Shown here piece by piece: positions 1-46,539 of a stretch of DNA of 46,539 nt; position 1 is the first letter of the stretch, and every line of letters begins with the position of its first letter. The stretch is from positions 1,577,193 to 1,623,731 of the forward strand of contig CP070783.1 of assembly GCA_020346465.1 (NCBI GenBank). Direction: 5' to 3'. Under the pieces are notes generated by a model, which worked only from the letters and a program-made list of their open reading frames with translations, did not search any database and was not told the DNA's origin. A program made the translations under genes and the position numbers. This DNA is from Deltaproteobacteria bacterium. Lineage in GTDB: Bacteria > Desulfobacterota > Deferrimicrobia > Deferrimicrobiales > Deferrimicrobiaceae.

Positions 1-71
1 TCACGGCGAAGGTCAAGGCACCCGGGAAGCCGATCGAAATTCCGGTGCTCGGCCCGAGGGAAGAGGCTTGA
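1..71 (+). CDS. C-terminal end of a truncated unknown protein
   Basis: Only the last 22 codons lie in the window, ending at TGA 69-71 with the residues GPREEA. The fragment is too short to assign to a family. It is read as coding because its codon use is GC-rich at third positions like its neighbours, and because the following 283 bases look like a leader region. Whether it belongs with the Tct transporter cannot be told. Confidence 0.4.
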   Translation, partial: TAKVKAPGKPIEIPVLGPREEA

Positions 72-181
72 GGTTCAAAAAGAAAAAAGGTATTTTGATT
101 GAAAGTAACCCGAACACAAGCAACAACGTGTGAATGAAAAGCGGGAAAGAACCGTCTGTTTTCGGAAGGGTCCATGGGGTA

Positions 182-224
182 CCGGCAGCGCTCCCAATTC
201 ATACCCCCTTGGGAGCGTTGCCGG
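182..224 (+). other. Strong hairpin in the tctC leader
   Basis: A 16-bp stem (182-197 with 209-224) closes an 11-nt loop. The only imperfection is one G-U pair if the RNA is read from the + strand; the - strand transcript would have a C-A mismatch there, so + is favoured. No U-tract follows, so it is not a standard intrinsic terminator. It could be an mRNA-stabilising or regulatory leader of tctC, or the 3' end of the upstream transcript. Confidence 0.5.
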
Positions 225-354
225 ACCACCGGGACACCGGGTAAAAGGTCGTACCATAAAATGGTCTATCGGGGAGGTGGAGAAAGAAAACGATTTTGAA
301 TGCTTCGTGTCAGAGGGGGTACATGGTCGGAAGATTTCCTTAGAAGGAGGGCAC

Positions 355-1335
355 ATGACTATGAAAGCGCTGAGATCCCGTTTCGCAGTTCCGTTTCTGC
401 TTCTGGCCGCCAGCCTCTTCGTTCTCGGAGGGGTGGCTGAGGCCGCGTGGCCCGAAAGGCCGGTGGAATTCACGATCTCTGCCGGCGTCGGCGGAGGGGC
501 CGACCAGTACGCCCGGTTCCTTATCGGTCTCAACGTAAAAAACAACTACATTGCCCAGCCGATCATCCCCGTCAACAAGCCGGGCGGGGCCGGGGCGGTG
601 GCCATGCAGTCGGTGCTCGGACAGAAGGGCAACGACTACCAGATGCTCATCACCCTGAACAGCTTCATCACCACCCCCCTGTTCCAGAATCTGCCGTTCA
701 CGTTCCGTGACTTCACCCCCGTCGCCCTCCTGGCGCTGGACAACTTCCCCCTCTGGGTCCACAAGGACAGCCCCTACAAGACGCTGGATGACTTCCTGAA
801 GAAGGCAAAGGCCGAGAGCGTCACCGTCTGCGGGACCGGGTCCAAGCAGGAAGACGAGATCGTCTTCCGGGCCATCGAGAAGCTGGCCGGGACGCAGCCC
901 TTCAAGTACATCCCCTTCAAGGGCGGCGGCGACGTGGCCAAGAACCTCGTAGGAAAGCACTGCGAGGCCACCGTGAACCAGGTCAGCGAGGCGGGCCCCT
1001 TCTTCCCCGACTATCTGCGGCCGCTGGTCGTCTTCCAGGAGAAGCGGCTCGACATCCCCGGCTACGAGAACGTCCCCACGGGCAAGGAGGCGGGGCTCGA
1101 CTTCAACTACAACATGATGCGGGCGATCTTCGCTCCCCCCGGCATGTCCAAGGAGGGTGTGGATGGAATGGTCGGTCTCTTCAAGAAGATCTCCGAGGAC
1201 CCGGAGTGGATCGCATTCGCCAAGAAAACGGGTCTGCAGAGGGAGTTCCTGACCGGCGAGGCGCTGAAGAAGTTCGCCGAGGATTACGAGAAGTTGCACA
1301 TCAAGATCATGAAGGACGCAGGCTGGCTCAAGTAA
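355..1335 (+). CDS. tctC: Tripartite tricarboxylate transporter substrate-binding protein (TctC/Bug family)
   Basis: A 326-residue periplasmic solute-binding protein. The first 30 residues form a Sec signal peptide (basic start, hydrophobic LLLAASLFVLGG, cleavage near AEA-AWP). The mature part opens with WPERPVEFTISAGVGGGADQYAR and carries the NKPGGAGAVA signature of the Bug/TctC fold, whose loops grip a carboxylate ligand. A strong AAGGAGG at 344-350 precedes ATG 355; ATG 361 is also possible. Length is normal for the family. The TctB and TctA membrane partners follow, so the three-part secondary transporter is complete. The substrate (a tri- or dicarboxylate, or another organic acid) cannot be read from the sequence. 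Confidence 0.93.
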   Translation: MTMKALRSRFAVPFLLLAASLFVLGGVAEAAWPERPVEFTISAGVGGGADQYARFLIGLNVKNNYIAQPIIPVNKPGGAGAVAMQSVLGQKGNDYQMLITLNSFITTPLFQNLPFTFRDFTPVALLALDNFPLWVHKDSPYKTLDDFLKKAKAESVTVCGTGSKQEDEIVFRAIEKLAGTQPFKYIPFKGGGDVAKNLVGKHCEATVNQVSEAGPFFPDYLRPLVVFQEKRLDIPGYENVPTGKEAGLDFNYNMMRAIFAPPGMSKEGVDGMVGLFKKISEDPEWIAFAKKTGLQREFLTGEALKKFAEDYEKLHIKIMKDAGWLK

Positions 1336-1446
1336 CCGTTGAACGGGGGAAATTACCTGTAAGAGCACCATCAGACGGAGAGGGGGTGCAGGGGCGGAAA
1401 TCGGTTCCCTGCACCCTCCCTTTAACGAACCCCTCGGGAGGCCGAA

Positions 1447-1917
1447 TTGAGAAAAGGCGAGTTGATCGTTGCTGCGATTTTCTTCATCATCGCTTGCGTC
1501 GTGGTCGGAGAGGCGTTTCGGCTTGGCTTCAGGTGGGGGTTGTCCGGCCCCCAGGCCGGATTCGTCCCCCTCGGGGAGGCGCTTCTCCTGATGATCTCCT
1601 CGGTGGTGATCTTTATCTCGGGACTCAAGGACAAGAGCGGGAAAACCTTCTTCATCGATAAGCGGGGGATGACGGAGGCGGTCAAGATCTTCGGGACGGC
1701 GGTCCTGCTGACCGTCGGGATCATCTACCTGGGGGTCTACGTCGCCACCATTTTGTACGCCGCGCTCTTCAGCCGCTGGCTGGGAAAGCACAAATGGACC
1801 ACCGTCGTCATCTTTACCGTGATTCTTACCCTCGCGATTTTCGTCGGCATGGAGAAGGGGCTCAAGCTTTCGCTGCCCAAGAGCCCCCTGTACTGGAAAG
1901 GCCTGTTCTTCTTTTAG
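1447..1917 (+). CDS. tctB: Tripartite tricarboxylate transporter small membrane subunit TctB
   Basis: A 156-residue protein with four hydrophobic segments (about residues 6-25, 40-58, 77-100 and 113-133), the usual size and layout of TctB. The start is a TTG at 1447 preceded by CGGGAGG; no better in-frame ATG exists before the first membrane span. It sits between the binding protein and TctA in the canonical C-B-A order. TctB is the poorly conserved small subunit that accompanies the large TctA channel. Assignment rests on topology plus position more than on motifs. Confidence 0.88.
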   Translation: MRKGELIVAAIFFIIACVVVGEAFRLGFRWGLSGPQAGFVPLGEALLLMISSVVIFISGLKDKSGKTFFIDKRGMTEAVKIFGTAVLLTVGIIYLGVYVATILYAALFSRWLGKHKWTTVVIFTVILTLAIFVGMEKGLKLSLPKSPLYWKGLFFF

Positions 1918-2086
1918 GATCATGAAGATTCGAAAAGGCTCATCCGGATGGTCGGGTTCCATCCAGGCTCTTTGCAGGCCACTTGTTCATACAGCTCCTT
2001 GCACCAGGGTCGATGCCCGGGTTCACCGTTTGACGGGCAGATACCGGTCACCCATACGAACGACATCGTCGCGGGAGGCAAACTAG

Positions 2087-3610
2087 ATGGATACATTGGT
2101 CCACCTGTGGTCCGGATTGGGGGTTGCCATGCAACCCTTTTCGTTGTTGATGATGACCCTCGGCCTGATCCTGGGCCTCGCGGTCGGCGTTTTGCCGGGA
2201 CTGGGCGGGACCGCCGGAGTGGCCCTGCTGCTGCCCGTCACCGTGTTCGTTGCCCCCGAGGTTGCCATCATCTTCCTGGGCGCCATCTACTGGGGGGCCC
2301 TCTTCGGCGGGGTGATCACCTCCGTCCTGTTTGCCATCCCGGGGGAACCGTGGTCGGTGGCGCTCATCTTCGACGGCTACCCGATGTCGAAACAGGGCAG
2401 GTCGGGACTGGCCCTTGCGGCTTCGTTCCTCTCCTCCTTCGTCGGGATCATCATCGCGGCTTTCTTCTTCGTGGCGGCCGCCTTGCCCCTGGCCCTCCTG
2501 GCCCTCCGTTTCGGCCCCCCGGAGATGTTCGCGATCATGATGCTGGCCTTCAGCACGTTCGTGGGCCTGGGGACGGGCAAGGCCTCGAAGACCCTGGTGA
2601 GCACCGCCTTCGGGCTGCTCCTGACGGCGGTCGGGCTGGACATCGTCACGGGCAGGCCCCGGCTGACCTTCGGGACGATCACCTGGATGAGCGGCTTCGA
2701 CTTCGTGCCGGTGACCATCGGCCTCTTCGGCCTGGGGGAGATCCTGATCGACGGGGAGGACCGCTTCTCCGCGGAGGCCAGGGAGGTGATCTTGGCCAAG
2801 GTGGGCTGGGCGGATATCAAGGAAGGGATGCGCGAGATCTGGAAGTTCTTCCCCCAAACGGTCATGGCTTCCATCATGGGCTTTTTCGTCGGGGTTCTCC
2901 CCGGCACGGGGGCGACCCCCGCCTCCTTCCTCGGATACGGCCTGGCCAAGCAGTACTCCAAGAACCCCGAAAAGTACGGGAAGGGGGCGATCGAAGGGAT
3001 CATCGCCCCCCAGTCGGCCGCCAACGCGGCGGGAGCCGGCTCCCTGCTCCCGATGATCACCTTGGGGATCCCCGGCTCCCCGACCGCCGCCGTCCTCCTG
3101 GCGGGCCTCTACATGTGGGGCCTGTGGCCGGGGCCGCGGCTCTTTCTCGAGCAGCCCGCCTTCGTCTGGGGGTTGATCGCAAGTCTCTTCCTGGCCGCAC
3201 TCGTCTGCCTGATCATCTGCCTCGCGTTCACTCCCATGCTGGCGGCCATCATGCGGATCCCCTGGGGGCTCCTCACCCCGATCATCGTGGTCGCCTGCTT
3301 CGTCGGCAGCTACGTGATGCGAAACCTCATGTTCGACGTCATCTGCACCCTCGCCTTCGGCCTGATCGGCTACATCATGAAGAAGTTGAAATACGCCCTT
3401 GCTCCCATGGCCGTGGCCCTGGTGCTCGGCGACATGACGGAGGTGTTCCTCCGGCAGAGCCTCATCATGAGCGATGGATCCTTTGCCATATTCTTCACGC
3501 GTCCCATCGCGGCCGTCTGTATGTCGTTCGCCCTCTTGCTGTTCGCGTTCCCGGCGTTCAAGCTCTACCGGGAGAAGAGGAAGGCCCGCGTCAGCATCGG
3601 GCCTGGCTGA
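2087..3610 (+). CDS. tctA: Tripartite tricarboxylate transporter large permease TctA
   Basis: A 507-residue integral membrane protein with about 12 hydrophobic segments, normal for TctA. The two Gly-rich family signatures are present: GVLPGLGGTAGVALLLP near residue 38 and GVLPGTGATPASFLGYGLAKQ near residue 269, followed by APQSAANAAGAGSLLPMITLGIPGSPTAAVL. ATG 2087 follows GGGAGG. It couples ion-driven uptake to the periplasmic protein delivered by TctC. A 169-bp gap separates it from tctB, longer than usual within this operon type, and an intrinsic terminator follows at 3643-3664. Confidence 0.95.
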   Translation: MDTLVHLWSGLGVAMQPFSLLMMTLGLILGLAVGVLPGLGGTAGVALLLPVTVFVAPEVAIIFLGAIYWGALFGGVITSVLFAIPGEPWSVALIFDGYPMSKQGRSGLALAASFLSSFVGIIIAAFFFVAAALPLALLALRFGPPEMFAIMMLAFSTFVGLGTGKASKTLVSTAFGLLLTAVGLDIVTGRPRLTFGTITWMSGFDFVPVTIGLFGLGEILIDGEDRFSAEAREVILAKVGWADIKEGMREIWKFFPQTVMASIMGFFVGVLPGTGATPASFLGYGLAKQYSKNPEKYGKGAIEGIIAPQSAANAAGAGSLLPMITLGIPGSPTAAVLLAGLYMWGLWPGPRLFLEQPAFVWGLIASLFLAALVCLIICLAFTPMLAAIMRIPWGLLTPIIVVACFVGSYVMRNLMFDVICTLAFGLIGYIMKKLKYALAPMAVALVLGDMTEVFLRQSLIMSDGSFAIFFTRPIAAVCMSFALLLFAFPAFKLYREKRKARVSIGPG

Positions 3611-3642
3611 TCGGATCCGAATTGGGCGGAGGGATCTCCGAG

Positions 3643-3664
3643 GAAGGGGATCCCTTCATTTTTT
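3643..3664 (+). terminator. Intrinsic terminator after tctA
   Basis: GAAGGG / CCCTTC forms a 6-bp stem on a 3-nt loop (3643-3657), followed by ATTTTTT (3658-3664). It ends the tct operon 33 bases after the TctA stop codon and before the epimerase gene. Confidence 0.8.
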
Positions 3665-3699
3665 CGATACAAAACGGGTGAGATTCCGGGACCTTCATC

Positions 3700-4641
3700 G
3701 TGGCGCCCAACAACAAGATCCTGATCACCGGCGGGGCGGGCTCGTGCGGGAAGTACCTGACTTCCTTTTTCCTATCCGAGGGGCACGAGGTGAGGGTGCT
3801 CGACAGGAACGTGGAGCCCCTCCGGTCGATTACGGACAGGCGGCTCGCCCTGATCCAGGCGGGCGTCGAGGACAGGGATTCCTTGAAGTCCGCCGTCGAG
3901 GGTGTGGACGCCGTCTTCCACCTGGCCTGGTCCTTCTCCGAGGATCCCCTCGAGGTGCTCGACCAGGACCTGAAGGGCCACATCTACCTCCAGGAGGAGA
4001 TGGCCTTGCGGAAGGTCCGGCACCTGGTCTACACGAGCACGGCCGTGGCGTACGGAAAGCCCCAGTACTCCCCCCTCGACGAGAAGCACCCCCTGGTGGT
4101 GGAGGAGGCGAGGAAGCCCCTCTACGGGATCGCCAAGGCCGCCGCCGAGAAGCTCTGCCTCATGTACGGGAAGACGAAAGGGCCGCCGGCCACCATCGTC
4201 CGGTTCTGGTGGGCGTACGGGGAGGAGATCGGCGGCAAGCACCTTCGGGAGATGCTCAGGATCGCGGCGGCGGGAGACCCCCTGGTGGTTCCTGCCGATT
4301 CCGGCGGCAGCTTCCTCCACATGGCCGACCTTGCGCAGGGGATGCAGCGGTGCCTCCTCAATCCAGCGGCGTACGGGAAGACGTTCAACTTCTCCACCCT
4401 CTACGTCACGTGGGAAGAGGTGGCGCGGATGGTCCGGGACGCGACCGGTTCCCGCTCCGAGATCCGGTGCGTTCCGCGGCAAGAGTGGACGGGGAGCGCC
4501 TTTCTGGCCGACCCCTGGGAGCTCTCCGACGCAGCGGCGCGGCAGCTCCTGGGATACGCCCCCATGGCGCCATCCGGGGCGAGAGCATCCCTGAAAGAGG
4601 CGATCTCCCACTGCTGGGCAGAGATGAAAAGGAAACCGTGA
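3700..4641 (+). CDS. NAD-dependent epimerase/dehydratase (extended SDR)
   Basis: A 313-residue extended short-chain dehydrogenase. The N-terminal Rossmann motif GGAGSCGKY (residues 11-19) binds NAD(P). The YTSTAVAYG strand supplies the catalytic Ser/Thr, and the YxxxK pair is Tyr142/Lys146 in YGIAKAAAEK. RFWWAYG and the C-terminal substrate-binding part are typical of sugar-nucleotide epimerases and related dehydrogenases. The start is GTG 3700 with a weak ribosome site, just after the tct terminator, so a separate transcript is likely. The exact substrate is unknown. Confidence 0.87.
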   Translation: MAPNNKILITGGAGSCGKYLTSFFLSEGHEVRVLDRNVEPLRSITDRRLALIQAGVEDRDSLKSAVEGVDAVFHLAWSFSEDPLEVLDQDLKGHIYLQEEMALRKVRHLVYTSTAVAYGKPQYSPLDEKHPLVVEEARKPLYGIAKAAAEKLCLMYGKTKGPPATIVRFWWAYGEEIGGKHLREMLRIAAAGDPLVVPADSGGSFLHMADLAQGMQRCLLNPAAYGKTFNFSTLYVTWEEVARMVRDATGSRSEIRCVPRQEWTGSAFLADPWELSDAAARQLLGYAPMAPSGARASLKEAISHCWAEMKRKP

Positions 4642-4789
4642 TCGGCCAGGCGCGGGAGGAGCGATCCGGCTCATCCATGGGGCCGAACCGGTGTCCGGCC
4701 CCGGATCTGCGTGGATCCCCCGCACCCGTGCACGTTCGCAGGGACCGGTTTTCCGATAGACGAAACGCCAAGGACCGCGGAGGGCAAGG

Positions 4790-5536
4790 ATGATCGATCT
4801 GGGCTGGTTCGGCTACATCGCATGGGACGCGGCGTTCTTCTCCGCGCTGATGAGCATCATCGTGATCAACCTGATCCTGTCGGGGGACAACGCGGTCGTC
4901 ATCGCGCTGGCCGTCAGGAATCTTCCCAAAAAGCAGAGAATGTGGGGGATCATCCTCGGATCGGGGCTTGCGGTCGTGCTGAGGGTAATCCTCACCTTCT
5001 TCGCGGCCCAGCTGCTCCTGATCTCCTTCCTGAAATTAGTCGGGGGGGCGTTGATCCTCTGGATCGCGGTGAAACTCTTTACGACGGGCCACGAGGAGGA
5101 GCACGTCGAGGCGGCGGCCGGCCTGTGGCAGGCGATCAAGGTCATCCTCATCGCCGACCTCGTCATGAGCATCGACAACGTGCTGGCGATCGCCGGCGCC
5201 TCGAAGGGGAACATGTTTCTGCTCCTCTTCGGCCTGGGCACCAGCATCCCCCTGGTCGTGGGAACGAGCACCCTCCTGTCCATGCTGATGGACAAGTACC
5301 CGATCATCATCGTCATCGGGGCCGCCATCCTGGGTAAGGTGGGCGGCGAGATGATGATCACGGACCCCTGGATCCACAAGACCTTCCATCCCGCGCACTG
5401 GATGGACTATGCGATGCAGGCGGTGTGTGCCGTCGGAGTCGTCGTGTTGGGGAAACTCCTGTTGCGAAGGAAGATCGCCAAAGCGGCGAGCAAGGCGGAA
5501 GCGGGAGAGCAGATCCAGACGGCGGAGAAGGAGTAG
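4790..5536 (+). CDS. TerC family integral membrane protein (YjbE/YkoY type)
   Basis: A 248-residue protein with about seven membrane spans and the two TerC signature helices LSGDNAVVIALAVRN (near residue 30) and MSIDNVLAIAGAS (near residue 125); their acidic residues are thought to bind metal. The length matches the short TerC/YjbE type. Members of the family are implicated in manganese export or metalation of exported enzymes, and others in tellurite tolerance. The start ATG 4790 has a GGAGGGCAAGG site. The downstream kinase-like gene starts 3 bases after its stop codon, so the two are co-transcribed. I looked for a yybP-ykoY-type Mn riboswitch in the 148-bp leader and did not see one. Confidence 0.9.
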   Translation: MIDLGWFGYIAWDAAFFSALMSIIVINLILSGDNAVVIALAVRNLPKKQRMWGIILGSGLAVVLRVILTFFAAQLLLISFLKLVGGALILWIAVKLFTTGHEEEHVEAAAGLWQAIKVILIADLVMSIDNVLAIAGASKGNMFLLLFGLGTSIPLVVGTSTLLSMLMDKYPIIIVIGAAILGKVGGEMMITDPWIHKTFHPAHWMDYAMQAVCAVGVVVLGKLLLRRKIAKAASKAEAGEQIQTAEKE

Positions 5537-5538
5537 CC

Positions 5539-6345
5539 ATGGCGATCGTGACGATATCGAGGGAATGCGGCAGCGGCGGGGAAGAGATCGGCAAGGCCGT
5601 CGCCCAAAAGCTGGGCTATGAGTATGTCACAAAGAAGGTGCTCTACAAGGACATCGAACTGCACGGGCAGCAGTGGCTGAAATGGGCCCAGGAGATGGAT
5701 GAGCACGCTCCTTCCATTTGGGAACGCTTCGATCGTTCTTTTGCCGGCTTTACGGCGCTGGTGGAACACTGCATTTACGAGCGCGCCTGGAAAAACAGCG
5801 TGGTCATCCTGGGCCGGGGCGGCAACTGGCTCCTGAAAGACATTCCCTATGCCCTGCGGGTCCGGATCATCGCCCCGCTGGAGGACAGGATCCGGCTCGT
5901 CGGCGAACGCGAAGGGGTGAACCGGGAGGTGGCCGAGAAGTTGTTGATGCACAGCGATCACGAGAGGGCCATCTTCCTGAAAAGGATGTATCACAGGGAC
6001 TGGTCCCATCCCGACGACTACGACATGACCTTCAACACGAGCCACCTGAGCTTCAAGGAAGTGGTCGATCTGATCATTGACGAAATCCCCGCGAGAGACA
6101 AACGGGCCACGCCGGAGGCCCGGGAGAGGCTGCGCCAGCTGACGCTGGCGGCGAGGGTCAAGTCGGACATCCGGACCGATTTCCACGTCTTTATCCCTAC
6201 GCTGGAAGTCGTCCATGACGGGACGGTGATCATCCTGCGAGGGGTTGCGCGCGACCTGAAGCAGCAGGAACGGGTGCTGGAGATCGCACGGCGCGCGGCG
6301 GGGACGACCAAGATCCGGAGCGAACTGCACGTGCGAGGCACGTAA
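5539..6345 (+). CDS. Cytidylate-kinase-like protein with C-terminal BON-like domain
   Basis: A 268-residue soluble protein. Residues 1-185 resemble the cytidylate kinase-like family (AAK-like P-loop fold): MAIVTISRECGSGGEEIGKAVAQKLGYEYV holds the nucleotide-binding loop, ILGRGGNWLL and the RV(x)RIIAPLEDRI region follow. Residues from about 205 to the end (VKSDIRTDFHVFIP...DGTVIILRGVARD...IRSELHVRG) look like a BON domain, a membrane- or ligand-binding fold. The ribosome site GGAG overlaps the stop codon of the TerC gene, 2 bases upstream of ATG 5539. Substrate unknown; true CMP kinases do not carry a BON tail. Confidence 0.82.
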   Translation: MAIVTISRECGSGGEEIGKAVAQKLGYEYVTKKVLYKDIELHGQQWLKWAQEMDEHAPSIWERFDRSFAGFTALVEHCIYERAWKNSVVILGRGGNWLLKDIPYALRVRIIAPLEDRIRLVGEREGVNREVAEKLLMHSDHERAIFLKRMYHRDWSHPDDYDMTFNTSHLSFKEVVDLIIDEIPARDKRATPEARERLRQLTLAARVKSDIRTDFHVFIPTLEVVHDGTVIILRGVARDLKQQERVLEIARRAAGTTKIRSELHVRGT

Positions 6346-6427
6346 GGTGTAATACCCTGTCGGTGTGGCTCCACCCGATCGGATTTCTGTCCGTCTCGCT
6401 TCATAACGCCTTTCGAAGGGGAAGACG

Positions 6428-7771
6428 ATGGAACCGATCCAGAAGACGACCGCACTGATCTTCGTCGTCACGATCGCCCTCATCATCACCCGCAAGATCA
6501 ACACGGTGGGGTTCTCCCTCCTGGGCGTCGTCGCCATGGTCGTGGCGGGCTCCATGACCGAGGTCGAGGCCTTCGGGTTCGTCGACTGGAACGTGCTGAT
6601 CATCCTGGTCAGCGTCTGGTTCCTCGCCGGGTACTTCGGCAAGACGGGGATCCCCGAGTACCTCGGGGACCTCTCCCTTCGATTGTCCGGGGGGAACATC
6701 CCCCTGTTCGTCACCCTCGCCGGACTGCTCGCGGGGTTCGTCTCGATGTTCATCGACAACGTGGTGGTCGTGCTGATGCTGGCCCCCGTGATCGTCAGCA
6801 TCCGCAAGATCTACGGTTTCAAGGCGACCGGACCGATCCTTTTCTTAGGCCTCTGCGCGAACTTCATGGGTACGGCGCTTCTCCTCGGGGACCTTCCTCC
6901 CCAGATGCTCCACAGCGTGACCGGCATCGAGTTCCTCGGGTTCATCTGGCATTCCGGCCGTCCCTCGTCGTTTCCGATCCTTACCGCGACCTACCTGATC
7001 GTCTGCTTCCTCTTCTATCTGGGGTTCCGGAGGTCCGAGCTGTCCCGCTGTGTTCCCGCCGGGGGCGCAGCGCAGGAAGACGTCGGGCCCAAGGAATCCC
7101 GCATCAAGGACAAGAGGTATGCGTTCCTCGTCTGCGCCGTCTTCGCCTTGACCGTCCTCGGCATGGCCTTCCGGCAGTACCTGGGGGTCAAGCTCGGGTT
7201 CATCGCGTTCGTGGGGAGTCTCCTGCTGGTGTTCGTGATCGAGATCCTGAGGGGGCCGTTGCGCATGGACGCGCCGGACGTCGAGTTCATCCTGTCGGAG
7301 ATCGAATGGAATGCCATCACCTTCTATGCGGCCCTGTTCGCCCTCGTGGGGGGGCTCGAGCACACCGGCGTCCTCACGCTCGTGGGGAACTGGTTCATCC
7401 CCTTTCTCCAGAAGGGACTCCTCGTCGGGACCTCGGTCATCTACTGGGCCACGGCGCCGATCGTCGGGTTCGTGGAGCACGACGCCTACATCCTGACGCT
7501 TCTCTACGTGGTCCGGGACCTGGGGCAGACCCAGGGGATCCAGGTGTGGCCCTACTACTGGGCGATCGTCTGGGCGGGGACCCTGGGAAGCAACCTCACG
7601 ATCGCCGGCGCTCCGGCGCTCTACGTGGCCCTGACGATCGGGGAGAAGGAGGACGGGGAGAAGTTCTCCCTCCGGCGATTCTTCTCGTACACGGTGCCGT
7701 TCGTCCTTGCCTCCCTGGGGTTCTGCTACCTCTTCATGGTGCTGGTCTGGGTCCTCCCGTTCATGAGGTAG
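6428..7771 (+). CDS. ArsB/NhaD/SLC13-type (ion transporter superfamily) permease
   Basis: A 447-residue membrane protein with about 11-12 spans. DWNVLIILVSVWFLAGYFGKTGIPEYL and FIDNVVVVLMLAPVIVSI match the first inverted repeat of the ion transporter superfamily (ArsB, CitMHS, NhaD, P-protein); LGSNLTIAGAPALYVAL is the corresponding hairpin of the second repeat. ATG 6428 follows GAAGGGGAAG. Family members move anions or organic acids, or exchange Na+ and H+; the substrate is not decidable here. It could share a transcript with the preceding two genes, with an 82-bp gap. Confidence 0.85.
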   Translation: MEPIQKTTALIFVVTIALIITRKINTVGFSLLGVVAMVVAGSMTEVEAFGFVDWNVLIILVSVWFLAGYFGKTGIPEYLGDLSLRLSGGNIPLFVTLAGLLAGFVSMFIDNVVVVLMLAPVIVSIRKIYGFKATGPILFLGLCANFMGTALLLGDLPPQMLHSVTGIEFLGFIWHSGRPSSFPILTATYLIVCFLFYLGFRRSELSRCVPAGGAAQEDVGPKESRIKDKRYAFLVCAVFALTVLGMAFRQYLGVKLGFIAFVGSLLLVFVIEILRGPLRMDAPDVEFILSEIEWNAITFYAALFALVGGLEHTGVLTLVGNWFIPFLQKGLLVGTSVIYWATAPIVGFVEHDAYILTLLYVVRDLGQTQGIQVWPYYWAIVWAGTLGSNLTIAGAPALYVALTIGEKEDGEKFSLRRFFSYTVPFVLASLGFCYLFMVLVWVLPFMR

Positions 7772-7921
7772 GGGAAGAACGGCCCCTGCAAACCTGTTGA
7801 CGCGCACGCCGGAAATCGGTATGTACAGAATATAGCCCGTACGATGGTCGTTCCCGGAAGCCGGCAACCAATCCAGAGGGACATCCGCAAAACCCCAACC
7901 GTGCGATCCGGGAGGCACGAC

Positions 7922-8053
7922 ATGAAAAAGATGGTCACGGCGGTCCTCGGCGGGATCCTGTCCAGACTCCATACGATCTACTATCGCCAATGCCGCATCC
8001 CCAAATCCGCGCGGCGGATGCTGAGGACGAACGGGTACTTCCCCGAGGGGTGA
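7922..8053 (+). CDS. Small basic hypothetical protein (43 aa)
   Basis: A 43-codon reading frame beginning MKKMVTAVLGGILSRLHTIYY and ending GYFPEG. A good CGGGAGG ribosome site lies 7 bases before ATG 7922. It is Arg/Lys-rich (about nine basic residues) with a short amphipathic N-terminus. No family recognised. The spacer placement and the ribosome site argue that it is translated; its small size keeps confidence low. Confidence 0.42.
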   Translation: MKKMVTAVLGGILSRLHTIYYRQCRIPKSARRMLRTNGYFPEG

Positions 8054-8071
8054 GGGGGCCGCCCGGAATCC

Positions 8072-8944
8072 CTACCCGAGGCGGATGCACGCAACCCCCA
8101 GGACGATGAGCGCCGCGCCGAGCAGGCGGATGCGGCCGAACCGTTCCCGGAAAAGAAGGATTCCCCCCACCACGCCCGCGAGGGCGCTGACCTGGCGGAC
8201 CGAGGTGGCGTACGACACCTTCGCCATCTGCAGGCCGATCCGGTAGGTGATGAACGACAGGAACAGGATGAGCCCGGCCGCGATCCCCCGCGGCCAGTGC
8301 GCCCGGATCTCCTCGAGAAACCGGGCCGGGGAGTTCGTCATCAGCGCGTTGGCCAGCAGGAAGACAAACAGGGCCATGTCCAGGTAATAGGTGTAGACGA
8401 AGACGTCCGCGACCGTCACCCCCCGCTTGTCCACGATCGCCCCCACCGAGTAGAACAGTCCTGCGGAAAGCGCGAACAGGACGCCGGGAATGCGGATGTT
8501 CCGGAGGGGAAAGGAGAGTCCCGCCCAGGAGAGCTCCCGCATCTGCAGGATGTACGCGCCGAGAAACACGACGAGGATGCCGGTCATTCCGAGGAGGGAG
8601 AGGCGCTCGTCGAGGAAGAGGTACGCCCACAGGGGGATGTAGAGCGGGCCCGTCGTGGTGAGCGGGTAGGCGAGGGAGACGTCCGCCCGCTCGTACGAGG
8701 CCGTCAGGCACGCGTGGTAGATCGCGAAGAAGAACCCGGCCGAGAGCGCCAGGGGAAGGACCGGGCCGGCGGGGGGCGGGATCGCCCCGTCCCGGAGGAG
8801 CCAGTACAGCGAGAAGATCCCGATCGCCGAGGCGTGCATGAAGACGTTGAAGGCGAGCTTGTGCCGGGTCGTCTTCAGGATCAGGTTCCACCCGGCGTGC
8901 ATCGCCGCGGACAGCAGGATGAGGAGCAGCGCGGTATCGGGCAT
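8072..8944 (-). CDS. EamA-family (DMT superfamily) transporter
   Basis: A 290-residue membrane protein with ten hydrophobic segments arranged as two five-helix EamA repeats. Recognisable elements are AAMHAGWNLILKTT at the start and ERADVSLAYPLTTTGPLYIPLWAYLFLDERLSLLGMTGILVVFLG, the repeat-ending signature; a matching YATSVRQVSALAGVVGGILLFRERFG is at the C-terminus. ATG 8944 (MPDTALLL) is preferred to a TTG 36 bases upstream because it begins directly at the first membrane span. Such proteins usually export metabolites. It is divergent from the next gene. Confidence 0.87.
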   Translation of the reverse strand: MPDTALLLILLSAAMHAGWNLILKTTRHKLAFNVFMHASAIGIFSLYWLLRDGAIPPPAGPVLPLALSAGFFFAIYHACLTASYERADVSLAYPLTTTGPLYIPLWAYLFLDERLSLLGMTGILVVFLGAYILQMRELSWAGLSFPLRNIRIPGVLFALSAGLFYSVGAIVDKRGVTVADVFVYTYYLDMALFVFLLANALMTNSPARFLEEIRAHWPRGIAAGLILFLSFITYRIGLQMAKVSYATSVRQVSALAGVVGGILLFRERFGRIRLLGAALIVLGVACIRLG

Positions 8945-9039
8945 CCCGCCTACAGTACGGCGGTCCGCCCGTTTCCGCAACCGGAAGCCCGTGGGCGAAG
9001 GAATGCCGCCGCGCCTGCCGGGACCGGCCCGATCGCCGG

Positions 9040-9081
9040 TTGACCTGGGTCAAGGCCGCGCTTTCGGTCGCGCCCTATGAT
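9040..9081 (+). promoter_or_regulatory. FNR/CRP-family-like box and -10 element ahead of the membrane protein gene
   Basis: The palindrome TTGACCTGGGTCAA at 9040-9053 has the TTGAn6TCAA form of FNR-family operators. A -10 hexamer TATGAT lies at 9076-9081. Counting a start site 7 bases after the -10, the operator is centred at -41.5, the classical position of a class II activator site. There is no good -35 hexamer, as expected for an activated promoter. Confidence 0.55.
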
Positions 9082-9107
9082 GAGGGCAGATCGAAGGGGA
9101 GGGCCGA

Positions 9108-9608
9108 ATGGAACGGATCCGCATCGCGCTGTCCGTCATCCACGTCCTCGCGGCCGTCGCGTGGCTGGGGGGGATGATCTTCCATATCCTCGTTCTCGAC
9201 CCGGTCTACCGGAAGAACGAAGTGAACTTCCAGAGCGCGTTCCTCCTTGCCCTCATGGAGCAGCGGTTCCGGAAGCTGGTCGGGTCGTCGATCGTCCTGC
9301 TCGTCGGAAGCGGGTTCGCGAAGGCGTACCTCCTGCTGGGGTCGATCCCCGGGCTGTGGACGACGACGGCCGGCCGGTACATCCTGCTGAAGATCGGCCT
9401 TACCGGGGCGATGCTCGTCATCTTCGCGGTCTGCCCGAAGACGAGATCGTGCTCCCCGATCCCCGGGGTGTGCGACGTCGCCTCCGGGGCGCTGCTCTCC
9501 GGGGGGGGGGAGGGGACGATCCGGGAACGCTCGATGGTGATCCTCCCGAAGGTGGCGCTCGCGCTGGGAGTCGCCGCCCTGGCGACCGCCGTCTACCTGC
9601 GCGGGTAG
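9108..9608 (+). CDS. Small integral membrane protein, CopD/DUF4149-like
   Basis: A 166-residue protein with four predicted spans (about 5-27, 62-82, 95-115 and 144-163). The start IALSVIHVLAAVAWLGGMIFHILVL, with an early His and a WLGG turn, is typical of CopD/DUF4149/DUF2269-like small membrane proteins, some of which bind heme or handle copper. ATG 9108 follows GGGGAGGG. Codons for GGGEG near residues 132-136 are a run of ten G (9501-9510), a potential slippage site. Function unknown. The upstream FNR-like box suggests oxygen- or redox-responsive expression. Confidence 0.72.
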   Translation: MERIRIALSVIHVLAAVAWLGGMIFHILVLDPVYRKNEVNFQSAFLLALMEQRFRKLVGSSIVLLVGSGFAKAYLLLGSIPGLWTTTAGRYILLKIGLTGAMLVIFAVCPKTRSCSPIPGVCDVASGALLSGGGEGTIRERSMVILPKVALALGVAALATAVYLRG

Positions 9609-9707
9609 TCCCGCAGACGGTTCCCCGGAAACGGCGAACGGCTTTCCCGCCCGGAGCGACACGCGTTCTCTCCTCGTTCCGGGGCGTGCCGGCGGTATAA
9701 TTTCCCC

Positions 9708-10652
9708 ATGCGCCTCCGCCTTCCGCGCCCTGTCCGGAACATCCTCCTCGTTCTTGCGGGGATCGTCGTCCTCTGTGCTGCGGCGACCGGGGTCTCCCTG
9801 ATCGTTCTCCCTTCCGTCGGGCCGCTTGCCGATCCGCGCGCGTCGCGCGTCATCACGGTCACGGACTGGAAGGGGAAGGAGCACCCCTTCGTCGTCGGGC
9901 CCGGGAACCCCTACTGGACGCCGATCTCGTCCGTTCCCTCCTCCCTGAAGAAGGCGGTGATCGCCGCGGAGGACGCCCGGTTCTATGCCCACGAGGGGGT
10001 CGACTACGAGGCGATCAAGGAGGCGATCCGGACCGACATCGAGAAGGGGCGGTTCGTCCGGGGAGGGAGCACGATCACCCAGCAGCTGGCCAAGAACCTG
10101 TTCCTCTCGAGGGAGAAGACCGTAACCCGCAAGATCAAGGAGTACGTTCTCGCCCGCCGCATGGACGACAGGCTGGGCAAGGCGCGCATCCTGGAGCTGT
10201 ACCTGAACGTCGTGGAGCTGGGCCCGATGGTGTACGGGGTGGGAAAAGCGTCCCGGTTCTACTTCGGGAAACCGGCCTCCGGCCTCACTCTCCGGGAGAG
10301 CGCCTTTCTCGCGTCGATGCTCCCGGGTCCGAAGGTCTATAACCCGTACAGGAACCTGGGTCGCGTGGTTCGACGCTCCGACCGGATCCTGCGCCGGATG
10401 GTCGCCGCGCACATGATTTCCGAGGAGGAGTACCGGGCCGCCCTCGCGGAGGAGCCGAACGTCGAGGGCCTCTCGCGCAAAGTGGACGAGACGATCGCAT
10501 CCCCTATCCCGACGGACCCGGTGGAACTTCCTGTTTCCGATAGCGATTCCGAATCGGAAATCCCCTCATCGGATCCGGAATCTCCCGCGGCGCCGGGGAA
10601 CGCCCCGGCGTTTTCCGGAGAGCGCGAAGCCGGTTCCGTGGACCGGCAATGA
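9708..10652 (+). CDS. mtgA: Monofunctional peptidoglycan glycosyltransferase (GT51)
   Basis: A 314-residue protein with one N-terminal membrane anchor (residues 11-35) and a periplasmic glycosyltransferase-51 domain. The catalytic motif is AAEDARFYAHEGVD with Glu88, followed by RGGSTITQQLAKNLFLS (118-134), KIKEYVLARRMDDRLGKARILELYLN and ASMLPGPKVYNP. It polymerises lipid II into glycan strands. No transpeptidase domain follows; instead there is a Ser/Pro/Glu-rich tail of about 60 residues that looks disordered. The start is the ATG at 9708, 100 bases after the preceding gene. Confidence 0.92.
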   Translation: MRLRLPRPVRNILLVLAGIVVLCAAATGVSLIVLPSVGPLADPRASRVITVTDWKGKEHPFVVGPGNPYWTPISSVPSSLKKAVIAAEDARFYAHEGVDYEAIKEAIRTDIEKGRFVRGGSTITQQLAKNLFLSREKTVTRKIKEYVLARRMDDRLGKARILELYLNVVELGPMVYGVGKASRFYFGKPASGLTLRESAFLASMLPGPKVYNPYRNLGRVVRRSDRILRRMVAAHMISEEEYRAALAEEPNVEGLSRKVDETIASPIPTDPVELPVSDSDSESEIPSSDPESPAAPGNAPAFSGEREAGSVDRQ

Positions 10653-10747
10653 CGAAGCACCCTCCGGCCTGACTCTCCCTGGGACACCGGTTTTCCACAC
10701 AAGATCGACGGGTGCTCGCCGGCTCCTCCCGGGCGCACTCCTTTCCC

Positions 10748-11911
10748 TCACCGGAAACGCCCCGCTTTCCGGAGCGCCTGCGCGATATCCGCGACGAGAT
10801 CGTCGGGGCTCTCGATCCCGACGGACAGCCGCACAAGCGAGGGGGTGAGCCCCACCGCGGCCTGTTCCTCCGGGGGGATGTCGGCGTGCGTCATCGTGGA
10901 GGGGTGGGTGATGAGGGACTCCACGCCGCCGAGGCTTTCGGCCAGCAGGACGGTCTGCAACGCGTCGAGAAACCGAGGGACCGCCGATTGCCTGGCCAGT
11001 TCGAAGGAGATGACCGCCCCGGGTCCGTCCGCCTGCGAGAAATGCACCTCGCGCCGGTGATGGCGGGGGAGGCCCGGGTAGAAAATTTTCCGGACGAAGG
11101 GGTGGGTGGCAAGAAAGTCCGCCACGATTTCCGCGGTTTGCTGGGCCCGGGCGACCCGGATGGCGAGCGTCTTGATCCCCCGGAGCAGCAGCCAGGAGTC
11201 GAAGGGGGACAGGACCGCCCCGATCGCCTTCTGGGCGAAGTGCATCCTTTCCCCGAGGTCGGGGTCGGCCGTTACCACCGCCCCGCCGATCAGGTCGTTG
11301 TGCCCGCCGAGAAATTTGGTGGCGCTGTGGACCACCACGTCGGCCCCGAGGGCGAGGGGCCTCTGCAGGAGGGGCGACATGAAGGTGTTGTCCACGACGG
11401 AGAGGATCCCCTGTTCCCGCGCGATCCGCGCGACGCCCCGGATGTCCGCGATCTTCATGAGGGGGTTGGTCGGCGTCTCGATAAAGACGGCCCTCGTCCT
11501 TCTCCCGATCCTTTTCGCGACCGTCCGGGGGTTGCCCATGTCGACATAGGCGAACCGCAGCCCGCAGTGCTTGAGGATCCGTTCGAACAACCGGTAGGTA
11601 CCGCCGTACAGGTCGTCGGAACAGAGGATCTGGTCGCCCGACCGGAAGAGCGTCATCACGGCCGAGACGGCCGCCATTCCGGACGAGAAGACGACCCCCC
11701 GCGTTCCCCCCTCGAGGTCGGCGACCGCCCGTTCCGCCGCCTGCCGGGTCGGGTTCTCCGAACGGGAGTAGTCGAACCCGCGGTGCTTGCCGAACGCCTT
11801 GTACCGGTAGATGGCCGTCGCGTAGATGGGGACGCTGACCGAGCCGAAGGCACGGTCGGCATCCACTCCCGCCTGCGCCGCGACGGTATCGAGGGACCGT
11901 TTTCGCTTCAG
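10748..11911 (-). CDS. Cystathionine gamma-synthase/lyase family PLP enzyme
   Basis: About 387 residues of the Cys/Met-metabolism PLP family. Conserved parts in order: YSRSENPTRQAAERAVADLEGG, FSSGMAAVSAV, DDLYGGTYRL, ETPTNPLMKIADI, VVDNTFMSPLLQRPLALGADVVVHSATKFLGGHNDLIGG with the PLP lysine at about residue 199, and SLGGVESLITHPSTMTHADIP. It makes or breaks the C-S bond of cystathionine (or acts as a homocysteine-forming sulfhydrylase). There is no ATG before the conserved N-terminus: the likely start is CTG 11911, behind a GGAGGGAG on the - strand, giving MKRKRSLDTVAAQAG. It lies 20 bases after an Rrf2 regulator, so the two form an operon. Confidence 0.87.
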   Translation of the reverse strand: MKRKRSLDTVAAQAGVDADRAFGSVSVPIYATAIYRYKAFGKHRGFDYSRSENPTRQAAERAVADLEGGTRGVVFSSGMAAVSAVMTLFRSGDQILCSDDLYGGTYRLFERILKHCGLRFAYVDMGNPRTVAKRIGRRTRAVFIETPTNPLMKIADIRGVARIAREQGILSVVDNTFMSPLLQRPLALGADVVVHSATKFLGGHNDLIGGAVVTADPDLGERMHFAQKAIGAVLSPFDSWLLLRGIKTLAIRVARAQQTAEIVADFLATHPFVRKIFYPGLPRHHRREVHFSQADGPGAVISFELARQSAVPRFLDALQTVLLAESLGGVESLITHPSTMTHADIPPEEQAAVGLTPSLVRLSVGIESPDDLVADIAQALRKAGRFR

Positions 11912-11931
11912 CGGCGGAATCTCCCTCCGGG

Positions 11932-12387
11932 TCAGATGAAGTACATGAGGTTTCGCTGCCGCCGCTCCGCCGCCTCCTGCTCTTCCCGCGCGAGGTCGGC
12001 GAGCGTCCACCGGTCGAGCACCGACCCGATGGCCTCGGAACTCTCCCGGACCAGCCGGGAGACCGCGGGGGACGGCTCCTCGCCAAGGCCCCTCGTCCCC
12101 CGCGCCTTTGGAACCCTCGCCGGGGCGAGCGGCCCTTCGATGGCCTCGATGATCTCGGAGGAGCGGACCGCCTCCGGGCGCCGGGCGAGGAGGTAGCCCC
12201 CCCCTACGCCGCGCCTGCTGTGGACGATGCCGGCATTCTTCAGTTCCAGCAGGATCAGCTCCAGGAATTTCTTCGGGATCCCGTTCCGCTCGGCAAGCTC
12301 CTTGATCTGGAACGTGGTTCCTTCCGGGTGGCGTGCCGCGTAAATGAGTGCCTTGAGGGCGTATTCCGTCTTCTTCGACAGCCGCAT
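11932..12387 (-). CDS. Rrf2 family transcriptional regulator (CymR-like, no Fe-S cysteines)
   Basis: A 151-residue Rrf2 regulator. Residues 1-75 form the winged helix (MRLSKKTEYALKALIYAA, IKELAERNGIPKKFLELILLELKNAGIVHSRRGVGGGYLLARRPE). The IscR/NsrR-type cysteine triad is missing, since the protein has no Cys at all, so it cannot carry their cluster. That, together with the adjacent cystathionine-synthase-family gene, suggests a CymR-type role sensing sulfur-amino-acid status; this is inference. ATG 12387 follows GGAGGG, and a sigma-70 promoter lies 32-60 bases upstream. Confidence 0.88.
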   Translation of the reverse strand: MRLSKKTEYALKALIYAARHPEGTTFQIKELAERNGIPKKFLELILLELKNAGIVHSRRGVGGGYLLARRPEAVRSSEIIEAIEGPLAPARVPKARGTRGLGEEPSPAVSRLVRESSEAIGSVLDRWTLADLAREEQEAAERRQRNLMYFI

Positions 12388-12418
12388 CTTCCCTCCGGCC
12401 CTTTATTCTATAAACCCC

Positions 12419-12447
12419 ATTGTATATGTAGGGATTGTGTCGGTCAA
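12419..12447 (-). promoter_or_regulatory. Sigma-70 promoter of the Rrf2-cystathionine synthase operon
   Basis: On the - strand TTGACC (12442-12447) and TACAAT (12419-12424) are separated by exactly 17 bases. The region is an A+T-rich island in otherwise GC-rich DNA and precedes the ATG at 12387. The regulator could autoregulate here, but I could not define its operator. Confidence 0.72.
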
Positions 12448-12478
12448 GAAGGGCGTACCCGTTCCGCGTTGTTCCCGC

Positions 12479-13540
12479 TCAGGGATGAACCAGGGAGGCT
12501 GCGATCCGGTAGACCTCGGCCAGGGTGTCGAGGGACAGAGAGGTATGCCAGTGGCCGGTGAGGCGGGCAACTCCCCAGAGGAGGTAAATCGTTCCCAGAC
12601 CGACGAGAGGGATGAGGTACGGGGATAGGGAGTTCTTTCCCTTCCGGGTGACCGTCAGGCAATCCTCCACGGGGCAGGCCGCCACGCACGACATGCAGCC
12701 GGTGCACTCGGGGGTCCACACCGAGGCTTTCCGGTGAACGGGGATCTCCACGGGGCAGGTCCGGGTGCATGCCCTGCAGTCGATGCAGGTCGCCCCGTCG
12801 CGGACGACGCGCTGGGGGGACATCCAGCTGACCAGCCCCACAAGCGCTCCGTAGGGGCACAGGTACCGGCACCAGAAATGCTTGACGAGGACCGACAGGA
12901 CGACGAGGAGAACCAGGGTGATCGCAGCGGTCCGGGAGATGTCGGTGAAGAACAGGAGCATCTTGGCGTCCGCGGCGTAGTTGTACGGGGTGTGCAGAAA
13001 CCGCTCAATCGCATCCCCGTCCATCTGCCACAGGATCGCCCAGGCGAAGAAGGCGAGCAGGAGATATTTGAGGGAAATGAGGCCACGGTCCGCCCACCGG
13101 TTCACGAGGGTCTCCCGCTTCCTGCGCCTCCAGATCGTCTTCTCCCCGGCCCACTCCAGTGCGCGGGAGATCCCCCCCACCGGGCAGACCCAGGAGCAGA
13201 AGACCTTGCGGGCGAGGAACGAGGAGAGAATCGCCGCGAACAGGATGGTCAGGCCCGCCGGGTGCACCTCGTCGTAAAGGCCCGTGAGCAGGAACCGCTT
13301 CAGGCCCACCAGGGCGCTGATGGGCAGGAACCCCTCCACTGCCGGGGGACGGTGGGCGGTGACCGGCCCTCCCGAGACGGCCTGCCGGTAGAAGGAGTGG
13401 AACTCGATGCCCACGACAACGAAGAAGAGCAGGTAGGCCCCCTGGACCGCCCATCGAAGCGTGGGGAGGAGGCCATGGGGATTGCGCCACTTCGCGGGGG
13501 CAGGCGCCTCCCGTGCGGGGGCAGCGACCGGTTCGGACAT
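12479..13540 (-). CDS. Membrane-bound 4Fe-4S ferredoxin, NapH/CcoG-like
   Basis: A 353-residue protein with five or six spans. Membrane-side cysteine pairs occur in FCSWVCPVGG and FWCRYLCPYGAL, the NapH/CcoG-type CxxxCP motifs. These are followed by two 4Fe-4S ferredoxin motifs, CIDCRACTRTCPVEIP and CTGCMSCVAACPVEDC (about residues 258-300), and a last membrane helix. Such proteins pass electrons across or along the membrane to periplasmic reductases or oxidase assembly. ATG 13540 follows GGGAGGA; the GTG one codon earlier would leave too little spacing. It stands alone, divergent from the CBS protein. Confidence 0.88.
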   Translation of the reverse strand: MSEPVAAPAREAPAPAKWRNPHGLLPTLRWAVQGAYLLFFVVVGIEFHSFYRQAVSGGPVTAHRPPAVEGFLPISALVGLKRFLLTGLYDEVHPAGLTILFAAILSSFLARKVFCSWVCPVGGISRALEWAGEKTIWRRRKRETLVNRWADRGLISLKYLLLAFFAWAILWQMDGDAIERFLHTPYNYAADAKMLLFFTDISRTAAITLVLLVVLSVLVKHFWCRYLCPYGALVGLVSWMSPQRVVRDGATCIDCRACTRTCPVEIPVHRKASVWTPECTGCMSCVAACPVEDCLTVTRKGKNSLSPYLIPLVGLGTIYLLWGVARLTGHWHTSLSLDTLAEVYRIAASLVHP

Positions 13541-13609
13541 CACGTCCTCCCTCTCCCGGGGAACCCATGGTTACCCGTATCATACTCTCTCATCCCCGCT
13601 CCCCCTTCC

Positions 13610-13638
13610 TTGACCTATCTCAACCCCCCCCCTACACT
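13610..13638 (+). promoter_or_regulatory. Promoter of the PRC/CBS gene with a C9 tract in the spacer
   Basis: TTGACC (13610-13615) and TACACT (13633-13638) are 17 bases apart. Nine consecutive C (13624-13632) fill the 3' half of the spacer and abut the -10. The first hexamer also starts TTGACCTATCTCAA, which has an FNR-like outline, but its centre does not fit the usual spacing of this promoter. Confidence 0.6.
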
Positions 13639-13675
13639 GGAATCGCCGGGAGAGGCTTGCGAAGGAGTCCGCACC

Positions 13676-14935
13676 ATGAATCTTGTGGGAGAAGTGTTCG
13701 TGGCCGACGTCCTCGGGAAGCCGGTGCTCGATCCGTCGGGCGAGGAGATCGGGAAGCTCCGCGACATCGCGGTGGTCGGCGGCGGGCCGTTTCCCCGGGC
13801 GTCGGGGCTTCTGCTGGAGAGGAAGAAGTCCGTGCTCTTCCTCCCGTGGAGGGATGTCAGCATCTTCAACCGGCGGATCATCTCCTCGCACAAGCGGGAT
13901 TCGGAGCTTTCGGAGTTTTCGCCCTCCCACGATCAGCTGCTCATCGGGAAGGATCTGCTGGACAAGCAGATCGTCGACATCGACGGCGCGAAGGTCGTCC
14001 GGGTCAACGACGTCAAGCTGGCCGAGGAAGGGGGAGAGGCGTGCGTCACGGACGTGGACGTGGGGGTCCGCGGGATCCTGCGCCGGCTCGGGGTGGAGCG
14101 CCGGGGGGAGGCCTTCTTCCGGACGATCCGCCACCCGCTGCGCCACCAGATGATCTCCTGGTCCCTGATCCAGCCTCTCCACGAGAAACTCGACCGGCTC
14201 ACCCTTGCCGTTCCGCGGCAGGCCCTCTCCGAGATCCACCCGGCCGACATCGCCCAGATCATCAGCGGCCTCTCCCCGGACGAGAGAAAAGGCTTTTTCG
14301 GGAAGCTCGACCTCGAGACCGCCGCCGAGGCGCTCCACGAGCTGGAGCCGGAGGTGCAGGCCGACCTCATCACCGACATGGACAGGGAGCAGGCGGCGGA
14401 CGTCATCGAGCGGATGCCTCCGGACGAGGCGGCGGACGTGATCGCCGATCTTCCCCTCGAGAAGGCCCAGGAGATCCTGGGGTTGATCGAGAAGGAAGAT
14501 GCCGCGGACATCCACGAGCTCCTGGGGCACGAGGAGGACACCGCGGGGGGCCTCATGACGAACGAGTACCTCGCCTACCCCCCGGGGATCACCCTGAGGG
14601 AAACGGTGGCGAAGTTCCGGGAGGAGGCCGCGGAGATCGAGGCGGTCTACTACGTGTACGTCGTCGAGGACGAAGCGCTCCTGGGGGTGGTCGGGCTGCG
14701 CGACCTCATCCTCGAGGACGCCTCGAAAACGCTCGGCGAGATCATGCACACGAAGCTGATCACCATCCGGGCGGATGCGAATCAGGAACAGGTCGCCGAG
14801 CTGATCTCCAAATACAACCTGCTTGCCCTGCCGGTGGTCGACGACGAGAACTGCCTCCTCGGAATCGTGACCGTGGACGACGTCGTGAACCTGCTGCTGC
14901 CTCCCGCCTCCCGGCGCCGCCGCCGGAGGATTTGA
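13676..14935 (+). CDS. PRC-barrel / MgtE N-domain / CBS-pair protein without a channel domain
   Basis: A 419-residue cytosolic protein. Residues 1-145 hold PRC-barrel-like repeats (DVLGKPVLDPSGEEIGKLRDI; IDGAKVVRVNDVKL). Residues about 180-285 match the MgtE N superhelix with its repeated units HPADIAQIISGLSP, EPEVQADLITDM, MPPDEAADVIADLP and EKEDAADIHELLGHEEDTAGGLMT. Residues 290-410 are a CBS pair ending LLALPVVDDENCLLGIVTVDDVV. In MgtE this part senses Mg2+ and gates the pore; here the five-helix pore is absent and the protein ends RRRRRRI. It ends 45 bases from the end of a convergent Nramp-like transporter. ATG 13676 follows GAAGGAG. Confidence 0.9.
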   Translation: MNLVGEVFVADVLGKPVLDPSGEEIGKLRDIAVVGGGPFPRASGLLLERKKSVLFLPWRDVSIFNRRIISSHKRDSELSEFSPSHDQLLIGKDLLDKQIVDIDGAKVVRVNDVKLAEEGGEACVTDVDVGVRGILRRLGVERRGEAFFRTIRHPLRHQMISWSLIQPLHEKLDRLTLAVPRQALSEIHPADIAQIISGLSPDERKGFFGKLDLETAAEALHELEPEVQADLITDMDREQAADVIERMPPDEAADVIADLPLEKAQEILGLIEKEDAADIHELLGHEEDTAGGLMTNEYLAYPPGITLRETVAKFREEAAEIEAVYYVYVVEDEALLGVVGLRDLILEDASKTLGEIMHTKLITIRADANQEQVAELISKYNLLALPVVDDENCLLGIVTVDDVVNLLLPPASRRRRRRI

Positions 14936-14980
14936 GCCGCGCCCCGTTCCCGGCGCCGCCCGCCCCTCCGATCTTCCCGG

Positions 14981-16243
14981 TCAGCCCCCGAGCATCCCCG
15001 GAAGCCCCGGGAAGACGGTGACGATCACCAGGAAGAGCGTGAGTGCGATCATGACGACGGTCGTCGTCCAGGCGATCCCGTTGAACGCCTTCGAGTTGAC
15101 GTGCTCCCCCATCAGCTCCCGGTCGTTGATCAGCTTCAGCATGAACACGAGGACGAACGGCAGGAGGATGCCGTTGGCAACCTGGGAGAAAAGCATGATG
15201 AGGATCAGGGGCGCGGCGGGGTAGAGGACGCACAGGGTGCTCAGCACGATGATCCCGGTGTAGAGCCAGAAAAAGTGCGGGGCCGTCCGGAAGTCCTTGT
15301 CGATGCCGGACTCCCACCCCATCCCCTCGCAGACGGAGTAGGCGGTCGCCAGGGGCAGGATGGAGGCGGAGAAGAGGGAGGCGTTGGCCAGCCCGATGGC
15401 GAACAGGACCGATGCGTACTTCCCGGCGAGCGGAGCCAGGGCCAGGGCCGCGTCCTTCGCGTCGTTGATCCGGACCCCTTCCACGAACAGCGTCGCGCCG
15501 CACGCGACGATGATCGAGAGCGCCACGATGTCGGTGACGAAGCAGCCGATGATGACGTCCGCCCGGCAAAGGTGGTAGTCCTCCACCTGGATGCGCTTCT
15601 CCACCACCGCGGACTGCAGGTAGAACTGCATCCACGGGGCGATCGTCGTTCCCACCATGCCGATCAGCAGGAGGACGTAGGCGCTGTCCGCGGTCAGCAC
15701 GGGCGTCACCAGATTCCGCGCCACCGTTCCCCACTGGGGGTGGGCGAAATAGGCCGACAGGGCGTAGGTGAAGTACAGGGTGCTCGCGATGAGGAAGATC
15801 TTCTCCACGATGCGGTACGTCCCCTTCACGACGAGGAACCAGACCGCCACCGCCCCGATGGGGACGGAAAGGTACTTGCTGACCCCGAAGATCTCCAGGG
15901 CGGCCGCCCACCCGGCAAACTCCGCCACGGTGTTGCTCAGGTTCGCGAGGAGAAGCGCGATGAGGAGGAAGAAGGTCGGGCGGACGCCGAACTTCTCCCG
16001 GATGAGGTCCGCAAGGGTCTTTCCGGTGACCACTCCCATCCGGGCCACCATCTCCTGGACGACGATCAGCGCCGCGGTGATCGGGATGAGCGTCCACAGG
16101 AGAGCGTATCCGAAGTGCGCGCCGGCGATCGAGTAGGTCGCGATCCCTCCGGCGTCGTTGTCGACCGAAGCCGTGATGATCCCGGGGCCCATGATGGCCA
16201 GGAACGCGAGTACCTTTTTCTTTTCCAGACGACGCCAGCGCAT
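14981..16243 (-). CDS. Nramp-family divalent metal transporter with altered metal site
   Basis: A 420-residue protein with 11 spans of the Nramp (SLC11) fold. The first helix, GPGIITASVDNDAGGIATYSIAG, aligns with the classical GPG...DPGN...AT segment: Asp30 is kept, but Pro and Asn become Ala31 and Gly33. Helix 6 reads TTIAPWMQF (residues 199-207), so the classical MPH becomes APW and the soft Met ligand is lost. These changes are of the type seen in Nramp-related Mg2+ carriers rather than Mn/Fe transporters. ATG 16243 has only a weak GGGAGAGG site. An MgtE-type sensor gene lies tail to tail with it. Confidence 0.88.
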   Translation of the reverse strand: MRWRRLEKKKVLAFLAIMGPGIITASVDNDAGGIATYSIAGAHFGYALLWTLIPITAALIVVQEMVARMGVVTGKTLADLIREKFGVRPTFFLLIALLLANLSNTVAEFAGWAAALEIFGVSKYLSVPIGAVAVWFLVVKGTYRIVEKIFLIASTLYFTYALSAYFAHPQWGTVARNLVTPVLTADSAYVLLLIGMVGTTIAPWMQFYLQSAVVEKRIQVEDYHLCRADVIIGCFVTDIVALSIIVACGATLFVEGVRINDAKDAALALAPLAGKYASVLFAIGLANASLFSASILPLATAYSVCEGMGWESGIDKDFRTAPHFFWLYTGIIVLSTLCVLYPAAPLILIMLFSQVANGILLPFVLVFMLKLINDRELMGEHVNSKAFNGIAWTTTVVMIALTLFLVIVTVFPGLPGMLGG

Positions 16244-16306
16244 GGGGCTGCCTCTCCCGTCCTCCCGGGGGAATTTACTAAAATTACCATGATTGTCGAG
16301 TATTTG

Positions 16307-16324
16307 CCTATCGAAAGGGATAGG
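16307..16324. promoter_or_regulatory. Inverted repeat CCTATC-N6-GATAGG between divergent genes
   Basis: A perfect 6-bp inverted repeat with a 6-bp spacer sits in the 177-bp divergent gap, 64 bases upstream of the Nramp ATG and 97 bases before the small + strand gene. It is a candidate operator; the binding protein is unknown. Confidence 0.35.
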
Positions 16325-16351
16325 GTGCCTGGCATCCCCCGGACTCGGTGA

Positions 16352-16357
16352 TATAAT
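16352..16357 (+). promoter_or_regulatory. -10 element TATAAT
   Basis: A perfect -10 hexamer 64 bases before the ATG of the 62-residue protein. The -35 side is weak (TGGCAT with a 16-base spacer). Confidence 0.45.
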
Positions 16358-16420
16358 AAGCTGTCATCCCGAGCGCAGTCGCGAAGCAGTCAATGGAATC
16401 GCGGGAAGAGGAGGTGCCCC

Positions 16421-16609
16421 ATGGAACTCCTTCTGACCAACTTGGAAATCCGGGCGCTCAAGGAAACCCTCGAGGCGGAGATCGCGGACCTGCAGATGGA
16501 GATCGCCGCTGCGCGGGACCAGAGGGTCCGGGAGGACATGATCACGACGAAGGAACTCCTCCTGTCGGTCCTGGAGAAGCTGCCCGCCCCCGTCCTGGAA
16601 GTCGCGTAG
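16421..16609 (+). CDS. Small acidic helical protein (62 aa)
   Basis: Starts MELLLTNLEIRALKETLEAEI and ends LPAPVLEVA. It is almost entirely charged amphipathic helix with Leu/Ile at heptad-like positions, so a two-helix coiled hairpin is likely. A strong AGAGGAGG ribosome site precedes ATG 16421, and a TATAAT lies upstream. I have the impression of a recurrent family of small uncharacterised proteins with this pattern, but I cannot name it. It is expressed away from the Nramp gene and towards the end of the CDF gene. Confidence 0.72.
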   Translation: MELLLTNLEIRALKETLEAEIADLQMEIAAARDQRVREDMITTKELLLSVLEKLPAPVLEVA

Positions 16610-16629
16610 GGAGGCGCGGTCCCGGATCG

Positions 16630-17604
16630 TCAGTGCGAATGGCCCGGCAGGCCGTCGTGCCTGTGGGGCGGCATGCGGTGACGGGCGGCCCCCGATGCGT
16701 GCGCCGGGTCCACGTGGATCGTGGCGTCCGACAGGTACCGGAGACGGTGGAGCAACTGGTGGCGGACCTCCGTCGCGATGGCGTGCCCGTCGCTTACCGA
16801 CCGGTCTCCGGCCACGGCGAGGTTGACCTCCGCGTACATCCGGTGGCCCGCCCACCGGACCCGCACGTCCGACACCTCCACGACGCCTTGCACGGAAGAG
16901 GCGGCATCCCGGATCTCGCCGACCGCGCGGGGGTCTGCCCCGTCCAGTAGCCTCAGGAAGATCTCCTTCCCCGTTACCCACACGATCCTGAGAATGAGCG
17001 CGGTGATCAGCAGTCCGACCGCAGGGTCCGCGAGAGGATAGCCCAGCCAGACTCCCCCCGCCCCCAGGAGCACCGCCAGGCTCGTCAGCGCGTCGGCATG
17101 GGCGTGCCGGCCATCCGCCACGAGCGCGGCGCTTCCGATCTCCTTCCCGACGCGGACCCGGTACAATGCCACGGCCTCGTTGCCGAGAAAGCCGACCGCC
17201 GCGGCCGCTGCGACCGCCCACAGGTGGCGGACCGGGACGGGGCGCAGGAACCGGAGGAACGCCTCCGTCCCGGCCGCGATGGCGCTCGCCAGGATGATGC
17301 CGACCACGAGGACGCCCGCCAGGTCCTCCACGCGGCCGTACCCGTAGGTGAACCGGTCATCGGGGCTCTTGCGGGCGAGCCGGAAGGCGATCCACAGGGG
17401 GATGGCGGTTGCGGCGTCTCCCAGGTTGTGGACCGTGTCCGCAAGGAGCCCGACGCTGCCCGTGAAGACGACGGCGACCGCCTGGCAGGCGGCCGTCGCG
17501 AGCAGGGCGGCGAACGACCACCGGACGGCCCGGATCCCCTTGGTGGTCGTCGTCCCGACGGGATCGGGGAGGGCAGGGTTATGGCGGTGCAAATGACTGC
17601 GCAT
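16630..17604 (-). CDS. Cation diffusion facilitator (CDF) metal exporter
   Basis: A 324-residue CDF with six membrane spans. Transport-site motifs are TVHNLGDAATAIPLW in helix 2 (His and Asp) and ADGRHAHADALTSLAV in helix 5. A C-terminal cytoplasmic domain (about residues 215-310) has HRMYAEVNLAV and TIHVDP. His-rich ends (MRSHLHRHNPALPD, and MPPHRHDGLPGHSH at the C-terminus) are typical of Zn/Co/Ni handling. It uses a proton gradient to export divalent metal. ATG 17604 is chosen because the His-rich leader starts there; an upstream start would add 22 residues without a better ribosome site. It is the last gene of a run fed by a sigma-54 promoter at 19.4 kb, 75 bases after the outer-membrane protein gene. 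Confidence 0.9.
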   Translation of the reverse strand: MRSHLHRHNPALPDPVGTTTTKGIRAVRWSFAALLATAACQAVAVVFTGSVGLLADTVHNLGDAATAIPLWIAFRLARKSPDDRFTYGYGRVEDLAGVLVVGIILASAIAAGTEAFLRFLRPVPVRHLWAVAAAAAVGFLGNEAVALYRVRVGKEIGSAALVADGRHAHADALTSLAVLLGAGGVWLGYPLADPAVGLLITALILRIVWVTGKEIFLRLLDGADPRAVGEIRDAASSVQGVVEVSDVRVRWAGHRMYAEVNLAVAGDRSVSDGHAIATEVRHQLLHRLRYLSDATIHVDPAHASGAARHRMPPHRHDGLPGHSH

Positions 17605-17679
17605 GCTCGTTCGATTCTCGATAGTAAGGGAAGTACAGGAAGAAGGCGATCGGGTCAACCACTTCCGCAACGGGGGGGA

Positions 17680-18513
17680 TCAGAACCGGTAAGCGATGCC
17701 CGCGTAGCCGGAATGGGAGGTGAAGGGTCCGAGGTCGCCTTCGTTCCGGGCGTAAGCGTACCCCGCCTGAAAGGCAAGGGAGGGGGTCCAGTCGATTCCC
17801 GCCGAAACCGATACGGCGTTACGATCAACGGTATCGCGAACCACCTCGCCCCCGAATGCGCTGGAATACCGGCGTCCCTTTCCCATGCCGGAGGGAAGAG
17901 GGGTCGTTGTGTTCACGGTCCGGAAGGAGTCTCCGTGGGAGAATTCGTAGCCGATCTCGGTGAATGCTCCTTTTCTCCAAAGGACTCCGAAGAATATCCC
18001 GACGGCGTGCTCCGTATACGAATAAACCTCCTCGTTTGCCCGGCTGTCGGTGTAGACGTAATACTGGCCCGAATACAGGTTGGTCCGGATCTGCTCCCGG
18101 AGGCGGATCTTCCCCCCGAAGGAAACGGCCGACTGGTCCGTGTCCTTCACGGCTTTCCCCTGGACAAAGGGAGAGACGGACACCGTGAGCCACCACCGGG
18201 GAAAGAAGACGAATCCCGGTTCGGCCGTGAGCGCAGCGTAGGAGAGGTCGGTCACATCGAGAGAGACCGCGCCTTCCACCATGGCGGTGGCGGCCCAGTC
18301 GTACCGTGATTCGCCGTCCGGAGCCCGGAGAAAGGCGGCGTAGCCGCCCAGTTGGACGTCGCTTTGCGCTCCGTCCACCGCCCGGTTCACGTTGCTGTCG
18401 AATCCAAGCGTCGCCCCGACTTCGGGTTCTGCCAGGGCGGGGAAGGACCAGAGCAGAAACCATCCGGCAAGGAAGACCGCTCTTTGTCGTGGCGACAAGG
18501 CCTTCTCACGCAT
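17680..18513 (-). CDS. Putative outer-membrane beta-barrel protein
   Basis: A 277-residue protein with a signal peptide (MREKALSPRQRAVFLAGWFL, cleavage near ALA-EPE). The mature part consists of alternating hydrophobic/aromatic strands (for example GGYAAFLRAPDGESRYDWAA, YSGQYYVYTDSRANEEVYSY, AVGIFFGVLWRKGAFTEIGY) and ends in SGYAGIAYRF; a terminal Phe is the barrel-assembly signal. GGAGGAG lies 7 bases before the ATG. No named family recognised; the general look is of an 8-12-stranded barrel. It follows two exported proteins and precedes a CDF exporter. Confidence 0.72.
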   Translation of the reverse strand: MREKALSPRQRAVFLAGWFLLWSFPALAEPEVGATLGFDSNVNRAVDGAQSDVQLGGYAAFLRAPDGESRYDWAATAMVEGAVSLDVTDLSYAALTAEPGFVFFPRWWLTVSVSPFVQGKAVKDTDQSAVSFGGKIRLREQIRTNLYSGQYYVYTDSRANEEVYSYTEHAVGIFFGVLWRKGAFTEIGYEFSHGDSFRTVNTTTPLPSGMGKGRRYSSAFGGEVVRDTVDRNAVSVSAGIDWTPSLAFQAGYAYARNEGDLGPFTSHSGYAGIAYRF

Positions 18514-18528
18514 AGGATTCTCCTCCGG

Positions 18529-19080
18529 TCACCTGCGCCCGCCCCTGCCGCCTCGGCCTGACGGCATTGCGCCCGGGCCGCCCATCGGGGAACCCGTTCC
18601 CCTGCCCGTGCCCATCCTTCTTCCCGGCGAACCTTTCCACAGGGGGATGCCGCTGCCGTCGCGAAAGGCGATCGATTCCCCGGACTTCAAGAGCTCCATC
18701 TCCTGCGCGATCACGTAGAGATTTCCATCGTTGCCAAGGGACTTGGACCCGCGGACCTTCACTTCCGTGCCGTCCGGGAGATCGACCTTCAGGTCGCTCC
18801 ACATCCATGGCGGGCAGGCGAGCACCGTATACGTATCTCTCTCCGACACCAGGCGGAAGCGGACGGGGCCGCGCTCCGGTCGCGCAAGGCTGGATGCCTT
18901 CCCGCGCACCTCCCCGATCGTGTTGGGGTCGAACCCGCCGGGGTAGCGGATGCCGCTGTCCGGCAGCACCGCGTCCCGTTCCTGCGCGTGCGCGGACGCC
19001 CCGAACGGAAGCGTGCACCCCGCCCAGACGGCCAGAAGGAGCAGGGCGGCCCATGCCGCCCTGCCGGTTCCGGTGCGCAA
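18529..19080 (-). CDS. Exported hypothetical protein with Gly/Arg-rich tail
   Basis: About 183 residues from a TTG start at 19080. A signal peptide runs through AAWAALLLLAVWAGCTLPFG, with cleavage near AHA-QER or possible lipidation at its Cys. The mature domain contains YPGGFDPNTIGEVRGKASSL and VDLPDGTEVKVRGSKSLGNDGNLYVIAQEMEL, a small beta-rich, OB-like pattern. The C-terminus is low-complexity Gly/Arg/Met ending in GRGGRGGRR. The ribosome site AGAGG overlaps the stop codon of the upstream small gene, so translation is probably coupled. The start codon is uncertain. Confidence 0.65.
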   Translation of the reverse strand: MRTGTGRAAWAALLLLAVWAGCTLPFGASAHAQERDAVLPDSGIRYPGGFDPNTIGEVRGKASSLARPERGPVRFRLVSERDTYTVLACPPWMWSDLKVDLPDGTEVKVRGSKSLGNDGNLYVIAQEMELLKSGESIAFRDGSGIPLWKGSPGRRMGTGRGTGSPMGGPGAMPSGRGGRGGRR

Positions 19081-19084
19081 TATC

Positions 19085-19396
19085 TTACCTCTGGGACGGG
19101 GCACCGTATCCCGTCCCGTCCTCCGGACGCACACCCATGTTCCCCGTGCCATCTCCCGGGCCATAGGTCTTCCCCTTCTTCTGCATTCTTCCCGTGCCTT
19201 CCTTGGCGGGGTCAAGGCAGGACCCGTCGCGCAGGCGCTCCCGGTTCCACATATGGTTCCTGGACCTGGTGTGGGTCTGGAGGCTTTGCCCCTTTGCGCC
19301 GCCCCTTCCCGCCGAAACGGTGGTCGCGGTCATCGGCAGAGCCATCGCCGCGGCAAGGGCTCCCGCAAGGATCACCGTACCGATCCTCTTCTTCAT
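19085..19396 (-). CDS. Small exported hypothetical protein (103 aa)
   Basis: Starts MKKRIGTVILAGALAAAMAL with a clear signal peptide cleaved near VSA-GRG. The mature part of about 73 residues is basic and Gly-rich, with GRMQKKGKTYGPGDGTGNMG, and has one Cys in RDGSCLDPAKEG. AAAGGAGG (19405-19412) precedes ATG 19396, and a sigma-54 promoter lies 45-61 bases upstream. It is the first gene of the regulated run. No family recognised; a metal- or stress-linked periplasmic role is inference from the promoter and neighbours. Confidence 0.72.
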   Translation of the reverse strand: MKKRIGTVILAGALAAAMALPMTATTVSAGRGGAKGQSLQTHTRSRNHMWNRERLRDGSCLDPAKEGTGRMQKKGKTYGPGDGTGNMGVRPEDGTGYGAPSQR

Positions 19397-19440
19397 CTTC
19401 CGTTCCTCCTTTCCGGGGGTTGTTGCTCACCCCGGTAAGG

Positions 19441-19457
19441 AGCAAAGGGGATGCCAA
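19441..19457 (-). promoter_or_regulatory. Sigma-54 (-24/-12) promoter
   Basis: On the - strand TTGGCATCCCCTTTGCT has the -24 TTGGCAT and -12 TTGCT elements with exactly ten bases between the invariant GG and GC. A start site near 19430 would give a 34-base leader to the ATG at 19396. The gene immediately upstream encodes a sigma-54 activator. Confidence 0.82.
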
Positions 19458-19532
19458 AGGATAGTCGTTCCCTAACTGCTCGATGTACATAGGCTCTCTC
19501 TGCTGGTCCGGGGAAGACGGGCAGGGTTCGGC

Positions 19533-19566
19533 TGCAAACCGTGCACCCCCGGCGCGCAGTTTCTGC
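19533..19566. promoter_or_regulatory. Two tandem imperfect palindromes: candidate enhancer sites
   Basis: TGCAAACCGTGCA (19533-19545) and GCAGTTTCTGC (19556-19566) are palindromic half-site pairs with centres 22 bp apart (two helical turns). They lie about 109 and 131 bp upstream of the predicted sigma-54 start site, the usual place for activator binding. They sit between the promoter and the end of the response regulator gene. Confidence 0.5.
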
Positions 19567-19576
19567 ACTTCCCGCC

Positions 19577-20905
19577 TCACAGTCCGTACTCCTTGATCCG
19601 GTACTGCAGGGTTCGAAGGGAGATGCCCAGGATCTTGGCGGCCTTCTTCCGGTTTCCCCCGACGCCGGCGAGGACCTTTTGGATCGTTTCCCTTTCCGTT
19701 TCCCGGAGCACCCCCTCTCCTGGTTCCCTTGCTTCCGCCGAAAGTTCCAGGTTCAGGTGCCTCGAACCGATCTCCCCGCCGGAGAGGATCACCGCGCGCT
19801 CGATCACGTTCTGCAGTTCGCGGATGTTTCCCGGCCAGCCGTATCCCTGGAGGGCCGACCTCGCCTCGGCGGAAATCCCGGTGATCTTCTTCCCGAACGA
19901 CGATGCGTACCGGTCTACGAAATATTCCGCAAGCGAAAGAATCGTGTCGGGCCGCTCCGTGAGCGGGGGGAGGGCGATCGGGAAGACGTTCAGACGGTAG
20001 AACAGGTCCTCCCGGAACCGGCCGGATGATACTTCGGCCCGTATGTCCCTGTTGGTTGCGGAGATGATCCTGACATCGACCGGTACGGGCCTTGTCCCCC
20101 CCACCCGCTCGAACTCCTTCTCCTGGAGCACCCGGAGCAGCTTCACCTGAACGGCCGGCGGGATCTCCCCGATCTCGTCAAGGAGCAGGGTCCCCCCCTC
20201 GGCAAGTTCGAATCTGCCCTTTCGCGCGGCGACGGCCCCGGTGAAGGCTCCCCGCTCGTGTCCGAACAGCTCGCTTTCCAGGAGTGTCTCCGCAAGCGAG
20301 GCGCAGTGCACGGCCACGAAGGGCCCCTCCCTTCGGGGGCTGATCTGGTGGATCACCCGGGCGACGAGTTCCTTTCCGGTTCCGCTCGGGCCGGTGATCA
20401 GGACGGTGGCGGGCGTGGGGGCGACCTCCCGTACCATCCGGTGCACCGCTTCCATCTTCCTCCCGAGGAAGATCATCTCCGCGGGGGGATACCGCTTCCC
20501 GAGTTCCTCCGAAAGGAAGGAGATTTTCGCTTCCGCGTCGGCCTCCTTGAACACCCGGCGGACGACGTGGCGGAGTTCGTCCGGGCTCTGGAACGGTTTC
20601 GTCAGGTAATCGGAAGCACCGGCCTTCATGGCCTCGACAGCATTGCCGATCGAGCCGAAGGCCGTGATGATGACCCACCGGGCATCCGGCCTGACGCTCT
20701 TCCCCTCGCGCATGAGGTCCAGCCCGGAACGGTCGGGCATCCTGAGGTCGGTTACCACGAGATCGAACTCCGCGCCCGAAAGGGCGCCCAGGGCTTCCCT
20801 GCAGCTTCCCGCCTCCGTCACCCGGTGCCCCTCTTCCCTGAGCACGGTGCAGAGAAAGGAGCGCATCAGTTCGTCGTCGTCCACGACCAGGACGGTCTTA
20901 GGCAT
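19577..20905 (-). CDS. Sigma-54-dependent response regulator (NtrC/ZraR type)
   Basis: A 442-residue activator. The receiver domain (1-120) has phospho-acceptor Asp53 in VVTDLRMP and Lys103 in LTKPF. The AAA+ domain has Walker A GPSGTGKE (172-179), the sigma-54-contacting loop GAFTGA (219-224) and DEIGE. A Fis-type helix-turn-helix ends the protein (GGNRKKAAKILGISLRTLQYRIKEYGL). All key residues are present. GGGAGGAG precedes ATG 20905, and the kinase gene upstream overlaps it by 8 bases. The probable target is the sigma-54 promoter about 120 bases downstream of its stop codon. Confidence 0.95.
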   Translation of the reverse strand: MPKTVLVVDDDELMRSFLCTVLREEGHRVTEAGSCREALGALSGAEFDLVVTDLRMPDRSGLDLMREGKSVRPDARWVIITAFGSIGNAVEAMKAGASDYLTKPFQSPDELRHVVRRVFKEADAEAKISFLSEELGKRYPPAEMIFLGRKMEAVHRMVREVAPTPATVLITGPSGTGKELVARVIHQISPRREGPFVAVHCASLAETLLESELFGHERGAFTGAVAARKGRFELAEGGTLLLDEIGEIPPAVQVKLLRVLQEKEFERVGGTRPVPVDVRIISATNRDIRAEVSSGRFREDLFYRLNVFPIALPPLTERPDTILSLAEYFVDRYASSFGKKITGISAEARSALQGYGWPGNIRELQNVIERAVILSGGEIGSRHLNLELSAEAREPGEGVLRETERETIQKVLAGVGGNRKKAAKILGISLRTLQYRIKEYGL

Positions 20906-22166
20906 GACCGGCTCCTCCCGCCGAGGGGAGATGGATCGAAAGGATCGCCCCCTTTCCCTCTTTCCGATTGGACAGCTCGATGGTTCCCCCCATTCCCTCC
21001 ACCACTTTTCTGGAATAGGCAAGGCCCAGCCCCGTCCCGTCCGTTTTCGTCGTGTGGAACGGCGTGAACAGCCGGGCCCGGTCCGGCTCCGGGATTCCGG
21101 GTCCTTCGTCCTCGATCCGGATGGCGATCCGGCGGTCTTCCTCCCCGACGGTGATTCGGAGAACGCCCCCGTCACGCATCGACTCCACCGCGTTCCGGAT
21201 GCCGTTCGCAAGGACCCTGCGCATCTTCTCCCGGTCCGCCCGCGCGCGGATCCCGGGGGGGATGGAAAGCTCCACGCTGCCGCCCCACCGGGATGCGTCG
21301 GTTTCCAGTGCTTCGCGGACCAGCGGGGCGACGTCGACGGGACGCGATTCGTACGTCTCTTCCCGGGAGAAGATCAGGAGGTCGTTCACGAGGGATTCGA
21401 TCCGTCCGATTCCGCGAAGCGCGGGGGAGACTGGCCCGTTGTGGTCACCGGGCGCCCTCTTCTTCTCCTCGTCCAGCTGGACGAACCCCTTGATACCGCC
21501 CAGCGCATTGCGGATCTCGTGGGCGAGCGAGGCCGTCATCTGTCCGATGAGGGAGAGGCGTTCCCGCCTCTCCACCTCGACGGCGAGTCGGAGCTGGCGG
21601 GCAAACAACCTCTCCAGGACAATCCCGGCCGCCCACAGCAGGGCGAGCACGCCGGCAACCGTCCACCACATCGTCCGTGCGTCGGACAGGATCCGGTCCG
21701 CAGCGGCCGTGTGAAGGACGATCCGGAGAAGTTCGGGGGTGCCGTCGGGGCGGTGCAGGATGTAATTGTACTCGTAGGCGGGAAGACCGGTGCCGAGGGT
21801 CACCCTCCGCCCGAAGCCCGCGCCCGAGTGGAGCCAGCGTCCCAGTCCCTCTTCGGGCAGGATTGCCCCTGCCATCCGGGGGTTGGTATGGAAGAGGATC
21901 GTTCCGTCCCCCCCTGCGATCAGCGCGTACGCCACGACACGGTCCGACAGGATCTCCCGGATCTCCCCGGCCGACCCCTTCCCGCTCGCACGCAGCGCGT
22001 TTTCCGCGGACGAGGAAAGCGCCAGCGCGGTGCTTTCGAGCGAGAGGACGGCCAGAGAGCGGGCGTTGCGGGTGTTCCGGTAGGTGACGTAGAGTACGGA
22101 CCCGGTGGAGGAGAGCAGGACCAGGAGAAGAACGGCTCGCACGGCGATCGGGAGGGCGGGTCTCAT
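20898..22166 (-). CDS. Sensor histidine kinase, partner of the sigma-54 regulator
   Basis: A 422-residue kinase with two membrane helices (about 8-28 and 166-186) flanking a periplasmic sensor of roughly 135 residues, which includes LIAGGDGTILFHTNPRMAGA, a PAS-like strand pattern. The H-box is SLAHEIRN (His216). ATPase motifs are NGIRNAVESM (N box), DEGPGIPEPD (G1), FTPFHTTKTDGTGLGLAYSRKVVEGMGG (F/G2). There is no HAMP domain. ATG 22166 overlaps the stop codon of threonine ammonia-lyase (ATGA). The layout resembles ZraS-type kinases, but the ligand is unknown. Confidence 0.93.
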   Translation of the reverse strand: MRPALPIAVRAVLLLVLLSSTGSVLYVTYRNTRNARSLAVLSLESTALALSSSAENALRASGKGSAGEIREILSDRVVAYALIAGGDGTILFHTNPRMAGAILPEEGLGRWLHSGAGFGRRVTLGTGLPAYEYNYILHRPDGTPELLRIVLHTAAADRILSDARTMWWTVAGVLALLWAAGIVLERLFARQLRLAVEVERRERLSLIGQMTASLAHEIRNALGGIKGFVQLDEEKKRAPGDHNGPVSPALRGIGRIESLVNDLLIFSREETYESRPVDVAPLVREALETDASRWGGSVELSIPPGIRARADREKMRRVLANGIRNAVESMRDGGVLRITVGEEDRRIAIRIEDEGPGIPEPDRARLFTPFHTTKTDGTGLGLAYSRKVVEGMGGTIELSNRKEGKGAILSIHLPSAGGAGHA

Positions 22167-23395
22167 GGGAGAGGGCGCTCCGTGGCTCCGCTCGTGGACC
22201 GGAATCCCAGATCGTCGAGCCGGGCGCAGAGCTCCTCCCCGTGGGCGCGGTCGCGCGTCTCGAGGAGCAGCACGACGGTCGAGCACCCCGGCGGGCAGTC
22301 GGGAGAGAGACGGTCGTGCTCGATGCTGATCACGTTCGACCGTTCCCGGGCCACGGCGGCGAGCAGAGCAGCGAGGGAACCGGGCCGGTCCGGGATGAGG
22401 AACCGCAGGCGGATCAGCCTCCCCGACCGGAACAGCCCTCTCTCGGTGATCCGGGACAGGAAGTGGACGTCGATGTTCCCTCCCGACAGCACCATCACGG
22501 CGGGAAAACGCTTCGGCGGGCGCTTGTAGAGCAGCGCCGCCAGGGGGGCTGCCCCGGCGCCTTCCAGCGTGGTCTTCATCTCCTCGAGGGCGTACAGGAT
22601 CGCCGCGGCGATTTCCTCGTCGTCCACGACGACGACGTCGTCGACCCACCGTTTCGCAGCCTCGAAGGTCCGCTCGCTCAAGGATGCCACCGCGATGCCG
22701 TCCGCGATCGTGCGCGCCTCCGGGCACCCGACGGGCCGTCCCGCCGCAAGAGACGGGAGAAGCGACGAGGCCCCTTGCGCCTGGACCGCGACGAGTTCCG
22801 CATCCGGATACGTCTCCTTCACCGCGGCCCCGATCCCGGCCAGGAGGCCCCCGCCGCCCACGGGAACGTAGACCGTCCCGGGGAAGCCGATCTCCTCGAC
22901 GAGTTCGATCCCCAGCGTCCCTTGTCCCGCGATCACCATCGGGTCGTCGAACGGATGGATCATCTCGAGGCCGGACTCTCCGGCCAGGGAGGCGGCGTGC
23001 TCCGCCGCGTCGTCGAAGGTCTCCCCGTGGTGGATGATGCGTGCGTTCCCCCCCCCTTCGCGCTTCGCGGCGGCCGACTTGGACACGGGGGCCCACACCG
23101 GCATCACGAGGGTCGCGGGGATTCCCGCCTCCTTCGCGGCGCGGGCGACGCCGCGGGCATGGTTCCCCGCACTCGCCGCGATGACGCCGGGCACCCGGGC
23201 GCGGTCGAGGGAAAGCACCTTGTTGGCGGCGCCCCGGATCTTGAACGACCCGGTTGTCTGGAGATTTTCCAGCTTCGACAGGACCCTCCCGCCTGCCCGC
23301 TCGGACAGCGGGGTCTCCTCGACCAGCGGGGTGGCGTACGCAAGCCGGTAGACCAGCTCCTTTGCCGCGATCACGTCCTTTCGCCCGAAGTCCAC
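22163..23395 (-). CDS. ilvA: Threonine ammonia-lyase (catabolic type with ACT domain)
   Basis: A 410-residue PLP enzyme of the tryptophan-synthase-beta fold. Lys52 in TTGSFKIRGA binds PLP, ASAGNHARGVARAA is the substrate loop and VPVGGGGLLAGIGAAVKE is the phosphate-binding Gly loop. Residues about 330-410 form a single ACT domain (LRFLIPDRPGSLAALLAAVA). It deaminates threonine to 2-oxobutanoate for isoleucine synthesis or catabolism. The start is GTG 23395 with GGGAGGG. Its stop overlaps the sensor kinase start, which ties an amino-acid enzyme to a two-component system. Confidence 0.92.
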   Translation of the reverse strand: MDFGRKDVIAAKELVYRLAYATPLVEETPLSERAGGRVLSKLENLQTTGSFKIRGAANKVLSLDRARVPGVIAASAGNHARGVARAAKEAGIPATLVMPVWAPVSKSAAAKREGGGNARIIHHGETFDDAAEHAASLAGESGLEMIHPFDDPMVIAGQGTLGIELVEEIGFPGTVYVPVGGGGLLAGIGAAVKETYPDAELVAVQAQGASSLLPSLAAGRPVGCPEARTIADGIAVASLSERTFEAAKRWVDDVVVVDDEEIAAAILYALEEMKTTLEGAGAAPLAALLYKRPPKRFPAVMVLSGGNIDVHFLSRITERGLFRSGRLIRLRFLIPDRPGSLAALLAAVARERSNVISIEHDRLSPDCPPGCSTVVLLLETRDRAHGEELCARLDDLGFRSTSGATERPLP

Positions 23396-23442
23396 GGGAC
23401 CCTCCCGGCTTCAGTCTACCAACGCGCGGGGGACGCATCCAG

Positions 23443-23467
23443 CAGGCCTTGCCGGCCCTGTTTTTTT
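23443..23467 (+). terminator. Terminator-like hairpin on the + strand
   Basis: CAGGCC pairs with GG(C)CCTG, with one bulged C, around a 5-nt loop (23443-23460), then seven T (23461-23467). No + strand gene ends here, so it would stop only an antisense transcript of ilvA. Confidence 0.35.
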
Positions 23468-23492
23468 GATGGCGGCCGGAGCGCCGAAGAGA

Positions 23493-23498
23493 TATACT
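23493..23498 (+). promoter_or_regulatory. -10 element TATACT of the candidate small RNA
   Basis: A near-consensus -10 whose predicted start, 7 bases downstream, falls on G23505, the first base of the long closing stem. The -35 side is weak. Confidence 0.45.
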
Positions 23499-23504
23499 GA
23501 ATTT

Positions 23505-23660
23505 GCGGATCTGGGGATTGAGCCGGCGAACAGGTCGGCTCGGAAATCCGCCGCGCGGCGCAGAGCCTCCCCTCGAGTAGGGGAGAGAAAAAACGACCCT
23601 GCGATCCGGCGGAACGCACTTCCTGCCTTGAGCAAGCGGGACACCGACCCAGATCCGCAT
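23505..23660 (+). ncRNA. Candidate structured RNA with 6S-like architecture
   Basis: The spacer between the dehydrogenase and ilvA genes folds as nested stems: a perfect 11-bp closing stem (23505-23515 with 23648-23658), a 7-bp stem (23547-23553 with 23607-23613), a 5-bp stem (23559-23563 with 23599-23603) and a 7-bp apical hairpin (23567-23573 with 23579-23585). The 5' side of the large internal bubble has a hairpin GAGCCG/CGGCTC (23520-23541), and the 3' side has CCTGC/GCGGG (23622-23640), which includes a pair that is G-U only in the + strand RNA. Length of about 155 nt and the closing stem/bubble/apical arm order are like 6S RNA. No sequence signature of 6S was verified. Confidence 0.45.
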
Positions 23661-23691
23661 CTGCTTGTCCGGACCTTCGATCGATCGTTCC

Positions 23692-25404
23692 TCAGGGATT
23701 CCCGGTGGAGAAGGTCCTCGTGGCGCTCTCCCCCGTGGCCGCCCCGCCTTCCGCGACGACTTTCCAGTAATGCGTTGTGTTCGGGGCAAGCCCCGATTCC
23801 GTGTGTGCGATGGTGTTTGGCGGGGGAGCCGGCTGGCTGCTCCCGCCCCCCCCGCAGCCGGGTCCCGCCCAGGTTGCCAGTGCCCCCGAAAGGATCAGGA
23901 GGCCAGCGAGCGCCCGAAGACGTCCCTGGCGCCGGAGGCACGCGGACAGAACGATGCCGGCGACCAGGATGCCAGGCCGGGTGTTCGCCCCCCTCTGCGG
24001 AGCGGTCTGGCCGGGGGATCCGGGGACCGGCACGGGGACAGCCCCTGCGAAAGACGGATCGGTGTCCAGGAAGAACAGGTAGGTGACGGGGTCCCCGTCC
24101 GGGTCGACGGACGGTTCCCACCGGAAGGTCACCGAGGTGGGCAGGCCGGCCTGACCGTCCTGCGGGGAGACGAGCGCCGGGGGCGAAGGCGGGTTATTGG
24201 TCGCGATGATCTCGTACACGGCGCCTCCGGTATAGTCCGTCGCGAACAGGTTTCCCGCCTCGTCCTCGCCGAAGCCGGATACCGAAAACGGCACGGTCAG
24301 AAGCAGGCTGTTTTCCCATGCCGAACCGTCCCGGGACAGCCCCCAGACCCGCCCGCTGCAGAAATCCGCGTAGAAGTAGATCCCCTCCATTGCGGGATAC
24401 GCCCCTCCCCGGTAGACCGCCCCTCCCGTAACGGAACAACCCTGTGAGTGATCGTACAAGGCTACCGGCGGGACGAAATCCAAAGGGTTGCATGCAGTGC
24501 CCCCGAAGCACCTGTTCCCCTCCAGGATGTTCCAGCCGTAGTTCTCGCCCCCGGTGCTCGAAGCGGGCTGGAAGTCCACCTCTTCGAAGGAACCCTCCCC
24601 CACGTCGCCGATATAGAGATCCCCCGTTCCGCGGTCGAAGGAGAAACGCCAGGGGTTGCGCAGTCCCAACGCCCAGATCTCGCCGCGGAACCCTGTCCTT
24701 CCCGCGAAGGGGTTGCCCGGCGGTACCGCGTAAGGGATGACGCCTCCTTCGACGTCGATCCGGAGCATCTTGCCCAGCAGCGTGGACGGGTTCTGCGCAT
24801 TGCCCTGCGGGTCTCCCCCGGAGCCGCCGTCCCCCATCCCGACGTAGAGAAAGCCGTCGGGGCCGAAGGCGATCTGGCCTCCGTTGTGGTTGGAAAAAGG
24901 CTGGTCGATGACGAGCAGGACCTCCTCGGAAGATGGGTCGGCCACGTCGGGGTCCGGGGTCACCCGGTATCGCGCGACGATCGTTGCGCCGTCCCCTGCC
25001 CGGGTGTAGTCGACATAGAAGTGTCCTTTTGTTGCATACCCCGACGGGAAAGCCACGCCGAGGAGTCCCCGCTCGCCGCCGGCGAGTACGCGGGCGCTGA
25101 TATCCAGGAAAGGAACGGCCCCAAGGGTCCCGTCCTTGAGCGTTTGGATGCGCCCTCCCTGCTCCACGACGAAGAGAGTGCCGCTTCCATCTCCTGCATG
25201 CGTGACCTGCACGGGCTGGTTGAACCCCCCGGCCCGCAGGACGAGGGATATGCGCGGCCAGGGAACGGCGGCAATGCCCGCCTGTGCCGCTTTTGCCTTG
25301 GCCGGCGGCAGGAAAAAGGGGAGCCCGGCAAGCGTCAGGCAGAGAACCGGGGTTGCGATCCAGCCCCTGGCGATGGTTCGTGTTCGCGGAAGTCGGCTGT
25401 CCAT
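23692..25404 (-). CDS. Secreted glucose/sorbosone dehydrogenase with C-terminal FN3-like region
   Basis: A 570-residue exported protein. A signal peptide (to about residue 40) is followed by a six-bladed GSDH propeller (about 50-405): GGFNQPVQVTHAGDGSGTLF, ERGLLGVAFPSGY, FSNHNGGQIAFGPDGFLYVGMGDGGSGGDPQGNAQ, RNPWRFSFD, ENYGWNILEG. The NHNGG and GMGDGG parts line the PQQ/Ca2+ site in this family. It probably oxidises aldose sugars in the periplasm or outside. Residues 406-570 are FN3-like but split by about 69 residues (461-529) containing two hydrophobic stretches and a Gly/Cys knot. ATG 25404 is used; no strong ribosome site is visible. Confidence 0.88.
   Translation of the reverse strand: MDSRLPRTRTIARGWIATPVLCLTLAGLPFFLPPAKAKAAQAGIAAVPWPRISLVLRAGGFNQPVQVTHAGDGSGTLFVVEQGGRIQTLKDGTLGAVPFLDISARVLAGGERGLLGVAFPSGYATKGHFYVDYTRAGDGATIVARYRVTPDPDVADPSSEEVLLVIDQPFSNHNGGQIAFGPDGFLYVGMGDGGSGGDPQGNAQNPSTLLGKMLRIDVEGGVIPYAVPPGNPFAGRTGFRGEIWALGLRNPWRFSFDRGTGDLYIGDVGEGSFEEVDFQPASSTGGENYGWNILEGNRCFGGTACNPLDFVPPVALYDHSQGCSVTGGAVYRGGAYPAMEGIYFYADFCSGRVWGLSRDGSAWENSLLLTVPFSVSGFGEDEAGNLFATDYTGGAVYEIIATNNPPSPPALVSPQDGQAGLPTSVTFRWEPSVDPDGDPVTYLFFLDTDPSFAGAVPVPVPGSPGQTAPQRGANTRPGILVAGIVLSACLRRQGRLRALAGLLILSGALATWAGPGCGGGGSSQPAPPPNTIAHTESGLAPNTTHYWKVVAEGGAATGESATRTFSTGNP
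23818..24024 (-). other. Hydrophobic in-frame insert splitting the FN3 domain
   Basis: Codons 461-529 of the dehydrogenase. They encode a Pro/Gln-rich lead, GILVAGIVLSA, LRRQGRLR, ALAGLLILSGALATWAG, then GCGGGGSSQPAPPP. The flanking sequences (EPSVDPDGDPVTYLFFLDTDP before; ESGLAPNTTHYWKVVAE after) join as one continuous FN3-type fold if the segment is removed. Confidence 0.6.
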
Positions 25405-25599
25405 GCCGTCCTCAAAAGGTTCGGTTTTCCTGTTTCGATGCCTTTACCGACTCCCGCGTCTCATGGGGGGCGCAAGGAGGAGGGATCTTCCAAGAACGTG
25501 CCGCGGCGTGCCATGATAGGGAAATCGCCCGCCGGAACGTCGCCGCCTGACCCGGCCGGCGTTCGGCCGGTGCGGGAAAGACCGGCGCGAGGAGACGGA

Positions 25600-26965
<1,366 letters not shown>

Positions 26966-26973
<8 letters not shown>

Positions 26974-28123
26974 GAAGCGCCTGATGGACGGGGTCATCGA
27001 CGACCTGCGCCCGGTGTTCTCGAGAAGGATGATCTTCGTCGCGTGGGTCCCCTGCCTCCTGATCACGGTTCTCCATTACCGTACGCTTTCGGAATACGCC
27101 TGGGCGCACGACATCCTCCGGCGCCTGTACTACCTCCCGATCCTGTTCGCCGCGTTTTCGGGGGGGGTGCGCGGGGGGATCTCCGTCTCCGTCTTCGCCT
27201 CTCTTATCTATTTCCCCCACGCGTTCTTGAGCCTCGTGGCGCGCGACCCCGGGGACGCCCTGGAGAAGGGGCTGGAGATCGTTCTCTACAATATCGTGGC
27301 CGTTGTGGCGGGGCTTCTCGTCGACCGGGAGCGCAGGGAGCGGGAAAAGCAGGAGCGGCTCGCAAGGGAACTCTCCCGTTCGCTGGAGGAGCAGCGGCGG
27401 ATCGAGTCGCAGCTCATCCGCGCCGGAAGACTCGGGGCGCTGGGGGAGCTTACGGCGGGGATCGCCCACGAGATCAAGAACCCCCTGCACGCGATGAAGG
27501 GAACCGCCGAGATTCTCCGGGACGCCATCGCGCCCGATGCCCCCGAACACCGGATGCTGGAGATCCACATGGAGGAGATCGACCGGCTGGCGCAGACCGC
27601 CGAGGGGTTCCTCACGTTCGCGCGTCCGGCTCCTTCCGACCGGCGACCGCTCGACCTGGGGGAGGTGATACGGCGCGTCGCGTCGCTGGTGGAGACGCAG
27701 GCCCACAGGGAAGGGGTGAAGACGGTGATCCGTCCCTACGAGGGGGATGAGTCCCCCACGGTCATGGGGGACGCCGACCAGCTGACCCAGCTCCTGCTCA
27801 ACGTCGCCATCAACGGCGTGCAGGCGATGGCCGGCAGGGGAGGCGGTACGCTTTCCTTTTCCGTGTTCCCCGAGCGGCAGGGCGGGAAACGATATTTCCG
27901 CGTCGTCGTCCGCAACGACGGGCCGCCGATCCCCCGGGACCAGCTGGAAAGGATCTTCGATCCCTTCTACACTACGAAGGACGGCGGGACGGGACTGGGT
28001 CTCTCCATCTGCTCCCGGATCGCCGACCAGCACGACGGGGTCCTGTCCGTCCGCAATCTTCCGGAAGGCCGGGGAGTCGAGTTCCTGCTTTCCCTTCCGG
28101 CCGGGGAGGAAAAAGATGCCTGA
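26966..28123 (+). CDS. Sensor histidine kinase with N-terminal membrane-integral sensor
   Basis: A 385-residue kinase. Residues 20-118 contain about four tightly packed hydrophobic segments with almost no periplasmic loop (MIFVAWVPCLLITVLHYRTL, YYLPILFAAFSGGVRGGISV, IVLYNIVAVVAGLLVDRE), so sensing is in or at the membrane. A coiled coil (119-150) leads to the H-box GIAHEIKNPLHAMKG (His168). NVAINGVQAM, VRNDGPPIPRDQ, FDPFYTTKDGGTGLGLSICSRIADQHDG complete the ATPase. ATG 26966 overlaps the regulator stop; its own end overlaps the binding-protein gene by 8 bases. Confidence 0.94.
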
Positions 28124-29075
28124 AACGAGAACGCTGGCCCTCCTCGCGTTCCTCGTCCTCTTCCTGGGATGCGACAAGCCGGCGGAGCGGCCCGGCCCCG
28201 ACGCCGTTCCCCGGCCGGGCAAGGATGTTTCGGAGAGGAAGATCCGCGTCGTGACGACGATCGGCATGATCACGGACATCGTCGGGCAGGTCGGGGGGGA
28301 GCGGGTCCGCGTGACCGGACTGATGGGGCCGGGCGTCGACCCGCACCTGTACAAGGCGAGCGAGGGGGACGTCACCCGGATGGCGGAAGCGGACGTCATC
28401 TTCTACGGCGGTCTTCATCTCGAGGGGAAGATGACCGAGGTGTTCGAGCGGATCCAGGCGCGGATCCTCACGGTGGCGGTCACCGACCGGATCGACCGGG
28501 CCCTGCTGCTCCGCCCCCCCGAATTCGAGGGGTCGTACGATCCCCACGTCTGGTTCGACGTCACGCTCTGGATGAAGGCGGTGGAGCAGGTGGCGGAGAC
28601 GCTTGCCGGGATCGATCCGCAGCGCGGGGAAACCTACCGGGGAAATGCGAAGGCGTACCTGGAGAAACTGTCCGAGCTCCACAGATACGTCGAGTCCCGG
28701 GCGGGGGAGCTGGATCCGTCCCGGAGGGTTCTCATCACCGCCCACGACGCGTTCCACTATTTCGGGAGGGCGTACGGGTTCGAGGTGCAGGGGCTGCAGG
28801 GGATCAGCACCGTGGCGGAGGCCGGGACGGCCGACATCCAGGCGCTGGCGAAGCAGATCGCGGAGAGGAGGATCCCGGCGATCTTCGTGGAGACTTCCGT
28901 CTCCCCCCGCACCATCGAGGCGCTCCGGGAGGCGGTGCGCGCCCGGGGTTTCCGGGTGGAGATCGGGGGGAACCTGTATTCCGACGCCATGGGGGACCCG
29001 GGCACGCCGGACGGGACGTACATCGGGATGGTACGACACAACATCGACACGATCGTGTCGGCGCTGTCGAAATGA
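28116..29075 (+). CDS. Cluster-9 metal ABC transporter binding lipoprotein (ZnuA/TroA/MntC family)
   Basis: A 319-residue protein with lipobox LFLGC (Cys19) for membrane anchoring. Metal-site regions are [13 protein letters not shown] (first His), [10 protein letters not shown] (second His), [14 protein letters not shown] (the third region), [14 protein letters not shown] (Glu) and GNLYSDAMG (Asp). The His-His-Glu-Asp pattern is closer to Mn/Fe-type members (PsaA/MntC) than to three-His Zn binders, and there is no His-rich loop of ZnuA. GGGGAGGA precedes ATG 28116. It delivers metal to the ABC permease encoded downstream. Confidence 0.92.
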
Positions 29076-29863
29076 CCGGCCCGCGCGGCATGGCAGGGGC
29101 GGAATCCGCGATCCGGGTGGAGGACCTGACCGTGGCCTACGGGGAGAAGCCGGTCCTGTGGGACGTGGACATGGCGGTCCCCCCCGGCGTGCTGATGGCG
29201 GTCATCGGGCCGAACGGCGCGGGAAAGACGACGCTGATCAAGGCGATCATGGGGCTCGTCCGGCCCGTGGCGGGGTATGTCTCGATCTTCGGGAAACCGT
29301 ACCTGAGCCAGCGGCGTCTGGTGGGGTACGTCCCGCAGCGAAACAGCGTGGACTGGGATTTCCCCACCTCCGTGCTCGACGTGGTCATGATGGGCCGGTA
29401 CGGCGTGCTGGGCTGGTTCGGGCGTCCCGGGCGCGCGGAGCGGAAGGCGGCGATGGAGGCGCTTACGAAGGTCGGGATGGCGGACCTGGCCGGCCGCCAG
29501 ATCAGCCAGCTCTCGGGAGGGCAGCAGCAGCGCGTCTTTCTCGCGCGGGCGCTGGTCCAGGATGCCCGCGTCTACCTCATGGACGAACCGTTCCAGGGGG
29601 TCGATGCGACCACGGAGCGGGCGATCGTGACGCTTCTCAAGGAAATGCGGTCGGAGGGAAAGACGGTCCTGGTCGTGCACCACGACCTGCAGACCGTCCC
29701 GGAATATTTCGACTGGGTCACCCTGCTCAACGTCCGCTGCGTCGCCAGCGGGCCCGTGGAAAAGGCGTTCATCGACCGGAACCTTCGGCTCACGTACGGG
29801 GGGAGGGTATCCTACCTCACCCACCATGCCGCCGAGGAGACGTTCGGGCACCCCGAGGAGTAG
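29072..29863 (+). CDS. Metal ABC transporter ATP-binding protein
   Basis: A 263-residue ATPase with Walker [10 protein letters not shown] (46-54), a Q-loop in [27 protein letters not shown], the signature [11 protein letters not shown], Walker [12 protein letters not shown] and the switch His in LVVHHD. The VDWDFP stretch is typical of the Mn/Zn/Fe (cluster 9) group. ATG 29072 overlaps the stop of the binding protein (ATGA). Confidence 0.95.
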
Positions 29864-29876
29864 GGCAGAGAGGACC

Positions 29877-31013
29877 GTGGGAATCCCGGGATTCGTCCAG
29901 ACTCTGTTTGCGGACTACACGCTCCGCCAGGTGGCCCTGGGCGCCGCGATGCTGGGGATCGTCAACGGCGTACTGGGATCGTTCGCCGTCCTGCGGAAGC
30001 AGAGCCTCCTGGGGGACGGGATCTCCCACGCGGCGCTGCCCGGGATCGCGCTGGCGTTCCTGCTGACGGGCAGCAAGTCCTCGCTCACGCTGCTTCTGGG
30101 CGCCGCGGCGGCGGGGTGGGTCGGTACCCTGCTCATCATGAGCATCGTAAATCACACCCGGGTGAAGTACGACAGCGCCCTGGGACTGGTCCTCTCGGTG
30201 TTCTTCGGTTTCGGTCTTGTCCTCCTCACGTACATCCAGAAGCTGCCCGTCGCAACGCAGGCGGGGCTCGACAAGTTCCTCTTCGGGCAGGCCGCCACCC
30301 TTCTGCGGAAGGATGTGGCGACCATCGCCGTCCTGGGCGGGATCGTGGTGGCGTTTCTCCTCGTCTTCTGGAAGGAGTTCAAGCTCGTAAGCTTCGATCC
30401 CGACTTCGCCTTCAGCCTCGGCTACCCGGTTCGGGCTCTCGACGTCCTCCTCACGACGCTGCTCGTCATCGCGATCGTGATCGGGCTGCAGACCGTCGGC
30501 GTCGTCCTGATGAGCGCGATGGTCGTGGCGCCGGCCGCGGCTGCGCGGCAGTGGACGGACCGGCTGGGGGTCATGGTGGCGGTCTCGGGGATCTTCGGGG
30601 CGCTGGCCGGGGTCGGCGGGGCTCTCGTCAGCAGTTCGGCGTCGCGGATCCCGACCGGTCCGACGATCGTTCTCTGCGCGAGCGCGGTCGTGCTCTTTTC
30701 CCTTCTGCTTGCCCCGAACCGCGGGCTGGCGTGGGGCTATTTCCGGGAGCAGATCAACCGGCGGCAGCTGCAGACGGAGGCCGTGCTGGGCGATCTCTAC
30801 ATTCTCGCGAGGCAGCACCGGGAGGCGGGCCACGGCCATCCGGTGGAGGTCCTGCGCACCATGGCACATGGCCACGGCGGCGTCGACCGCAGCCTCAAGG
30901 TGCTTCAAGAACGCGGGCTCGTGGAGGAAACCGGACCGGGAGAGTGGGCCCTCACACCTCCCGGAATGGAGGAGGCGGGACGGCTCTCCCGGCAGTGGAG
31001 GGAAACCCCGTGA
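29877..31013 (+). CDS. Metal ABC transporter permease 1 with C-terminal winged-helix-like domain
   Basis: A 378-residue protein. Residues about 10-285 have eight or nine spans of the ZnuB/TroC/MntB family (LGIVNGVLGSFAVLRKQSLLGDGISHAALPGIALAF; VSFDPDFAFSLGYPVRALDVLLTTLLVIAIVIGLQTVGVVLMSAMVVAPAAAARQWTDR). Residues about 297-378 are a soluble tail (TEAVLGDLYILARQH ... RSLKVLQERGLVEETG ... LTPPGMEEAGRL) that reads like a DtxR-type winged helix. The start is taken as GTG 29877 with AGAGAGGA; an ATG at 29826 would overlap the ATPase gene. It ends GTGA-overlapped with the second permease. Confidence 0.9.
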   Translation: MGIPGFVQTLFADYTLRQVALGAAMLGIVNGVLGSFAVLRKQSLLGDGISHAALPGIALAFLLTGSKSSLTLLLGAAAAGWVGTLLIMSIVNHTRVKYDSALGLVLSVFFGFGLVLLTYIQKLPVATQAGLDKFLFGQAATLLRKDVATIAVLGGIVVAFLLVFWKEFKLVSFDPDFAFSLGYPVRALDVLLTTLLVIAIVIGLQTVGVVLMSAMVVAPAAAARQWTDRLGVMVAVSGIFGALAGVGGALVSSSASRIPTGPTIVLCASAVVLFSLLLAPNRGLAWGYFREQINRRQLQTEAVLGDLYILARQHREAGHGHPVEVLRTMAHGHGGVDRSLKVLQERGLVEETGPGEWALTPPGMEEAGRLSRQWRETP

Positions 31014-32119
31014 CCGCGCCGCAGATCGAGATCCAGCTCATCGCGTCCGCGGTTGCCGTATCCTGTGCGCTGCCGGGATGCTTCCTGATCCTGCGCAGGA
31101 TGGCCATGATGAGCGACGCCATCAGCCATTCCATCCTGGTCGGGATCGCCGTGGGGTTCTTCCTGATCCGGGACCTCGCCTCCCCGCTCCTCGTGCTCTC
31201 CGCGGCCCTGACCGGTGTCCTGACCGTGAGCCTGGTGGAGCTTTTGACCCGCACGAAGCGGGTCCGGGAGGACGCGGCGATCGGCCTGATCTTCCCGGCG
31301 CTGTTCAGCATCGGGGTGATTCTCATCTCCCGGTACGCGGGCGATGTCCACCTGGACGTGGATGCCGTCCTCCTGGGGGAGCTTGCCTTCGCGCCCTTCA
31401 ACCGTCTCGTCGTCCTGGGGGTCGACATCGGCCCCAAGGGGCTGTACCTGATGGCCGGGATCCTGCTCCTGAACCTTCTCTTCATCCTGGCCTTCTACAA
31501 GGAGCTGAAACTCGCCACGTTCGACGCGGGGCTCGCCGGGGCGCTCGGGTTTTCCCCCGTGGCCATCCATTACGGCTTGATGACCATCGTCTCGATCACG
31601 GCCGTGGGCGCCTTCGACGCGGTGGGATCGGTTCTCGTGGTGGCGCTCATGATCGCCCCTCCGGCGACCGCTTACCTGATCACCGACCGGTTGTCCTCTC
31701 TGCTTGCGGCAAGCTCCCTGATCGGGGTGATCTGCGCCGTCTCGGGGTACTGGGTGGCCCACGCACTGGACGTCTCCATCGCCGGCTCCATGGCCTCGAT
31801 GACCGGCGTATTCTTCGTGGCGACCTTCCTGGCCGCGCCGGACCGCGGCCTGGTCTCGATCGTTCTCCGGCGCGCCCGTCAGCGGGTCGAGTTCGCCCAG
31901 ACGATGCTGCTCGTTCACCTGTACAATCACGAGGGGCTTCCCGGCGTTGAGAGGGAGAACCACATGGACCATCTCGGCGAACATCTGAGGTGGGAGCCGG
32001 ACTTCGCCGGGCGGATCGTCGGCGCCGCCGAACGGAAGGGAAGCATCTCCCGCGACGGAGCTCTTCTCCTGCTGACCGAAAGGGGGAGGGAAACCGCGCG
32101 GCAGGCGATGGTGATGTGA
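31010..32119 (+). CDS. Metal ABC transporter permease 2 with C-terminal winged-helix-like domain
   Basis: A 369-residue protein of the same family as its neighbour but not a close copy. Membrane part: PGCFLILRRMAMMSDAISHSILVGIAVGF, LATFDAGLAGALGFSPVAIHYGLMTIVSITAVGAFDAVGSVLVVALMIAPPATAYLITDR. The soluble tail from about residue 292 (FAQTMLLVHLYNHEGLPG ... IVGAAERKGSIS ... LLLTERGRETARQAMVM) again ends in the LT-x-x-G-x-x-x-A wing pattern. The start is GTG 31010. Two permease genes suggest a heterodimeric channel. It converges with the flavoprotein gene, leaving 7 bases. Confidence 0.9.
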   Translation: MTAPQIEIQLIASAVAVSCALPGCFLILRRMAMMSDAISHSILVGIAVGFFLIRDLASPLLVLSAALTGVLTVSLVELLTRTKRVREDAAIGLIFPALFSIGVILISRYAGDVHLDVDAVLLGELAFAPFNRLVVLGVDIGPKGLYLMAGILLLNLLFILAFYKELKLATFDAGLAGALGFSPVAIHYGLMTIVSITAVGAFDAVGSVLVVALMIAPPATAYLITDRLSSLLAASSLIGVICAVSGYWVAHALDVSIAGSMASMTGVFFVATFLAAPDRGLVSIVLRRARQRVEFAQTMLLVHLYNHEGLPGVERENHMDHLGEHLRWEPDFAGRIVGAAERKGSISRDGALLLLTERGRETARQAMVM

Positions 32120-32126
32120 TCCCCGA

Positions 32127-33653
32127 TCATCCCCGCTGCCAGCGCAGCCAGGCGGACAGGATCCTCTTTACCGTCGGAGTGAGACGGGTCCGGTTATAGG
32201 CATCGGCCAGCTTCTTGATCACCTCCCCCTGGGTCGGGTACGGGTGGATGGTCTTCCCGATGGCGGAAAGACCGAGGCCGGCGGTCATCGCGAGCGAGAT
32301 CTCGTTGATCATCTCCCCGGCGTGGCTGGCCACGATGGTCGCCCCCAGGATCGTGTCGCTCCCCCTGCGCAGATGAACGCGGGCGAACCCTTCCGTCTCC
32401 CCGTCGAGCTTCGCCCTGTCCACGTCGGAGAGGGGGACCGTCAGGGTGACGACCGGGATCCCCTTCTCCCCGGCTTCGGCCTCGTACATCCCCACGTGGG
32501 CGACTTCCGGATCGGTGAAGGTGCACCAGGGCACGACGAGGGAGGAGCTTTTCTGCCTTCCCAGAAAGAGGGCGTTGGCGATCAGGATCCGGGCGAGGGC
32601 GTCCGCGGTGTGGGTGAACTTGAAGGGGTAGCAGATGTCGCCCGCGGCATAGACGCGCGGATTGGACGTCTGGAGCCTGTCGTTCACCTCGACCCCCTTC
32701 CTCGGATCGTAGGCGATTCCCGCCGATTCCAGGTTCAGGCCTTCCACGTTGGGGGCCCGTCCGATGCCGACGAGGATCTCGTCGACGCGGATCTCCCGCG
32801 CCTTCCCCTCCTGCTCGACGTGGAGGATTTTTTCCCCCCCTGCCATGGAGACCCTTGCCACTTTCGCGTTGAGGAGCAGGTCCACCCCTTCGGCCACGAG
32901 CGTGTCCTGCACGATTCCGGCGGCGTCCGGATCTTCCCGGGGAAGGATATGGGTGCCCATCTCGAAGAGCGTCACGCGGCTTCCCATGCGCCCGAACGTC
33001 TGCGACAGTTCGCACCCGATCGGCCCTGCGCCGACGACGGCCAGCCGCCCGGGAAGCCCGGTCAGGGAGAAGACCGTCTCGTTGGTAAGGAACCCTGCTT
33101 CCCCGATCCCCGGGATGGGAGGGGCCGCCGCACGTGCGCCCGTGCAGATGGCTGCCCGCCGGAAGCGCAGACGGGCGCCTTCCACCTCGATGACGTCGGG
33201 CCCGGCGAACCTCCCCTCGCCCAGGAAGACGTCGACGCCCAGCGTTTCGGAAAAACGGCGGACGGAGTCATGGACGCTGATGTCCGCACGGATCCGGCGC
33301 ATCCTCTCCATGGCTTTCCCGAAGTCGGCCGACAGCCCGCCGGCTCCTTCCACACCGAATTCCCCGGAGGTGCGTGCATCGTGGAAGGCGCGGGACGCCC
33401 GGATGATCCCCTTGGAGGGGACGCACCCGACGTTCAGGCAGTCCCCCCCCATGAGTTCGCGTTCGATGAGGGCGACTTTCGCGCCCAGCCCTGCGGCCCC
33501 CGCGGCCGTGACGAGCCCCGCCGTTCCCGCCCCGAGGACCACGAGGTTGTAGCAATCCGCGGGGGCCGGGTTCATCCATCCCGGCGGGTGGACGTTCTCC
33601 CTCCAGGTCCTGTTCTCCTCGGTATCGGGCCGAATGACGATCTGCTTCCCCAT
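32127..33653 (-). CDS. MerA/dihydrolipoamide-dehydrogenase-like flavoprotein disulfide reductase
   Basis: A 508-residue class I pyridine nucleotide-disulfide oxidoreductase. FAD motif VVLGAGTAGLVTAAGAAGLG (38-57), redox pair Cys72/Cys77 in GGDCLNVGCVPSK, NAD motif VVGAGPIGCELSQTFGRMG, second FAD motif RVYAAGDI. The C-terminal dimer motif is HPYPTQGE, with Tyr where lipoamide dehydrogenase and glutathione reductase have the catalytic His before Pro. There is no N-terminal HMA domain and no C-terminal Cys pair, so it is not a full mercuric reductase. GGAGGAGG precedes ATG 33653. The substrate is unknown. Confidence 0.87.
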   Translation of the reverse strand: MGKQIVIRPDTEENRTWRENVHPPGWMNPAPADCYNLVVLGAGTAGLVTAAGAAGLGAKVALIERELMGGDCLNVGCVPSKGIIRASRAFHDARTSGEFGVEGAGGLSADFGKAMERMRRIRADISVHDSVRRFSETLGVDVFLGEGRFAGPDVIEVEGARLRFRRAAICTGARAAAPPIPGIGEAGFLTNETVFSLTGLPGRLAVVGAGPIGCELSQTFGRMGSRVTLFEMGTHILPREDPDAAGIVQDTLVAEGVDLLLNAKVARVSMAGGEKILHVEQEGKAREIRVDEILVGIGRAPNVEGLNLESAGIAYDPRKGVEVNDRLQTSNPRVYAAGDICYPFKFTHTADALARILIANALFLGRQKSSSLVVPWCTFTDPEVAHVGMYEAEAGEKGIPVVTLTVPLSDVDRAKLDGETEGFARVHLRRGSDTILGATIVASHAGEMINEISLAMTAGLGLSAIGKTIHPYPTQGEVIKKLADAYNRTRLTPTVKRILSAWLRWQRG

Positions 33654-33845
33654 CGGAATCCTCCTCCGTACCATCCAGCGTTGGTCCTATGATTCGGGAT
33701 GATCGACGATCGTTGCCGATTCTGTCGTCCAAACGATGGAAACCTTACACGGGGTGCGACTTGCTTGTTCCGCGGGAGAGGGGAGGGGCCGGACGCTGCC
33801 TCGCCGAAGCCGCGGGGTCGGGGGCGATCCGCAGGCGGCAATTGA

Positions 33846-34103
33846 TCACGGATTGCGCAGGGCCTTCCGGATGCGCTCCCGCGCCTCCTCCGAAAGCACC
33901 TCCACGGATGCCCCTTCGGGGGGTTCCTCCGCATCGACGACCATCCGCAAGGTCTCGCGGATCAGGAGGAGCTGCTTTTCGTACCTCTCGCAGAACTTGC
34001 ACATGAGGAGATGGATGCGCACTCCGATCCGCTTGCCGAGGGGCAGGGAGGTGTCCATCGACCGGGAGATGAGCTGCGTCACATCCCTGCAGGAGAGCAT
34101 CAT
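33846..34103 (-). CDS. Zinc-finger anti-sigma factor
   Basis: An 85-residue protein starting MMLSCRDVTQLISRSMD. The ZAS motif is His-x3-Cys-x2-Cys in HLLMCKFCERY (about residues 31-38), with further support from the early Cys. The start ATG 34103 overlaps the sigma factor stop codon (ATGA), the usual way such pairs are coupled. It lacks a membrane helix, so it would be a cytosolic, possibly redox-responsive anti-sigma factor: oxidation releasing Zn would free the sigma factor. Confidence 0.85.
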   Translation of the reverse strand: MMLSCRDVTQLISRSMDTSLPLGKRIGVRIHLLMCKFCERYEKQLLLIRETLRMVVDAEEPPEGASVEVLSEEARERIRKALRNP

Positions 34104-34684
34104 GACCCCTTTCCGGTTTCTTTTGCGAACCATCGGGCCTCCAGGCACCGTCGCAGGAGCATCCGGGCGCGATGCAGGATCACCCACAGATTGGTCTCCG
34201 TGACATCCAGAACCTTACAGATCTCCCCGGTGCCAAGCCCCTCGATTTCCCGGAGGGTAAAGGCGTTTGCCTGATTCGGGGAAAGATCCGAAAGGCATTC
34301 GGCGAATTGATCGAGGAATTCCTTCTGCCGGAAGAGATCGGCCGGATTGGCGCCCCAGTCGGCCGGCCCGGCCGCCCAGTGTCCCGACGCGTCGAAAACG
34401 CTTTCCCCGGCGGGGTCCGGGGGATCGTCCTCCCCGAGGGATACCTCCCGGGACAGCCGCCGGAAGTGGTCGGCGATCTTGTGCTTCAGGATGCCGACCA
34501 GCCAGGTGCCCTCCGCCGATTTTCCCGAAAACGCTCCCCGGTCCTTGAGCGCCGCGAGGAAGGTCTCCTGGACGAGGTCCTCCGCGGCGGACCGGTCCCG
34601 GAGACGGAGCACCGCGTAACGGAACAGGTAGTCCCCGTACCGGTCTGCCCAGTCGGCAGGATCGATCTGTCCCGGTTTCTCCAT
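34100..34684 (-). CDS. ECF (RpoE-like) sigma factor
   Basis: A 194-residue ECF sigma factor. Region 2 contains YGDYLFRYAVLRLRDRSAAEDLVQETFLAAL and the DNA-contacting GTWLVGILKHKIADHFRR. Region 4 contains LSPNQANAFTLREIEGLGTGEICKVLDVTETNLWVILHRARMLLRRCLE. ATG 34684 (MEKPGQ) has AAAGGGAG; the GTG 36 bases upstream has none. It is the partner of the overlapping anti-sigma gene and divergent from the DUF547 gene, with a TTACAAA/TTTGTAA inverted repeat in between. Confidence 0.93.
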   Translation of the reverse strand: MEKPGQIDPADWADRYGDYLFRYAVLRLRDRSAAEDLVQETFLAALKDRGAFSGKSAEGTWLVGILKHKIADHFRRLSREVSLGEDDPPDPAGESVFDASGHWAAGPADWGANPADLFRQKEFLDQFAECLSDLSPNQANAFTLREIEGLGTGEICKVLDVTETNLWVILHRARMLLRRCLEARWFAKETGKGS

Positions 34685-34812
34685 GACTCCCTTTGTGTCA
34701 ACTTCGCGGTCGTTGGACACCGGCTGTCGTTGGTCGGGGAGGGAGGGGTGTCCCTCTCTTCCGCCGTTCGGACGCCCCTGCGGGCATCGTTTCTCCTTGT
34801 TGGTCGTTCCGG

Positions 34813-34840
34813 TTACAAATACCTTTCAGGGGGTTTGTAA
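34813..34840. promoter_or_regulatory. Inverted repeat TTACAAA-N14-TTTGTAA between divergent genes
   Basis: Two TTTGTAA copies point outward, one towards the sigma factor gene and one towards the DUF547 gene. Each is followed, 7 bases later, by GAC. They could be paired -35-type elements of divergent ECF promoters or halves of one operator. Confidence 0.45.
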
Positions 34841-34926
34841 GGAATTTGACGGTCCGCGCGACCGACCGGGAAATAGTGTACGACAAACCGGGGAAGGAGT
34901 ACCACTCTCCAGGGAGGGCGAAGGGA

Positions 34927-35796
34927 ATGGCTCTTGGTGCCGGTTGCCACAGGGTGCGGGGTCCGTTGGCGAACTGGATGGTGCCGCTCGTTCTGTCTCT
35001 TGCGGCTCTTGCCCTGGGAGTCGTCCCGGCCTCCGCCGCGCCGGCGGCCGACCCGTGGCCTTTCTTCGCGGCCAACGACCCCGCGAGCCACGTTCGCGTC
35101 GATCACGGCCCCTGGGACCGTTTCCTGAAGGAGTACGTCGTTGCGGACCACCCCTCCGGAATCAACCGGGTCCGGTACGCCTCCGTGACGCCGGACGACA
35201 GGAAAGAACTGGACGGCTACCTCCGGGATCTCCAGGGGGTGGAGGTGACGAGGCTTTCCAGGGACGAGCAGAAGGCCTACTGGATCAACCTGTACAATGC
35301 GCTGACGATAGCGATCGTCCTGGAGCACTACCCGGTCGAAAGCATCCGGGAGATCGACATCTCCCCGGGGATATTCCGCCGGGGGCCCTGGCGGGCGAAG
35401 CGTTTGACGATCCAGGGGCAGAAGGTTAGTCTGGACGATATCGAGCACCGGATCCTGCGGCCCTTCTGGAAGGACAGCCGCGTTCATTACGCCGTGAACT
35501 GCGCAAGTCTCGGGTGCCCCAATCTCCAGCCGGAGGCGTACACCGCGGAGGCGTCGGAAGCCCTCCTGGAGAAGGGTGCACGGGAATACGTGAACCACCC
35601 GCGAGGGGCACGGCTTGCGGGGGACCGTCTCCACCTTTCGAGCATCTACGATTGGTTCGAGGCGGATTTCGGGGGATCCCGGGAGGCGGTGATCCGCCAC
35701 CTGCAAAAGTACGCGGGGGACGATCTCGGCGGGCCCCTGAAAGGGTTCCGCGGGAAGATCTCGCACGACTACGACTGGCGGCTCAACGAGCCGTAG
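34927..35796 (+). CDS. Exported DUF547 protein
   Basis: A 289-residue protein with a signal peptide (MVPLVLSLAALALGVVPASA, cleavage near residue 39) and a DUF547 domain: VRYASVTPDDRKELDGYLRDL, DEQKAYWINLYNALTIAIVLEHYP, DDIEHRILRPFW, HYAVNCASLGCPNL, YVNHPRGARL, SSIYDWFEADFG. The YWINLYNA and NCASLGCP blocks are the family signature. Activity is uncertain (a papain-like or transglutaminase-related fold has been suggested). GGGAGGG precedes ATG 34927. It may be the direct target of the divergent ECF sigma factor and leads into the symporter gene. Confidence 0.88.
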   Translation: MALGAGCHRVRGPLANWMVPLVLSLAALALGVVPASAAPAADPWPFFAANDPASHVRVDHGPWDRFLKEYVVADHPSGINRVRYASVTPDDRKELDGYLRDLQGVEVTRLSRDEQKAYWINLYNALTIAIVLEHYPVESIREIDISPGIFRRGPWRAKRLTIQGQKVSLDDIEHRILRPFWKDSRVHYAVNCASLGCPNLQPEAYTAEASEALLEKGAREYVNHPRGARLAGDRLHLSSIYDWFEADFGGSREAVIRHLQKYAGDDLGGPLKGFRGKISHDYDWRLNEP

Positions 35797-35818
35797 AGTC
35801 GTGCACGAGGGGATGTCG

Positions 35819-37183
35819 ATGGACGCCCATTGGTTGAATTGGGGAGTTCTCGCCGTGTTCGGCGCAGCGATGATCGCGGTATCCCCGAGCAGCCGCGGAA
35901 CGAACGCGCAGGACCAGTTCTTCCGGGGAAAGGACGAAGCCGGCAGGGATCCGGGCTTCTTCTTCCTCACGTCGAGCGTCCTGATCACCTGGATCTTCGC
36001 CAAGTCCGTCCAGAACGCGGCGGACCTGGGGCAGAGGTTCGGCCTCCCCGGGGGGGTGGCATACGCCGTCTACTGGCTCTCCTTCCTGGTCGCCGGCGCC
36101 GTGCTCTTCCGGCTCCGGAAGAAGGGGTTCCGGAGCATCCATCATTACCTGGGGAGCCGGTACGGGGGAGGCGCCGTCTGGCTCTTTTCCCTGATTCTCC
36201 TCTTCCGTCTCTGGAACGAGATCTGGAGCAACACGATCGTCATGGCCCAGTTCTTCGGCCCGCGGGAGAGCCAGGGCTACTACGTCGCCTCCTGGGCGAT
36301 CACCGCCCTCGTGCTGGCGTACATCCTGAAAGGGGGCCTGCGGAGCAGCATCGTCACCGATGCGGTCCAGATGATCATGGCGGCCGTCATCCTCTTCCTG
36401 ATCCTCGGGTACATCTTTCCGGCGGGAAATCCGGGGGCGATGGTGCGCAGCGGCTCCTGGACCCTCGCGGGGGGGGTCGACCTGATCCTCGTGGCCCTCC
36501 TGCAGATCTTCTCCTACCCCTTCCACGACCCCGTCATGACCGACCGGGCCTTCCTCACGGAGCCGCGGACGATGCTGAAGTCGTTCGCCCTGGCGGGCGC
36601 TCTCGGGGTGCTGTTCATCCTCCTGTTCAGCTTCGTCGGGATCCACAACCGGGTCGAGGGGATCGGGGGGAACTCCACCTTCCAGACGGCGGCGGCCTTC
36701 GGCCTCCCGCTTCTTTTCCTCATGAACGTGATGATGCTGACCAGCGGGTGCTCCACGATCGACTCGACCTTCAGCTCCATCGGGAAGCTGGTCGCCGTCG
36801 ACGTGCTGCCCGGGTGGACGATGGACCGTGTCGTCCTGGCGAGGGGCTCGATGGTCCTCCTCGGCATCCTGGGGAACCTGATGCTCTACGCGAAACCCGC
36901 CATCCTCTCCGCCACGACGGTGAGCGGCACGATGGTCATCGGGCTGACCCCGGTGTTCCTGCTCTCCGGGTGGCGCAAGGCGGGGGCGGCCTCCTACCAC
37001 GCCAGCGTTCTGCTGGGACTGTTCTTCGGGTTGGGCCTGAGCCTGAAGTGGTTCCAGGGAAGCATCGGGGCCGGGAAATACGGGAATCTTCTCTGGGTGA
37101 ACCTCGTCGGCATCACCCTGTGTTTCGGCGTCTATCTGCTGGGGGCCTGGCTTCGTCCGGCCCCGGCGAAGGAGAAGGCGTGA
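35819..37183 (+). CDS. Sodium:solute symporter (SSS family)
   Basis: A 454-residue protein with 12-13 spans in the LeuT-type SSS layout: an early loop GTNAQDQFFRGKDE before LTSSVLITWIFAKSVQNAADLG, then GGLRSSIVTDAVQMIMAAVILFLILG (Na+-site helix) and LTSGCSTIDSTFSSIGKLVAVDVL. ATG 35819 is chosen because GAGGGG lies 6 bases before it; GTG 35801 and ATG 35813 are less well spaced. The substrate is unknown; it resembles proline/pantothenate-type carriers only at fold level. Its stop overlaps the radical SAM start (GTGA). Confidence 0.87.
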   Translation: MDAHWLNWGVLAVFGAAMIAVSPSSRGTNAQDQFFRGKDEAGRDPGFFFLTSSVLITWIFAKSVQNAADLGQRFGLPGGVAYAVYWLSFLVAGAVLFRLRKKGFRSIHHYLGSRYGGGAVWLFSLILLFRLWNEIWSNTIVMAQFFGPRESQGYYVASWAITALVLAYILKGGLRSSIVTDAVQMIMAAVILFLILGYIFPAGNPGAMVRSGSWTLAGGVDLILVALLQIFSYPFHDPVMTDRAFLTEPRTMLKSFALAGALGVLFILLFSFVGIHNRVEGIGGNSTFQTAAAFGLPLLFLMNVMMLTSGCSTIDSTFSSIGKLVAVDVLPGWTMDRVVLARGSMVLLGILGNLMLYAKPAILSATTVSGTMVIGLTPVFLLSGWRKAGAASYHASVLLGLFFGLGLSLKWFQGSIGAGKYGNLLWVNLVGITLCFGVYLLGAWLRPAPAKEKA

Positions 37184-38061
37184 CGGCCGCGGAATGCCCG
37201 TTTTCCGGGCTCGACAGCCTCTGGATCCAGGTCGCGGGCCTTTCCTGCAACCTCCGGTGCGCCCACTGCTTCAACTCGTCGGCGCCCGGGAGCCGGGAGA
37301 TGCGGTCCCTTTCCCGGGAGGAAGTGAAGACCCTTCTCAATGAGGCGGAAGAGGCAGGGGTGCGGGACGTGGTCTTCACCGGCGGGGAGCCGTTCCTCCA
37401 TCCCGGGATGGCGGAGATCGCGGAAGACACCCTTTCCCGGTTCCCGGCGACGATCCTGACCAACGGGACCCTGCTGACCGACCGTCTCGTCGGCCGGCTC
37501 GCGTCCGCGGCGCGCGGTTCCCGGTACTCCCTCGAGTTCCGGATCTCCCTGGACGCGCCCTCGGAAGAGGAGAACGACCGGATCCGGGGGAAGGGAAGTT
37601 TCCGAAGGGCCCTGGAGGGAGCCGTCCGGCTGGACAAGGCGGGCTTCCTCCCCGTCGTGACCGCCGTCCGCTTCCGGGAGGACGAAGACCCGGAGGCCCT
37701 CGGGGCGTTCGAGAGGCTCCTGCGCGGGCGTGGGATCCGGAAGCCCCGGGTGAAGTTCCTTCCCGTCTTCCGCCTCGGCCGGGAGGAAGGACGGTCCGGC
37801 GGATACGGGGAGGACGATCGGGTCACCTCCGAGATGCTTGGCCTCCTGGACCCGGACCTGTTCCTGTGTTCCTCGTCCCGGGTTGCCACGGCCCTGGGCG
37901 TCTTCGTCTGCCCGGTTCTCGTAAACGAGCCGGCAGGCCGCATGGGAGACACCCTTGCGGAATCGTATCGGGCCTTCGCTCTCGCCCACGGCGCCTGCTC
38001 CACCTGCTTCCGGCACGGCGCCGTCTGCGCGAACGCCGCCACGGCGGTGCGGGAGGAGTGA
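37180..38061 (+). CDS. Radical SAM protein with SPASM-like C-terminal cysteines
   Basis: A 293-residue enzyme. CNLRCAHC (Cys23, 27, 30) binds the SAM-cleaving 4Fe-4S cluster, and FTGGEPFLHP is the GGE SAM-binding motif. ILTNGTLLT and FRISLDAPSEEENDRIRG continue the barrel. The C-terminal part has Cys in LFLCSS, FVCPVL, then CSTCFRHGAVC, a compact SPASM/twitch-like pattern for an extra cluster. SPASM enzymes usually modify peptides, but no precursor peptide gene is visible nearby. It starts at GTG 37180, coupled to the symporter. Confidence 0.88.
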   Translation: MTAAECPFSGLDSLWIQVAGLSCNLRCAHCFNSSAPGSREMRSLSREEVKTLLNEAEEAGVRDVVFTGGEPFLHPGMAEIAEDTLSRFPATILTNGTLLTDRLVGRLASAARGSRYSLEFRISLDAPSEEENDRIRGKGSFRRALEGAVRLDKAGFLPVVTAVRFREDEDPEALGAFERLLRGRGIRKPRVKFLPVFRLGREEGRSGGYGEDDRVTSEMLGLLDPDLFLCSSSRVATALGVFVCPVLVNEPAGRMGDTLAESYRAFALAHGACSTCFRHGAVCANAATAVREE

Positions 38062-38063
38062 GG

Positions 38064-38903
38064 ATGGGCATCCGCCCCCGGGATCCCCCGGGCAGGTCCT
38101 TTTCGGAGCAGCGCGAGGTTTCGGGGCGGGTGGCCCTCTTCGGCGGGGTGTACAACAACTACCTCGCCCTGACCGCGCTTCTCGAAGATGCCCCTTCCCG
38201 GGCAGGGGAGATCTTCTGTCTCGGGGACGTCGGCGCCTTCGGTCCGCATCCCGACCGGTCCGTCGGGATCCTCCGGGAATCGGGGATCCCGATCGTCCAG
38301 GGGAACTACGACCGGTCCGTGGGGCAAAGGCGGGGGGACTGCGCCTGCGGCTACACCGACCCGCGGGACAACCATTTCGCAGCCCTCTCGTACGCCTATA
38401 CCTTCCGGAAGACCTCGGATCGGAACAAGGATTTTCTCGCGGCCCTTCCGGAGGAGATCCGTCTCCGCGGCCCGGGAGGGGAACGGATCCTCCTGTGCCA
38501 CGGATCGCCCAGGCGGCAGAACGAATTCCTGTGGGAATCGCTCTCCCCCGACCCGTTCCTCGCCCGTCTCCTCGACGATGCACAGTGCGACGTCCTCGCC
38601 GTGACGCACACGGGCATCCCCTGGAAGCGGCGACTGCCCGACGGGCGGTTCGTCGTCAACGTCGGAGCGATCGGAAGACCGGCCAACGACGGACGGACCG
38701 ATGTCTGGTATGCCGTGCTGGACCTGTCGGGGGAGAAGCCCGACGCGGCCTTCCTCCCTCTTCCGTACGATCACGAGCGGCTTGCCGCCGAGATGCGGGC
38801 CGAGGGGATCGTCGAGCCGTTCGCGGAGACGGTCGAAACGGGGTGGTGGACGACCTGCCTGGAGATTCTCCCGTGGAAGGAAAGGGCCCGCGGAAAATAT
38901 TGA
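38064..38903 (+). CDS. Metallophosphoesterase (calcineurin-like, YfcE-related)
   Basis: A 279-residue phosphoesterase. Motifs: the usual first D-x-H reads FGGVYNNYLALTALL and is degenerate (no Asp-His), while LGDVGAFGPHP (GDxxxxGP), QGNYDRSVG (GNxD; usual GNHD has Tyr instead of His), LCHGSP (GH-like) and VTHTGIPW (GHTH-like) are present. The loss of some ligands makes a normal dinuclear site doubtful. C-terminal residues add a short domain. ATG 38064 begins 2 bases after the radical SAM stop, so the three genes are one unit. Confidence 0.8.
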   Translation: MGIRPRDPPGRSFSEQREVSGRVALFGGVYNNYLALTALLEDAPSRAGEIFCLGDVGAFGPHPDRSVGILRESGIPIVQGNYDRSVGQRRGDCACGYTDPRDNHFAALSYAYTFRKTSDRNKDFLAALPEEIRLRGPGGERILLCHGSPRRQNEFLWESLSPDPFLARLLDDAQCDVLAVTHTGIPWKRRLPDGRFVVNVGAIGRPANDGRTDVWYAVLDLSGEKPDAAFLPLPYDHERLAAEMRAEGIVEPFAETVETGWWTTCLEILPWKERARGKY

Positions 38904-38936
38904 CCGGGTCCTCTCCGGCGCGCGCATTCCGCCGCC

Positions 38937-39629
38937 TCACTCCCCCTTGAGCTTCCGGATGATCTTCGGGATGAAGAAGGAGAAGACGAAGAGGGCCACG
39001 GAAAAGACGACCTTGAAGGAGAGGAGATCTCCCCAGTTCCCGCTCGCCCAGACGTCCCGGACCGTCCCGACGAAAAAGGTGAAGATGAAGGTCCCCACGA
39101 TGATCCCCAGGCCGGTGCCGAACAGGTAGTCAAGGAAGCGCACCCGGGTGAGGCCCATTCCGAAGTTCATGGGGGTGAAGGGGAAGTAGATGAGCCGCAG
39201 GTAGAGAACCGTGGCGAACCCGTTGCGCTCGATCGCCTCGTCGTATTTTTTCAGCCTGTCCCCGATGAGGGAGGCGGCGAACTCCCTGCCCAGCGTGCGG
39301 CCGATCCAGAAAGCCGCGCTTGCGCCGATCATGGCCCCCACCCACACGTAGAGGAACCCCCAGTAGGCGCCGAAGATGGCGGCGCCGAGCGTGGTCAGGA
39401 GCGTTCCGGGGACGAAGAGGCAGATCCCGACGATGTATACGAGGATGAAAAGAAGGGGAGCCCAGTACCCCGCGGATTCCAGAACCTGCCCCAGCGCCTC
39501 GCGCGTGAGATAACCCTTCACCGGGGTGAAGCGGACGATGACGACGGCCGCGACGATGAAGAGGAGCAGGGCGATCGCCTTGATCAGCGGCCCCTTGCCC
39601 GTTGCCGCCTGGCGCGGCGTGGTCTCCAT
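38937..39629 (-). CDS. TVP38/TMEM64 (DedA-like) membrane protein
   Basis: A 230-residue protein with five or six spans. The SNARE-associated core is FVPGTLLTTLGAAIFGAYWGFLYVWVGAMIGASAAFWIGRTLGREFAASL followed by LYLRLIYFPFTPMNFGMGLTRVRFLDYLFGTGLGIIVGTF, containing the conserved F-x-P and R-(x)-P-x-x-P-like positions. ATG 39629 follows GGGAGGAA. Relatives act as lipid scramblases or undecaprenyl-phosphate flippases; some accompany MerA-like flavoproteins, one of which is encoded 5 kb away. Confidence 0.9.
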   Translation of the reverse strand: METTPRQAATGKGPLIKAIALLLFIVAAVVIVRFTPVKGYLTREALGQVLESAGYWAPLLFILVYIVGICLFVPGTLLTTLGAAIFGAYWGFLYVWVGAMIGASAAFWIGRTLGREFAASLIGDRLKKYDEAIERNGFATVLYLRLIYFPFTPMNFGMGLTRVRFLDYLFGTGLGIIVGTFIFTFFVGTVRDVWASGNWGDLLSFKVVFSVALFVFSFFIPKIIRKLKGE

Positions 39630-39941
39630 GATCGGTTCCTCCCGGCAAGACGTTGCGGATTCATCCATATGGATGGATTGAACCGCCGCGCGGATTCAAG
39701 GGAATGGCATATCCCATGGGAAAAGCAGGAAGGAAAGGCATATGCGGGAATCCCGGAGAATACTCTCCAAAGAAATGAAGAAAATGCTCGTTTCCTTTTT
39801 TCGGAAGAAACGGTCCATGGGTTGAATCCTGTCGATATTGAGAGATCTTTTGTGCAATTGCCGGTTCGGCATGGCTGATGCAAGTACCCTATGCAGAATG
39901 AAATCCGCAAGACGGAAAACGGAAAGGAGGGGAGAACGTTG
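39630..39941. other. 312-bp A+T-richer divergent spacer
   Basis: No convincing gene. It contains a perfect 14-bp palindrome CATCCATATGGATG (39662-39675) and a hairpin CGTTTCC...GGAAGAAACG around TTTTTTC (39789-39812). The ribosome site AAGGAGG (39924-39930) of the first copper-island gene is at its end. A 69-codon + strand frame (39669-39878) has neither a ribosome site nor a protein-like composition. Confidence 0.5.
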
Positions 39942-40100
39942 ATGGGAGGATGGTTGGTCTGGCTGCTCTTTGGAGGATTGTTCCTCTTCCTCATGTTCCG
40001 GGGCGGGGGTTGCTGCGGCGGGCATGGGGGTCATGACGGTCACTCCGGGGGTTCCGGCGGCAGCGGGAAAAATCGGATCGACCCCCACGAGGATCATTAG
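39942..40100 (+). CDS. Small Gly/His/Cys-rich membrane protein (52 aa)
   Basis: One N-terminal membrane helix (MGGWLVWLLFGGLFLFLMF) followed by GGGCCGGHGGHDGHSGGSGG and an acidic/His end (DPHEDH). The CC and repeated His residues make a metal-binding tail. AAGGAGG is 11 bases before ATG 39942; a TTG at 39939 is equally possible. It opens the copper island, 63 bases before the next small gene. A role in copper or silver binding is inference; no named family recognised. Confidence 0.68.
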   Translation: MGGWLVWLLFGGLFLFLMFRGGGCCGGHGGHDGHSGGSGGSGKNRIDPHEDH

Positions 40101-40163
40101 AGGAATCGGAGGCATGGTGGAATCCATCAAAATGAGTGGCAGGAAGAAAGGGAGGACAGGAAC

Positions 40164-40508
40164 ATGAAGAGGAATATGCTTTCGATTGTCGCGGTGCTGG
40201 CATTTGCGCTTCTGGTGGCGGGTGTCGCCTACGCCCACGTGGATCAAAACAGGTGGTGTAACGGAAATTCGGGGTCGAAAGAGATGATGGACTCCCAAAG
40301 GGGAAACATGATGGGGGCCAATGGACACATGATGGGCTCCCACGCGGAGCATATGGGCCCTGCCAACGAAAACAACGGAGGTCACATGAGCAGGCCATCT
40401 TCGGGGCATATGATGGCGCGGAGTGAAGGAAAGAACCAGGCGTTCGAATGCCCCGGGTGGGATGCCGGGAGCAGGGATGCCGGGAACATGGAGGGCGAGA
40501 ACGAATAG
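40164..40508 (+). CDS. Small exported Met/His-rich protein (114 aa)
   Basis: Signal peptide [20 protein letters not shown] with cleavage near AYA-HVD. The mature 90 residues are dominated by Met, His, Gly, Ser and Asn: [39 protein letters not shown]. Such MM/HM clusters bind Cu(I) or Ag(I) in CopC/PcoE/SilE-like proteins; two Cys are also present. GAGGACAGG precedes ATG 40164. It most likely buffers periplasmic copper for the adjacent P-type ATPase; this is inferred from composition and position. Confidence 0.75.
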
Positions 40509-40554
40509 GGAGTCACCGCATGGGACCGGTGAAACGTTCAGGAAAGGTGTTGCA

Positions 40555-42936
40555 ATGAAAGCAAAGCACGGACTGCACCGGCATGGCGGAGAGGAGGAAA
40601 CGATCGAAGCTCCTGCAACCCGGAAAGACCCCGTGTGCGGGATGGACGTGGGGGCGAACAGCCCGCATCGCCTGTCCCGGCACGGGGCGGACTATTTCTT
40701 CTGCTCCCCCCACTGCCTGGAAGCGTTCCGGAAGGACCCGGGGCGGTACCTCGAGGACCGGGAACCCGCGGGGGAACTTTCCGGCGAGGCGAAAGCTGGG
40801 CCGGAAGGGAACGTCCCCGGGAGGGAGTATACCTGCCCGATGCACCCGGAGATCCGGCAGGTCGGCCCCGGCAGTTGCCCGAAGTGCGGGATGGCCCTGG
40901 AGGCCCGCACGGTATCCGGCGATGAGGAGGAGAACCCGGAACTGGCCGACATGCGGCGGCGCTTCTGGGGAAGCGCCGCACTCGCGGTTCCGCTGTTCCT
41001 CGTCGCCATGGCGGATGTTCTTCCGGGGCGCCCCCTGGAAAACCTGGCGTCTCCCCGTACGCTGGGTTGGGTCGAGCTTGCGCTGGGTACCCCTGTCGTC
41101 CTCTGGGGGGGATGGCCATTCTTCGTGCGCGGCTGGCAGTCGATCCAGTACCGCAGCCTGAACATGTTCACCCTGATCGGGCTTGGGACCGGGGTTGCCT
41201 ATCTCTACAGCATAGTGGCGGCGTTGTTCCCGGAAATATTTCCTGCGTCATTCCGGGGGGAATCGGGGGAGGTTGCGGTCTATTTCGAGGCCGCGGCGGT
41301 TATCGTGACGCTGGTGCTGCTCGGGCAGGTGTTGGAGCTCAAGGCCCGAAGTCAGACGGGCGCAGCCATCAAGGCGCTCCTTGGGCTTGTGCCGAAGACG
41401 GCCCGGCGCCTCCGCGACGACGGATCCGATGAGGATGTTCCGCTCGATCAGGTCCGTCCGGGGGACAGGCTGCGCGTGCGGCCTGGTGAGAAGGTGCCGG
41501 TGGACGGGATCGTCCTCGAGGGCGCGAGTTCGATCGACGAATCGATGGTGACGGGCGAGCCGATCCCCGTGGAGAAGCGGTCGGGCGACCGGGTGACCGG
41601 GGCCACGGTGAACGGAACCGGGGGGATCGTGATGCGGGCGGAAAAGGTCGGTGCCGAGACGCTTCTCGCCAGGATCGTGCAGATGGTGGCGGAGGCGCAG
41701 CGCAGCCGCGCGCCCATCCAGAAGCTGGCGGACATGGTGGCGGGTTACTTCGTCCCGGCGGTGGTGGGCATTGCCGTCGCCACAGCGTTCGTGTGGGGGC
41801 TCGCCGGCCCGGAGCCCAGGATGGCGCACGCGCTGATCAACGCGGTTGCCGTCCTCATCATCGCCTGCCCCTGCGCGCTGGGGCTCGCCACCCCGATGTC
41901 GATCATGGTCGCCACGGGGAAGGGCGCGACGGCAGGGGTCCTGTTCAAAAATGCGGAAGCGATCGAGGTGATGCGCAAAGTGGACACGCTCGTTGTCGAC
42001 AAGACCGGGACGCTCACGGAAGGGAAGCCGAAGCTGGTCACGGTGGAGGCAACGCGAGGAATCGACGGACCGGGCCTGCTCCGGATGGCGGCGAGCCTCG
42101 AGCGGGGGAGCGAACACCCGCTGGCGGCGGCCATCGTGAACGGCGCGAAGGATCGGGGGGTCGAGCTGTCTGAAGCGGAGTCATTCGAATCGGTGACCGG
42201 CAAGGGGGTCACGGGGAGGGTGGAGGGGCGATCCGTCGCTCTCGGCAACCGGGCGCTCATGGGTCACATCGGCGCAGATCCCGGGGACCTCGCGAAAAAA
42301 GCCGAATTGTTCCGGAAAGACGGGCAGACGGTGTTGTTCGTGGCGGTGGACGGCAAGCCCGCCGGCATTCTCGGGGTGGCCGACCCCATCAAGGAGACCA
42401 CTCCCGAGGCGATCCGGATGCTCCACAAGGACGGGATCCGGATCGTGATGCTTACCGGGGACAACCGCACGACAGCCGGAGCCGTCGCCGGCAAGCTCGG
42501 CCTCGATGACGTGGTCGCCGAGGTCCTTCCGGAACAGAAGGCCGGCGCCGTGAAGCGCCTGCAGGGGGAGGGGCGTATCGTCGCCATGGCGGGCGACGGG
42601 ATCAACGACGCACCGGCCCTCGCGCAGGCCCAGGTGGGGATCGCCATGGGCACGGGGACCGATGTCGCCATGGAGAGCGCAGGCGTCACCCTGGTCAAGG
42701 GAGACCTGCGCGGCATCGTCCGGGCCAGGCATTTAAGTCGAGCAACAATGCGTAACATCAGGCAGAACCTGTTCTTCGCCTTTGTCTACAACGCGCTGGG
42801 TGTTCCCGTGGCGGCGGGGGTCCTCTACCCGTTCTTCGGAATCCTGCTAAGTCCCATGATCGCGGCGGCGGCGATGAGTTTCAGCTCCGTGTCCGTCGTC
42901 GCGAATGCATTGCGGCTTCGGCGCGCAACCCTTTAG
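40555..42936 (+). CDS. copA: Copper-translocating P-type ATPase with YHS and CPMHPEI metal-binding heads
   Basis: A 793-residue P1B ATPase. N-terminal soluble heads: a YHS domain (DPVCGMDV ... [12 protein letters not shown], residues 25-66) and a second motif [25 protein letters not shown] (91-115); no HMA domain. Eight spans follow, with the transport motif CPC (Cys438-Pro-Cys440) in the [11 protein letters not shown] helix. TGEPIPVEK, phosphorylated Asp482 in [20 protein letters not shown] (the HP motif), and [26 protein letters not shown] are intact. ATG 40555 (GGAAAGG) starts 46 bases after the Met/His-rich gene. It exports Cu+ (or Ag+) from the cytosol. Confidence 0.96.
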
Positions 42937-43077
42937 GCACCATTTCTTCGACGGATGAAACCGGGGAAGCGGACCGGTCCTCTTAAGGGAAATCCGCGGG
43001 AAATGCAGAGGACGGTCCCGGCACCGGCGAATGGAAGCGGGATCTGCCGGCCTCCTGTCCGTGGAAGGATACAACCT

Positions 43078-43581
43078 ATGAAGCGAATGATCGTTGCATG
43101 CGTAGTTGTAGTGAGCCTCGGGTTCGCCACCGGGGCGCTGGGGAACGGTGGCAAGAAACACGGCAAGCATGAAGTTGCTCCCGCCGGCGGGCACGCAGAG
43201 CATTTCGGGGCCCCCGGCGATCCCGGCAACGTCACCCGAACCATCGATGTGGAAATGAACGACGAAATGCGCTTCCGGCCCGACAGGATCAGCGTGAAAC
43301 GCGGAGAGACGATCCGGTTCGTCGTCCGAAACACCGGGAACCTGAAGCACGAAATGGTGCTCGGCACGATCGATGAACTGAAGGGACATGCCGAGATGAT
43401 GCGGAAGTCCCCGGAGATGGAACACGCCGATCCCAACCAGGTCAGCGTGGAGCCCGGCAAGACCGGCGAACTGATCTGGCAATTCACCAGGGACGGGACG
43501 TTCGATTTTGCCTGCCTCGAGCCCGGCCATTTCGAGGCGGGGATGGTCGGCAGGATCCTGGTCGGTCACGAAAGAGAATAA
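43078..43581 (+). CDS. Exported cupredoxin
   Basis: A 167-residue periplasmic blue-copper-type protein. A signal peptide (MKRMIVACVVVVSLGFATGA) is followed by a His-rich stretch (GGKKHGKHEVAPAGGHAEHF) and the cupredoxin domain from about residue 55. Type 1 ligands are visible: His in GNLKHEMVLG, then Cys, His and Met in FACLEPGHFEAGM. VSVEPGKTGELIWQF is the typical preceding strand. GGAAGGAT lies before ATG 43078. It may carry electrons or copper in the same pathway as the ATPase, 141 bases upstream. Confidence 0.9.
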   Translation: MKRMIVACVVVVSLGFATGALGNGGKKHGKHEVAPAGGHAEHFGAPGDPGNVTRTIDVEMNDEMRFRPDRISVKRGETIRFVVRNTGNLKHEMVLGTIDELKGHAEMMRKSPEMEHADPNQVSVEPGKTGELIWQFTRDGTFDFACLEPGHFEAGMVGRILVGHERE

Positions 43582-43596
43582 ACACCGTCCCGGTGT
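43582..43596 (+). repeat. Hairpin immediately after the cupredoxin stop codon
   Basis: ACACCG (43582-43587) pairs perfectly with CGGTGT (43591-43596) over a 3-base loop; no T-run. It may protect the 3' end or assist the terminator that follows. Confidence 0.45.
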
Positions 43597-43606
43597 AATG
43601 CCGTGC

Positions 43607-43644
43607 AAGCAGGCGGAGCAAGCGGTCTTCGGCTGCCTGCTTTT
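43607..43644 (+). terminator. Intrinsic terminator of the copper operon
   Basis: AAGCAGGC (43607-43614) pairs with GCCTGCTT (43635-43642), with additional pairing inside the arm, and the sequence runs into TTTT. It lies between the cupredoxin gene and the convergent multicopper oxidase gene. Confidence 0.6.
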
Positions 43645-43732
43645 GAGAGCTCCCTCATTGCTCCCGGCAATCGGCTGTATGCCCGCGTATCCCCCATGTG
43701 GCGTACCGCTCCGGTTCCCTGGGGACCGACTG

Positions 43733-45589
43733 CTATGGCACTACGTCAAACCGCGCCATCATGGCATTGTCTTCGTGCTCGAGCACGTGGCAGTGCAAGA
43801 CGTACCTCCCCGCATAATCGGCGAAGCGCATGATGATCCGGACGCTGCCCATGGCCGGCACATTCACCGTGTCCTTCCAGCCGGCATGGGTCGGCGGGGG
43901 AGGGGTACCATTGATGTCCAGGATCTGGAACATGGTCTGGTGCAGGTGCGCTGGATGATCCATCATGGACATGTTCCGGAATTCCCAGATCTCCACCGTG
44001 CCCAGCTTCGGGTTGGCATCCACCCTGTCGGGATCGAAGGGTTTCCCGTTGATAACCCAGGGACTGCCTCCCATCATGCCCATCATGCCGCCCGAGAACG
44101 TGAAGCCGCGTGTCAGGACAGCCTGGCTTGTGCTCAGCTTCTCGAGCGGGCGAAAACTGGGGGGTATTTGACTGGTGTCCGTCTCCACCCTGTCCACGTC
44201 GAAGCGAATAATGTTCGCCGTACTTCCCGACCCCAGGGAGTTTTGCAGAACTACGGAGCCGCCCACGGGGAGTGACGAAAAATCCACCACGATATCCGCG
44301 CGCTCGGCCGGGGCCAGTACAAGGGAGTTCACCTTGACCGGCGCGGGCAGGAGACCTCCCTCCATGCCGAGCACATGGAAGGGCTGGCCGTTGCTCAAGG
44401 CGATCTGGTACTTGCGCGCATTGGAGCCGTTCAGCACACGGAATCGGTACTTATGCGCGGCGACCTGGAAATAGGGTTGGATGGTGCCGTTGACGAGTAT
44501 GGTGTTGCCCGTCTCACCAAACCGGTTGCCGGTGTACACAAGCTCGCCGTTCGTATCGAAATTGCGGTCCTGAATGACCAGCGGTATCTCGTAGGCGCCG
44601 CTCGGCAGCCCCAGGCTGTCCTCGTAGTCGTCCGTCAGGATGTAAAACCCCGCCATCCCGAACCATACATGAGGTCCGGTAAAGTCCATCAGGTGGTCGT
44701 GGTACCAAAGGGTGGCCGGCAGCTGGTTGTTCGGATAGGTATAGCTGCGGTTCGCGCCCGGGGGCACCGTGTCCGTCGGGAAGCCGTCCTCGGAAGAGGG
44801 CACGTGTCCGCCGTGCAGGTGAATGGCGATATCGCCGGGCGCGTCGCCGAGGGTGGTAACCGGAAGATTGTTGGAGTGGCTCATGACGACCTGACGTCCC
44901 ACGCGCGCCCGGATGGTAGGGCCGGGTGTGAGTCCGTTGAAACCCATGATGCGGGTCAACATGCCGGGGATGATCTCGACATCCGCCTCGCGAAGGGCAA
45001 GGTCATAGAAATCCGTCGTGCTCGTCGTTGAGGTCGGATTCAATACGGGCGGGATGTTGAGAGCCTGTGTGAACGGTTTTCCGCCTGCTCCGAAAAGGAA
45101 CAGGGGAATCGACGGGTTCTCTCCCCCTGCCAGCACGCCGGGACACCCCATGGGGGTGTTTGCAGGGGCAGCTTTGCCCCGGGTGAAGTCCGGATTCACC
45201 AAACCGAGGTCGATGGTCTGGCCGTCCGCACCGCTGGTGATTTGGAAAACGTTGGTCGTTCCCACATAGACGGGGAATACAACCGCGGCATTTCCCGCTG
45301 CCACGTTATCCATCAGAAAAAACATGTAACTCTTTTCCGTTGGCAACATCATGCGGAAAGTCGCCAGTCCTGTCGCGGACGTTGATCGCCCCGCCTCGAG
45401 ATTTGTATCGTTGTCTACCGCGACGAAGATGGTCCCCTGCACCGAGCCCTGGATCGTGGCGGTCCCGAATGCACCGGAGGAACTTCCCCCGCTTGTGCCC
45501 CCACCTCCGCATGCCGCAAGTGCGATGGAGAGTGTCAAGGCGAACAACAGGTACAGCATCTTCCGATAAGTTCCCGCTGGTGTTCTCAT
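43733..45589 (-). CDS. Multicopper oxidase lipoprotein with extra N-terminal domain
   Basis: A 618-residue protein. The lipobox region LSIALAACGGGG anchors it. A Ser/Gly linker and about 120 residues with no recognised oxidase motif (TIQGSVQGTIFVAVDNDT...) precede the three-cupredoxin oxidase. Copper motifs are complete: HLHGGH, WYHDH, HPAHLHQTMF and HCHVLEHEDNAMM (H-C-H-x3-H-x4-M, so an axial Met for the type 1 site). A Met-rich GGMMGMMGG loop resembles that of cuprous oxidases. AAGGGAAGG precedes ATG 45589. It would oxidise Cu(I) or another metal/phenolic substrate outside the inner membrane, with O2. The DUF5666 gene lies just upstream on the same strand. Confidence 0.92.
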   Translation of the reverse strand: MRTPAGTYRKMLYLLFALTLSIALAACGGGGTSGGSSSGAFGTATIQGSVQGTIFVAVDNDTNLEAGRSTSATGLATFRMMLPTEKSYMFFLMDNVAAGNAAVVFPVYVGTTNVFQITSGADGQTIDLGLVNPDFTRGKAAPANTPMGCPGVLAGGENPSIPLFLFGAGGKPFTQALNIPPVLNPTSTTSTTDFYDLALREADVEIIPGMLTRIMGFNGLTPGPTIRARVGRQVVMSHSNNLPVTTLGDAPGDIAIHLHGGHVPSSEDGFPTDTVPPGANRSYTYPNNQLPATLWYHDHLMDFTGPHVWFGMAGFYILTDDYEDSLGLPSGAYEIPLVIQDRNFDTNGELVYTGNRFGETGNTILVNGTIQPYFQVAAHKYRFRVLNGSNARKYQIALSNGQPFHVLGMEGGLLPAPVKVNSLVLAPAERADIVVDFSSLPVGGSVVLQNSLGSGSTANIIRFDVDRVETDTSQIPPSFRPLEKLSTSQAVLTRGFTFSGGMMGMMGGSPWVINGKPFDPDRVDANPKLGTVEIWEFRNMSMMDHPAHLHQTMFQILDINGTPPPPTHAGWKDTVNVPAMGSVRIIMRFADYAGRYVLHCHVLEHEDNAMMARFDVVP

Positions 45590-45650
45590 GCTTTCCTTCC
45601 CTTATTCACTTTGTGTTTGTTTCTGAACTGCGCTCGAAGGCCCGCGTCGC

Positions 45651-46539
45651 CTACCGGAAAATGATTTTGGCGGCGGAGAGAACTCCGCTGTTCTCCGTGC
45701 CCTGGATCTGCAATCTCACATCGGGTTGAAGATTTGTTTGCGATGCCGTGCCTCCGACATATTGCGTGGCGTCGTCCGTCTGCACCCGTTTCCCCTCCAC
45801 GGCGAAGGAGAGGGTGTTTCCGGAACCGCTCGGGGAAGCGGTGACCAATCCTTCGAGGTCGGCCATGGCATTCTCCGGAAAGACGGTCCGTGGGGTAAGT
45901 TTATTGATCCGGGTAGCGGTGATCCCTCCGGATACCGGCGGCGGATCGTTGGTGACGACCTGGACGTACATCCCGTCGGTCAGCCCCGCACCCACTGCCG
46001 GGGAAAACGAAACCCCCACGGTTGTCCCGGTCCCGCCGGGCAGCGGACCTAGCCGGAAACCGGAGGAAGACAGGCTCGAAATGTATCCCTTGACCTCGAA
46101 CTCGCTGGCAGTACACATCATCATCATGGAGCAGGGGACCATGGCGATGTAGGACGCGCGAATCCGGCCGGCGGAATCCACGTACCCGCTGACACTCACC
46201 ACGTCATCCTGGTGGAGAGAGTCGAATACCGCTGCGTTGTCCACAACAACGGTTTGTCCCAGGATCGTGAGGGTATTCTCCGCACCGAGATTCTTCGAGG
46301 AGATGGGCCCCTCGAGATTATCCCGGTACTCGATCGCCTGCGCGTTGTTATCGTTCGGTCCGTGGCGGATGGTCACGACCATCCCGACGCGAAGCAGGTC
46401 GTGGGCCATCATGGAGGTATTGTCATCTCCATTGAACATCTTCATCGTGACGAAGTTCGGCGAGACCTCGTCGTCGGTCAGGTAATGCATCCCGTTCACC
46501 ACGACGCTGCCGAACCCGGTGATGGAACCTGTACTGATC
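45651..46539 (-). CDS. DUF5666-type exported protein, N-terminus cut by the window end
   Basis: At least 295 residues of beta-rich repeats; the frame is open to the window edge. TGSITGFGSVVVNGMHYLTDD at the visible start and repeated units such as GQTVVVDNAAVFDSLHQDDVVSVSGYVDSAGRIRASYI and GYISSLSSSGFRLG are the pattern of DUF5666 proteins (small OB-like barrels in series). The product would be periplasmic or surface-located. It ends 61 bases before the multicopper oxidase lipoprotein gene, so both are probably one operon. Function unknown; a scaffold or metal-binding accessory role would be a guess. Confidence 0.75.
   Translation of the reverse strand, partial: ISTGSITGFGSVVVNGMHYLTDDEVSPNFVTMKMFNGDDNTSMMAHDLLRVGMVVTIRHGPNDNNAQAIEYRDNLEGPISSKNLGAENTLTILGQTVVVDNAAVFDSLHQDDVVSVSGYVDSAGRIRASYIAMVPCSMMMMCTASEFEVKGYISSLSSSGFRLGPLPGGTGTTVGVSFSPAVGAGLTDGMYVQVVTNDPPPVSGGITATRINKLTPRTVFPENAMADLEGLVTASPSGSGNTLSFAVEGKRVQTDDATQYVGGTASQTNLQPDVRLQIQGTENSGVLSAAKIIFR

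What the first reader, a model, noticed from the sequence alone, without database searches (positions are those of the whole stretch)
23493..23660. Candidate 155-nt structured RNA (6S-like) in a gene-free gap
The gap between two - strand genes contains nested inverted repeats that build one consistent fold: an 11-bp perfect closing stem whose halves are more than 130 bases apart, inner 7- and 5-bp stems, a 7-bp apical hairpin, and one hairpin on each side of the bubble. A TATACT -10 places transcription start exactly at the first paired base. One stem uses a G-U pair possible only on the + strand. Six helices including an 11-bp long-range match are very unlikely by chance in about 160 bases. 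The geometry is that of 6S RNA, but I see no verified 6S sequence signature.
Basis: partly seen in the sequence, partly recalled or inferred. Interest (0 to 1): 0.7.

Follow-up and report, generated by a model that had tools for sequence, protein, structure and literature searches.

The report
Genus-specific structured small RNA gene
A 156-nucleotide stretch between two genes is very probably an independently transcribed structured RNA gene kept by all five sampled genomes of one deltaproteobacterial genus, but it is not 6S RNA, which this genome carries elsewhere, and its function is unknown.

Summary
Positions 23504-23659 (+) fold into a 12-bp closing stem (P1), a 9-bp hairpin (P2), a three-part apical arm (P3a-c) and a weaker hairpin (P4) (z = -5.0). 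Energy alone is not decisive: three other stretches of the window reach similar z. Comparative evidence decides it. The element occurs once in each of five genomes of the genus. Paired columns are about 95% identical where unpaired columns are 60-65% and neutral coding sites 69%. A TGGMG-N17-TATAMT promoter sits at constant distance from the first paired base. Conservation stops at the end of P1, while flanking genes have been lost or replaced. It is a stand-alone + strand ncRNA gene, not an ilvA leader or riboswitch.

The 6S reading fails: RF00013 does not match here, and a canonical 6S (82.5 bits) lies about 71 kb away. Invariant hairpin P2 replaces the open 5' bubble of 6S. No homologue was found outside the genus, in Rfam, or in phage, plasmid or viral sets. 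Hfq, CsrA and ProQ were not detected. Most likely: a lineage-specific trans-acting, probably protein-binding RNA; expression and function untested.

The parts
23504..23659 (+). structured ncRNA, 156 nt, from the inferred transcription start to the end of closing stem P1
   Evidence: fold z -5.0; homologues in all 5 genomes of the genus; paired columns far less variable than unpaired
23470..23475 (+). -35-like hexamer TGGCGG (TGGMG in all five genomes), 17-bp spacer
   Evidence: constant spacing over a variable spacer sequence; not a canonical TTGACA (one search finds no consensus promoter)
23493..23498 (+). -10 box TATACT (TATAAT in two relatives)
23504..23515 (+). P1 5' strand, closing stem, pairs with 23648-23659
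   Evidence: 12 bp perfect; 100% of cells paired in 5 genomes
23648..23659 (+). P1 3' strand
23519..23542 (+). P2 hairpin (23519-23527 with 23534-23542), hexaloop GAACAG or GAACCG; contains an invariant G-U pair
23547..23613 (+). P3 arm: P3a 23547-23553/23607-23613, P3b 23559-23563/23599-23603, P3c 23566-23573/23579-23587
   Evidence: one compensatory pair (T-A versus G-C) at the tip of P3c
23586..23594 (+). A-rich asymmetric bulge (AGAAAAAAC); the core A residues are invariant in five genomes
23621..23641 (+). P4 hairpin (23621-23626 with 23636-23641), weakest helix, not kept in G001
23643..23647 (+). invariant unpaired junction strand ACCGA between P4 and P1
23660..23705 (+). probable 3' tail / termination region; no classical terminator here, a hairpin with a weak U-run at the same place in relative G003
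   Evidence: inference

Best explanation
The stretch is a stand-alone small RNA gene on the + strand, specific to this genus. A sigma-70 type promoter (TGGMG-N17-TATAMT) starts a transcript at about 23504 that folds into a P1-closed four-helix junction. SHOWN by computation: structure-specific constraint, promoter conservation, single copy, independence from neighbouring genes, absence of a conserved reading frame. INFERRED: that it is transcribed, and that it acts in trans. Within that, the likeliest mode (about 0.45) is that it binds a protein: the double-stranded framework is held nearly invariant while most linkers drift at about the neutral rate, and the few conserved exposed bases (GAACNG loop, A-rich bulge, ACCGA junction strand) form a candidate contact surface. 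The next likeliest mode (about 0.25) is base-pairing with mRNAs through CU-rich or A-rich segments, without Hfq or ProQ.
For: Homologues at 79-97% identity in all four other genomes of the genus; model R1 scores 167-187 bits. Variable columns: 10 of 94 paired against 34 of 62 unpaired, Fisher p about 4e-9. Own vs G003: paired 96%, unpaired 60%, fourfold sites of the nearby regulator/kinase genes 69%; own vs G004: 95%, 65%, 69%. The canonical 6S RNA of the same genomes shows the same paired conservation, 93-98%. Conservation begins at the promoter and ends at P1, with flanks not alignable across the genus. Flanking genes differ: sulfite reductase or ilvA upstream; sugar dehydrogenase, an ABC transporter or nothing before the response regulator downstream. 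No codon-phase pattern (16/12/16) and shifting frames. Hfq, CsrA and ProQ models find nothing in this 96%-complete one-contig genome.
Against: No transcript data. Covariation is not significant (one compensatory pair; 47 of 500 shuffles as good). Only five sequences, two of them 97% identical. No clear intrinsic terminator in the window copy. The -35 hexamer is far from consensus. The role of the exposed motifs rests on five sequences and is inference.
Confidence: 0.8

Rival explanations
1. A second, divergent 6S RNA that binds RNA polymerase as a promoter mimic.
For: Length (156 nt), long closing stem, apical arm and a possible 3'-side hairpin resemble 6S; bacteria with two 6S RNAs exist (own knowledge, B. 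subtilis 6S-1/6S-2).
Against: No RF00013 match even at permissive threshold; canonical 6S elsewhere in the genome; no open 5' central bubble, because P2 is invariant and leaves only 3- and 4-nt linkers; most unpaired bases drift, unlike the 6S of the same genomes (unpaired identity own to G003/G004 60-65% against 84-86%); no sequence similarity to the own 6S beyond 7-nt matches.
Confidence: 0.06
2. A base-pairing trans-acting sRNA that blocks ribosome binding sites through CU-rich segments (CUUCCU at 23619-23624, CCUCCC in P3c).
For: CUUCCU and CCUCCC are invariant in all five genomes and complementary to Shine-Dalgarno-like sequence; such sRNAs exist in bacteria where Hfq is dispensable (own knowledge).
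Against: Both segments are mostly inside predicted helices; no Hfq or ProQ was found; no long conserved single-stranded seed. No target search was made.
Confidence: 0.25
3. A 5' leader or riboswitch: either of ilvA (- strand) or of the gene downstream on the + strand.
For: In the window it lies between ilvA's start and the preceding - strand gene; the - strand also folds well; in G003 an amino-acid ABC transporter follows on the same strand.
Against: In G001, G003 and G004 the neighbour is a sulfite reductase gene, not ilvA, and the following gene varies in identity and strand; the conserved -10 and the G-U pairs point to the + strand.
Confidence: 0.04
4. A DNA-level element (binding site, mobile element remnant) whose inverted repeats are read as RNA stems by accident.
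For: Perfect 12-bp terminal inverted repeats.
Against: Single copy in the genome; no match in phage, plasmid or viral collections; internal stems conserved; the one-sided changes that keep a pair are all to G-U on the + strand.
Confidence: 0.04
5. A small protein gene overlapping the fold.
For: An open frame begins at a UUG/AUG at columns 16-18 in all five genomes.
Against: It ends at different places, indels shift the frame, and variable columns show no codon periodicity.
Confidence: 0.02

Closest known systems
6S RNA (Rfam RF00013)
   Same: Similar length, closing stem formed by the 5' and 3' ends, apical arm, possible 3'-side hairpin; stems equally conserved in the same genomes
   Different: No model match; the genome has its own 6S next to a zapA-like gene; the 5' central bubble is replaced by an invariant hairpin, giving a four-helix junction; most unpaired bases are not conserved
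Orphan structured RNA motifs found by intergenic comparative genomics (e.g. PMC2864571, PMC8632094, PMC11109978)
   Same: Intergenic, structured, lineage-restricted, function unknown
   Different: Not matched by any of the 4227 Rfam 15 families; supported by structure-specific constraint rather than covariation. The motif lists of those papers were not compared one by one
Hfq-independent regulatory sRNAs (general class)
   Same: Stand-alone gene with own promoter in a genome without detected Hfq or ProQ; C/U-rich invariant segments
   Different: No exposed seed identified, no target known

Membership tests
6S RNA (RF00013) | score above the family covariance model's cut-off (46.4 bits) | tested here: not met
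   no RF00013 hit at E <= 5 with permissive filters on 23380-23760, while the genome's own 6S scores 82.5 bits
6S RNA (RF00013) | rod shape with a large, relatively unstructured central bubble, in particular an open 5' strand (PMC8876501, PMC8414754) | tested here: not met
   P2 fills the 5' side, with 0.88-0.96 mean pairing probability in all five sequences; linkers are 3 and 4 nt
6S RNA (RF00013) | closing stem joining 5' and 3' ends, and an apical arm | tested here: met
   P1 12 bp, P3 arm
6S RNA (RF00013) | binds housekeeping RNA polymerase and templates pRNA | not testable with these tools
   needs co-immunoprecipitation and small RNA-seq
cis-regulatory leader / riboswitch | constant association with the same downstream gene on the same strand | tested here: not met
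   immediate neighbours on both sides differ among the five genomes
stand-alone bacterial sRNA gene | own conserved promoter next to the first transcribed base | tested here: met
   TGGMG-N17-TATAMT-N5 then P1 in 5 of 5 genomes; promoter activity itself not tested
stand-alone bacterial sRNA gene | conserved fold under purifying selection, no coding frame | tested here: met
stand-alone bacterial sRNA gene | intrinsic terminator | tested here: inconclusive
   terminator-like hairpin found by the scan in G003, none in own, G004 or G001
stand-alone bacterial sRNA gene | a discrete transcript | not testable with these tools
   no RNA-seq available
Bacterial small SRP RNA (RF00169) | model match at this place | tested here: not met
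   the genome's SRP RNA is at G000:C1:107409-107508; no Rfam match here

The most novel reading that the evidence does not exclude
A newly arisen, highly structured RNA of a single genus that acts as a dedicated protein-binding regulator or scaffold of a kind not yet described, in a bacterium apparently without Hfq, ProQ or CsrA.
Probability: 0.2. Interest if true: 0.65.

Novelty: new member of a known kind. Interest (0 to 1): 0.42.

Why it matters
It adds a well-bounded, apparently undescribed structured RNA family from a deltaproteobacterial lineage known mostly from metagenome-assembled genomes, with promoter and start site predicted to the base. The sister genus genome G013 has the sulfite reductase gene adjacent to the response regulator with no room for the element, so it may be a recently gained non-coding RNA gene, and its origin could be studied there. 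It also shows that a 6S-looking outline is not enough to call 6S.

Tried and rejected
Rfam at gathering and permissive thresholds: nothing (the only weak hit, GHRLOS, is chance). Search for further copies in the genome: none. Model R1 in 99 relatives and, with laxer filters, 24 family genomes: only the genus; the other hits are under 20 bits and look like chance. R1 without filters on 14 regions upstream of the orthologous kinase gene in 13 genomes of other genera: nothing above 17.2 bits. A genome-collection scan for the P2 hairpin sequence gave 23 hits; the genus members are real, and the rest match only the hairpin or score weakly. DNA search of 395 genomes of the phylum: only the genus. 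Phage, plasmid and viral collections: none. ilvA leader, riboswitch, coding frame and SRP RNA were rejected as described. A 6-nt alternative pairing (GGUCGG of P2 with CCGACC at the P1 junction) was noticed but is likely chance in GC-rich RNA. A sigma-54 promoter was considered (TGG motif, NtrC-type regulator nearby), but the -12 element does not fit in G001, while TATAMT fits all five. Literature searches found nothing on RNAs of this lineage.

Full report
OBSERVATION. The closing stem is 12 bp, TGCGGATCTGGG / CCCAGATCCGCA, with 132 nt between the arms. Minimum free energy is -78.7 kcal/mol for 23493-23660, z -5.0, 0 of 200 shuffles as good. The - strand also folds well (z -4.45), as expected for a palindromic layout. 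A scan of 156-nt windows over the whole 46.5 kb, with 25 shuffles each, puts the element among the four strongest z values, with three other places comparable, so energy alone would not prove an RNA.

COMPARATIVE EVIDENCE. BLAST and a covariance model find one copy in each of the five genomes held for the genus. The genus is probably GTDB 'CSP1-8' (from memory, not tested). In the alignment conservation starts at the promoter and ends at the last base of P1. Own vs G003: paired columns 96% identical, unpaired 60%, fourfold degenerate sites of the nearby regulator and kinase genes 69%; own vs G004: 95%, 65% and 69%. Ten of 94 paired and 34 of 62 unpaired columns vary (Fisher p 4e-9). So stems are under strong constraint, and most linkers evolve at about the neutral rate. 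The canonical 6S RNA of the same five genomes shows comparable stem conservation (93-98%) but better conserved unpaired bases (80-97%).

Covariation is weak because stems hardly vary: one compensatory pair at the tip of P3c and four one-sided changes to G-U; shuffles reach the covariation score in 47 of 500. P1, P2 and P3a-c are predicted in each sequence separately; P4 is not supported in G001 and is weak in G003.

STRAND AND PROMOTER. All five copies carry TGGMG, a 17-bp spacer of variable sequence, TATAMT and a 5-nt discriminator before the first base of P1. Over the predicted pairs there are 17 G-U cells and 1 A-C cell, favouring the + strand (the fold was chosen on that strand, so this is supporting, not independent). 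A terminator-like hairpin follows in G003; the scan finds none in own, G004 or G001.

CONTEXT. The element always lies upstream of an NtrC-type response regulator, which in own, G001, G003 and G004 is followed by a DUF4118 histidine kinase (the G002 contig ends inside the regulator). In G001 and G004 the order is sulfite reductase, element, a glucose/sorbosone dehydrogenase gene on the opposite strand, regulator, kinase. In G003 a polar amino-acid ABC transporter replaces the dehydrogenase. In the window copy ilvA replaces the sulfite reductase on the upstream side, and in G002 the dehydrogenase is missing as well. In G001 ilvA lies a few kilobases beyond the sulfite reductase, which fits a deletion in the lineage of own and G002. 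The element persisted through all these changes, so it is not a leader of a neighbour. In sister-genus genome G013 the reductase and the regulator are about 90 bp apart, with no element. An unfiltered search of the regions upstream of the orthologous kinase in 13 genomes from other genera gave nothing above 17.2 bits, and 395 genomes of the phylum gave only the genus. A very divergent homologue elsewhere is not excluded: the first-look filter scored only 30 to 125 of up to about a thousand or more candidates per genome.

WHAT IT IS NOT. 6S: no match here at permissive thresholds; canonical copy at G000:C1:1529394-1529576, just downstream of a zapA-like gene (gene identity from reading the sequence); and the open 5' central bubble that defines 6S (PMC8876501; PMC8414754) is filled by P2. 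SRP RNA: a normal one is elsewhere. Coding: frames are not conserved and variable columns show no codon periodicity. Mobile or phage element: single copy, and no hits in phage, plasmid or viral collections.

MECHANISM. Shown by computation: conserved fold, conserved promoter, independence of neighbours. Inferred: transcription, and action in trans. No Hfq, CsrA or ProQ family member was detected in the 96%-complete one-contig genome, which argues against a CsrA sponge and against chaperone-dependent pairing. The conserved exposed bases are few: GAACNG hexaloop, A-rich bulge, a CU before P4, several P4 loop bases, and ACCGA next to P1. A rigid framework with a few fixed exposed bases is what a protein-binding RNA would look like; base-pairing through the invariant CUUCCU or CCUCCC segments is the main alternative. 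I give 0.93 to a real + strand RNA gene, 0.8 to trans action, and about 0.45 to protein binding as the mode; these are judgements, not computed values.

VERDICT. Real and apparently undescribed, but of a familiar kind: a lineage-specific orphan structured sRNA.

Noticed in passing
window 60-290 (+): Strong hairpin of about 16 bp (CGGCAGCGCTCCCAA / TTGGGAGCGTTGCCG) near the window start, next to a TctC-receptor gene; z -3.1 for the stretch and the top z of the window scan.
   Followed up: partly
window 45005-45160 (+): Well-folding stretch (z -3.7) overlapping, antisense, the predicted N-terminal part of a multicopper oxidase ORF; the true start of that gene may be further in.
   Followed up: partly
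window 21009-21104 (+): ARAGORN reports a 96-nt tRNA-Glu inside the - strand histidine kinase frame; probably a false positive.
   Followed up: no
window 23441-23467 (+): Hairpin-like sequence followed by seven T (GCAGGCCTTGCCGGCCCTGTTTTTTT) just upstream of the RNA promoter, shared only with G002; could be a terminator facing the promoter.
   Followed up: no
G000 whole genome: No Hfq, CsrA or ProQ detected in a one-contig, 96% complete genome that keeps canonical 6S and SRP RNA.
   Followed up: partly
L093 6682-8421, L094 6848-8572, L095 2272-4140: In three relatives a sulfite/nitrite reductase gene lies directly upstream of the RNA, preceded by an EF-Tu/CysN-like GTPase gene; they are missing from that place in the window genome, apparently by deletion next to ilvA.
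   Followed up: partly
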